A stretch of 64,000 nt of DNA from Nymphaea colorata (taxonomy: Eukaryota > Streptophyta > Magnoliopsida > Nymphaeales > Nymphaeaceae), in NCBI RefSeq assembly GCF_008831285.2, contig NC_045138.2, forward strand, positions 7,905,205 to 7,969,204, written 5' to 3'. Position 1 is the stretch's first letter. Every line of letters starts with the position of its first letter. Positions 1-64,000 of the stretch are shown here, piece by piece. Position numbers and translations under genes: made by a program. A model generated the notes under the pieces. It made no database searches. It saw only the letters and a list, made by a program, of their open reading frames with translations, and was not told the origin of the DNA.

Positions 1-350
1 TGCTCTGTCCTCTTTTAAAAATAGTGAAATGAATTACTCACACTTGAAACTCACACTTGAATACAAAATAAAGTACAGTGAAACTGTGGATCACTTGAAA
101 ACTCCTAACTTGAAAACAAAATAAGGTAAAGTGAACTTCCTGGATCACTGAGAAGGTTAAATGAAGCATGTGGGACGTGATACACACAAGCGTTAAAAAT
201 AGTTTTCATGTGAATCTGACCGGCAGGCTCTGACAAAAAACTGACAGGCATTAGAAAATATGCAACACGCGTGGCAATATTTCCACCGTAAACAGATAAA
301 AGATAAAAACTGGTAATCACTTTCTACTGCAACTTCCACGTGAAAGTGGG
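1..350. other. AT-rich spacer, no gene seen
   Basis: AT-rich non-coding sequence with short repeated phrases (for example 'cacttgaaa' several times). The short open frames here are unrelated to any family I recognise. It lies just outside the block shared with the LOX-B flank. Confidence 0.5.
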
Positions 351-631
351 AAAACTTTCCGACCTTTGGGATAACACGAGAGATGGTAGTTACTGGATCC
401 ATATCCAGATTCATATTCTAACATATATCTACCGATGTAGGAGTGAAAAGTAAACTGTAATCTGGTTACTTGGTTTTGGGGTTGCATGTATACTTATAGC
501 GATCCAGGGTACGACATGCATATGATGCTTGTTAAGTTAAAAATGGATCAATGAATTCCTCCAAGAAAAATTCTGGTTCTTTAATTTTTCAATTAGTTTT
601 AAGTGACTTTTAATTATTTTAATGTGGAAAT

Positions 632-1001
632 AGGGATGTCAATGAATTGGATTTGGATATCCTGAGAAAACCGGGTAAGGAAAAAATTTAACATCTCATC
701 AGAAAATCGACCGGACCTTATTCGAATTTTGTGAAATAATATCCAATAATTTTTTTGGTTGAAATTTAGTTTTAAATACCCAGTTACAGCTATGTATCCA
801 AAAGTCATATTCGAATCGAAATATGAAAACAAAAGTTGGATGTGGATCACATTTGATTAAAAACAAAATGTGGATTTAGATATGTTATAAATGTTTCTTA
901 ATTGATATTCAAGTCCAAATATGATCTAAATACGTGAACATCTGATAAATCAGATTATAATAAATGATATATAGATTCGAATTCAATGTATTGACATCCC
1001 T
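632..1001. mobile_element. MITE-like foldback element, 'gggatgtcaat' family
   Basis: The left end reads gggatgtcaatgaattgga, and the right end, reverse-complemented, starts gggatgtcaatacattga, so the ends form an imperfect terminal inverted repeat. The interior is made of many diverged 'aatccgaatccgatt'-like phrases. Related copies occur at about 22518-22955, 28411-28808, 38494-38930, 41930-42200, 54450-54735 and 61380-61740. It has no coding capacity. The superfamily is not clear to me. Confidence 0.55.
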
Positions 1002-3180
1002 TGATGCAACTCAAAGGTTAGTCACACTTTCATGAGACGGTGAGACCCAAAACATCGAAATCATCCGATGTAGTCAGTATCGGTTTTGAAATTGTGTTAC
1101 CGTTATGGCGCTTCGACCGATAGGCATTGGCTCTGTATCGGTTTATTTCTTCTTTTTCGAATTTTCTTCACAATTAATAGGTAATTTTTTTTTTATATTT
1201 AATAAACCAAGAAAAAACTAAGTTACGTAGCTTTCAAATCCCATTCCGATGGTATCCCTTGAGTTGGCAGCTCATTGGGCTAAAAGGAAACAGACATCAA
1301 CGATAATAATGATATCACCACAAAGGCCAAACTTTCTTCATCGGCAACCTCCCGTCTCCTTTTTTCCTTCAGCGAAAACCTCTCTCTCTTTTTTTTTTTT
1401 TCTTGTTCCTGACTGTCTTCCTTTGCTGGAAAGATGCATAAGGAATGAAGGAACTCATGTTAAAGTACGTATGTTGCGTTCATGCAATGCAAGAGCATTT
1501 AAATAAACATGCATATGTACTTTTCTTGTTACGAAGGTGATTACTGAATCTTTACATATTATAAGGATATTTAATTAAATATAAACATATACATTTATAT
1601 TAACTAAAGTCAATATTAAAACTTTACATATAAAAGTTGTAGGGTCCATCGTTCACTGGCTGCGTACACAGGTGTGTACATAACTCTCTCTCGTCCTTAG
1701 GTGGTACCAAAATTGCATTGAATAATATTTAGAAAGTGACAAGTAGTACGTAAAGTTTGTATAAATGACCAATCATTGCTTAGTTTTTAAAAGCCAACGA
1801 ATAGGTATTCGATTTTTAGGAGAAACTTTCATCAAGCTGCTTATTAATAGAACATATTGTTTAAAGAAAAAAGTATTTTCATAAAAGAAACTTGTGTCGT
1901 TCTAAGTCAACATATTCGTTCTTTTTAGAATTTTTTATTATTTTTACCCTAAGTTTTCAGCTTTTCTTAATTTTTTTTTTTTAAATGAAGGATAGAAACC
2001 CAAGGCTGATTTCCTGTTGTGCTTATATCATTCAAAACCATGTTTTCATTTGTTATAACTTGATACTTTTTTATGTTATAAGTTTTTTTTTAACCCATAC
2101 CAGTTTTCTTTCATTTAACTATAAAAAGCATATTGAGTGAGTAGGGTTCGACTCATCATTTCCTAAAGTACATGAATAATGTAAGTGTTATTTTGATATT
2201 CCAATTTTGTGGAAGTATCGATTTGGACAACATTGTATTGACTGTTAAATTTTTTATATTTTTAATTCAAAAATCATTTAACAAATATGTTTAAAATATT
2301 CAATAAAAAAACACTAAGTATTGTTGCTACCAGGTTTCGACGTGGTAAAATGTTCAAAAATTTAATTAATAAATATGTTTAAAATATTTAAAATAAAAAA
2401 ATAATGCTTAGTATTCCAAGCTCCGAATGGGATGACCTCCTCACCGTTAGGAGCCGTCCATAAGTCCACAAACGATACGGATATTTAAGGACAGCGAGCG
2501 GAGTGGGGACCGAACGAGATATATGAATATCTTTTAAGTAGACACCTGTCCGGCCCTTCTCAAACTAAGAGGCAAATGAGAGCATGGACCAGCGGGCCCC
2601 ACACTCCTCGTTGTTGATGAAAACATGGCGGTTCAAATATGGGCCGTACCAAGCGGTCACGATAGACCACTTGTCCGGCCCTTGTAGAAAGAGAGGGAAA
2701 TAAGATAAAGGAGCGGTGGACCAGATGCAGACCGCCTGACATGATTGAAGGTAGTAGAAATTCCTGTTCTGCTACCCCAATTTGTAACTTGCTATTCTCT
2801 TCCCACCTTACCTTGAAGATAGGATTATTTTGATTCAAGGATAGGATTATTTTGATTGAAGGGCACCAAGCCCACACGGTTGCCCACACGGATACCTAAA
2901 AAACCTAAATTTTTATGTTAACATTTGCAAGTATTTTTTATTTATATATTGGTGCCTCTTAAAATTTTATACCATGTGCCCTTCAGTTACATAAACTTTG
3001 GATCATCATAGTTTAATTATAAACTAAATAATTTTTGGATCATCATAGATTAGTTATGAGCTCTTCTAATGACAGAAATGTTTGGTGGAGCCGCCATGGT
3101 CTCTGCCATTGAAGTCAAGTATTGGCTGATACGTTAACGACAAATAACATGTTTGCTTGCTATCTCTTATATCACATTAA

Positions 3181-3508
3181 GGGTCCGTCCGTTTGATGGG
3201 TAAGATATTTTGTATAGCATTGAAAATTTTAAAAACTTTTCTTGCTCATCAAACTGAGGATGAAAAAAATAACTGTTGAATTGGTTTTTAGAAATTTTTA
3301 GGATGAAAAAAGTCACCGTTGAGCGATCAAAGCATTCCTTAATCCAACGATTCTGTTTCTTCATCGTTCATTCTTCTCAAACTAAGAAACTTATTTCCTC
3401 AAAAATAAACCCAAGTATAGCAAACATAGAAAGGTTTTGGAATCGAGATTTTGTTTCTATTTTTTGAATTTCTGAAAACTTCTTTCCAACTCTACGTCAA
3501 ACGGCCCC
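3181..3508. mobile_element. Tourist-like MITE (PIF/Harbinger type)
   Basis: A 328-bp element with imperfect inverted ends: the left reads gggtccgtccgtttga and the right, on the other strand, ggggccgtttgacgta. It is bounded by a 3-bp direct repeat TAA (3178-3180 and 3509-3511), which is the hallmark target site of PIF/Harbinger MITEs. I do not see it in the corresponding LOX-B flank, so it probably inserted after the duplication. The small open frames inside it are not genes. Confidence 0.65.
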
Positions 3509-3520
3509 TAAAGAATATTT

Positions 3521-3860
3521 TTGCACGAGAAAATTGTTTCCGTGATTTCTCATTGCATCCACCAACTTTTGGCGGAGCCCGGAACTCTTTGGGTGGGAAG
3601 CAAACATTTTGCACATTCCAAGATAATTTTGCACGAGGAATTTCTTATCTGTGATTTTGAGAGTCCACCAACCAACCATTGGCAATTTGGCAGAGCCCTA
3701 AGCTTGTGGGTGAGAGGCAAACGTTTTGAGTCTTCCAAGATAATTTTGCACGAGAAAATTGTTTCTGGATTTTCATTGCATCCACCAACCATTGATGGAC
3801 CCCGAAGCTTCCAGGTGAGAGGAAAACCTTTTGGAATGGCTGTGGGGCAATTGCCCCCAC
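3521..3860 (+). repeat. Promoter minisatellite, three units of about 110 bp
   Basis: Three direct units start with ttgcacgag at 3521, 3629 and 3746, giving spacings of 108 and 117 bp. Each carries 'tccaccaac' and 'gaggcaaac'-like phrases. The array lies 1.0-1.3 kb before the LOX-A ATG. Related monomers lie at the matching place upstream of LOX-B (56741-57124), but there as two units of 193 bp. The open frames across it on both strands are a by-product of the repeat. Confidence 0.7.
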
Positions 3861-4599
3861 AAAACCACGTGTGTTCAAAGGGGACACGGGTCTGCGTGGC
3901 AAACTTGTGGTGGCGCCACATGCAGCTTCATCCCTATTGTCTTCAACATGTTTTTCATGAATTTAGTTGTCCAATTAAATGCAATATATAAATATAGATA
4001 TATATATGTATATATATGAAAATATTCTATTATTATAAAGAATTTAAAGCCAATATGCTATTTGAATTTTATGGCCCCAGAAAGCTAGGACTGCAGATTT
4101 TTAAACCTTTGCATGATATGATTTGTATCACGTCAACTTCAGCATTTGGTTTATGTTTAAACTAAATTTTACGACGGGCAAGATTCGACAAAGTAAGAGG
4201 CGTGACTGATTATATACATGGAGTGGCTCGTTTTATTTTCTGGGAAGCTTCCCATGAAATTTGTCTTTATTATTCCATTGGCGTCTACGGAGGGCTGGTC
4301 TACCATCGAATTTAAAAAAAAAAAAAAATTAACTTACAAATTTTAAAAAATTTTAGTTCAACATATATACACAATTTCAAAGATCATATTTCAGCCTTTT
4401 TTTCTTTTTAAATTATAGGCTTCGGCACGTGAGTCAGGTTTTGTTCTACCTTGTTCTTGTTGATATAACACACGTGTTCAAAGGTTGACGTCCATAAGTT
4501 TTTCTCTTTCTATCGTTGCTTATTAATTTTTATCAGTGCTCTTACCTTCTAGGAGAAAAAGCCAATCATTTTGCACATCAAACTCTTTATGCTAAGTTT

Positions 4600-4735
4600 T
4601 CAACAAAGAATTGTTTGATTTATTCGCTCTTTAATTCAATTCAAGTCCCTCTCTCTCTCTCTCTCTCTCTCTTTAATTCAATTCAAGTCTCTTTCTCTCT
4701 CTTTGATTCAATTCAAGTCTCTCTCTCTCCCTAAT
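4600..4735 (+). repeat. TC-rich tandem leader/promoter repeat
   Basis: Several (TC)n blocks alternate with the phrase ttaattcaattcaagtc, just upstream of the LOX-A TATA box. Pyrimidine-rich tracts are common around plant core promoters. The LOX-B counterpart has shorter TC runs at 57990-58080, placed after the TATA box. Confidence 0.6.
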
Positions 4736-4751
4736 GACAAGTTTCAGTGTC

Positions 4752-4758
4752 TATATAA
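4752..4758 (+). promoter_or_regulatory. TATA box of LOX-A
   Basis: TATATAA lies about 106 bp before the first LOX-A ATG and is conserved at the equivalent place before LOX-B (58022-58028). A start site about 30 bp downstream would give a 5' UTR of roughly 75-80 nt. Confidence 0.65.
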
Positions 4759-4863
4759 TGGAGTCCCCGATGCTAAGTTTCAGTACTCCTCGCTCCCTCC
4801 CCGCTCCCTCCCTCTACTTCTCTCTTGCTCCCTCTCTCCCTCGTATCCACGTTATTGGTTTGA

Positions 4864-7800
4864 ATGATGTTGGGTACACATGCCTATGCGATTCGGGAAG
4901 CGCGCTTCCTGGCGGTTCCCCAAGAATTCCTTCTTTCTCCCAATGGCAGAAACTCCTCGTCTGCTGCGCTGCCGGCCGTCAAGTCCGTTCCGTTGGTGCG
5001 CCTTCATCGTCGTCGTCGCCGATCTGGTCAAGAGATCGGCGAAAGATCTCCGGCCAGAGTAGTGGTCGTTTCCTGTGCATCTCCGGCTACTGCAGCTCCT
5101 GCCGCCACCGGCAAAGGCGCCGGCAAGTCCACCGTGACGGCTACCATCTCCGTGCAGACAGAGGTGGAGAGTCTCCTCGCTAACATTGGGATCGGGCGGG
5201 GGCTCGATGACATAGCTGACCTGCTCGGGAAATCCATCCAAGTTGAGCTCGTCAGCTCAGAGCTCAACCTTGGTAAGCTGCAGCATCATTTACTTAAACC
5301 ATTTTATATTACAGTTTCTCACATATATACGGATAAAACCCTAGATTTCTCCATGCTTCGGCCTACAGATACAAGCGTAGCTTGCTCTAGTTGTCCGGAT
5401 GCTCCGTCCGCTCCAGCCGACACGCAGTTTTTAACGGATAGACGTTAACAAACAAGAGAAACTCTTTTATATATATATATGTATGTATATATATATATAT
5501 TATGATCCAAAGCTACCCAGCTCAGTTATAAACGACGAAAAAAATGGAGTGTGATATTTAATCTCTTTTAAAAACCTGTCAAATTTAAGCATCTTTAGAA
5601 GTAGACTAATGAAACATGCACAGACATTTGTGCGGCCTGATTGAGTTGCGTGTATATTTTTGTATTTACAATTTTTTATAAAAAAGTAAATGTTTTAGAT
5701 ATTTTGAGTGTTTTAGAATTTTTTTAACGTTTTAATTTTTTTTTAAATTGTTTTAATAAAAATATGATTATTGCAACCACTGGTGCAATGCACGTCACCA
5801 GCTTCGGTGCACGGCTACGGTTATATTAATGTATTGGAGGTCACGTTTCAGAAAATGGGAAGGAGAAGGAGAGCATAAAGGGATGGGCACACAAAGGGAA
5901 GAAAGGAGATGGGGTGCAAAAGTATGAGGCGAAGTTGGAGGTGGAAAGTGGGTTCGGGGAGGTGGGGGCTGTGCTTATCACCAACGTCCACCACACGGAG
6001 ATGTATTTCAAAGAGATAGAGCTCCGAGGTCTCCCTGAGGGAGACGTCCACATAACCTGCAACTCCTGGGTCCACCCCCAAAAGGACAGTCCTCAGAAGA
6101 GGGTCTTCTTCACCGACAAGGTAATTTTTTGGCTTTTCTGATCACTTAATGCCATAATAAAATTGGATATCCAAGTCTCCATTGCCTTACTTATATATAT
6201 ATATATATATATGATGGCATATATCTTACTAGGTCCAGACCTCTTAAATTGGACTGTTAAAATTCTTTTGTATCATCTATATAACTGTGACTGGTAACTG
6301 TGCTTGCTGTCTTCAGTTGTACCTATCCACTTTGGACAAATATTCTCTAACTTTGTTCCACTGAAGTAAAAGCCCTTCTCATCAGCCACCAGCGTAGCTA
6401 TCTGTTCAATTCATATGCCTGGACAGAACCACAAAATAATTTTAGTTAAGGAGTATTATATCATAAATTTTTATGGGCGCCGATATATATAAATAATTAA
6501 ATATTTGACGACATATATATATAAAATAAAAAAATAATCGTACGTTAAATATGTGTCATTAGTATTATTATTATCTCAAAATATCATATTTGTCCAGAAT
6601 ATTTAGAATATTCAAGTTCCACCCATTGACGTCCATGGCACCAATGCCAAGTTTGGGCTTTGGTGCTGAGCGTCCTGTGACTACTTAGAATCTTAATGGG
6701 GAGTCGTTGGGAGACGCGCTGACGTGAGGTAAAATCAGTCAGGCCATGTTCGTCAGCCTCCAGTCCGGCCATGTTTGGCCTTAAAAGTGTCACAGTTACA
6801 GTGCGTTTGATAGGGGGAAAGTTGTCTTCTTTAAAAAAAGCAATCTTCCAGAAAAAGAACACATTCACGCGTTCCAAAGAAGGGAATATTCCGGCTGCGA
6901 ACGTCTTCCCGCCCTAATGCCACGTTTGCCTCACAATAGCCTTAACCGTTGTAACTTATTTTAATAATATTTTTATTGATTTATATATATAATTATATAT
7001 ATTATGAGTAGTTATATGTATATATTATTTTATATTTAAATATATATTTTTAAATTTTAACTGGAATGGGTTTGAGCTCGACTTTTCAAGAAGCCGAGTC
7101 CGGTTTTGACCTTAGTATGGGCTCTAAGCTATAACCTTGCCCCCCGAACTCGACTCATTATCTGGCATGATGCTCAAATGATAGGTCTCTTTTTAAGATA
7201 TAAGAACCTTTTAGTCGTTTCCAATTCAGCTAGAGATTCTAATTTGATTGGATTTACGTATATCCAAAATTGCCGTTTGCTAAACCAGAGATGAAGTCTG
7301 TAAAGTCCAAAAAGGCACCGACAAACATTTTAACTTACCATGTTTGTTATATTTTTTGTACAATGCCATTCTTCCAATCCTTATCAAAATAAAATAAAAA
7401 AATCCTATTGACAACAGAACATTTATATCATTAACATTATTTACACAACAAAAAAAATGAATTATTGTTTCCCAAATTCATATCTTTGGAAAGACAAAGA
7501 GTTTTCATATAAGTGCATTTATAATACTCATTGGAGGAGTGAATGAATCGTGATTTTGGCTATGGTGAGTCATTCAAGCACCCTCCATAAGTTAGATGAT
7601 TAAGAGAAAAATAAGAAGAAAAAGATATGAAATAATGTTAGCTGATGAAAATGTTCATTATCTTTCTTTTCTTGATTTTTATTTCAAACGGTCCTCGCAA
7701 GTAAACTTGGTAACTTTGGATTCAATTTTCCCTCTTTGAATTAGATTTAAATTTGTAATATTTAAAAAAAAAATTGGTAGTACTAATTAAATGCACAAAA

Positions 7801-8085
7801 AAAAAAATGTGAAAACAGAGTTTCCTACCCAGCGCTACACCGGAAGGCCTGAAGAAGCTGAGAACTCAGGAGCTGGAGACGCTTCGCGGCAATGGCGAAG
7901 GAGAAAGAAAGACCCATGAGAGAATATACGACTACGATGTATATAACGACTTGGGCAATCCAGATTCCAGTGATTCTTTGAAGAGGCCAGTTCTTGGTGG
8001 TAAAGAACATCCCTATCCCAGGCGCTGCAGAACCGGTCGATCCAAATCCAAGAAAGGTGATCTCACTTATATCGAAAGTAGTTGT

Positions 8086-8116
<31 letters not shown>

Positions 8117-11100
8117 AGAATTAATTAACATGTCATGCTAAGCCTGGTATTGCCATGTACAGATCCACAGTCTGAAACCAGAGTTGGAGCGCTGCAGACC
8201 CCTTATGTACCAAGAGACGAGGCTTTCTCAGGGGTGAAGGGAGTGACCTTCTCAGCGAAGACGTTGAAGTCTGTCCTCCACACTCTGGTCCCAAATTTGC
8301 TCTCTGTGTTGAAGGATGACACCGTAGGGTTCCCCTTCTTCACAGCCATTGATACGCTGTTCCAGGATGGCCTTCGAATGAAGAAGCCTGGAAGCAGCAC
8401 AAGCCTCCTCAATGCAGTCGTGCCAAGATTAGTGAAGTTAATGGAAGGACAGGAGCTCCTGCTGTTTGAAATGCCAGAGATGATTGAGAGTACGTTTCCC
8501 ATTTAATTTTGATTCCTTGGACAATCCATCTCCTTGCGACTTATATGGAGGAAGAGAATCATGTTCGTGTTTGTCTCAGGGGACAAGTTTTCTTGGTTTA
8601 GAGATGAAGAGTTTGCTCGCCAGACTTTGGCGGGACTTAACCCACTCAGCATACAGTTACTCACGGTAAAATATTTTCACCACATCGTGTACTGATAATC
8701 TTTTAGATGCCCTCTTGAATTTGGACGTTGCTTTTGTTCAATTTTCTTACACGTTTTTTTTTCCCCCCTTTGATACGCCTGAGCGAGGATTGGGTTTCCT
8801 TCTGATCTGTTATTTGGCGCTGTTTGATATCAATTTGCAGGAGTTCCCTATTGTCAGTAAACTCGATCCAAAAGTGTATGGCCCTCCTGAATCGGCCATC
8901 ACCAAGCAGCTCGTTGAACAACAAATAAGAGGAGTCATGACCGTTGAAGAGGTCCTCTCTCTCTCTCTCTCTCTTTTCCTTTGTACTGCTCTCAGCCTTG
9001 CTAAAAAGTAAGAATGCACAAAAAGTGAGCTGAGCAGTGAGCTTGGCTCTGGTCACAAATTGCTGGGCTCAAGGTTGACTCAAGCTCAAGCCGAGCTTTA
9101 TGACTACACTTCATTTGATTCATATATATACAATTATACATATTCTTTAAATCAAAATGAATACCACAAAAAGCATGTGAAAATTTGTTAAGAATTATTG
9201 ACAAGCCCCAGAAAATTAATGAACAAGGAAGACACGAGTTAAGTTGAGTTTAAACAAGTCGAGCTCAAATAACACTCGAGTTTTAACTCAAGCTCTCGAC
9301 TAGTTTATAACTCAAGTTCTAACTCAATCTCAAGCTCAACTCATTGAATAAATGAGTCGAGCTAGAGTCGATCTTGCATGAGTGAATTCGAGTCGTGCCC
9401 AACTCATTGTACATACATAGTTATGAGATAGTTTCTTCTTTCTTTCTCACTCTCTCTCCCCCCAATATTTAATTCGTACATCATTGAAGGGTATTTTTAT
9501 TTCACTTACGCCTGTTTGAAAGGAAGAGAGGGAAAGGAAAGGGATGGGAAAAGAAATGAATGAAAAGGAAAGGAAAGAGATGATTTAAAAACTTGTTTGA
9601 ATAGAAAGAAAAGGAAAGGAATGGGAGGAGTAGTGTGAGAATAAAAAGACTCTTCTTATTCCCTTCCTTTCCTTTCCTTCCCAATCCGTCCGATTTGAGA
9701 GGGATTGCATTTACACTACACAATCCCTCCATTTCCTTTCCCTCCCCTCGCAACCAAACACATTTTCTTCCATTCCATTATTTCTAATTAACCAACCAAA
9801 CAAAGGAGAGATTGCTCAATTCCTCCTTTTCCCTCCCTTTCTCTCCAACCAAACAAGCCGTTAAGGATATTTTCTTCTTTATTGAAAAGTAACTTGCTCT
9901 TCCACTTTTGTCCTTCTCGAGCAGTTCATTTATCTTCTAGTTCATGGGCATTTCATCTTTTGGCCCTAGTGTTTACCTGCAAAGCAGATTTAGTCTAGGG
10001 GGTCTTGAATTGAACTGAATATGATGAAAAAAAGCATTTATAGCGGTTGTTTTTTGATACAGTAAATGTGTTACTGTCTCATGCATCTACCTCAAAAAGT
10101 GGGATAGATTAATGAACCATTTTTTTAAAGTGTCTAATGAATCTAATCAGTTTTTGGGTCAGATGCATGGTAATGTAACATAATGCTACTGTTCTTAAAC
10201 AGCCACATAAGGAATATGAAGTTAGCTTTTGGCAAAAAACAGAAATACCCCTTACCCAAAGGAAAAATACCCTAGAATGAAAAGGAAAAATCACCCCGGA
10301 GGATTGATTTTAGTATCTGATATAACACTAATTCACTTACATCTATTGCACCGGTGATTGAATATGTTTTGTTCACATATGGTCTGAATAGATTTTGATA
10401 TCTTGCATGTACACGAATGGTGCTTGAGAGAAGGCCATAGAGCAAAAGAAGCTGTTCATAGTGGACTACCATGATATCTTGCTGCCCTATGTGAACAAGG
10501 TGAGAGAGCTCTCTGGCACGACCTTGTATGGATCAAGGGCCCTCTTCTTCCACAACAAATTGGGCACATTAGAACCGGTTGCCATTGAGCTCACCCGCCC
10601 ACCTTCTTCGACCAAGCCACAATGGAAGCAAGTGTTCTCACCAGGTGTCGACGCAACCAATGTATGGCTCTGGAGGCTTGCCAAGGCACATTTTCTAGCT
10701 CATGACTCAGGATATCACCAGCTCGTAAGCCATTGGTAAGTGACTTAATTCTGTGATAGTGTGATAGAGGGAGGTCTATGTGAAAACATGCTGTGGATGA
10801 GGCATAAGTGAGCCTAGTCCAGTCAATACATGGATCAAACTCCTCTATGGTTCAGGCTCGCACCATTTCACTGCATATGAGTCTACTGTTTCTTTGTCTA
10901 AGTTAAACAGTGATTTAGTTAATGTGCCTGAAAGTGGGTCTGACCGATGTGGGCGTGCCAAGACAAGAACTCCACTTCAAACTCTCAACTCACAGCACAA
11001 ATTTTCTTACATGCTTCCAACTATATAAAAGAGAGTGAGTTGCATCCACCGGGGTGGTGTATGCAACAATACCCATGTACGGAAGAAAAAAATTTGGAGT

Positions 11101-13315
11101 TGGACTATCTTGGGAATTTTAAAAAAGAAATGACCCATTTTAGACTTTTAACTTTTTCAATACCCATGTTTATCCTTGTAGGAGACTTCCCTTTTTAGTG
11201 ACCATTTTCTGGTCATTATATACACTAATAAGGTATATAATGAGCGTACGTTAAATGTGAACTCCACTATTGCACATTTACTTTCATGCTCAAACACTGT
11301 ATATGTATGCACGTGAGTTAATAAATAGGTATGCAATAACAAATAATTATGAGATAATGCTCATGAGATAACAAAAGATTTATAAGATAATAAGATAACA
11401 GATGAATATATGCATGAGATAATGCTAAGTATAAGTATGAGATAATGTTTATGAGATAACAAAAGATTTATAAGATAAAAAGACAACGTCAGATGTATGA
11501 GGTAATGTTTATTAGATTATATATATATATATATACAAATTGATAAATTTTATCTTTATTAAATCTCCAAATCTTTTTTTACGTGTTTTTTTTTATCCTT
11601 ACAAAAAATTTCTTTTTTGTATTAATCATGACATATTTTGTCATTATTAAAATGACACATGAAATTCCACACACAAGAACAGCATATATAATCAGCTTTG
11701 GCATAAAACCAGCCTGGAAAGTATACAAACAAAACAAACTAGCTAGTACTTAAGCTGTGGCTGTTTAGAACCCAAGCTAAGGCACATGATACCATAATTA
11801 TCAACGTAGTTCATATTTAAAGAAAGATCACATAGCAGTATTCAAATTATCACATTTCTACGACCAATTTTGACAGGATATGAGATCGAAATCTATATAT
11901 TTATTGTGTATGAGCATACAAAATGCATGTTCTAAGACTTTTATATGAACTTTTGCAAAACCATGTAAAAGTTTTGATTGAATAACAAAAACACGTGTTT
12001 AAGTTTTGATTTCTTTTAGCTCATGGTTTCCATATGTTAAGCTGGCTGTATCTTTACATATATAGTTAGCCTGCTTGAAAGTTCTAGCGATTTCATTTGA
12101 TCCTGTGGCAGGCTGAGAACTCACTGCTGCACCGAGCCCTATATAATAGCAGCCAACAGGCAGTTGAGTGCCATGCACCCCATCTACAGGCTGCTGCACC
12201 CACACTTCCGGTACACTATGGAGATCAACGCGCTCGCCAGGCAGGACCTGATCAATGCCGACGGCATCATCGAGAAGTGCTTCTCTCCCTTGAAGTATTC
12301 CATCGAAATCAGCTCTGCCGCGTATGACAAGCTTTGGCGATTCGACTACCAGGCGCTTCCTGCAGATCTCATTCAAAGGTCCGCCCTTAGCTTCACCACT
12401 TTTAATTTGTTGATGAAAATCTTATTGCAGAACGAATCGAAAATCTTTGCTTCTTTAGATTTACATATATATCTAAAGACTAAAAAACTCACAGTTTCTG
12501 TACAAGAAACTTTGCCTGGACTTTCATGGAGATCACGCCATTAATCTTCTTCCAGGGGTATGGCTGTGGAGGACCCGACGGCCGAGCACGGCGTAAGGCT
12601 CGTGATAGACGACTACCCATTTGCCAACGACGGCCTCCTCATCTGGTCGGCGACCAAAGAGTGGGTCGCCGACTATGTCAACCACTTTTATGAAGATTCT
12701 CAAAAAGTAGTTTCAGACGCCGAGCTCCAGGCATGGTGGTCGGAGGTCCGGAACAAGGGCCACGCAGACAAGAAGGACGAACCATGGTGGCCGGCTTTGG
12801 ACTCGAGGGAGAGCCTGGTGCAGGTGCTGACCACCATCATCTGGGTCGTATCCGGCCACCATGCGGCCGTCAACTTCGGCCAGTACCCGTACGGCGGATA
12901 CTTCCCCAACCGGCCGACGATCGCCCGGACGAACATCCCAACGGAGGACGACTCGGCCATGCACTTCGACCTGTTCCTCAAGAAACCGGAGTCCGCGCTC
13001 CTCGGCTGCTTCCCGTCGCAAACTCAGGCGACATTGGTGATGGCGATACTCGACGTGCTGTCCACGCACTCGATCGATGAGGAGTACCTGGGGCAGCAGG
13101 CCGAGCCGGTGTGGCAGTCTGATCCGGCGATCATGGCGGTGTTTGAGAAGTTCAACGGGAAGCTGAAGCAGATCGAGCGCATCATAGATGAGAGGAACAC
13201 GAACAGGGAGCTGAGGAATAGATCGGGGGCAGGGATCCTCCCGTATGAGCTCCTTAAGCCCTTCTCTCAACCGGGTGTTACAGGGAAGGGAATCCCAACT
13301 AGCATTTCCATTTGA
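4864..13315 (+). CDS. LOX: Plastid 13-lipoxygenase, complete (LOX-A)
   Basis: Adds O2 to linoleate or linolenate in the plastid, the first step to jasmonates and leaf aldehydes. Nine exons: 4864-5272, 5852-6120, 7819-8056, 8163-8489, 8580-8665, 8841-8951, 10434-10735, 12112-12378, 12556-13315. All introns are GT-AG, and the exons join in frame to 922 codons, a normal size for plastid LOX. Residues 1 to about 70 are rich in Ser, Ala and Arg, with 'VVVSCA' as a likely transit-peptide end. The PLAT domain covers about 85-225 and the catalytic domain follows. All five expected iron ligands are present: His575 and His580 (HQLVSHW), His772 and Asn776 (HAAVNFGQ), and the C-terminal Ile922 (ending GIPTSISI). 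Cys637-Phe638 in IIEKCFSP is the Phe-type pocket typical of 13-LOX, and Ala621 in INALARQ fits an S-specific enzyme. ATG 4867 is an alternative start and is the one that aligns with LOX-B. The 3' side has AATAAG near 13443. Activity is inferred. Confidence 0.95.
5273..5851 (+). other. LOX-A intron 1
   Basis: Intron of 579 bp with GT-AG ends and phase 1. It holds a (TA)n tract near 5466-5500 and otherwise AT-rich sequence. The LOX-B intron 1 is about 1.9 kb and largely unlike it, so the introns have diverged far more than the coding exons. Confidence 0.8.
6121..7818 (+). other. LOX-A intron 2
   Basis: Intron of 1698 bp. The part at about 6590-6830 is recognisably related to about 61710-62280 in LOX-B intron 2 (shared phrases around 'cccattgacgtcc' and 'ggccatgtttggcc'). 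7060-7160 contains a degenerate 'gagctcgac' repeat typical of decayed elements. The open frames on either strand have no recognisable homology. Confidence 0.7.
9025..9405. repeat. Degenerate 'ctcaagctc' repeat in intron 6
   Basis: Many diverged copies of ctcaagctc, gagctcaa and gagtcgagct, both strands mixed, in about 380 bp. This texture is typical of the ends of decayed plant transposable elements. It has no coding capacity and I cannot assign a family. Confidence 0.45.
9509..9860. mobile_element. Tourist-like MITE in LOX-A intron 6
   Basis: The ends are inverted: left cgcctgtttgaaagga, right reverse-complement cggcttgtttggttgga. TTA flanks both sides (9506-9508 and 9861-9863), as expected for PIF/Harbinger insertion. 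The left third is nearly all purine and the right half nearly all pyrimidine, so the transcript could fold back on itself. Confidence 0.6.
10736..12111 (+). other. LOX-A intron 7
   Basis: Intron of 1376 bp that splits the Trp codon of HQLVSHW (TG before, G after). It is AT-rich, with a stretch at 11340-11520 made of repeated 'gagataatg' and 'aagataa' phrases and a short (TA)n at 11519-11535. No coding sequence is recognised. Confidence 0.75.
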
Positions 13316-14340
13316 AGTGGAGGGAAAGAACAGGATCGATGTGGAAGTAAAGATTTTATCAAGTTGTTCGATCATGGCACTTTAGAGTTTAGATGAGCTT
13401 AGGGGATAGAACTTTGAAACTTAGCTGTTAATCTTTCTCATAAATAAGAAATGAACTAGAATGTGAATGAGAACAATATCGATCCCTTGTTGTATTGGTT
13501 CATGTTTTTTGTGGTCATAGCTTTCTTTGTTTAGCAATTCCAGTCGATATTGGAAAGCTATTTGCACAATTTTGGATCATATGAATCGAGAACTACCGGC
13601 CAAACATTAAACCTTAATGCCAAGGACATATTGGTCGATAACATTGTCAACTACCCATTATTTTAAAACATGTTAAAAATTGATATCCATAAAAATGCTA
13701 TCAAAACCAACAATTGATGAGTTTGCTCGAACTCTTGTAAGATGCATTTGATGGTATAAACTGGATCGTGATTCACTTTTACTAATTAATTAACAAGATT
13801 CACGTCAACCGTGTAAAAAAAGGTCCGCAGGTAGAACACTAGTCCCAGCGAATCTGGGTAAAGTGATTCTTCTAGCTTACCTTTCCCATCTCAGGTGCGT
13901 AGAGTGCGTTTCAATTATGAAAGTATACATTAGGAGATATCCAGTTAAAAGCAAGGACTAGTCACTATGATTCTCCAATCTATTAACTAGTTCATGAAGA
14001 AGAAGGATTTGGTCTTGGATGATCAGACCTGGGACAAAAGCATCCTACTCCATGCCTACAAGTTTTGTGGATAATTAAGCATCTAATCTGTCTAACCATT
14101 AATTTGTAAATGCAATTGCACAAGCGATGGCCAGAACTCCCTGCGGTTGAAGTTGTTACCACCTCACAATTCTTCTAATTTCTACTTGTTGACTGGATTC
14201 TACTTTCTATTGGCCCCACATGGTTCTTGTTCCACCATGTTATATTTTACTTCGTGCACTGTAGCTTTTGAAGTAAAGCGCATCATAGCACAATCCTCCT
14301 TTCTTATATTCAATCACGTTTTGACAATCTCGGCTCATTG
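13316..14340. other. LOX-A 3' flank and spacer
   Basis: The first 150 bp would hold the LOX-A 3' UTR; AATAAG near 13443 is the best polyadenylation-signal candidate, as no exact AATAAA is placed well. The rest is non-coding with no feature I can support. Confidence 0.5.
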
Positions 14341-15730
14341 ACAATGTTGAGTCCTGTGAGCTATTTTGGTGGCTCCATTCTTCTTATGAATAAGCTTTAG
14401 GTCTGTTTTGTTCACGCTCTTGATGAGTCTTCCTTTCTTAAAGAAGATATCTTTAGGTCTGTTTTGTTCACGCTCTTGACGAGTCTTCCTTTCTTAAAGA
14501 AGATATCCCCTACTTCCCACGCCTCTCTTGCAATCTATCTGGTAAAAAGAATTCGGAAAGCCATCAATGCCTGACACACTGTCGCTTTCTAAACTAAAAA
14601 CTACCTCCTTTACCTCCTCGATAGTCTAAGGTCTCACTGCTCACCTTGTCATCTCCCATGAAGTCCTCAAAATATCCACTAGCTGCCTTCATAATCATCT
14701 CATCTGCTTCATAAATAAGTCCACCCACTTCCAGCTGAACAATGCTATTTCTGAGCATTTTCGCCTTAGCCACTGTTTGAAAAAACCCAGTGTCCTTGTC
14801 ACCGTCCTAGGATCACTTTACTCTAGATCTCTATCTCCACATGATCTGTTCAAAATGCAACACTATTTCCAGCTGTTCCCTTACAACCTCTTCCTCCTCC
14901 AACGCCTGCCAATCACCTTGTTCACTCAACAACTGTTTTTGCACAAGCTGGTCCATCAGTTCCTTGACCTCGTCTTCAAATCTCTCAAAGTTGTTTCTAT
15001 TCCAGTCTCACAGTTGTTTACTGATACTTTATAACTTTAAAACCATGGCCACCATCAGACAGCTCCTGTGTGCTTTGCTCCATTCAGTAACCACAATACT
15101 CCTCCTTTCCAAGGTAACTAGCCCTGGCTTGAAGACTCAAAAGGTTTTCCCCGTTCTCTTTGGATTCATTGAACTGGTCAGCTTTATTAGGAGGACTTTG
15201 TGGTCAAAGGTTGGGTGGGGAATAGTGGATGTATGGTCTTGACCCATCCCAAGCAGCGTTTACAAACCCCCAGTAAAAGGTTTCATTGGATATTGGCACT
15301 TTCTGCCTGCAGTTAGACCAAGTATAGCTTCTAGAATTATCATGAATCTCCTTTAAACTTGCCACATTGGTAAATCTGTTAAAATCGCTACAATGGTTGA
15401 GACAAGGAGCCCTGCCGGTCTTGTTCTGTCCGCTGCACATGAAGTCACCGCACAATAGTGGGGATCTTGCGAATTAAGGACAAACTCTAGCTCCTCAAAA
15501 TTGTTTTTCCTGGTGAGGGCGTTGCTGGGCATGTACACTGCACCAATCATCACCCAAAAGGTAGAAACAGGAAGCTTGAGCATGCCGGCTAACCACCAAC
15601 GATTGTGCAACCATCTTGAGGCTTGAACACAGTTAGAGTTCCATAGACAGATTATATGAGCTTTCCCATCAATGGAATCCTCATTCTCAGCAATCCAGTC
15701 ACACTTCACGCTCCATGCAAGGCTCTTCAT
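14340..15730 (-). pseudogene. Decayed LINE retrotransposon (endonuclease to early RT)
   Basis: Read on the minus strand from 15730, this gives the start of a LINE ORF2. An apurinic endonuclease-like N-terminus begins MKSLAWSVKCDW, followed by 'CGDF' and 'YTWSN', which are endonuclease motifs. A charged linker comes next, then 'DGDKDTGFFQTVAKA' and 'SGIDGFPNSFYQ', which match the conserved region leading into LINE reverse transcriptases. Several stops and frame breaks show it is dead, and the catalytic RT core is missing at the left. Its 5' end abuts the Copia LTR at 15731. Family assignment is by motif reading only. Confidence 0.75.
14395..14506. repeat. Perfect-looking 56-bp direct duplication
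   Basis: Two adjacent units, 14395-14450 and 14451-14506, both beginning ctttaggtctgttttg and differing by only about one base. It lies at the 3' (left) end of the decayed LINE and looks like a recent local duplication. Confidence 0.8.
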
Positions 15731-16321
15731 TGTAGGTGGAATTGTGGGCCCTAGATATAACATAGATACAAACTCGAATAATTTAGGCAGAGAAAAATTG
15801 GCAGAGTCTCGACGTCTAAAATAATTCTCAATAATAAACTTGACAAAGTACACATAATAAGAACTAAATAACCAAACGAAAATAACTCACAAAATGAACT
15901 AAAGCCAAACAGTTGATAATCTCAAAATGTAAACTACTTTATTCATCAAAATGAACATAACAAAAAAAAACTCAAGGAAACTCACCAAAGCTCACGTAGT
16001 GAACTTTCACACACAAGCACTTAACGCCCTTGCACTTGAGCATTCACTTGAAAACTGCTCACGAAGTGAACACACAAGAACACAAGATCACTCAACTTCA
16101 TTTTTTTCTTTTTGATACTTAACAAAAAGGCCAATCACTTCTATTTATAGGAAGGACAAGTAGGTGGTGAAGGTTCCATCATTTTCTAATTTCTTTTAAT
16201 TATTTTTATGTTTTTATCACTAGTCACTGACTTAAAAGGAGGTTCACGACTTTTCGAGAGAGTTGATGATGACTCATTACAGTCTCTCTCATTACTAACT
16301 CTTAACTCATGACTCCTAACA
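15731..16321 (-). mobile_element. Copia 3' LTR
   Basis: A 591-bp terminal repeat. On the plus strand it begins TGTAGG and ends CTAACA, so on the element's own strand it runs TGTTAG...CCTACA. About 380 bp match the 5' LTR at 50681-51062 collinearly. The purine-rich AGAAGAA just outside its inner end fits a polypurine tract next to TGTTAG. Confidence 0.8.
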
Positions 16322-18600
16322 TTCTTCTAAGCTTGGTGAATGTTTTCACTGGAAAGCATTTGGTAAAGATGTCAGCGACTTGATCTTCTGAAGCGCTTGG
16401 CTACAACTGAATCTTTCCTTTGAGTACATTCTCTCTGATAAAATGATGTTCCACCTCTATATGTTTTGTTCGAGCATGAAAGACAATGCATTATGCAAAT
16501 ATAACTGCACTTTATTATCACAGTAGAGTCTCACTGCATAATCTACATCTTGTTTAATGTCTTTCAGTAGTCGCATCAACCACACTCATTCTTGTGCTGC
16601 TTGATATGCTGCTCTATACTCTGCTTCTATTGTAGATAGTAAAACTGTTGACTGTGTCTTACTGCACCATGAAATTGCACCACTTGCAAGATTGAATGTA
16701 TATCCTGTGGTTGATCTTCGAGTTGATAAGTCTCCAGCATAATCCGCATCACAATGACCAACAACTTGATAGTTTGGTTTTTTTCATAAAATATACTAAA
16801 GTCACGACTTCTTTTGACATACCTTAACATTTTTTTTACCACATCTAAATGTGGTTTTCTTGGAGTTTGCATGAATCAACTCACAACACTAACTGCATAG
16901 GCAATATTTGATCTTGACAATGCTAAGTAGATTAAGCTTTCAATCAGTTGGTGGTACATAATGACATCTTTTAGTTTGTCACTTCATCAATTCTAAGTTT
17001 CACATTTATCTCAATTGATGGTGAGATAAGTTTGCAACCGAGCATACCATACTTATGTAGTAAGTCCCGAACATACTTCTTTTGACTTAAAAATAATCCA
17101 TTAGATTCATAATCAATTTCCAATCCAAGGAAGTGTCGCAACTCCTCCAGCTCTTTCATTTCGAATCTCACCGTGAGATGTTCATGAATGAGATTAATTT
17201 CTTCCTTGTTATCTCCAGTAATAATTAAATCATCAATATAAATTAAGAAAACAGTAATCTTCATACCTCTTTTCTTGATGGAGCTACTTGAATATGCCGA
17301 GGTGACTTAAAATTCATTAAACACCATAAATTCAGCTATTTTTCTGTATCATGCTCTGTGTACTTGCTTCAATCCATAGAGTATTTTTCTTAGGTTGCAG
17401 ATGTAGTATGACTTGTTTGGATATTTGAATTCTTCAGACTATCCCATATATATTTCATGATCGAGATATCCATATAAGAAAACATTTTTCACATTTGACA
17501 TAGCTTTCAAGATTTGCTTGCAGCAATGGTTATCAGAATACCTACAAATGTGATCTTCACAATAGGGCTAAAAGTTCATTCAAAGTCAATGTTATACTAC
17601 TGTGAAAATCCTCTCGTGACTAGTCAAGCCTTATATCTATCGACTATATTAACTGTCATTCTTTTTATTTTCTAAACTCACTTACAAGTAATGAGTTTTA
17701 CTCCTGCCGGCTTTGGTATGAGCTCGTAGTTCTCGTTATGCTCTAATGCATTCATTTAATCTTTCATTGGAGCTTGTCATTTTTCAACATATTTTGTTTC
17801 TTCAAAAGAAGTTGGTTCAATCTCCTCCAGGATGGCACAATGTTCATTTGCATACTTGGGATTTGGTTTCGATACTCTTGTTAATCTTCTTAGTGTTATA
17901 GGTGCTCCTTCTGGTTCTTGAAGTTATGATGGTCTTTCTTCTTTTATACTTCATTGTTGAACAGGACTGACCCATGTTCCCCATGGATCTACTTGTTCTT
18001 CTCGTCTTGGGCTATGTTTAGGCATTTGGACTTATTTATCTGATCGTATTGCTTCTGTATCTTCCGGCAAAAGCTCTCCTTGATTCATCTTAAATTGTAT
18101 TTTGTTTCAAATATTTCTCTAAAAAACTAGAGAGTCTGGAAGCGCCTTCTTTTCTTCTGACCACACGATAATGTTTCATCGAAGACAACATTGCGAGAAA
18201 TATGAACTTGTACTGTGCTAGGATTAGTGCATCTTCATCCATTCTAATATGGATTATGCCCAACAAAGACACACCTTTGTGTCTTCTTGTTGAACTTATT
18301 CATGTATTGCTCAGATAAAAAAAACATAGCATACACAACCAAATACTCTAAAATAACTTACAAATGACTTCTTTTTATGGAACATTTTATATGGAGACTT
18401 AAAATTAAATCTCGGTAATGGTAGTTGATTAATTACGTGTACAGTGGTGTGGACTCACTCGGCTCAAAATCTTGGTGGCATGCTTTTTGCAAGCACATGC
18501 ATGTTTTTGTTATATGATGATTCTTTCGTTCTTCCATTCCATTTTGCTAAGGCATATAGGCACATGTAAATTGTCTTCGAATAATATGTTGCCTCATGTA
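16322..18600 (-). pseudogene. Copia polyprotein, 3' half (integrase end, RT, RNase H)
   Basis: Minus-strand fragments appear in the normal Ty1/copia order. The end of integrase has 'QFTCAYMP' and 'QNGMEERKN' near 18500-18580. 'CVFVGYNP' and 'VHISRNVVFDE' follow at about 18180-18290. Reverse transcriptase has 'YIDDLIITGDN', 'FEMKELEELRHFLGLEI' and 'FLSQKKYVRDLLHKYGM' at 17264-16990. RNase H has 'TPRKPHLDVVKKMLRYVK' and 'LLKDIKQDVDYAVRLYCDN'. Stops and frameshifts break it throughout. The 5' half of the same element is at 48850-50666. Confidence 0.85.
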
Positions 18601-19450
18601 TACCAAAACAGAGAGAGAGTAGAAAACAGGGAAGACCGCAACCACTGGCTAAGGCAAACCACAAAAGTATTAGGAAGTCTGCTGATACGACTGTCTCTGA
18701 ATACCTTGCTATGGTGTTCTTCCTAGATTCACCACTAGCAACTGATAAGCCATGGCCTCGCTTGGTGTTACACCAAAGCTGAATAGGGTGAAGGGGTAAA
18801 AAGAAGGAGAAGGCAAACGGTGGATGGAGTAAGCATGAACTGTTAAGCTAAGCAAAGGAGAGAATGTGGCAAAAGAAAGGATAAAAGCCTTTTATCGATA
18901 GAATGGAATAAACACTCAGGAGACAGTGACAGCGGTTTTGGCTTAACTCAAAAAGAAAGCATTAAGAGAAACATCGATAATACGTTAAGAGTTTTTGAGA
19001 GACAGCTCTCGGCAGCAGCTGGACAGTGGGTACGATTCCGATCGGATATGACTATATTAGATAACGCTGCTCTCCCTAATTTTGTCTCGCAAGTGCTTGG
19101 CGATGCCGGTCATGAAATGAACCTTTCCCCAGTTTCATTCTGTGGTCAGACTTTGAACACGATAAGTGCAAACATTTCAAGTTTTTCTAAAGAATCACCA
19201 ACCAAAGGAAGAAAAATCAGAATGCGGAACTCATTCATACAATTAGAGTTGCTAATAGCAGTACAAACACCATGCTTCTGAAGAGACTGCGGGGTTGCTC
19301 ACTGAAATGATCTCCCTCTATTGCCGTTACCACCTTGCTCCTCCTAGGTGTGCGTGTCGATTTGGTGAAACACGTTGTTCCTTTTTCTTGAATAATCTTC
19401 TTAAATTGTGCTCTGAGGCACTGGCAGAGTTATAAACCCTAAACCATTGG

Positions 19451-19753
19451 TTAGCTCAACAACTTCGTGCAATCAGTGTCTTTGATTACAAGTATAGATT
19501 TGTTCGACGTAGACCTGAGCAGGTTTCTAAGGGCAGAGTTGCAACAGAGATCGGTGAATTCAAGGTCATAGATATCGAACTTGAGGAAGTTGGCCATGGT
19601 GGCGAACAAGCTCGATTTGCGGGTGCCTGGAGGCCCGTAGTATAGGTACCCCCGCTTTTGGGCCTTGCCGGCCGCTCTATAGAACTGCATTCTCTCCACA
19701 AACTTCTTGAGATCGTTCCTTAGAGCTGCCTTTTGGGATTCCTTCATTGGCAA
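19451..19753 (-). pseudogene. BCS1-like AAA-ATPase fragment, unit A
   Basis: A 100-residue reading frame matches the start of the AAA module of plant BCS1/HSR4-type ATPases: 'DLKKFVERMQFYRAAGKA', 'RGYLYYGPPGTRKSSLFA', 'MANFLKFDIYDLEFTDL', 'SILVIKDTDCTKLLS'. The Walker A site reads GPPGTRKSS, where the family has a Gly before the Lys, and Walker B reads ILVIKDTD, where the acidic Glu is replaced by Lys. Both changes should abolish ATP hydrolysis. The N-terminal membrane segment and the C-terminal half are missing, so this is a dead exon fragment. Confidence 0.85.
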
Positions 19754-19788
19754 CGTCCAAGTCTACATGAAATAAGTTGAATGATGCC

Positions 19789-19900
19789 AATGGAGGGATC
19801 CCAAAAGACAGCTCTGATGAATAGTCCGAATGAGGGAAAGCAGTTCTATAGAGCCGTCAGTAGGGCCTGGAAGTGGGGATACCAGCTCTACGGAAGAGAA
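19789..19900 (+). pseudogene. Opposed second copy of the AAA exon start, unit A
   Basis: About 110 bp after the minus-strand fragment begins, the plus strand encodes the same exon start again: 'MEGSQKTALMN', then 'FYRAVSRAWKWGYQLYG', stopping before the Walker A site. The two copies diverge from a short centre near 19765, each reading outward. This opposed copy is also present in units B and C. Confidence 0.75.
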
Positions 19901-20039
19901 AGTAAAAAGTTATATCAAAGGTGACATAAAAAGTGAGATTCATGCATGAAACCTGGAAGGAAATGAAAGTGGTACGACACATGGAGGGTGGAGTGTGGGA
20001 GGGGATCTGTGGATGAATGCCCGCAAGAGCTAGGGGTTC

Positions 20040-21060
20040 TTTATCATCCCTAGGAGTAGTGGTGGTGCCTCGGGTAGATTTTGCACTTTATATAGGTATC
20101 ACCAGATTATTGAATTTCAATTGTTGATGTGATTTCTTTCCTAAAAGAAAAGATTGATAAATTATTTTTTAATCTTACATTTTCCAATTTCTAAAAAGAT
20201 TTTTTCCCAATTCATAAATTATGTTTTAATTTTAGCTTTTCATTTCCAATTTTTGATAAGATTTTTTTCCTAAATGAAAAGCTTCATAAATTATGTTTTA
20301 ATCTTAGCTTTTGAATTCCAATTTCTAATAAGATTTCACTCCTAAAAGAAAAGGTTCATAATTTATGTTTTAGTTTTGCCTTTTTTAACTCTCCTATGGA
20401 GTATACCGTAGTTGTTCAACCTATTTGTAGATGTGGTCCTCCATTGTCACATGTGAGGTGAACGGAGAGTTAAAAGCTTAAACAACTAAGTTAAGCCCTT
20501 TAGGACAGTAAATAAAGGTAAAACTACACGATAATTTAGGAATATTTTGATTTAGGAATGAAATCATATTAAAATTAAAAATTAAAATGTCAGAATAGAA
20601 CTTAATTTATGAATCTTTTTATTTTGAAAAGAAATCTTATTATAACATGGAAATAAAAAATATAGGATTAAAACTAACTTTTTAATCTTTCATTTAGAAA
20701 GGAAATCTTATTGACAATTGGAATTCAACAAGCTAGTGGTACATATATAAAATGGAAAATCCACCTCAGGCACTGCCACTATTAACAACGATGATAGAGA
20801 ATCCCAAGTTTCTTTTGGCATTCATTCATAGATCTACTCCATTCTCCCTTTAAATATTATATTTATAGTCTTTTTTTTAAAACTAACCTTACTAATGTAA
20901 TCTTAAAGATAGGTTGATACACAATATGTAGTATGTTGATTTTTTTTATAAAAACAACTATATTCAAAACATGTTTTATATGAAAATAATTTTCATAAAT
21001 ATATTAGGATGTTTATCTGTTATTTAAGAAATTTTTTTAGCAAAATATAAAAGGGTCTGA
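20040..21060. other. AT-rich block of unit A
   Basis: AT-rich sequence built from loosely repeated phrases such as 'cctaaaagaaaa' and 'ttttaatctta', with the reverse-complement phrases in its second half (20560-20710), so it could fold. The equivalents are 25960-26960 and 33100-33790. No gene is seen. Confidence 0.55.
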
Positions 21061-21439
21061 TAATTGTACTTCTGTCTATGGTGAGGCGGTCGTCCAGTTT
21101 AATCGGGCCTGCTTTCTTTCATGTTGTAACCGGCGTTGCAGTATAGCTGAGCTTGAAGCTAGCCCTCAATTGTTTATGGCATTTATGGTTTGTTCCCATC
21201 GATGGGCAAGATTTGGTGTAGCTTATATGAGGCGAGTATGTAGAGTACTCAGAGGACATAAATATGGTAGGTAGGTTTTATGTGCATAATTTTGGAATCA
21301 AAATGAAAGCCTGAAGGTGCAATCTGTTGCATTCCTTGGAAGCCATATCAGGGTAAAGACTGACTGTGTTGCCTCCATCCTTTAGGTTGTAGAAGTAGAG
21401 AACATGTTAGACATCATCTAACGAGGCCACAGTTGAGGA

Positions 21440-22170
21440 GGAAATCCTAAATGATTCAGGGGCTCAGTCGTATAACAGTGCAATCTTCGTGACAATCTTG
21501 GCAGAAAAGCATCCGATGAAAGATGCGAAAGATCATCTTATAATGAAGTACAACCCTATGGTTCCATTCATGCTGTTGGTGGAGGAACATGTTCCTTCTT
21601 TTAGTGTTAATATACAATAAATGGATGCTCTACCTGAATTTCCTATCATGGTGCTGAAGTAGTTTATCTATCAATGGCATTACGACTTAAAGATGTTATG
21701 GTATCTATACGTGGATCTGCAAGCTCCATCTACTATGCTTGACTGCAATAAAGAAGAACCACCGTCCTGGAAAGCTGTGAACAAACAATAAAAGGATATA
21801 TTGGCTAAAGTAACGATATTGCTTGAGAAAGGTATGGGCTTGCAATTAAGCTGGATTCTTGATTATATGCTTGATTTTCTAACTTAGCTAAAAAGCAAAA
21901 GGGAAATTGGTCCTTGGCTACTGGTATATTGTATTTTTGAACAATGAATCCCTTGTGTATCGGATATGTTTCTTTGTGTGTGTGTGTGTAGTGCTCACTT
22001 GTAAGTCCCTTGAGCTTAGAGCTCATAAAGAATTTTTTGTTACCATGATGACCATTAAGGGGGAGGTACATGATAGAGAAGGTGCCCACAATCGGAAAGA
22101 AGTGTGATTTGGAACTCCAAACTTTGAAACCCATCAAAAATCTTCTATTCAATGAATATCTTATGCCCAT
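21440..22170. other. Coding-like remnant conserved in units A-C, function unknown
   Basis: On the plus strand at about 21510-21600 an exon-like stretch reads 'AEKHPMKDAKDHLIMKYNP' and 'MVPFMLLVEEHVPSF'. It recurs in unit B (27400-27490) and unit C (34190-34285). On the minus strand a 121-codon frame starting MGIRYSLNRRF is open at 22170-21805 and again at 28062-27697, but is shortened in unit C (84 codons). I recognise neither. Open frames that are conserved only between repeats may simply reflect recent duplication. Confidence 0.35.
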
Positions 22171-22517
22171 ATAGAGCTACAGATAAAATTACTTTTCAGG
22201 CAGATATGACGGACTCCAAGAGAAGACTTAGCGGAAGCTAGTCTGTCATGATCAACAAAAGAAAAAGGGAAAAGTGTTTAAAATCAATTCACCTTGTCAT
22301 ACACTTTTGTCATATTGAGAACCTCCTCTTACACTATCGGTGGGTTGCACTACTTCACGCAGAAACATTAAATCGTCATAGAGCAATCTCTCGTTAGAAA
22401 TCTTGCTTGCCCTTTTCCAATAATCTTACTATGAATGTGCCACATGCTTTTTGAAAATAATTACAATCCCAATTTTTCTGTACCAAATTATTCGTTGTTC
22501 TTTGATGTCCATAATCT

Positions 22518-22955
22518 AGGGATGTGAACAGATTGGATTCAAATGAGATATATACCCTCGACTGTATCCATTTTATTGGATGTTCGAACACTCGAATTCA
22601 AATTCAGATTCAAATACAAGCAAACAAAAATCATATGAGAATTCGAAATCCGATTTCAAAATCCGAATCCAGTTTTTTATATAAACATCCAAATCCAAAT
22701 TTTTAACTGAATTTGGCCAACATTCAAAATGTAAGCGAATTAGATATAAGGTATTTATTTAAACATAAATCCAGTCCAAATCCATATCTAAATCCCATAA
22801 GATATTTATGTATATCCGAATTCAATCGGATGTCATTTCTCAAATCAGAATCCGATCTTATTTTTTAATCAGATATTCAATTTTTTTCCATATCCAATTT
22901 TTTAGGAAGGGTTTGGTCGGATATCCCCAATCCAAATCGGATATGTGGACATAGA
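22518..22955. mobile_element. MITE-like element, unit A copy
   Basis: Same family as 632-1001: it starts agggatgtgaac and is made of 'aatccgaatccgattt'-like phrases. It lies at the same place in units B (28411-28808) and C (38494-38930), so it inserted before the units multiplied. Confidence 0.55.
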
Positions 22956-23058
22956 TATATATTTCTTCACTTGATTTCATTGTTTTTTTTATATGTTCCT
23001 GAGTGTGGAGAGAGGGAGAGAAATGGCTGATGTCTTGTGAATCTATATGTTCGTGTGA

Positions 23059-23127
<69 letters not shown>
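23059..23127. repeat. (TA)n microsatellite, unit A
   Basis: A nearly pure TA run broken by two TG steps. It sits at the same place in unit B (28982-29056) and unit C (39317-39361), with different lengths. Confidence 0.9.
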
Positions 23128-23691
23128 AAAGAGCTATTCAATTCTGCTCATTATAAAACACTAGTAAAAACACAAAAATGATCAACTTGATATATATTTT
23201 GCATCAACTTATACTTAAGGTTATATTGGTAAGGTTAGATTTCAAAAAATCACTTTAAATATCATACTTAATGGGCTTGGTTTTTGTCCCTGGTTTATTG
23301 GTCTGGCTCCTGCCAATCACTCAGATATTTAGAGAAACTGGAAAAAGCCAGACACTTAGGTCAGGGATAAAACCTAGAACCATTAATTTTTTTAAAAAAT
23401 TATTTTAAATAAAACAGAAACATGTTAAGATACTTAGAAAAACTATTTTGATACAAAACATTATTTCTGTTTTATCATTCGGGCTTGTTATTGTTGTTTA
23501 ATCTTTCTTAGGATTTCTTTTCGCATGGCATTGAAATGTTTGTAATTTTTTATGCTAAAAATGCTTGTGAAAATTTGTACCATTGGTAATTTCATGTTTG
23601 TGGTGGGTGTGGGATTGTTTTTTTTTTTTTTTTTATAATTAAGATCATTAGGTATGGTGATCACGTGCAGAAGTTATCATATTGTTGTCCG

Positions 23692-23772
23692 CAGTGGCAG
23701 AGTCAGGAAAATTAGTTGGAGGGGTACTCATTTCAAAATACTCATATCTGGAGGGGTACTCGTTTAAAAAAA

Positions 23773-23846
<74 letters not shown>

Positions 23847-23942
23847 TAAATGTTTAAAGATGCCTATCTACAAATAAAAAAAAATGTTAAGAGAATGGTG
23901 CGGGCAGTTGCCCACACCTGTCACCATGTGGCTCCGCCACTG
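23692..23942. mobile_element. Small TIR element 'cagtggcggagcc', unit A
   Basis: The left end reads cagtggcagagtcagg and the right end tggctccgccactg, which are inverted copies. The interior has poly(A) and a (TA)n tract. This terminal motif is widespread in plant non-autonomous elements. The unit B copy is 29624-29807; the unit C copy (about 39905-40060) has lost its left end. Confidence 0.6.
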
Positions 23943-25379
23943 GTCATGGAACTTCCTATAAAATTGCATGATAGAATGCAAGCTGGAACAATAATTTTTT
24001 CAACAGTTAAGAGACAATAACTAATTTTTATACCCCATTGAATCAAACATGAAATATGATGTCTCGATGAAAAATATCAAGTATTCACAGACGTTGGGGT
24101 CATGGAACATGGAACTTTTAGTTCCACCCCACAAATGAACCAGTATTAAATGCCAGAGATTTTAATGCCAAAGATTTTTTTCATCAAACAATCCAATGCT
24201 ACCTTAAACGAGGAAATCAGCTGCCAACACCAATGATTCGAATGCAGTTATACAGCCAGTTCCGTTCGGCCGCGTGCACACACACACACATGAACAGAGA
24301 AATCAGCTGTTTCATTTGGATACAGAACATGAATAGCTGGTGAAGACTTGCTCAACCACATGCACTAAACACCAACTAAATTATAAAATAACACCAATAT
24401 ATGATCCATTATCATAAAACACCAACCTGTAGAGTGAACCAAATCTGTGACCAAGGGAAAGAAAGGAATAAAATAATAAAGAAAGCACATGCATGGAGAA
24501 CAAGTCCGTTGCTACCTTCATATAAAAAGCTGATTCAACAGTTACAGTCTCGTACAAAGCAACAGACATGCAAAGCATTTTAACGAATCATGGGCAGCAA
24601 TTAACATGATTGTGGACAATATAGGCACTCCTTCACTATGATATTCTTCATGATCTGAAAATAGTTTAGCTTTTATTGCAGCAGCAAATAGCGCTGCTCA
24701 GGCTGCAGCTTTATGTCATAAATCTCAATTCACGATCATTTAATCATAAGTTATGATAATTGAGTTTCGACACTGCACGTCAAAGCACTTTTTTTTGGCA
24801 TTATCATGTGTATGATGTATTAATCTATTATTAATCCAATCATCAATCATAATATAAATGGCATTTTCAAAATATAGAAGTTCTTTCATGGTATCCATAA
24901 GCTGCATTTTGGTAGAGTTATACCAGAACAGGTTGCATAGTTGGCCTCCTTTAACACAAAAGCCTAGACAATTTGAATTCAAAATTAATTTGTTCTTACT
25001 ATATGTTGTAGCTTCCATCAATGTTTATAATTGAAAGTGGGAATCTCTTTATAGCATTCAACATTACACCAAAAGAACTAAATAGTATATTTCATCTGAT
25101 ACTTTTTTTTTTCTTTTATTCATCAAATTCCTTTCAATCCCATTTTCAAAATAGTTGGATTTCGAATTCGAGTTATTTTCTTAATATGGCATTGGTCCTC
25201 GCGCTAAGCATTTCAAAAGGGCATCTAAGTATATTGGAACTACAGGCCCGACCCAACGCCCACCTCTACTTCTAAGGGAGCAAAGGGGAAAATGAGTGTG
25301 GCACTGAAGGCTGACATTGTAGGCTGCCCATCCGGAGGACTCTGGGGCTTAGAAGTCGGTAACAGAATTGATACTCACA

Positions 25380-25652
25380 ACAATGGAGCAGACGTAGATG
25401 TGAGCAGGTTTCTGAGGTCAGAGGTGCGACTGACATCGGTGAATTCAAGGTCATGGATGTTGAACTTGAGGAAGTTGGCCATGGCGGGGATCAAGCTCGA
25501 TTTTTGGGTGCTTGGAGGCCTGTAGTGTAGGTACCCCCGCTTCCGGTCCTTGCCGGCCGCTCTGTAGAAGTGCTTTTTCTCCACAAACTTCTTTAGATCT
25601 TTCGTTAGAGCTGCCTTTTGGGATTCCTTCATTGCCAACGTCCAACTCTGCA
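25380..25652 (-). pseudogene. BCS1-like AAA-ATPase fragment, unit B
   Basis: Same exon as in unit A: 'MKESQKAALTKDLKKFVE', 'RGYLHYRPPSTQKSSL', 'MANFLKFNIHDLEFTDV', 'DLRNLLTSTS'. Walker A reads RPPSTQKSS, so both Gly residues before the Lys are gone. It ends at 25385, before Walker B, where it is fused to the membrane-exon sequence. Confidence 0.8.
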
Positions 25653-25654
25653 TG

Positions 25655-25805
25655 AAATAAGTTGGATGTTGGCAATGGAGGGATCCCAAAAGACAGCTCT
25701 GATCAACGATCAGAAGAATTTTATGGAGAGAAAGCAGTTCTACAGAGCGGTCGATAGGGCCTGGAAGTGGGGATACCTGCTCTACGGAAGAAAAAGTAAA
25801 AAGTT
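25655..25805 (+). pseudogene. Opposed AAA exon copy, unit B
   Basis: Plus-strand 'MLAMEGSQKTALIN', 'FMERKQFYRAVDRAWKWGY', 'LLYGRK'. This is the longest of the opposed copies and keeps the reading frame through to the position just before Walker A. Like the others it points away from the minus-strand copy. Confidence 0.75.
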
Positions 25806-28410
25806 AGATCAAAGCTGACATAAAAAGTGAGATTCATGCATGAAACCTCGAACATAATGAAAGTGGTACGACACATGGAGGGTGGACTGCGGGAGTGGAT
25901 CTATGGATGAATGCCCCCAAGAGCTACGGGTTCTCTATCATGCCTAGGAATAGTGGTGGTTTCTCGGGTAGATTTTGCACTTTATATATGTATCACCAGA
26001 TTGTTGAATTTCAATTGTTAATAAGATTTCTTTCCTAAAAGAAAAGATTGACAAATTACTTTTTAATCTTACATTTTCCAACTTCTAAAAAGATTTTTTT
26101 TCAATTCATAAATTATGTTTTAACTTTAGCTTTTGATTTCCAATTTTTGGTAAGATTTTTGTCTAGAAGGAAAAGCTTCATAAATTATGTTCTAATCTTA
26201 GCTTTTGAATTCCAATTTCTAATAAGATTTCACTCCTAAAAGAAATGTTTCATAATTTATCTTTTAGTTTTACCTTTTTTAACTCTGCTATGGAGTGTAC
26301 CATAGTTGTTCAACCTATTGGTAGATGTGGTCTTCCATTGTCACATGTGAGATGAAGGGAGAGTTAAAAGCTTAAACAACCAAGTTAAGCCCTTGAGGAC
26401 ATAAATAAAGGTAAAACTAAAAGGTAATTTATGAATATTTTCATTTAGGAATGAAATCTTATTAAAATTGGAAATGAAAATGTAGGAATAGAACATAATT
26501 TATGAATCTTTTTATTTTGAAAAGAAATCTTATTAGAACGTTGAAATAAAAAATATAGGATTAAAAACTAATTTATTAATCTTTCATTTAGAAAGGAAAT
26601 CTTAGTGACAATTGGAATTCAACAAGCTAGTGGTACATATATAAATTGGAAAATCCACCTCAGGCACTACCACTATTAAAAGCGATGATAGAGAATCCCA
26701 AGCTTCTTTTGCCATTCATTCATAGATCTACTCAATTCTCCCTCTAAATATTATATTTAAAGTGTTTTATTGAAATCTAACCTTACCAATGTGATCTTAA
26801 GGATAGGTTGATACACAATATGTAGTACATTGATTATTTTTTTATAAAAACAACTATATTCAAAACATGTTTTATATCAAAATAATTTTCATAAATATAT
26901 TAGGATGTTTATCTGTTAGTTAAGAAAAATTTTTAGCAAAATATAAAAGGGTCTGACAATTGTACTCCTGTCTATAGTGAGGCGGTCGTCTAGTTTAATC
27001 ACGACTGGTTTCTTTCATGAAGTAGCGGGTGTTGCAGTATAGCTGAGCTTAAAGCTAGCCCTGAATTTTTTATGGCATTTAAGGTTTGTTCCCATCGATG
27101 GTTAACATAGGTGTAGCTTATATGAGGCGAGTATGCAGACTACTCAGAGCACATAAATATGGTTGGTAGGTTTTATGTGTATAATTTCGGAATCAAAATG
27201 AAAGCCTGAAGCTGCAATCTGTTGGATTCCTTGGAAGCCATATCAGGATAAAGACCGACTGTGTTACCTCCATCCTTTAGGTTGTAGAAGTAGAGAACAA
27301 GTTAGACATCATCTAACGACGTTACAGTTGAGGAGGAATTCCTAAACGACTCGGGCTCAGTCGTATAACAGTGCAATCTTCAAGACAATCTTGACAAAAA
27401 AGCATCCGATGAAAGATGTGAAAGATCATCTTAAAATGAAATACAACCCTATGGTTCCATTCATGCTGTTGGAGGAGGAACATTTTCCTCTTTTTAGTTT
27501 TAATATATAATAAATGGATGCCCAAAGGAATTTCCTATCATGGTGCTGAAGTAGTTTTTTTATCAAAGGCCTTTTGACTTAAAGATGTTATGGTATCTAT
27601 ACGTGGATCTGCAAGTCCCATCTACTATGCTTGACTGCAATAAAGAAGAACCACCGTCCAGGAAAGCTGTGAACTAACAATAAAGGGATATGTTGGCTAA
27701 AGTAGTGATATTGCATGAAAAAGGTATGGGCTTGCAATTAAGCTGGATTCTTGATTATCTGCTTGATTTTCTATCTTAGCTAAAAATCCAAAGAGAAATT
27801 GGTCCTTGGCTACAGGTATATTGTATTTTTGAATATTGAATCCCTTGTGTATCGGATATGTTTCTTTGTGTGTGTGTCTGTAGTGCTCACTTGTAAGTCC
27901 CATGAGCTTAGAGCTCATAAAGAATTTTTTGCTACCATGATGACCATTAAGGGGGAAGTACATGATAGAGAAGGTACGGACAATGGGAAAGACGTGTGAT
28001 ATGGAACTCCAAACTTTGAAACCCGTCAAAAATCTTCTATTCAATGAATATCTTATGCCCATCTAGAGCTCTAGATAAAATTACTTTCCAGGCAGATACG
28101 ACGGACTCCATGAAAAGACCTAGCGGAAGCTAGTCTGTCCTGTTCAACAAAAGAAAAAGGAAAATGTTTTTAAAATCAATTCACCTTGTTATACACTTTT
28201 GTCATAATATGAACCTCCTCTTACACTATCGGTGGGTTGCATTACTTCACGCAGAAACATCACATCGTCATGGAGTTATCTCCAGTTAGAAATATCGCTT
28301 GCCCTTTTCCAGTAAACTTTCTATGAATGTGCCACATGCTTTTTGAAAATAATTACTATCCCAATTTTTCTGTACAAAATTATTCGTTGTTCTTTGATGT
28401 CCATAATCTA

Positions 28411-28808
28411 GGGATGTGAACGGATTCGATTCGGATGAGATATATACCCTCGACTGTATCCATTTTATTGGATGTTCGAACACTCGAATTCAAATTCAGA
28501 TTCAAATACGAACAAACAAAAATGATATCCGAATTCGAAATCCGATTTCAAAATCCTAATCCAATTTTTTGTATAAACATCCAAGTCCAAATTTTTAACT
28601 GAAATTTGGCCTACCTTCAAAATGTAAGAGAATTAGATATAAGGTATTTGTTTAAACATAAATCCAATCCGAATTCAATCGGATGTCATTTCTCAAATCC
28701 GAATCTGATCTTATTTTTTAATCAGATATTAAATTTTTTTCCACATCCAATTTTTTAGGAACGGTTTGGTCGGATATCCCCAATCCAAATCGGATATGTT
28801 GACATCCC
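28411..28808. mobile_element. MITE-like element, unit B copy
   Basis: Left end gggatgtgaacgg, right end tgttgacatcccc; the best-preserved pair of inverted ends among the three unit copies. Confidence 0.6.
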
Positions 28809-28978
28809 CACCTTAATCTTCTTTTTTCTCCTTTCAAATAACGTGATAATTTTATTTGTAAAGAAACTACATAGATATATATTTCTTCACTTGATTTCAT
28901 TGTTTTTTTTTTATATGTTCCAGAGTGTGGAGAGGGTGAGAAAGGGCTGATGTCTTTGGAATCGATATGTTTGTGTGT

Positions 28979-28981
<3 letters not shown>

Positions 28982-29056
<75 letters not shown>
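28982..29056. repeat. (TA)n microsatellite, unit B
   Basis: About 75 bp of pure TA dinucleotide. The 'YIYIYIY' open frame across it is an artefact. Confidence 0.95.
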
Positions 29057-29058
<2 letters not shown>

Positions 29059-29623
29059 AGCTATTCATTTCTGCTCATTATAAAACACTAGTAAAGACAC
29101 AAAAATGATCAACTTGATATATATTTTGCATTAACTTATACTTAAGGTTATATTGGTAAGGTCAGATTTCAAAAAATAGCTTTTCATATCATATTTCATG
29201 GGCTTGGTTTTTGTCCCTGGCTAATTGGTCTGGCTCCTGTCAATCACTCAGATATTTAGAGAAACTACGAGAAGCCAGACACTTAGGTCAGCTATAAAAC
29301 CTAGACCCTTTATTTTTTCTTAAAAATTATTGCAAATAAAATAGGAACATGTTAAGATACTTAGAAAAACTATTTTGACATAAAACATTATTTCTGTTTT
29401 ATCATTTGGGCTTGTTATTGTTGTTTAATCTTTCTTAGGATTTCTTTTCGCATGGCATTGAAATGTGTGTAATTATTTACGCTAAAAATGATTGTGAAAA
29501 TTTTGTACCATTGGTAATTTCTTGTTTGTGGCGGGGTGGGATTGGTTTTTTTTTTTTTTATAATTAAGATCATTAGGTATGGTGATCACATGCAGAAGTT
29601 ATAAGTTATCATATTGTTGTCTG

Positions 29624-29807
29624 CAGTGGCAGAGTCAGGAAAATTAGTTGGAGGGGTACTCGTTTAAAAATACTCATATCGGGTGGTACCTATATATATA
29701 TATATATATAAAGATAAATGTTTAAAGATCCCTATCTACAAATAAAAAAATTTTAAGAGAATGGTGCGGGCAGTTGCCCACACCTGTCACATGTGGCTCC
29801 GCCACTG
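29624..29807. mobile_element. Small TIR element 'cagtggcggagcc', unit B
   Basis: Starts cagtggcagagtcagg and ends tggctccgccactg. It is shorter than the unit A copy because the poly(A) and TA tracts are shorter. Confidence 0.6.
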
Positions 29808-31249
29808 GTCATGGAAGTTAGTATAAAATTGCATGGATGGAATGCTAGCTCGAACAGTAATTTTTTCAACAGTTAAGAGACAATAACTAATTTTTATACC
29901 CCATTGAATGAAACATGAAAATATGATGTCTGGATGAAAAATATCAAGTATTCCAGACGTTGGGGTTATGGAACATGGAACTTTTAGCTCCACCCCACAA
30001 ATGAACCAGTATTAAATGCCAGACATTTTAATGCCAAAGTTTTTTTTCATCGAACAATCAAATGCTACCTTAAATGAGGAAATCTGCTTCCAGCGACACC
30101 AATGATTCAAATGCAGTTATACAGCCAGTACCAACCGACCGTGCACACACACACATGAACAGAGAAATCAGCTGTTTCATTTGGTTACAGAACAAGAATA
30201 GCTGGTGAACTTGCTCAACCACATGCACTAAACTCCAATTAAATTATGAAATAACACCATTATATGATCCATTATCATAACACACCAACCTGTAGAGTGA
30301 ACCAAATCCATGACCAAGGGAATTAGAGGAATATAATAATAAAGAAAGCCCATGCATGGAGAACAAGTCCGTTGCTACCTTCACATCAAAAAGCTGATTC
30401 AACAGTTACAGTCTCGTACAAAGCAACATACATGCAAAGAATTTTAACGAATCATGGGCAGCAATGAACATGATCGTGATCAATATTGGCACTCATTCAC
30501 TATGATATTCTTCATGATCTGAAAAGAGTTTAGCTTTTATTGCTGCAGCAGATAGCACAGCTCAGACAGCAGATTTATGTCATAAATCTCAATTCACGAT
30601 CACTTAAATCATAAGTTACGATAATTGAGTTTCGAAACTGCATGTCAAAGCACTTTTTTTTGGCATTCTCATGTGTATGATGTATTAATCTATTATTCAT
30701 CCAATCATCAATCATAATATAAATGGCATTTTCAAAATATAGAAGTTTTTTCTAGGTATCCATAAGCTGCAGTTTGGTGGAGTTCTACCAGATCAGGTTG
30801 AATAGTTGGCCTCCTTTCACACAAAAGCCTAAACAACTTGAATTCAAAATTAATTTGTTCTTACTATATGTTGTAGCTTCCATCAATGGTTATAATTAAA
30901 AGTGGGAATCTCTTTATAGCATTCAACTGTACACCAAAAGAAGTAAATAGCATATGGCATCTGATACTTTTTTTTTCTTTTATTCATCAAATTCCTTTCG
31001 ATCCCATTTTCAAAATAGTTGGATTACCAATTCGAGTTATTTCCTAAGTATGGAATTGGTCCTCATGATAAGCATTTCAAAAGGGCATCTAAGTATATTG
31101 GAACAAATGGCCCGACCCAACGCCCACCTCTACTTCTAAGGGAGCAAACGGGAAAATGAGAGTGGCACTCAAGGCTGACATTGTAGGCTGCCCATCCGGA
31201 GGTCTCTGGGGCTAAGAAGTTGGTAACAGAATTGATAGTCACAACAATG

Positions 31250-31375
31250 GAGCAGACCAAGAGATTGACGAGGAGCTGTACAAAGAGGATGGCGTAGAGC
31301 TGCTGGATGAATGTCCATGGAAGGCCAACGTTGTGATGTCGATGGTTGTTTCTTCCATCGTGTTAGCACTGCTAC
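31250..31375 (-). pseudogene. Membrane-segment exon fragment of unknown origin
   Basis: Minus-strand reading gives a short polar stretch starting MEETTIDITT, then a hydrophobic run ('LFVQLLVNLLVCSIVVTI'), then 'NFLAPETSG'. It could be the first exon of a small membrane protein. It is not the known N-terminus of BCS1-like ATPases as far as I can judge. Part of it (25300-25385) recurs at the unit A/B junction. Function unknown. Confidence 0.35.
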
Positions 31376-31376
31376 C

Positions 31377-31377
<1 letters not shown>

Positions 31378-31464
<87 letters not shown>

Positions 31465-31465
31465 C

Positions 31466-31500
<35 letters not shown>
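31378..31500. repeat. Compound (TA)n-(GA)n microsatellite
   Basis: About 80 bp of TA followed by about 34 bp of GA (31467-31500). A second diverged copy of the flanking sequence (31500-31560) follows directly at 31585-31650, so the area has also duplicated locally. Confidence 0.9.
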
Positions 31501-31506
<6 letters not shown>

Positions 31507-32459
31507 TGAATAAGAATAGAAAATTAAATGATGAGTAGTCACCAAGAAAAAAAATCAACAAAAAAACCATAGAATAGAGAGAGAGAATTCATTAATAAGA
31601 ATAGAAAATTAAATGATGAGTAATCACCAGGAAAAGAAATCAACAAAAAAACCATAGAACAGAGAGAGAGATAGAGAGAGAGTGGAAAACAGGGAAGACC
31701 GCAACCACTGGCTAAGGCAAACCTCAAATGTCTTAGGAAGTCTGCTGATACGGTTATCTCTAAATACCTTGCTGTGGTGCTCTTCCTAGATTCACCACAA
31801 GCAACTGATAAGCCATGACCCCGCTAGGTGTTACACCAAAGCTGAATAGGGTGATGGGGTGAAAAGAAGGATAAGGCAAACGGTGGAATGGGTAAGCATG
31901 AAGCCAAGCAAAGGAGAGAATGTGGCAGAAGAAAGGATAAATGCCCTTTTATTGATAGAATGGAATAAACACTCAGGAGACAGCGACAACAGCTTTGTCT
32001 TAACTCAAAAAGAAACATTAAGAGAAACATCGATAACACGTTAAGAGTTTTTGGGAGACAGCTACTTTGCTCTCCCAAATTTTGTCTCGCAAGTGTTTGG
32101 CACTGCCGGTCATGAAAAGAACCTTTCCCCAGTTTCATTCTGTGGTCAGACTTTGAACACCATAAGTGCTGATGTTTCAAGTTTTTTTAAAGAATCACCA
32201 ACCAAAGGGAAAAAAATCAGCACGCGGAACTCATTCATACAATTAGAGTTCTAATAGCAGTACAAACTCCATGCTTCTGAAGAGACCGTGGGGTTGCTCA
32301 CTGAAATTATCTCCCACATGACCTCCATCGCTGCTACCACCTTGCTCCTCATACATGTGCATGTCGATTTGGTGAAACACGTTGTTCTTTTTTCTTGAAT
32401 AATCTTCTTAAATTGTGCTCTGAGGAACTGGCAGAGTTATAAACCCTAAACCATCTGTT

Positions 32460-32780
32460 AGCTCAACAACTTTGTGCAATCAATGTCTTCGATTACAAGT
32501 ATAGATTTGTTCGATGTAGATGTTAGCAGGTTTCTAGGGTCAGAGTTGCGACAGATATCGGTGAATTCAAGGTCATAGATGTCAAACTTGAGGAAGTTGG
32601 CCATGGCGGCGATCAAGCTCGATTTTTGGGTGCTTGGAGGCCTGTAGTGTAGGTACCCCCACTTCCGGTCCTTGCCGGCCACTCTGTAGAAGTGCTTTCT
32701 CTCCACAAACTTCTTTAGATCTTTCGTTAGAGCTGCCTTTTAGGATTCCTTCATTGCCAACGTCCAAGTCTGCATGAAAT
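32460..32780 (-). pseudogene. BCS1-like AAA-ATPase fragment, unit C
   Basis: Same exon again: 'HFYRVAGKDRKWGYLHY', 'RPPSTQKSSLIAAMANFL', 'KFDIYDLEFTDI', 'SILVIEDIDCTKLLS'. Walker B is intact here (ILVIEDID), unlike unit A, but Walker A carries the same RPPSTQKSS damage as unit B. A stop follows Ser-Gln-Lys of the exon start on the upstream side ('aggattcc' for 'gggattcc'). Confidence 0.82.
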
Positions 32781-32788
32781 AAGTTGGA

Positions 32789-32930
32789 TGTTGGCAATGG
32801 AGGGATCCCAAAAGACAGTTTTGATGAACAATCAGAAGAATTTTATGGAGAGAAAGCAGTTCAACAGAGCGGTCGGTAGGGGCCCGGAAGTGGGGATACC
32901 TACTCTACAGAAGAAAAAGTAAAAAGTTAG
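32789..32930 (+). pseudogene. Opposed AAA exon copy, unit C
   Basis: Plus-strand 'MEGSQKTVLMN' followed by 'ERKQFNRAVGRG' and, in another frame, 'KWGYLLY'; one frameshift. Same position and outward direction as in units A and B. Confidence 0.7.
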
Positions 32931-35900
32931 ATCAAAGCTGACATAAAAAGTGAGATTCATGCATGAAACCTGCAACATAAGGAAAGTGGTACGACACATG
33001 GAGGGTGGAGTGAGGGAGTGGATCTATGGATGAATGCCCCCAAGAGCTAGGGGTTCTCTATCATGCCTAGGAATAGTGGTGGTTTCTCGGGTAGATTTTG
33101 CACTTTATATAGGTATCACCAGATTGTTGAATTTCAATTGTTAATAAGATTTCTTTCATGAAAGAAAAGATTGATAAATTATTTTTTAATCTTACATTTT
33201 CCAATTTCTAAAAAGATTTTTTCTTAATTCATAAATTATGTTTTAATTTTAGCTTTTGATTTCTAATTTTTGATAAGATTTTTTTCCTAAAGGAAAAGCT
33301 TCATAAATTATTTTTTAATCTTAGCTTTAGAATTCGAATTTCTAATAAGATTTCACTCCTAAAAGAAAAGATTCATAATTTATCTTTTCGTTTTACCTTT
33401 TTTAACTCTCCTATGGAGTATATCGTAGTTGTTCAACCTATTGGTAGATGTGGTCCTCCATTGTCACATGTGAGGTGAGGGGAGAGTTAAAAGCCCTTTA
33501 GGACAGTAAATAAAGGTAAAACTAAAAGATAATTTATGAATATTTTCATTTAGGAATGAAATCTTATTAAAATTGGAAATGAAAATGTAAGAATAGAACA
33601 TAATTTATGAATCTTTTTATTTTGAAACGAAATCTTATTAGAACATGGAAATAAAAAATATAGGATTAAAAACTAATTTATTAATCTTTCATTTAGAAAA
33701 AAAATCTTATTGACAATTGGAATTCAACATGCTAGTGATACATATATAAAATGGAAAATCCACCTCAGGCACTGCCACTATTAATCGGGCCTGGTTTCTT
33801 TCATGTAGTAACCAGTGTTGCAGTATAGATGAGCTTGAAGCTAGCCCTGAATTGTTTATGGCATTTATGGTTTGTTCCCATCGATGGGCAAGATTAGGTA
33901 TAGCTTATAAGAGGCGAGTATGTAGACTACTCGGAGCAAACAAATAAATATGGTTGGTAGGTTTTATGTGCATAATTTTGGAATAAAAATGAAAGCCTGA
34001 AGGTGCACTTGTTGGATTCCTTGGAAGCCCTATAAGGATAAAGACTGACTGTGTTACCTCCATCCTTTAGGTTGTAGAAGTAGAGAACAAGTTAGACATC
34101 ATCTAACGAGGCAACAATTGAGGAGGAAATCATAAACGGTTCTAGGGCTTAGTCGTATAACAGTGCAATCTTCGTGACAATCTTGGCAAAAAAGCGTCCG
34201 ATGAAAGATGTGAAAGATCATCTTAAAATGAAATACAGCCGTATGGTTCCATTCTTGCTTTTGGTGGAGGAACATGTTCCTCTTTTTAGTTTTAATATAT
34301 AATACATGGATGCTCTACCGGAATTTCCTATCATGGTCCTGAAGTAGTTTATCTATCAATGGCATTATGACTTAAAGGTGTTATGGTATCTATATGTAGA
34401 TCTGCAAGTTCCATCTACTATGCTCGACTGCAATAAAGAAGAACCACCATCCAGGACAGCTGTGAACTAACAATAAAGGGATATGTTGGCTAATGTAGCG
34501 ATATTGCTTGAAACAGGTATGGGCTTGCAATTAAGCTGGATTCTTGATTATCTGCTTGATTTTCTATCTTAGCTAAAAATCAAAAGAGAAATTGGTCCTT
34601 GGCTACAGGTATATTGTATTTTTGTACCTTGAATCCCCTGTGTATGGGATATGTTTCTTTGTGTGTGTGTGTGTGTAGTGCTCCGTTGTAAGTCCCTTGA
34701 GCTTAGAGCTCATAAAGAATTTTTTGTTACCATGATGACCATTAAGGGGGAGGTACATGGTAGAGAAGGTGCCCACAATCGGAAAGAAGTGTGATATGGA
34801 ACTCCAAACTTTGAAACCCATCAAAAATCTTCTATTCAATGAATATCTTATGCCCATCTAGAGCTCTAGATAAAATTACTTTTTAGGTAGATACGACGGA
34901 CTCCATGAAAAGACCTAGCGGAAGCTAGTCTGTCCTGTTCAACAAAAGAAAAAGGGAAAAGTGTTTAAAATCAATTCACCTTGTCATACATTTTTGTCAT
35001 AATAAGAACCTCCTCTTACACTATCGGTGGGTTGCACTACTTCACGGAGAAACATTACATCGTCATAGAGCTATCTCCCGTTAGAAATATCGCTTGCCCT
35101 TTTCCAATAATCTTACTATGAATGTGCCCCATACAATATGATAGCATATTTTATTTTATATAAAAAAAATGGCATAGGGAAGTAGGTATGAGCTGTTGAA
35201 CACATCTAGCAATAAGAACAGTGGTTGTTCCATTAATTTTATAAACAAACCAAGTGATGATAACAAAATTTTTAAAGGAACAATGTCTTAACTTACTTAG
35301 CTCAATAAAGTACAGTCCAGAATCATATACTAAATTAATAATGTAGTCCAGCCAGATAAAAGACTAAAGATGATCCAGGGGCTAATGATAATTAATCTTT
35401 TAAAAATATTATACTGTGTATTTATAAGTTACTTGTGGATTTCACATATGAGATCATTGATGTATGTACACATGAAAACGAAGTAATAATTTTTCAATAG
35501 GATTTAGAACATAAAGAGGAACAAAATATTCCAACATAAGTAAATAAACATATTTTGATCTAAAATGAAGTTGTGGACATTATTTGCGAAAGAGAGAAGT
35601 AAATAAACCCCTTGTGGTGGCTTTTGTTGTTATATATTTTGATGAGAAACAAAATAATCGTTCAACTGTTCACATGAAAAAAGAAAGTATTGAAAATAAA
35701 TGTTCAAAATAATTGGCAGATAAATTGGAAAGTAGGAAAATAAATGTTCAGAGGAAGGAAGGAGGAAAAGTGCATTTCTCTCTACTCTAACAAGAGGAAG
35801 AGAGACGAAACCGAGACATTTGAAAGAGAGGGAGAGAGAAAAAGTGCATTTCTCTTTCAAATGAAAAAGTCTTAACAAACATTTGAAAAGGCTAACCAAT

Positions 35901-36125
35901 AGTTTGTTGACCTACCCTCTACCCTGGTTGCTTTTGGTTACTGGACGTTGTATCCAAGCTCGTTTATCATCTTAATGGGCCCGCATAGTTTAAAAATGCA
36001 TGGAAAGAGCGTATCAAAATTCCAAATGTATGGGAGCGGAAAAAGTGCATTTCTGTTTGGGCCACGGGTTGTGTGTGGGTCATCTACATTGAAATCTTTC
36101 ACATCAGCTACAAAAGTGGGAATGG

Positions 36126-37755
36126 AACTTATCGTCAGTACATAACATTATTATCATTAGTAAGTAACATTAGTTTAATTATAATAATTTTTCACTATAC
36201 AGATTACAGTGTTATTTTAATTTCCTTGGTTCTGTTCGAGTCTTGAAAAAAGGCCCTACAGCAAAGCAACTTAACCTTTCCCATTTGAAAATAGCATGTC
36301 AGAAACACCTTATGTGGCTTCTTGTGTGCATCCTTTGAATTCAGAAACATTCTCGAGTGGCTCTGCAGATAAATCTGAACCAGACTATGCCCCTCCTCCA
36401 GAGAAGAAATTAAGGACCAACAATGGTAGTGTTTTAGTAGCCGGTATTGCTCCTTCAGATGGTTTTCCCAAGGTTCCACATGTTGGGACTGAAGGCACTG
36501 TACCTGTAAAAACGTGCAGACCGAACACAAAAATCCGTATGATATCATGCCATCTGCATCACAAGCAGCTAGTGAAACACCATCTAAACCAACTGCTACT
36601 ATAGCAAAATTTGCCAGCCAACCAATACCGAAGCCAATGACAGTTGGAGCATCGGCCAAAAGAATTGCGAGGCACCAAAGTTCCTGCGTCTTTGTCACAG
36701 CCAGCTTTTTCCCAATCATAGCCTTTAGGAAAAAGCAGCAAAAAAACCACTGCTGCTCGTATGGTAGGATCTAGGACCTGGCGTCGGACTGATAATACCT
36801 CAAATTCCACATCCACTGGACAGCAGCTTCTCTCACATAGTACTTCTTTGGGAAAACAATCAATGATTAAGCAGGATATACGAACAAAAATCTCCATCGG
36901 CAAATGGACCAGCTGATGGAGGGGATAAAGTTGTCACCAGTACGAGTGTGGGGTTCCAAAACAAGATGAAGGCAGTCAATCCGTGACAACTTTATCCCCA
37001 CACTCGTACTGGTGACAACTTTATGCTCTCCATCAGCTGGTCCATTTGCCGATGGAGATTTTTGTTCGTATATCCTGCTGATTGTTTTCCCAAAGAAGTA
37101 CTATGTGAGAGAACCTGCTGTCCAGTGGATGTGGAATTTGAGGTATTATCAGTCCGACGCCAGGTCCTAGATCCTACCATACGAGCAGCAGTGGTTTTTT
37201 TGCTGCTTTTTCCTAAAGGCTATGATTGGGAAAAAGCTGGCTGTGACAAAGACGCAGGAACTTTGGTGCCTAGCAATTCTTTTGGCCGATGCTCCAACTG
37301 TCATTGGCTTCGGTATTGGTTGGCTGGCAACTTTTGCTATAGTAGCAGTTGGTTTAGATGGTGTTTCACTAGCTGCTTGTGATTCAGACGGCATTGTCCT
37401 GAACCCTCGGAAAACCATCTGAAGGAGCAAATACCGTTTACTAAAACACTACCATTGTTGGTCCTTAATTTCTTCTCTGGAGGAGGGGCATAGAGAGTTC
37501 AGATTTATCTGCAGAGCCACTCAAGAATGTTTCTGAATTCAAAGGATGTACACAAGAAGCCACATAAGCTGTTTCTGACAAGCTATTTTCGAATGGGAAA
37601 GGTTAAGTTGGTTTGCTCTATGGCCTTTTTTCAGCACTCGAACAGAACCAAGAGAAGTAAAATAACACTGTAATCTGCATGGTGAAAAATTATTATAATT
37701 AAACTAATGTTACTTACTAATGATAATAATGTTATGTACTGAACGATAAGTTCGA
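36126..37755. repeat. Inverted repeat, two arms of about 0.8 kb
   Basis: The left arm, about 36126-36953, is the reverse complement of the right arm, about 36996-37755, around a 42-bp spacer. Outer ends match (left 'cttatcgtcagtacataac', right 'gttatgtactgaacgataag'), and so do inner ends (left 'cgagtgtgggg', right 'ccccacactcg'). A transcript across it would fold into a very long hairpin. Confidence 0.85.
36296..36953 (+). pseudogene. Captured gene fragment in left arm, unidentified
   Basis: Coding-like plus-strand sequence with frame breaks: 'MSETPYVASCVHPLNSETF', 'PDYAPPPEKKLRTNNG', 'PSASQAASETPSKPTATI', 'MTVGASAKRIARHQSS', 'MVGSRTWRRTDNTSNST'. It is rich in Ser, Thr, Pro and Lys, like a disordered region of a nuclear protein, but I cannot name the family. 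The right arm holds the same sequence on the minus strand (37560-36996), with different mutations; for example 36992-37180 keeps 'RQMDQLMESIKLSPVRVW' open. Confidence 0.5.
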
Positions 37756-38493
37756 ACCCAAAATCCAATTTCTTAATCTGAATCTGTATTATACATTAAC
37801 CTGAATTTGACCAACTTGAAAAATGTAAGAGTTTCGGATATGGGATGTATGTTTAAAAATAAATAATTCAATCTAAATCTGTATCTAATATGATATTCAT
37901 TTACATCTGAATCTGTAACTGAATCCAATCATGTCATTTCTTAAATCAAATATGATCTTCTTTTTAATCAGATATTAAATTTTTCGTCATATCCAATTTT
38001 TTCAAAATGGTTCTGGCATATGATCCAAATCAAATACATTGACATCTCTACATATAAGGTGACGCGATATACCTAATTGACAGTGTTGTCGCTAAGTCAA
38101 ATAAGGATGCAACTCTATGCCTTATTGGTGAGGGAAAGGAGGGAGGTTTTAGTTCTCATGCAATTATATTTGCAAATAGCAGCACACCTTGTGCTTGGGA
38201 TTTGAACGGCCTAGCTAGGTCAAATAAAAGTGAATCTCATTAAAGTTTAATTACACAAACACACAAGGAAGTAGACTCCAAGTTAGCCTCCAAAGTTTTA
38301 CTTTAATAAAAAGATGGATATATATATATATATATATATGGTGACAAACAATTTAACTGATTTTATTCTAAATTAATTTCTCATAATTTTTTTATTGGAA
38401 ATCATGTCCACCTCGATCATGCTTTTCGAAAATAATTACTATCCCAATTTTTTTTGTGCAATATTATTCGTTGAACTTTGATGTCCATAATCT

Positions 38494-38930
38494 AGGGATG
38501 TCAATGGATTGGATTCGAATAAGATATATACCCTCGACTGTATCCATTCTATTGGATGTTCGAACACTCGAATTTAAATTCAGATTAAAAAAACGAACAA
38601 ACAAAAATCATATCTGAATTCGAAATCCGATTTCAAAATCCTAATCGAATTTTTTATAAACATCGAAATCCAAATTTTTAACTGAATTTGACCTACATTC
38701 AAAATGTAAGAGAATTAGATATAAGGTATTTGTTTAAACATAAATCCAATCCAAATCCATATCTAAATCCCATCAGATATTTATGTATATCTGAATTCAA
38801 TGGGATGTCATTTCTCAAATCCGAATCCGATCTGATTTTTTAATCAGATATTAATTTTTTTTCCATATCCACTATTTTTTGAAATAGTTTGGTCAGATAT
38901 CCCCAATCCAAATCGAATATGTTGGCATCC
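38494..38930. mobile_element. MITE-like element, unit C copy
   Basis: Left end agggatgtcaatgg, right end tgttggcatcct. Same site as in units A and B. Confidence 0.55.
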
Positions 38931-39312
38931 TAACCTTAATCTTCTTTTTTACCCTTTCAAATAACATGATTATTTTATTTGTTAAGAAGCTACATAGATA
39001 TATATTTCTTCACTTGACTTTTTTTTTTTTTTTTTGAAACTTGGGCACATTGCATATATCTATACATGTAGGATGTGTTAAACCAAACTGATTAAAGCAA
39101 ATTTAAATCATATCAGACTGTATGTGCATATTAAAAAACATCTTCTTTTTGTAAGTTCACAATATTTTAGATTTAAAGATCATTTATATGGTTAACTGGA
39201 GAAAGTAAAAGTATTTAAAACAAATAGACTGGTGTCTTTTGTGTGTGTGTGGGTGTTTGTGGACAGAGGGAGAGAAATGGCTGACGTTTTTTGAATCTAT
39301 ATGTTCCTGTGT

Positions 39313-39316
<4 letters not shown>

Positions 39317-39361
<45 letters not shown>
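39317..39361. repeat. (TA)n microsatellite, unit C
   Basis: Pure TA run at the position equivalent to 23059 and 28982. Confidence 0.9.
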
Positions 39362-39365
<4 letters not shown>

Positions 39366-39922
39366 GATCTATTCATTTTTGCTCATTATAAAACACAAGT
39401 AAAAACACAAAAATGATCAACTTGATATATATTTTGCATCAACTTATACATAAGGTTATATTGGTAAGGTTAGATTTCAAAAAATCACTTTAAATATCAG
39501 ATTTAATGGGCTTGGTTTTTATCCCTGACTTGGTCTGGCTCCTACAAATCACTAAGATATTTAGAGAAACTGGCAAATGCCAGACACTTAGGTCACAGAT
39601 AAAACCTAGACCCTTTATTTTTTTCTTAAAAATTATTTCAAATAAAATAGAAACATGTTGAGATATTTATAAAAACTATTTTGATATAAAACATTCTTTC
39701 TGTTTTATCATTCGGCTTGTTATTGTTGTTTAATCTTTCTTACTACAATATCTTTTTGCATGGCATTGAAATGTTTGTAATTATTTATGCTAAAATTGAT
39801 TGTGAAAATTTTGTACCATTGGTAATTTCATGTTTGTGGCGGGGGTGGGATAGGTTTTTCTTTTTTTATAATTAAGATCATTAAGTATGGTGATCACATG
39901 CAAAAGTTATTTGGTGGGAACT

Positions 39923-39960
<38 letters not shown>

Positions 39961-42900
39961 ATAAACGTTTAAAGATGCCTATTTAGAAATAAAAAAAAAT
40001 AATTAAGAGACTGGTGCGGGTAGTTGCCCACACCTGTCACCATGTGGCTCCACCACTAGTCATGGAAGTTCCTACAAAATTGCGTGGATGGAATGCTAGC
40101 TCGGACAGTAATTTTTTCAACAATTAAGAGACAATAACGAATTTTTATACCACATTGAATGAAACATGAAAATATGATGTCTGGATGAAAAATGTCAAGT
40201 ATTCGCGTTGGGGTTATGGAACATGGAACTTTTAGTTCCACCCCACAAATAAACCATTATTAAATGCCAGAGATTTTAATGCCAAAGATTTTTTTCATCA
40301 ATCAAATGATACCTTAAATGAGGAAATCAGCTGCCAGCAACACCAATTATTCTAATACAGCCAGTACCATTCGACCCCGTGCACACACACACACATCAAC
40401 AGAGAAATCGGCTGCTTCATTTGGTTAGAGAACATGAATAGCTGGTGAAGACTTGCTCAACGACATGCACTAAACTCCAATTAAATTATAAAATAACTCC
40501 AATATATGATCCATTATCATAACACACCAACCTGTAGAGTGAACCAAATCTGTGACCAAGGGAAATAAAGGAATAAAATGATAAAGAAACCACATGTATG
40601 GATAAGAAGTCCGTTGCTACCTTCATATCAAAAAACTTATTCAACAGTTACACTCTCATACAAAGCAACAGATATGCAAAGAATTTTAACGAATCATGGG
40701 CAGCAATGAACCTGATGGTGGACAATATTGGCACTCATTCACTATGATATTCTTCATGATCTGAAAAGAGTTTAGCTTTTATTTCTGCAGCAGATAGCGC
40801 AGTTCAGACAGCAGCTTTATGTCATAAATCTAAATTCATGATCGTTTAAATCATAAGTTATGATAATTGAGTTTCGACACTGCACGTCAAAGCACTTTTT
40901 TTTTTGGCATTATCATGTGTATGATGTATTAATCTATTATTCATCCAATCATCAATCATAATATAGATGGCATTTTCAAAATATAAAAGTTCTTTCTTGG
41001 TATCCATAAGCTGCAGTTTGGTAGAGTTCTACCAGATCAGGATGAATAGTTGGCCTCCTTTAACACAAAAGCCTAAACAACTTGAATTCATGATTAATTT
41101 GTTCTTACTGTATGTTGTAGCTTTCATCAATGTTTATAATTAAAAGTGGGAATCTCTTTACAGCATTCACCTGAACACCAAAAGAAGTAAATAGCACTGC
41201 TACCCTGATATCTGTTGTAGCTAACCATAGAACAGAGAGAGAGAGAGTAGAAAACAGGGAAGACTGCAACCATTGGCTAAGGCAAACCACAAAAGTCTTT
41301 ACCAATTCACTAGGGAAGTCTGCTGATACGGCTGTTTTTGAATACCTTGTTGTGGTGCTCTTCCTAGATTCACCACTAAAAACTGATAAGCCATGACCCC
41401 GCTAGGTGTTACACCAAAGCTGAAGCTGAATAGGGTGAAGAAGGCAAACGGTGGAAGGAGTAAGCATGAGTTGTTAAGCCAAGCAACGGCGAGAATGTGG
41501 CACAAGAAAGGATAAAAAGTGAACAAGGTGAATGTGTAACTCAGCAACCGAACAACTGCATCGGTTGGCACAATGAATATCAAAACACTAGAGATGCTCA
41601 AAGGTATTAATATGACTTGCAAAAATAAAGCAAGCAAAGATAGTGCCATGACAGGAAAGACTAGCAAACCAGAGCACTCAACAGAAAAGGCAAGTGACGA
41701 AGGACCAAAGGAGGCAAACTCGCAAGAGAGCTAGGGAAGATAGTGCAATGAAAGACAAGGGGAAAAAAAAAGGAAAAAACTTGGGAGCACAACGGATATG
41801 TCATGCGTCACTGCATAACTTGTACTTCCCCTCTATTCCCTCAGATTAGAATGGGGATTTAGTTTTAAATAATATTTTTATGTTCAATGCCCTTATATTT
41901 CGAACATCGGCTAGACTCCATTTAAAATTTTGATTTAGATTTATATATAAATGTACATATCAGATTCATATCGGATGTAAATGGGGAAATCAGATTTCAA
42001 ATTCAGACTTGAATTCAGATATGAGTTTTTTTTTTTTTAATTTGCATTTGACTCCAAATTCAAATCTGAAACACAAATCTGGTCCAAATATGATTTTTAC
42101 GTTCATAATCCACATTTGACTTCGGTTGATTATTTGACTTTTGGGCCTGACCTGATAACAGAAACTTATTGGGCCAGACTGACGATTCGGTTGATAAATG
42201 TTCAACTTGACTTAAACTGACTTAATATATTTATATTTAAACCCCACCACTTTACATATATATTTTGTTTATTGATAGAATGGAATAAACACTCAGGAGA
42301 CAGCGCCAGCTGCTTTGGCTTAACTCAAAAAGAAAGCATTAAGAGAAACATCAATAACACGTTAAGATTTTTTGAGAGACAGCTCTCGACAGCGGCTGGA
42401 CAGTGGATACGATTTCATTCGGATATGACTATATTGTAAAAAAACAGAACGAGAGAGACAAATGGTGAGCGAGAGAGAGAGAGAGCACACAAGAGATTAC
42501 GTGGTTCGGTCAAACTTGACCTACGTCCATGAAGTCTTTCCTTCTCTACAATTCTGAAAAGGGAATCCTCTCTTACAACCTTTAAATTTTAGAGAGGAAA
42601 GAATACTAAATAGAAATTTCAGGCTGGTTAAGATCCAAAAATCTTGGATCTTGTTTACAAATTTGAATTTCTTTTCCTTTGGAATAGATTTTGGCATCTT
42701 CATGTGTTGGAGCATTTGTTGCTTTCCTCTTTTCAGCGTCAATTGCATTTCTTCTATTGGCTTGAAATTCAAAATTTGATTTACCTTGCAAGGTTGGCAA
42801 GGATGTTGGATCGGCAACCCTATCTCTAACATATATTAGATAACGCTGCTCTTCCTCATTTTTGTCTCGCAAGTGCTTGGCGCTGTCAGTCATGGAACCA

Positions 42901-43316
42901 TTCCCCAGTTTCATTCTGTGGTCAGACTTTGAACACCATAAGTGCTAACATTTCAAGTTTTTCTAAAGAATCACCAACCAAAGGGAGAAAAATCAGCACC
43001 CAACCCAAAAAAAAAAAAAAAAAAAAAAAAACACAGAAGCTAAACTTCGACTACATATCCAGGAGATGAGAGATCGCAATTGCCAAATTGAGATAAACAT
43101 CAAGCCCGACAGCCTGCTAATTCAGTTAGCAGCAACCTAAGTTTTAAAAGAATTGATAAAGTTCTGACCACAAAACCGCAGACGAACTCTAAAATAACAT
43201 AAATGTAGGACAGATACCCACATTAAAAAGATTGAGATTCATCGTTAGAAACAACCATTGTCCCTAAAAATCGAAAAAATGGAGACCTCCTAATTGAAAT
43301 CCAGAGTCCAGCGTAC

Positions 43317-43467
43317 CAGTAACAGAGTAGTTGTATTCAGGGGAAGCAAAAAAAAAGTTGTCGGCCACATGGATCTTCTTCCTGAAGCTTTCCACCACAG
43401 GTGGGAACTTCTTGCCCACTTCCAAATTTGTATTCGAGAAATGAAGGGGCTGAACGTCTATATGTTG
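43317..43467 (-). pseudogene. Captured exon of an NADPH:quinone oxidoreductase (NQR-like)
   Basis: A 151-nt exon on the minus strand with an AG acceptor before 43467 and a GT donor after 43317. It encodes 'HIDVQPLHFSNTNLEV', 'FPPVVESFRKKI' and 'FFFASPEYNYSVT'. The last is the flavin-binding signature (SPEYNYS) of plant FMN-dependent NADPH:quinone reductases, whose usual next exon starts with 'PLKNAIDW'; that exon is absent here. The (GA)n/(GT)n tract lies directly on the acceptor side. A fragment, not a gene. Confidence 0.75.
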
Positions 43468-43487
43468 CTCTCTCTCTCTCTCTCTCA

Positions 43488-43546
<59 letters not shown>
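43468..43546. repeat. Compound (CT)n-(GT)n-(GA)n microsatellite
   Basis: Three dinucleotide runs in series, interrupted once by 'cacttccgtg'. Confidence 0.95.
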
Positions 43547-43551
<5 letters not shown>

Positions 43552-43619
43552 CCGTTACAAGAAGAAGGACGAAGGAAACATTGCAATCAATGGAATTTTA
43601 AGGAAATGTGAACTATTTA

Positions 43620-44960
43620 AGATATGGAAAGATTACCGAAAATGCTCTAAACTCCTACGGAAGTAGATGCCTGTGCTTATTCTTGTTTCTCACAAGCAAA
43701 TTTTAAACCAAATCAGCAGTATGCGGTAATGTCCAACAAGTGAATGCAAGACAAGTATTCTTGTAAGAACTTTAGATACCGTTTGATTGCAAATACAGAT
43801 GTCCCTATTACACATGCCCTTAAAACATAAATTAATAAGAAGAATGAGTTTTTGTCCATTTGAACAAGTTATAATTTTGTCTACCGTTTGTTTGCTCGGA
43901 TATAAAGATGAATAAACAATATGTTCATATCTTGCTTGACATTTGTTTAATCGCAGAAAAACGTTTAAAATATGTAATAGCTGTTGTGCATATCACACTC
44001 TTCAAATTTACAATCAATGAAAGAAAAGTCATGAAAAAACGTTTAAAAAACAAATGAGCCACTAAAAATACAAAATATTTCACTTTTCTCTCTCTACACT
44101 TACAGATGGCCTAAAATCCACAAACCAAAAAAAAACTAATAAAATATATAGAAAGCAAATGAGAACGAAAATACACAATGTATACATCTCAATTTTCCTT
44201 TTTTTTTTCTCTCTCTCTACACACGCAAGACAACCTAAAATATTCCACCTGGTGGAATATGAACCTAATAAAATATGTAAAAAAAAAAAGTAATCAAAAG
44301 ATCAAACTACACATGCATGGACTCACTCTCCCTCTCTCTCTCTACATATAAAACCACCTAAAATCCACAAAGTTTATCTGGATTTTACTTTAAGCAAATC
44401 AGTTTGAAGTTCGAACCTCTCTACCGACCATCAGAATAACATGAAACAGACTTGATATTAATGACGACTAAATTATCGATTCCTGGTGACACCAATTAAA
44501 AAAAATTAGAAATTCTAATGTATACTTCGACTTGAGATGATCCAGTTAATAAATATCAATAAACAATTTATCACTTATACCGATTTCATCTTAGCTTGCA
44601 AAAAGCATTGGACAGGGAAGCAGCTGAGAATTCCAATTAAGAGCATCACGAATGACTGATGTTGACAAATCTGGATTTCCTATTAAAACTGCTAAAAAGA
44701 AAATGAGGATATGTAAAATATATATATATATATTCGATTAAGGAATCGAATCTGATTAGGCTTTAAGAATGACACCCATTTTATATGATTATTCTATAAT
44801 CCCGTTACGATAAAGACTACATCTAACCCAAACACAATAAAATCTTTGGATGACACAAATATCGAATCAGAAAAAAAAAACACCAGTATCAACAACTTAA
44901 CTTGGAAAAAGCTAAAAATACCACAGAAAAGAATAAAATTAAACAACCAGGAAAAGGAAC
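43620..44960. other. AT-rich segment between captured exons
   Basis: No coding sequence recognised. Three short CT-rich runs occur at 44088, 44208 and 44328, each followed by 'acacgcaag/tacatata' and 'cctaaaat', suggesting a diverged repeat of about 120 bp (44085-44370). Confidence 0.45.
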
Positions 44961-44972
44961 AGCGTGTCTCAC

Positions 44973-45029
44973 CAAATCAACGTTCTCATTCTTGATCTCC
45001 TCGAGAGATATCCCTTGATCGTTCCCCAT
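44973..45029 (-). pseudogene. Captured exon 1 of a plasma-membrane H+-ATPase
   Basis: ATG at 45029 on the minus strand starts a 19-codon exon reading MGNDQGISLEEIKNENVDL, directly followed by the donor GTGAGA. Plant P3A-type H+-ATPases begin with a Met, a short variable stretch and then 'SLEEIKNETVDLE', with an intron near this point, so the match includes the splice site. The next exon, with the 'RIPIEEVF' sequence, is not present nearby. Asn replaces the usual Thr before Val-Asp-Leu. Confidence 0.75.
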
Positions 45030-45099
45030 CGTCTCGCTTAATTGGCTCCCTCCTGCGTTGTTTCGAGTCAGAAACTTCAACACTTCACCAGTCCACTAA

Positions 45100-46250
45100 A
45101 GCCCAACACTCATACTTCCCCAAAAACAGCGGGGAAAAAGAAAAGCAGATAAAGGGGCGAATTATAAGCAAAATTCTGATGAACCAGTATAAGCAAAACC
45201 ACATGAATTGAAAACGCAAGATCAGCAGTCTCAAGAGAGTGCACTAGGAAAGCGATTGTTCCTGTTGACACGCTAGAATCAACTCTTAAACAAGGCTTCT
45301 GGTCCACTAGGAAAGCAGAATGAGAAGATCGATTTGGTGAGGTAAACAATGTTTAAGAGTTATAGTGGAGGTTGCCTTCCTATTTTTTTCTGATTCTGAT
45401 CCGGTTATTTCTGTGCAGGCTTTGCTGAAGCTTGTTTCAGACTGTTCCTTGGCAGCCATGAATCCCAGAAACGATCTAGGACGGAATAAGATGATGAATG
45501 ACAAGAAACTGAAGCAGAACTTCAACAAAAGATTACCTATTTCCACCATTTGTGGAGCAGATCCACGAGATTATCCGTGAGATTCACACGAACCGTATGA
45601 ACGCAAGGTAAACAAAACAAGAACAGAAAGAAAAGCGATGGTTTTCCACCGTATTGTTCTTCTTTCTCAGGGCCGAGCCCTCAGCGGCTTTCGATGGCGA
45701 GACGTGATCTCGAGAAGCTTCGTGGTCGTCGTTGACAGACCCTCCCTCTCTGCTGCATTCCACTCTTCCTCTCCCGCCCTCCCTCGCAGTTGCTCTGGAG
45801 CGCTTAAGTAGGGCGGAGAAGAGAAGAGGCAAGGGAAGATGACATAAGTACATATCATCCGACGGAAGGAAAGATGATGGAAGCCTTCCAGCACATGGGG
45901 ACACGTGGCAGCGTCTCCGATCCTCTCTCTCAAGGTTCATTATCCTATCAAGCAGCAGCTGAAGCACCGGCGCCCCTCTCATGGTCATGGCTAATGTGTT
46001 GGCAACCGCCCCGCCAGGCCATACAACTTGACTCTGCACTCTTCACCGCTAACCGACTCTAATAGTTTGGTTGCACTCTTCACCGCTAACCGACCCTCAT
46101 ACTGGGTGACATATACAAATCCGGTTAATGCCATCCAAGGGTGGGCATCGGGCCGGCTCGGCCCAGCCCAAAACGGCTCGCCGGGCTCGGGCTTGGGCTC
46201 GCCCTGATAGCCTGGGTCTCGGTTCAAGCCCGGCCTGTTTGAAAAGGTTT
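45100..46250. other. Mixed, partly GC-rich segment, no gene assigned
   Basis: Several open frames overlap on both strands. The longest is 151 codons on the minus strand (46039-45584), Arg- and Ser-rich with no domain I recognise. A plus-strand frame at 45365-45580 follows a 'ttctgtgcag' acceptor-like site at 45408-45417. These could be further captured exons, but I cannot support a product. Confidence 0.35.
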
Positions 46251-46896
46251 TGACCAACCTTTTCAAAAATTAAAAAATTAAAAAAGAGAAAAACTTTTCA
46301 AACAAAGAATCGATTATAATAGAAAAAAGGAAATGCGGCTTTTTATATTATTAAAAATGCCCAAGGGTATGATGCACTTTCAAGCTAGGATTAAATTTAA
46401 CTACACTAAATAATATTGATATAAAATTAAATATCACATTGAAATAAACTGAAGGTAAACTATATGCATTTATTTTTAAAATCTAAATCTTTGGGATGCA
46501 TATGTCTCCCGTGATTAAAAATTAAAACTCTATAACTAAAAACACCATAAATTGTTTGCACCATGAGACATCTCAAATGCTGGCATTGCAGCAAAGTTCA
46601 TTGCCGTAATATTTTCTTTTTCAAATAACTAAAGATAAACTTGACGACGAGGTTTTCATATTATATCAAGCGGTTTTCATCTCACGGGTACCAATAGCTT
46701 CTTGTGGCGTTTAATTCAAAGTAGGAGACCAGCCTTATTGGTTGGTGGTAGCGAAGCAGTAGTGCGCTCTTCCCATTTACTATTTCTGAACGAGGGGGTC
46801 CAGGAGAAAGAGATAGCGCCGGTGGCCATCTTCATGTTGTTGATTTAAGTTTTCAAAGAGTAATATCACATGTTTTCATGTTGTTGTTGCATTTGA

Positions 46897-46990
46897 CTCG
46901 AAACGCAAGAGGGAGCCAATTAAGCGAGACGGTGGGGAACGATCAAGGGATATCGCTGGAGGAGATCAAGAATGAGAATGTCGATCAGAC
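46897..46990 (+). pseudogene. Second H+-ATPase exon 1 copy, inverted, start codon lost
   Basis: Plus-strand 'TRNARGSQLSETVGNDQ' and 'GISLEEIKNENVD', matching the minus-strand copy at 45065-44973 over about 95 bp including the 5' leader. The initiator ATG is GTG here, and the splice donor after Asp is replaced by 'cagaca'. Confidence 0.7.
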
Positions 46991-47343
46991 AAGAAATCTC
47001 TTGCTCTATACAGTTCCATATGGTTCTCATATTCTAAGACAACTCACCTTTTCTCTCATCATTCCATGTTAAAAACCGGACACTGGATGGGGAAAAGAGT
47101 TGTTTTAACTATTTGAGTTGAGCTTGAGGAAATTCAAGGACGCTTCTTTCTCCCTTAATTTGGGGAGAATTTTAGCAGTAATTATAAACCCTAACTATAT
47201 CCTCACTAAAAAAAAAAAAATTCCTATAATAGTAATGGCTGGTGTTGTAGTTCAACCAATAATGTATCCAACGTGTGCGTGTCGATTTGGTAAAACACGC
47301 CGTTCCTTTTTCTTGAATAATCTTCTTATACTGTACTCTAATG

Positions 47344-48627
47344 CAATGTTGTAAGAAGCCTATGCTTCTTACAAAAATAAACTGACTCAAGGCATTTAAA
47401 AAAAAAACTCCTTGAGGCAGGCCTGTGAGGCGCACGTGTCCCTGAAGTGTGCACCTCATTTGCTAGAGGCGTACGCCTCATTTGCGGTACGTTCAATGCT
47501 TGACGCATAGGCATCATGGATAGTTTAATTTTTTTAATTAAAAAATTTAAAATTAAATAAAAATTGTCAAACTTCACACATAGCCCTAATTAACCACGAC
47601 TGTATCCCTAAATCCCTTATTTTCAATCCAAATCACCTGTGAAATTCAACCACTGCTGCTGCACGCTGTGAAATTGCTGGAGGCTGGAGCTGCTGCTGTT
47701 AGAAGTTTGGAGCCATCACCCAACGTCAGAAATCCTTTGCAGCTGTAAGTCTCTTTGAATCTTTTTCTCTCCATGGATGATATGTTCCTCTTTGAGTCTC
47801 TTTCGCTCTATGGCTGACACCAAACATAGGTCGCCACTTTTCTCTCGCTGTCTCAATCTCTGTCCATGGCTGGCGCTGGCCATGGCTACCCTCTCGCTCT
47901 CTTGCAGCCAAAGTTGTCGCTCTGCGTAGTGCATATGTTGCTGAGTGCAAACGGTGAAGAAATTTTACAATGAAAAGAGAATGGGTTTTCCGCCAAACAG
48001 CCCCTTCCTTATGGCTTTGTTGCAAAATGGTATATGAATTTGTGTGGTTTGCAAATTAGTACCGATCTTCATATCTTGGGTGTATTTCCTTCTTCTTTAA
48101 ACTAGCTCTGTTTTTCCCTCTCTCCGCTTGGATTTTTTTTTTTTGGGGGTTTCAATTAAATTGTTGTATAGTGATTGTGTCTGAACGACGACAGTGCAGG
48201 ATATACATTGTCAAGGGCATCAGTTGAGGGAAACTCCGGTGCCTCTTGGTTACCACTGAGCTTGAAATTTATCATTGAAAAGAAATTAAAGAATGTTGAA
48301 GGACGATGCTCTGGTGAAGTTGTTGTTAGTAGTATATGGGATCACTGTGCAAAGTCATTGAGGTTGGCTACTTATGTTTTAAGCCGAAAAGAGTTGTTTT
48401 TAACCATCAATGTAACGTTCAAAATTTTTTTTTTTTTTTGCCTTCTCTTCCCCATTTCTTGTATACGTCGCCCCCTTTCTTGTATACGTCACCAAGCGTT
48501 GGTCGTATTTGAGGGTTGCACGTTTGATGTTGTCTTTCTCTCTTTTGTAGCGTAATTTGTTTATGACATTGTGAAGCTTACGCTTCAATTAACGCCTCAC
48601 CTCGCTTTCTTGTCTTTTACAACATTG
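47344..48627. mobile_element. Non-autonomous hAT-like element (1284 bp)
   Basis: It has short inverted ends, caatgttgtaa at the left and ttacaacattg at the right. It is flanked by the 8-bp repeats ctctaatg (47336-47343) and ctcaaagg (48628-48635). Units A and C have the uninterrupted site 'ctctgagg' (19405 region and 32416 region), which supports an insertion with an 8-bp duplication. Inside, a 126-codon frame (48175-48555) includes 'SWLPLSLKFIIEKKLKN'; it resembles no transposase that I recognise. Confidence 0.75.
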
Positions 48628-48849
48628 CTCAAAGGCACTGGCAGAGCCATAAATGTCAAGATGAGGGACACTAATTCAAAACCTTTTAAGCACTTCATGG
48701 GCACTAATATAATCATAAGCAAATGATATAGAGATAAATTTACAGGACTGTGTAGGAAGTTGCCCACACAAACGGAACTTGTGGTTCGGCCGCTGCTTTG
48801 AGGAGTAACAATGGTCCACATAGGCATCTAAACCCTAACCCTGTTATTA

Positions 48850-50666
48850 GTATGTAGATACCGAAGTCTATACCGAAGTTTTTTTCACACCATCTAGTGA
48901 AACTCTTTAAACTTTTTAAGTGTTTCAGACTTTTCTTTAATGAAATAGACCCAAGTATATCTAAAAAAATCATCAATAAATGTGATAAAATACTACTTGC
49001 CTCCAATTGATGGGTCTAGTACTTTCTCGAATAAATCTGAATGCACAAGCTCGAATGACGTTTTAGCTCTATACTTTGATTCTTTGAATGGCTTTATGTG
49101 TGTCTTTCCTTATTTGACATCCTAGGCATACTTTGTCTATTTGTACCTCAAGATTTGGTAGGCAAATCAGCTATCTTTTATTTGACATCTCTCGCAGTTT
49201 GCTATATCCAACATGAGCGAGCCTCTCATGATAGATATCTGGAGTGTCATGCTTTCTTGTTTTGTCAATATATCATGTTTCTATTGACAAGATATATATT
49301 GATTCAACTTTTCTTCTTTTAAATATGGGAGTTCTGCAAACATATACGTTGCTATAAACTTTCACATCATTTGGGTCGAACACTACATAGTGACCTAAAG
49401 CTGTAAGTTGTGGCACAAACAACAAGTTTTTAGTCATTCCTAGAACATGATAAATGTTTCGTAAAATCTGATCTTTACCAAGGCTAGCTACAACCTCTGC
49501 TTCTCTAATATGCGCCTCTAAGAGCTTTGTGTTGTTAGTAGTAACAACAACTCGATTTCCATCATATTCTTTCATATTTATAAACTTGTTCTCACCACTA
49601 GTCATATGATTTGAGCATTTATAATCAATTATCTAATCAGTTTGATAATTGATCTTCTCTTCTTTTTCTTTTATAGGATTTATATGAGTAAAGTTATATC
49701 TTTCTAGTTTTATATCCTCTTTAACCTCCATTAAGTACAGAAACGAACTTTTATGTACAGTCATATTAGCTCCTTCATGTTGTTTACTTGTTGTGATTGC
49801 ATTTCCTTCATTTATTTTGACTCTACAGTCACAAGCAAAATGACCCAATTTTTCACATCTAAAAAAAACTTATTTTTTGGTTTCCACTGCTATGTAGTTT
49901 TTCTTATCTTCTTTTTTATATTTTTCTCTTTCTTTTCGTCAATGTTCCTACTTGGAGACCTAGTGAATAGCTTAGCTCACCATCGTGGTCTCTGACCCTG
50001 ACTAAACGAAGCTTCATCATTATTTACTTTGAGTGAAAGTCCAACCATTTGTTTCGCTAATGTTTTTTGATGGATCAAAAAATTCTCTAACTCCAACAAA
50101 GTTGGTTAAACTAGCCAGCCTTGAAAACCAATTATAAAATTAATAAATTCTGGACGAAGTCCACGAACAAGAATTCTCCGCATACAGGCCTCACTAATCT
50201 AGACTCAAAGTCAATTTGAGAAATCTCCTTACAAATGTTTTTAACCTTCATAAAATATTTTGCTACCAATATGTTTTCCCAAATGTAGCTAACTCATTTT
50301 CTAGCAGTTGTTGGCAGACATCATTAGCTCGAGAAAAGAGCACTGAAAAAGCATCTCATGCTTCTTTAAGAGTCTTAGCATCACGTAGATGCTCTAATAA
50401 ACCCTTCTCAATTGTAATTTTTCCTACTTTGATCATCCATTTCTTTTTAGTTTTCTTGTCGACAGGAATATTTGTGTATGATTCCAGTACTGTATCCCAT
50501 AATTCCTGTCCTAAAAAATATGACTCTTTGCAAGATTTTCAATAGCCATAATTGCTATTATTAAGCTTTTCAATAATAATTAATGCAACCGCTAACGCCG
50601 CCATAATTTCAAAATATAATTAGCCCAATTAATCTCATTATTAAACCAGCCCTTAGACTGAACCTC
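48850..50666 (-). pseudogene. Copia polyprotein, 5' half (gag, protease, start of integrase)
   Basis: Minus-strand order from the right: decayed gag (about 50600-49850), a zinc knuckle 'CEKLGHFACDC' at about 49855-49825, and a protease region with 'MTSGENKFINM' and 'IYHVLGMTKNLLFVPQL' (49605-49340). Early integrase has '[16 protein letters not shown]' (about 48970). This is the Ty1/copia order. The protein is broken by stops. The frame then runs out near 48850, and the matching continuation of integrase is 30 kb away at about 18590. Confidence 0.82.
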
Positions 50667-50678
50667 GCTCTGATACCA
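50667..50678 (-). promoter_or_regulatory. Copia primer-binding site (initiator tRNA-Met)
   Basis: The minus strand reads TGGTATCAGAGC, the standard sequence complementary to the 3' end of plant initiator tRNA-Met, two bases from the inner LTR end. This fixes this side as the 5' end of the element. Confidence 0.88.
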
Positions 50679-50680
50679 AT

Positions 50681-51062
50681 TGTAGGCAGAAATGTGGGCC
50701 CCCGATGGAACTTAGATCCAAACCCGAATAATTTATGTGGATAAAAACCGGTAGAGTCTCGACGCCCAAAATAAATCACAATAATAAACTTGACAAAGAA
50801 TACTTAATAATAACTAAACAACCAAATGAAAATAGATCACACAATGAGCTAAAGCCAAACAATTGATAATCTCAAAATGTAAACTACTTTATTCATCAAA
50901 ATGAACATTACAAAACAAAACTAAGGAAACTCACCTGAGCTTACGTAGTGAACTTTCACACTCAAGCACTCACTTGAAAAGTGAGCACACAAGATCACTC
51001 AACTTGATTTTGTTTTTTTTTATACTTTACACAATGGCTAGTCACTCTTATTTATAGAGCTT
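50681..51062 (-). mobile_element. Copia 5' LTR, truncated
   Basis: Begins TGTAGG like the other LTR and stays collinear with 15731-16145 (shared 'tgataatctcaaaatgtaaac', 'ctttattcatcaaaatg' and 'gtagtgaactttcaca' phrases) until about 51062 ('tatttatag'). There the outer third is lost or replaced. Confidence 0.75.
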
Positions 51063-53500
51063 CTTCTTCATATTTGAACGATTACTACGTCTATTTGGCA
51101 AAGGAGCTATGATGGAATGTGGTTGTAGACCATCAAACATCCAATCTTGGGTCATTATGTGAGTTTTTGTCTTGGTGAAGTCAACAAATAATAAATTAAA
51201 ACCTAAATTATGAAAGAAAAATATTCGAAAGAATGAAAAAAATGAAAGACTTTAATATGAGAATAATAGGGAGAAAGAGAGAAAGAAAGAGATTTTGAAA
51301 ATCACAAAATAAAAGATTTAAAAAGAGCAAGACATATGTATCTTTATAAATACTCATACGTATCAAAGTCCTCATTAGAGATGGTTCTTGCTTTTGCAAA
51401 TCTTTTGAAAAACATATTTCAAATATTTGTATATGTGAACATAAAACCATAATTATTTTGTTTCTTATGAGAAAGTCTATTTCCTCCACTATTTGGTATA
51501 GAAGAAAATCAAATACATATAAAATGAGGAGCAACGTAACAAAGCACTCTTTGGGGTTCTTAATCCGGTGATTAAGAGATAAACTAAACGTCAAAATAAT
51601 ATGAAGGTGCATTTTAACATATACATATTTGTGAATGATTTTCCTGGGTTGGACAAATCTCAACTTTACAATCAACATAATAATGAATAAAAATTTCAAT
51701 CTAAACACTCATTCTTACCATGCATGAGCATCATCTCAAACATAAGCAATGAGTAAAGCAATATAACAAGCATATTTTTAGAATAAATGAAGAAATTTGA
51801 ATTTATTTCACCTTGATCATACTTCTGACGCACTCAAGAGTACTTCTCGATTCTAGATAAGAAATCTTTAGAGTTTTCTTAAACGACATTTAGGAGGTGG
51901 CAATAGGAAATGAGAAACAATGAAAACATGAGGATGACTACATACCTCGAATATGAATGATATTAGGAATGAGTCTCCTCTTTTGAATGATCATAGGATC
52001 GCCTCGGACGAAGCTACATGATGATGAAGGTATCCTCCTAAGAGATCTCCTGGTACTCCCTTGAAAAGTTTGAACTTGGAGAAGCCTGCTCCCAAGGTTG
52101 GAGAATAAGAAAAAGAGAGAAATAAAAAGAGAGCTAGGGGAAACTCTAGATTTTCAAGTGAGGAAGCACTAGAGGTTCTTCAAGAGTTACCTCATGGTCA
52201 ATAGAGAAGATTGTCGGGGTATTTATGGAGAGTTTAGAGCCAAAATTAAAAGTTTAAATGTTTTTTAATTTAACAAGATTTTTATGTGAATTCCAAGTTT
52301 TTTTTTTTTTAAATAAGCTTTGACTAAGTGGACTTGGCCATTAGCCCTGCAGATGCCAATTTGGAGTGTAGGCAGGGCTAATGCCCACCCAATGGTACCT
52401 AAACCACCCCCAATGGGTGGTTTTGACAAGAAAGAGGACCTGCGCTATGCGCAAGCACAAGTTCGGTGGTGCCATGAGTGTGCTTGGTGGTGCCACGAGC
52501 GTACGCGGTGCATCGTGCATGGTCAGAGAGAGTCACACGTTGAGAAGTGGGCGATGCTCGAGCGCGGGCGAGCCCCATGGCAACGCGCTCGCGCGCGCAC
52601 AGCGGTCGAGTGCTCGCGACGTGCACCGAGCAATGCTCAACGTAAGTTTAAAAGAAGAAGGGGGCGAAATTCCCACCTTATTGTCTCGTTTAGACCAATA
52701 AAAGGGAAGCATTGGCCTCTCGGGCTTCCAAGGGGTTCATTCCTAAAATAAAATAAGAAAAAACATAGAAATCATACTTTTAAATGTGTATTTAAAAAGG
52801 GTAAAATGATTTTTATTATAAACAGGGCCGACTCTTTTTTAAGTGATTACGAACTCGTTTTAGATCCGGATTAGGTTTGGTTGGTCGCCGACGCTTTCTA
52901 GTGAGTGGTTTAAACTCAAAGGTACTTTTTTGATAAAAAAAACTAAACAAAGAAAAGGTATGTGCATGCACGGGCGGCGCTTGATAGCATCAAATTTTGT
53001 CATTTTGATCTCAGCTTTGGATTTTAAATTTGAAATTTTTTATTTGAATCTCGACTTTGATTTTGGAACGAATTTGGATCCGAAAATTGGATTTTGGCTT
53101 TGAATCTCACCTCTAAAGTTGGGTTTTGAATTTAAATTTTGTGTTGGGGTTCGGACATGAGTTTAGAGATTCATTTTGGATCAAATGATCATGAATTTGT
53201 TTTGGGTCTAGGATTGAGCTTAAGGTTTAAAAAATTAAATGTAAATAACTGAGAATTTTGTTTGGATGAAAATAAAATGCACTCTTTTTCTAAAAAATTT
53301 GGGGTGATAACATTAATATTATACATAAATTATTAAATATCAATGCCATTATTAAATATCATTGCCATTTTTGTGGCATTTATTTAAAAAGTTAAAGCAG
53401 ATGAAAATAACTTTTATTAATTAATTGTCCCGTATAGCTGGTTTAGTATTAACGATGTCATGTTGTCTTTGTATATTTTTAATTTTTAAATCAGCCTGAA
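51063..53500. other. Repeat-rich spacer, no gene assigned
   Basis: AT-rich with one GC-rich patch at 52325-52650 containing 'gcgcgctcgcgcgcgc'-like sequence. The longest open frames (166 codons minus, 143 codons plus) have biased composition and no domain. The texture suggests decayed LTR-retrotransposon sequence, but I could not find paired LTRs. Confidence 0.45.
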
Positions 53501-53509
53501 TTGCAAAAA

Positions 53510-54115
53510 ATTTAGTGCCAAATATTTTCTAGATCTGCGGACGAAATGAACAACCAGTGGCAAAGCGAGAAATTTCGGCCAATGAGGTACAAACCTGTAA
53601 AACCATATGTAATAATGAGATGTTCACCAACATATAGTACTAGACATATTTACATATAAAAGATCTGCAAAAGGTAACACTGTCCCATGGGTCTGCCATT
53701 GGGTATGGTATTGTCACACACTTGTCATTGGTGGGGACATATATTATGGTCCCTCAATAGCATAATAGTCGAAAGCAATGTTACTAAAGTCGGTCTGAAT
53801 ATCAGTAACAAAATATTTTCTAGGTCCATGGACCAAAAGACAACTAGTGGCAAAGGTAGAAATTTTGAATAATGAGGAACAAATCTATAAAATTGTAAGT
53901 AATGAGGGGAAGTTAGCCAATGAAAGGATTTGCATAAGTTAAGGGTGCACAAGGAGGAAGCCAGAAAATTTTAAAAAAAATTTTAGTCCATCCATGTTCA
54001 TAGGGCAATGACACCTACCGAGCCTGCCGGATGCTTACAATAATCTCAACAGTAGCGAAAATTTCCTGCCACATGTTTTTCTAGATCCATAGACCACAGA
54101 ACAGAGAGCCGTCCT
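53510..54115 (+). repeat. Degenerate direct repeat of about 290 bp
   Basis: 'aaatattttctag' followed by 'ccatggacc'-like sequence and 'agtggcaaa' occurs at 53520 and 53811 (spacing 291), with a third weaker copy at about 54075. Confidence 0.55.
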
Positions 54116-56330
54116 TTTCTCCTACATTATTGGTACCAAGTGGGTAGAAATATGGCCAACTGGTACTTTTTGACTTGGGGGTAAATTTTGTGAGAAATGA
54201 AGTTACATGTGGTAATATCCTCAAGGGGCTGGGCTTGGGTTGATAAGGGGTCAGTTTTAGTTCGACCTCGTGTGACAATCGAGCATGTTTTAACCTTTAG
54301 GATAACCAGAGAGATGGTAGTTACTGGATTCAGGTGTTAAAAGTAGTTTGTAATATGGTTATTGGTTAAAATGGATCAATGAACCTTCCAAGAAAAATTG
54401 TGGTTGTCTAATTTTTTAATTAGTTTTAAGTATTTTTTAAAATAGGAATAGGGATACAACTAATCAGATTCGGATATCCTGATAAAATGGGATAAGGAAA
54501 AAATTTTATCATGCCATAAAAAATTCAGATCAGGTTCGAATTTTATGAAATGATATCCGAGAATTTCTAGGTTGAAATTTAGTTTGAAATAAATGTCCAG
54601 TTAGATTAGGATTTGGATTCATCTTTGAATTCAGATTTCCTTTAAAATAGCATTTCCAAAATCAAATTTTAACATATCACGCTGTGGTTCAGATTCAGCC
54701 ATGTATCAAGTCCGATCCATATCGAATTCGATTGTAAATAGAAAATGGTTGATCTCCATGCTCATAACATGGGAAGTCCTGTTATCAGTTTAATGTATAA
54801 CTTGAGAATATTTATGTCATGTTATAAGGAATTTTTTTCAATACCATTTTTACCCTTACAAAGAAGGTCTTCAATTTAATCATAAGGGCATTTTAATATT
54901 CTGTAACACATAACATATATCCTGCTCCATGATTAATTAGGGCAGTTTGGCAACATTAACATTTTTTTACCATTTTATGAATCTGTTTTGAAAAAAAAAT
55001 GAAGTAGATTTATTTCACACTTTAATTTGTTTTTCATGAATCTACTTTATTTGTTAGGTATTTTTATAAAACCATAACAAAATGTTTCTGTCACCAAACA
55101 TCCTTAATTATTGTATGTACGCCTTGGGGAAGAGGCGATTGTGAGTATCCCATTCCACAAAATTGTATTAATGGTAAATTTATCAAAATTTTAAAATCAA
55201 AAATCATTTAATAAAATATATTCAAAATATTCAATAAAAAAGCACAAATATTGTCGGTGCCTTGGTTCGACCTGGTAATAATTAATAAATATCTTTAAAA
55301 TATTCAACAAAGATGATTATCCTAAACGAGACATATAAAAGATGTTTGAGTGGATACCTGTCCAGCCAAAGGCCATCTCAGAAAGAACGAGAGCACAGGC
55401 AGCGGGCCCCACACTTGTCGTTGTTGAAAGTTTGACGCGTCGGAGTTTTAAGCAGATTTACAACAAATAAAAAAATAAAAAATGAAAAAAAGTTGTTTGG
55501 CATTTGGCATTAAAAAAACTGAAATAATAAAAAAATTGAATCAACATGTTTTTTTGTTTTTAACATTTAAAAAAAAAACGTGTTTTTTTTTAAGTTTTAA
55601 ACTGTCATTTAATTTATCATATTTAAAAAAAAATGTTTTCTGTATGACTATGGTTGAAAGATAGGGGCCGTACCAAGTTTATAACCAGTTGATCATTTAA
55701 AATAAGCCCACCAAACTTACACAACTAGAAAATATCTCATTACTTTTTATCCAGTTCACTCGCAAACTTTCTATTAAAAGACCGATTTTAATTTTGATTG
55801 ACATGAAACATTGCATCGTTTGTACAGGTTGACAATCCTCTTTTTCCTGAACCTCCCTTTCTCAGTCGTGAAACCACTTGTTTAGTCTAGATTTAGCCCA
55901 AAAAACATGGCTAAATCAAAGCCCGTTAAAGCCACCAGATCAGTCTGAGGCCCGGCCGGGCCTTTGACATATCAGTCCTCGGCTTGAGTTCATGGCCTCT
56001 CCCCGGCAGTGGCCAGGAAAAGAAGGCGCTCGATTTGAAAGGCAACCGAAGGCCGAAGGAAGCCTCTGTATTAGTATCTATGGAAACCTGGTTTTCAAGA
56101 GTTGATGGGAAAGGGAGAGGAGACACCTTCTGGCGACCCGCTTACGGAAAAAACTGCCCACCATTAGCGTGGCGTACTAGTTTGGCATACAGAGAGGTGG
56201 GCAGGAGTTGGTAGTTCCAATGGCAGCACCGTCTTCACTGTATTGGGTTTATTCTTATTTTGTTGGAGCTGCAGAATTCGAGTTTGAGGTTCTTTTTTAG
56301 GACAAAGGAATTCCTGATTACAAATCACTT

Positions 56331-56490
56331 CTATTGTTGTCTCTGTGCCTTGACTATTCGAAGGCAGTGTGGTAAAAATTCGAAACCACCATCGCCATTG
56401 TGGCCGCCTCCTATTGTTGTCTCCGTGCCATGACGATTCGAAGGTAGTGCGGTAAAAATTCGAAACCACCATCACCATTGTCGCCGCCTC
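56331..56490 (+). repeat. 80-bp direct duplication
   Basis: Two units, 56331-56410 and 56411-56490, each starting ctattgttgtct and containing 'aaattcgaaaccaccatc'; a handful of differences. The minus-strand open frame covering them is a by-product. Confidence 0.8.
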
Positions 56491-56740
56491 CCCTGTTGCC
56501 ATCAATGTTAAAGTTGAAACAGTCTGACCAAACCCTAACTTAACTTTACCTCTTTTGAAAAAAAAAATATTTTTTTTAGTTACCGGGCTTCTCAAGCCCT
56601 CACGGTATACAATTTCAAGCTCGAGCCTGAGCCCTTACAACACCAGCCCGTTAATCTATTTTTTGATACCAAAGGCCCAGCCTGAGTCGGGCCAAGTACC
56701 GAGTACCTGACGGCAGCTCGGTCCGGTGCCCATGCTTAAT

Positions 56741-57124
56741 GCTTACCCTTGACCCAGCCCCAAGCTTTTAGATGAGAGGCAAACCTTTTGCACGAAGAAC
56801 TTGTTTATGTGATTTTAGTTGCATCCACCAACCATTGACAGAGCCCGAATATTGTATTTGAGACTTGAGAGGCAATCCTTTTTTCGCAAATTAAATACTA
56901 TTGTGGGGCAATTGCCGGTATAAGCTCTGAAATGCTTACCCTTGACCCAGCCCCAAGCTTTTAGATGAGAGGCAAACCTTTTGCACGAGGAACTTGTTTA
57001 TGTGATTTTCGTTGCATCCACCAACCATTGGCAGAGCCCGAATATTGTATTTGAGACTTGAGAGGCAATCCTTTTTTTGCAAATTAAATATGACTGTGGG
57101 GCAATTGCCTGCACAAGCTCTGAA
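56741..57124 (+). repeat. Promoter minisatellite of LOX-B, two units of 193 bp
   Basis: Units at 56741-56933 and 56934-57124 both start gcttacccttgacccag and contain 'gcatccaccaaccattg' and 'gaggcaaaccttttgcacga'. The monomer is related to the three-unit array upstream of LOX-A (3521-3860), but the repeat period differs, so amplification was independent. Confidence 0.8.
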
Positions 57125-58021
57125 CTGGTCATTGGTTCACGTGACAAACATGTCAAGGCAAAAGTTTATCAATGGTCACATGACATTGGAATCATATCTT
57201 AACGTTTTCCGATGACGTCTTCACTAAACGTTTTTCACACGTTTTTTTTTTTTTTGATAAATTTAGTTGTCCAATGGAATGCAAAATATATGAAAATATA
57301 CAATTATTAAAAGGAATTTTAAAGTCAGTATGTTATTTGAATTTCATGATGTTAGTAAAACTAAGACATCTGATTTTTAAAACTTTACATAATATAATTT
57401 ATATAACTTAAATTTTAGCATTCTGGGTTTACGTTTAAACTAAATTTATCAAGGGCATCATTATATACACAAAGTGGATCGTTTTATTTTGTGAGAAACT
57501 TCCTGTAAAAGCTGTAAAAGGATCGCTTTATCTATTAAATTTTTTTATTATGCCCTTACCTTTCTACTTTAAAACATTTTGGCTAGGACGGATCGGGCAT
57601 CGGACTCCGGCCTTGGTGGGTCTGCTTTGAGGCTCGAACCAACAGCTCGACCCAACCCGATTAAAATAAAAATATTTTTTTAATATACATTAATAAATAA
57701 ATATAATTATTTACAAAAAATTTATATATATATTTAAATAACATAATATTAAAAAACAAATTATCAGCCTACCGGCCGAACTGTCAATTTTAAGGTACGA
57801 AACCAAGACCGATTTAGCTGTCAACAGACACGTGTTGAGTGGTGAACGCCCTTCACTCTTCCACTTTCTTTTGTTACTTGTTAATTTTTATCTCTGCTCT
57901 TATTTCGGAGGAGAAAAACTCTGTCATTTTCAACATCAAACTCTTTTATGTTAAGTTTTTTGAACCATGGTTATACAGTCATTAATTATACTCTCTCTCT
58001 ACAACGACACATTTCGGTGGT

Positions 58022-58028
58022 TATATAA
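58022..58028 (+). promoter_or_regulatory. TATA box of LOX-B
   Basis: TATATAA followed by 'tgcggtcccgatg', equivalent to 'tggagtccccgatg' after the LOX-A box. It lies 84 bp before the ATG. Confidence 0.65.
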
Positions 58029-58111
58029 TGCGGTCCCGATGACGTGCTTCATTACTTCTCTCCCTCTCTCTCTCTCTCTTATTCACGTTATTGGCCTTGT
58101 TGGTGTGAATA

Positions 58112-59147
58112 ATGCTGGGAACACAAGCCTATACCCTTCCGGAAGCGCGCTTCCTGACGCTTCCCCAAGGATTTCTTCTTGCTCCAAATGGAAGAAACTC
58201 CTCCGTCTCTACGCTGCCGGCCATCAAGTCCGTTCCGTTGGTGCGCCTTTATCGTCTTCGTCGCCGATCTGGTCCAGAGATCGGTGAACGATCTCCGGCC
58301 AGGTTGGTGGTCGTTTCCTGTGCGTCTACGGCGACTGCCGCTGCTGCCGCCAACTCTGAGGGCGCCGGCAAGTCCACCGTGACGGTTACCGTCTCCGTGC
58401 AGACGGAGGTGGGGAGTCTCCTCACTAACATTGGCATCGGACGAGGGCTCGATGACATCTCTGACCTGCTCGGGAAATCCATCCAAGTTGAGCTTGTCAG
58501 CTCAGAGCTCAACCCTGGTGAGCTGCATCATCATTTACTCAAACCATTTCATATTACAGTTTCTCACACATCTACACATACAAGCATGTAAAGATCTATT
58601 CTGTTCAGATGCGGTGACCCCTGCAGCTACGACAGATCTTCAAGCTAAGCTGTTAAAATTATATATTGCCTTTTATTCGTTGTTACGAGCAGAAAGACAT
58701 ATTCTCCAAGCTGCAATCAACCCAACATCAAAATAGAGTGAGAATAAGTGAAAGGGAAATCAAAAACATAGAGTGAGAATAAGTGAAAGGGAAATCAAAA
58801 GATAAGTCTGTCGTTGAAAAGGGCATTCGGTAATGAGGGAGATGATTCAGTCGAGGGAGAAATATGTTTCGGATAGAAACAACAATCGAGTGTGGGAAGG
58901 CGAGAGGAAGAGTGTAGAGAGATAGCGAGAGTGATGGTTAGAGTGAGACAGTAGAAAGAGAGTGCGAGCAAGAGACAAGAGAGTCCAGAGAGGGGGATGA
59001 GGAGAGAGAATACAAGAGAAACAAACAAGTGTGAGTATGGTTATACAAGTTTAATTCTATTAGATTTTTTATTTAAAAATTTATATAGTTATCTTTTTAA
59101 AACGATTTTTGGAAATGGTAGAGATTTTAATGTTTTGATTGCAAGAT

Positions 59148-59179
<32 letters not shown>

Positions 59180-62100
59180 GAAAAAAGAGAGAAAGGAAAA
59201 TTGAAAAGTCCAAAGTTATCCACATCATTCATAAAAAGTTATATTCATGGGGATTGATGCCGTTCGATAAAAACAAGAAGAAAAAAAGATGCATGGAATA
59301 ATTGAGCACACCGTCACATAAATGTAGGGAGGCGTGATGGATGGAATTTTTCGTCTCTTTCCACCTTTCGGTTTCCGTCTTCCCTCTCCCTTTAGACCGT
59401 ACGATGTTTCTTTTTCATTCGTCTTTTTTCGAACAACTTTTTTCCAATAGTTCATTTTTTTTACGGATCGTCAAACGATTCAGTCGAAACGGTGAGTCGG
59501 CCGATTCGACGTAATATGATGTGCCCCTACATATGTTTATTATGTGGTCCATTTAGTTTTGTTTTTAACTTATTAATTTAAATATATAAATAGATACACC
59601 CATAAACAATATATCAATGTAGAAGAATTTTAAATATCTTAAATATTAAATGTTTATGTTGGATCCTTTTTCTGAATTCACATATTTTGTATTTACTGCA
59701 CCATTGAATTTAGGAATCACATGATTTACCAACAAAGATTTTAAGAGATTGGGTAGATTAAAATGTAGGAGTGGCTTTATACATATGTAATTTGTAGATT
59801 GCTCCCAATGGGTTTGACCAGAATAATCCTTTAGCCTTTCGCAGGGGACATGTGCATGATTAAAGGCAGTCCCATCAAATTTGTGAAGTCGCCTACATAA
59901 TAATTAATATATATATATATATATGCCATCTTAGCGAACAATATTCTCTTTCACACCAATTATCGGAAATAAGAAACTAAAAGAAAGAAGATGTTGGAGC
60001 AAATTTAGCGAAAAGACATATTGCCCAACTTTTCTTTCATTTCAATAGATATAGGATGGGGGGAGCTAATTCAAATCTTTAGGTAAAACGAGAACTGCCA
60101 CTACATTCAAATCTCCCTTTTTACCTTTAGTAAGATCCTGTTTCAATTGCATGTCGTGGTGATTCTAACAACTGCTTCAACTACAATATCTCTCACGACA
60201 TTTTGAACCCAACTCACATACCGTTTTAATGGGCCAACAGCTCAACCCTTGGAACGTACTACCGCCAAGCAGCCAAAACTCAAGTCTACCCAGTTCAACT
60301 TCCACCACCTATACACCCTTTACATAAAAAGAAATAATAGAAAAAACCATTTTTTTTACTTACATGCTTTTTGTCTATAAAAATATTTTTTTAATATATT
60401 GGAGGTTATTTTTCAGACAATGGGATGGAAAAGGAGAGCATAAAGGGATGGGCACACAAAGGGAAGAAAGGAGATGGGGTGCAAAAGTATGAGGCGAAGT
60501 TGGAGGTGGAAAGTGGGTTCGGGGAGGTGGGGGCTGTGCTTATCACCAACGTCCACCACACGGAGATGTATTTCAAAGAGATAGAGCTCCGAGGTCTCCC
60601 TGAGGGAGACGTCCACATAACCTGCAACTCCTGGGTCCACGCCCAAAAGGATAATCCTCAGAAGAGGCTCTTCTTCACTGACAGGGTAAATTATTGCTTC
60701 TACCGACAGGCTTTTTTTTTTTTCTTTTTCACTTGATTCCTTCATAAAATTAGTATAATAACATCCAAATTGCAAAAATTAACGGTAACAATATAAAGAT
60801 ATTTTTTTGAATTATATATATAATGACTCTTATTATTTAAAGTTACACAATTTTTATAAAAACTGTCTGATTTATTGTAATGGACGGGTAAAAGAAAAGC
60901 AAAAAAAATGTATTTAGTATTTTTATAAATTAGTATCAGTTTCTTTTTTTTTTTCAACCATTTAACATGATCATGCTAGAGGTAGGGTTAGGGCTAGGGC
61001 CATGCGGGTTCTATCTTGGCTGGCTGGCCTCTGCATTCCCATCAACTTTAATCTTTCTTGGCTTGGCCCCACTGCTTTCACATCAACTTTAAGCTTTTAC
61101 CTAAAGATTCTCTCTATCTTTGCTACACTGAGCCCTTTTTATTGTTATTAGGCCACAAGCATGATCGTTGTTATCATTATCCTGTCATATATATATATTG
61201 TACATTATGTGTCTCTGTCACTACTTGTGAGCTGGTCCTGTCATTTCTCAGCCATTTGCCATTGTCTTTAGCTAAGTCCCTGCCCCTTAAGAGAGATCCA
61301 ATTGAAGAAGACTACCTAGCTATAAATCCAAGTTAGATGTCATATCTAACCAAACTATTTCATAAAGATCGCACAAAACAAAAATTGAACGTTCAATTAA
61401 GAAATTGAATCAGACTCAGATCTAAGAAATGATATTCGATTGGATTTGAATTCACATTTAAATAAATATTTAAGCAGATTTAGATTCGAATTCAGTTTGA
61501 CTTTAAATATCCATTATTTTGAAAGGCGGTTCTTGACATATCATATGTAATAGGGTTTGGACCCAGATTGTCTGTTGTGTATTTAAAAATTGGATTTGGA
61601 TTGTGACTTCAGATTTAGATTTGAAAACAATGTAAGCTTTTCTTTTTTTGCTTGTGAATCCAATGTGTGCCTATCCAAGAAGGCAGGGAAATGGTAAAAT
61701 AATATACCATATTCTACTTCCATCCATTGACATCCTTATCTCCAATGCCAACACAAACTTCGACTTTGGTGTCAGGCCTCCTTACTAAGTAGAATGTTGC
61801 CATCAAAGCAGGTTATGTGCGCACCCTTGTGCACTAAAAATTGTGCACAGGGTTAGTACCTCTGGTTATACTAAAAAAAAAAACATATGGAAAAGTTAAA
61901 ATGTCTAAAATAGATATAAATCTTTAAAAAATACCTCAACCCTTTTTTTTTTGTTGGTCCTGTCTTGGGAGTACACAAGGGTCAAGCCAAGGGGGCGTCC
62001 CGCAGGGGCCCTGCTCTTCCCCCTTTCAAATTTTTTTTTAAATTTACATGTAAATTTTAAAAAATTTCACTTGTTTTATATAAAAATTTTGAAAAATGAT

Positions 62101-64000
62101 ATTTCAGCCTCATTCATGAAAATTGTTTGATTCGGCCCCTGATCTGCACCATTCACTTGATGGGGAGTCCATTGACGCCAGGGAAGCCACTGGCGGCCAT
62201 GTTTCTCAGCCTCCATTCTGGCCAATAGTTGCTACTATTGGCCAAAAAATCGCACGGTCAGAGTGTGTTTGATAACTGGAAATTGTGTTCTATGAAAGCA
62301 ATGTTTCATGACTTCTGTACTTATGATAGACTGTCTCAGTTAATTTAAAATATAAGGGTATTTACCTTTCTCACCATTCTTTTCTTATAAAAGGCTAGGG
62401 TCTCTTTTCAACATAAAAGGACATTTTAGTCATTCCCCATTGAGCTCGCTTCCTGGCCTATGGAGGGCAATATCAAGCGACACATTCAAATTTGGCTGGA
62501 CTTATATATATCCCAATTCATTTCCATTTCTTCTCGAAGAACCCAATCCTAACACTAGCTCCTTATATAATTCCAAATTTTGAACTCCCAGGCCAATTTG
62601 AGACGACTGTTTGTTAAACCAGCACTAAAAACTTATTACGATGGATGGTTGAGAAAACAAATCTACAATTTAAAACTAGATGATGAAATGACCATCATAT
62701 TTTTTTTCCTTATTTTTATATTTTTCTCTCAGCCCTCGTAAGTAAAATGAGTGATTTTCTCTTCATTTTGCTCATTCAATGGAATGTGCACTTAAATTTA
62801 GAATCTTTTAATAATAAGAATGGTACTAACTAGACGCACAAAAAAAACAAAAAAAACTGATGTGAAAACAGAGTTACCTGCCCAGCGCTACACCGGAAGG
62901 CCTGAAGAAGCTGAGGGCTGAGGAACTGGAGACTCTTCGCGGCAATGGCGAAGGAGAAAGAAAGACCCATGAGAGGATATACGACTACGATGTATATAAC
63001 GACTTGGGCAATCCAGATTCCAGTGATTCTTTGAAGAGGCCAGTTCTTGGTGGTAAAGAACATCCCTATCCCAGGCGCTGCAGAACCGGTCGATCCAAAT
63101 CCAAGAAAGGTGATCTCACTTATATCGAAAGTAGTTGTTATATTATATATATCTATCTATATATATAAGAATTAATTAACATGTCATGCTAAGCCTGGTA
63201 TTGCCATGTACAGATCCACAGTCTGAAACCAGAGTTGGAGCGCTGCAGACCCCTTATGTACCAAGAGACGAGGCTTTCTCAGGGGTGAAGGGAGTGACCT
63301 TCTCAGTGAAGACGTTGAAGTCGGTTCTCCACACTTTGGTCCCAAATTTGCTCTCTGTGTTGAAGGATGACACCATAGGGTTCCCCTTCTTCACAGCCAT
63401 TGATACGCTGTTCCAAGAGGGCCTTAGAATGAAGCAGCCTGGAAGCAGCACAAGCCTCCTTAATTCCGTTGTGCCCAGGATAGTGAAGTTGATGGAAGGA
63501 GAGGAGCTCCTGCAGTTCGAAGTGCCAGAGATGATTGAGAGTAAGTTCCTCCATTTAATCTTGGCTCCTTGGATAATCGATCTCCTTGCGACTTTACATG
63601 GAGAAAGAGAATCACGTTCGCGTTTGTTTCAGGGGACAAGTTTTCTTGGTTTAGAGACGAGGAGTTTGGTCGTCAGACTCTGGCGGGTCTTAACCCACTG
63701 AGCATAGAGTTACTCACGGTAAAATATTTTCACGACATCGTATACTGACAATCTTTTAGATGCCTTTTGAATTTGGAAGTTTCTTTTGTTCAATTTTTTA
63801 AATGTTTTTATTCTTCTTTGATATACTTGATCGGGGATCTGGTATCCTTCTGATCATCTATTATTTGTTGTTATTTGATTTCAATTTGCAGGAATTCCCT
63901 ATTGTCAGTAAACTCGATCCAAAGGTGTATGGCCCTCCTGAATCGGCCATCACCAAGGAGCTCGTTGAACAACAAATAAGAGGTGTCATGACCGTTGAAG
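58112..64000 (+). CDS. LOX: Plastid 13-lipoxygenase, 5' part (LOX-B), cut by window end
   Basis: Paralogue of LOX-A with the same exon phases: exons 58112-58517, 60417-60685, 62872-63109, 63214-63540, 63633-63718, and 63892 to beyond 64000. Exons 2-5 have exactly the lengths of LOX-A; exon 1 is one codon shorter. No stop or frameshift appears in the visible 478 codons. The N-terminus (MLGTQAYTL...) again looks like a plastid leader ending near 'VVVSCA', followed by the PLAT domain ('[18 protein letters not shown]') and the start of the catalytic domain ('[14 protein letters not shown]', '[15 protein letters not shown]'). The motif before the last reads EFGRQ where LOX-A has EFARQ. Iron ligands lie beyond the window, so activity cannot be judged. 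The TATA box and intact frame suggest a live gene. Confidence 0.93.
58518..60416 (+). other. LOX-B intron 1
   Basis: Intron of 1.9 kb. It contains a 35-bp direct duplication (58733-58767 and 58768-58800), a purine-rich stretch (58800-59030), (TA)n tracts at 59148-59174 and 59909-59924, and a decayed repeat near 60050-60320. No coding sequence is seen. LOX-A intron 1 is only 579 bp. Confidence 0.75.
60686..62871 (+). other. LOX-B intron 2
   Basis: Intron of 2.2 kb. It holds a copy of the 'ttgacatcc' MITE-like family at about 61380-61735 and sequence related to LOX-A intron 2 at about 61710-62280. No gene within. Confidence 0.7.

Follow-up and report, generated by a model that had tools for sequence, protein, structure and literature searches.

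Recent, patchy, non-allelic gene conversion as the best explanation for an identical tract around intron 3 of two tandem lipoxygenase genes in Nymphaea colorata

Results

Two tandem lipoxygenase genes

The window (the whole stretch of 64,000 nucleotides of Nymphaea colorata nuclear DNA analysed here) includes two lipoxygenase genes, arranged head to tail and 55 kb apart, which are both full-length in the contig:

4864..13315, plus strand: lipoxygenase copy 1 (gene model), with nine exons and an uninterrupted frame of 922 aa
58112..64000, plus strand: lipoxygenase copy 2, exons 1-6 inside the window, whose end cuts the gene

The eight introns of copy 1 are all GT...AG in the gene model. Copy 2, when read into the next bases of the contig, gave a complete nine-exon frame encoding 921 aa, and the two proteins are identical in 856/922 alignment columns. 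The Pfam matches were Lipoxygenase (PF00305, 1061.8 bits) and PLAT (PF01477, 40.7 bits) in copy 1, and Lipoxygenase (299.5 bits) in the part of copy 2 lying inside the window. These tandem genes combine lipoxygenase and PLAT domains with a complete frame whose last residue is isoleucine; the best solved relative from exon 3 onward is 8qdr, labelled only 'Lipoxygenase'. We presume that both encode a plastid 13-lipoxygenase of the LOX2-like kind, which is probable given their N-terminal extension and their likeness to LOX2 proteins.

The home assembly searched comprises 407,766,735 bases in 783 contigs, and the only full-length matches reported in this 407.8-Mb search were the two genes described here. 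Both copies lie on one 44-Mb contig, with zero N in the window or in the following 20 kb. A third, broken lipoxygenase piece was observed approximately 9-12 kb beyond the window end (joined coordinates 73172-75724); its match begins at the end of exon 8, covers exon 9 and reaches into the 3' flank. Around exon 9 it is about 86% identical to copy 1 and copy 2, and no single open frame crosses it.

An identical tract spanning intron 3

The two genes share the following features around intron 3:

7924..8255, plus strand: identical tract in copy 1, 332 bases (exact comparison and alignment)
62977..63306, plus strand: matching identical tract in copy 2, 330 bases (exact comparison and alignment)
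8086..8117, plus strand: TA microsatellite of intron 3, the sole differing part of the tract
7882..7922, plus strand: possible leftward extension of the tract, 41 identical bases to the left of a lone difference at 7923

Identity of 7924-8255 and 62977-63306 in everything except the TA tract had been claimed by the sequence-only reading, and exact comparison confirmed it. Counting from 7924, there are 176 identical bases, a differing middle inside the TA tract (7 bases vs 5 bases) and 149 identical bases up to 8255; two TATC units are present in the TA tract of copy 2 and absent from copy 1. Of exon 3 (7819-8056) the tract covers most, 133 bases; it then spans the whole of intron 3 (8057-8162) and ends 93 bases into exon 4 (8163-8489). 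The span previously proposed (exon 3, intron 3 and the start of exon 4) holds with most of exon 3 being covered. Both edges fall within exons and not at exon borders, according to the gene models and the exact comparison. The nearest differences outside the tract are 7923 (A/G) on the left and 8256 (C/T) on the right, the latter followed by 8272, 8275 and 8285; further left in exon 3 there are seven differences within 7823-7881. The tract may start anywhere between 7882 and 7924, the difference at 7923 being a later mutation or the true boundary. The earlier description of both ends as abrupt consequently stands for the right edge (8256), and applies only loosely to the left one, where 7923 is a lone difference after 41 identical bases.

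Divergence inside and outside the tract

The exon parts adjoining the tract differ between the copies (8/105 bases in 7819-7923 and 21/234 in 8256-8489), and introns 4 and 5 differ at 13-17%. dS was 0.229 in exon 3 to the left of the tract and 0.263 in exon 4 to its right. Silent differences inside the tract amounted to 0 over 53 silent sites; outside the three main tracts (the other two are described below), 507.7 silent sites carried 108.5 differences. The non-TA sites of intron 3 were equally unchanged (0/74), whereas introns 4 and 5 had changed at 41/260 sites (Fisher p 2.7e-5). Both flanks thus retain the older divergence of the paralogues, the left edge being blurred by the 41 identical bases. 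Introns 1 and 2 had been called barely alignable, and this was borne out: forced alignments differ in 48.2% and 50.2% of their columns respectively, and within intron 2, apart from its ends, sensitive BLAST detected nothing more than islands with 60-77% identity. The argument that protein constraint is insufficient to explain the tract was also upheld, because silent sites and intron 3 are unchanged while the flanking parts of the same two exons show the dS values given above. Over the whole gene, dS between copy 1 and copy 2 was 0.194, vs 0.252 outside the three longest tracts (the exon 8 tract being entered as 12134-12296, one changed codon included), indicating that the patches pull down dS-based dates for this pair.

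The permutation tests presuppose a uniform rate over the gene. With the TA tract masked, 82/1096 columns of the block 7819-8949 differed, and its longest identical run, of 302 columns, was reached in 0/200000 permutations (largest 213). Using silent sites only, permuted within class (introns, codons), the run was 155 sites, reached again in 0/200000 (largest 121). The coding sites of exons 1-6 alone gave a weaker result, the tract run being matched in 661/200000 permutations. When degenerate third sites were followed through the full coding sequence, the four longest unchanged runs were 80, 70, 52 and 44, and same-ranked runs at least as long appeared in 220, 2, 12 and 5 of 100000 permutations; the value for the intron 3 tract on these sites alone (220/100000) is less extreme than with the intron, indicating that intron 3 carries much of the statistical weight. 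The silent changes expected in the tract were approximately 23, and the log10 P of finding none was -11 (-5.2 at half the outside rates).

Further identical tracts in the same gene pair

Two other long identical tracts were detected between the copies:

5866..6075, plus strand: identical tract in exon 2, 210 bp (copy 2 partner 60431-60640)
12134..12289, plus strand: identical tract in exon 8, 156 bp (partner beyond the window end)

The exon 2 tract shows zero silent change over 43 sites, and the genome search with exon 2 reported two places only, the two lipoxygenase copies. Between this tract and the end of exon 2 (6076-6120, 45 bases) there are six differences. The tracts of exon 2 and exons 3-4 are best treated as two events, because the interior of intron 2 is diverged and there are differences between the tracts in both exons. 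A single RNA-templated (cDNA) conversion joining them was considered and rejected, since intron 3 lies inside the tract, and since the six differences at 6076-6120 and the seven at 7823-7881 part the two tracts. Most likely, exon 2 and exon 8 each owe their tract to a separate, similar conversion event. We tentatively suggest, as a possibility that is rather doubtful at present, that the exons act as homology islands which are exchanged repeatedly, while the long introns 1 and 2 have diverged too far for pairing; conversion would then be renewed exon by exon. If this is true, repeated short conversions would homogenise the exons patch by patch, in some cases (exon 2) within islands of only approximately 270-300 bp amid heterologous DNA.

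The same segment in other lipoxygenase genes

The comparison set, taken from the protein search with exons 3-6, was composed of a four-gene tandem cluster near C1:23.2 Mb and the single genes on C2 and C8. This second lipoxygenase tandem cluster, of four genes, extends over C1:23209701-23303148. In the exon 3 segment, silent differences were present in 6/6 pairs of cluster genes (pS 0.064-0.160); in the exon 4 segment, 5/6 pairs showed 2-5 silent differences and the pair 9b-9d showed 0/21. The longest identical run in the six cluster pairs was 60-105 bases. When the segment of the copy 1/copy 2 pair was compared with the C2 and C8 genes, silent sites were near saturation (pS 0.76 or more); pN was approximately 0.25 in the exon 3 segment and 0.32-0.34 outside it, and 0.30-0.40 in the exon 4 segment and 0.46-0.55 outside it. 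The segment is therefore unlikely to be an inherent mutational cold spot, judging from its variation at silent sites in these other paralogues.

The non-TA halves of intron 3 were searched against 12 stretches of other lipoxygenase genes, in which the best match was a 10-base word (E 0.57). The matches listed were nothing but exact words, 8-10 bases long and with E no better than 0.57, the complete list at E<=1 having two rows; the same search recovered copy 2 in full. In the cluster pair 9b-9c, the first part of exon 3 showed no silent change and the remainder showed five, a hint that conversion may have acted in that pair too.

Gene conversion and its alternatives

Recent, patchy, non-allelic gene conversion between the tandem lipoxygenase duplicates very probably accounts for the tract and is its best explanation. 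The conversion-like character proposed by the sequence-only reading is supported by the unchanged silent exon sites and intron, the diverged flanks, the variability of the paralogues and the further tracts. Most likely, a break in one lipoxygenase copy was repaired with the other copy, at a distance of 55 kb, as template, and the repair would have copied approximately 330-375 bases, starting within exon 3, passing through intron 3 and ending in exon 4. The TA microsatellite may have re-diverged after conversion through fast slippage. We infer the recency of the exchange from one genome.

Short-read polishing can blur repeats, and reads of one copy might have written the consensus of both over the tract. 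Such an assembly or polishing artefact would be favoured if the assembly is the published one, which, in the part of PMC7015852 considered here, is reported as a Canu assembly treated with Arrow and afterwards with Pilon, the latter using Illumina reads. It is nonetheless quite unlikely: the TA tract inside the stretch is still distinct between the copies, the flanking exon parts and introns 4 and 5 are diverged, so that reads are separable at the edges, and we reason that polishing should confuse only copies that are already near-identical over a read length. The further tracts of the same pair would require the same error again, and the copies are well apart on a single contig, in a window without N. 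A crossing-over, double or unequal, or transfer from a third copy to both genes would be expected to leave the same footprint as direct conversion, and the broken lipoxygenase piece past the window end is a conceivable source; these routes are nevertheless highly unlikely. Crossing-over would require two close exchanges, since the divergence of the pair is retained on either side of the tract. Regarding a third donor, the match of the broken piece starts only at the end of exon 8, no third close copy emerged from the protein search with exons 3-6, and the genome searches, which score only the best candidates, reported two places only for the full-length tract and for exon 2, the third row of the search with the tract being a 28-base TA match. 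A third near-identical copy as donor was accordingly rejected, none being reported in the genome searches for the tract or exon 2.

An explanation without exchange, in which exons 3-4 encode a conserved region and a regulatory or RNA element resides in intron 3, both copies changing slowly over the segment, could draw on the lower amino-acid change inside the segment than outside it in comparison with C2 and C8, and on the RNA folding prediction for 8040-8180 (z -2.05, with 5/200 shuffles folding as well). This predicted fold contains the TA-repeat hairpin. The saturation of the silent sites of the segment vs C2/C8, the variation of the cluster genes in exon 3, and the non-TA halves of intron 3, which among the matches listed have no counterpart elsewhere beyond words of 8-10 bases, argue against such constraint, which we consider extremely unlikely. 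No Rfam family reached its gathering score in the window. The idea of a known RNA within intron 3 was discarded, given the lack of an Rfam match and a fold of 8040-8180 only slightly stronger than that of the shuffles.

Comparison with known systems

Conversion between the two lipoxygenase copies resembles cases described in other plants. A survey of the rice genome reported 377 conversion events with an average of 130 nt and a range of 4-1237 (PMC2277409, in the part considered here); the lipoxygenase tract, at approximately 330, lies within this range and is thus ordinary in size. Both cases consist of an unusually similar stretch in diverged paralogues on one chromosome; they differ in that the rice survey, in that same part, speaks of cDNA alignments, whereas the lipoxygenase tract contains an intron, which provides independent support. 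The Capsicum AT3-1/AT3-2 pair, as presented in the part of PMC6343889 considered, is likewise formed by tandem metabolic-enzyme paralogues with non-homologous introns and a part-gene exchange, but it involves one recombinant with inferred parents, and the lipoxygenase pair shows several short patches. The cucumber 13-lipoxygenase cluster also comprises tandem 13-LOX genes with high similarity; the portion of that paper considered here, in contrast to the present analysis, maps no conversion tract and names gene conversion only for disease-resistance gene clusters (PMC6628033).

By titles and abstract starts, no paper mapping the lipoxygenase tract was found among the papers listed on lipoxygenase gene conversion, tandem duplication and Nymphaea, and the main text of PMC7015852 contains neither 'gene conversion' nor 'lipoxygenase'. 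The tract is a well-supported but ordinary example of a known process, in which one gene copy overwrites part of its neighbour, and it changes no general view. Its value is that of a clean conversion case in an early-diverging flowering plant, readable from the intron and the exon silent sites together.

Other repeats in the window

The region 18610-42999 contains blocks around 90% alike, in several staggered copies, which include 72-base tandem units and long TA runs; these blocks are perhaps nested mobile elements or the product of local multiplication. A 354-base inverted repeat, 93% alike (36125-36476 and 37401-37753), bounds approximately 1.6 kb, and from its arrangement the interval 36125-37753 looks like a putative transposon with long terminal inverted repeats; the open frame 36204-36770 (minus strand) gave no Pfam family match. 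Finally, positions 56738-57124 form a two-copy tandem repeat with a 193-base unit, the copies being approximately 94-95% alike.
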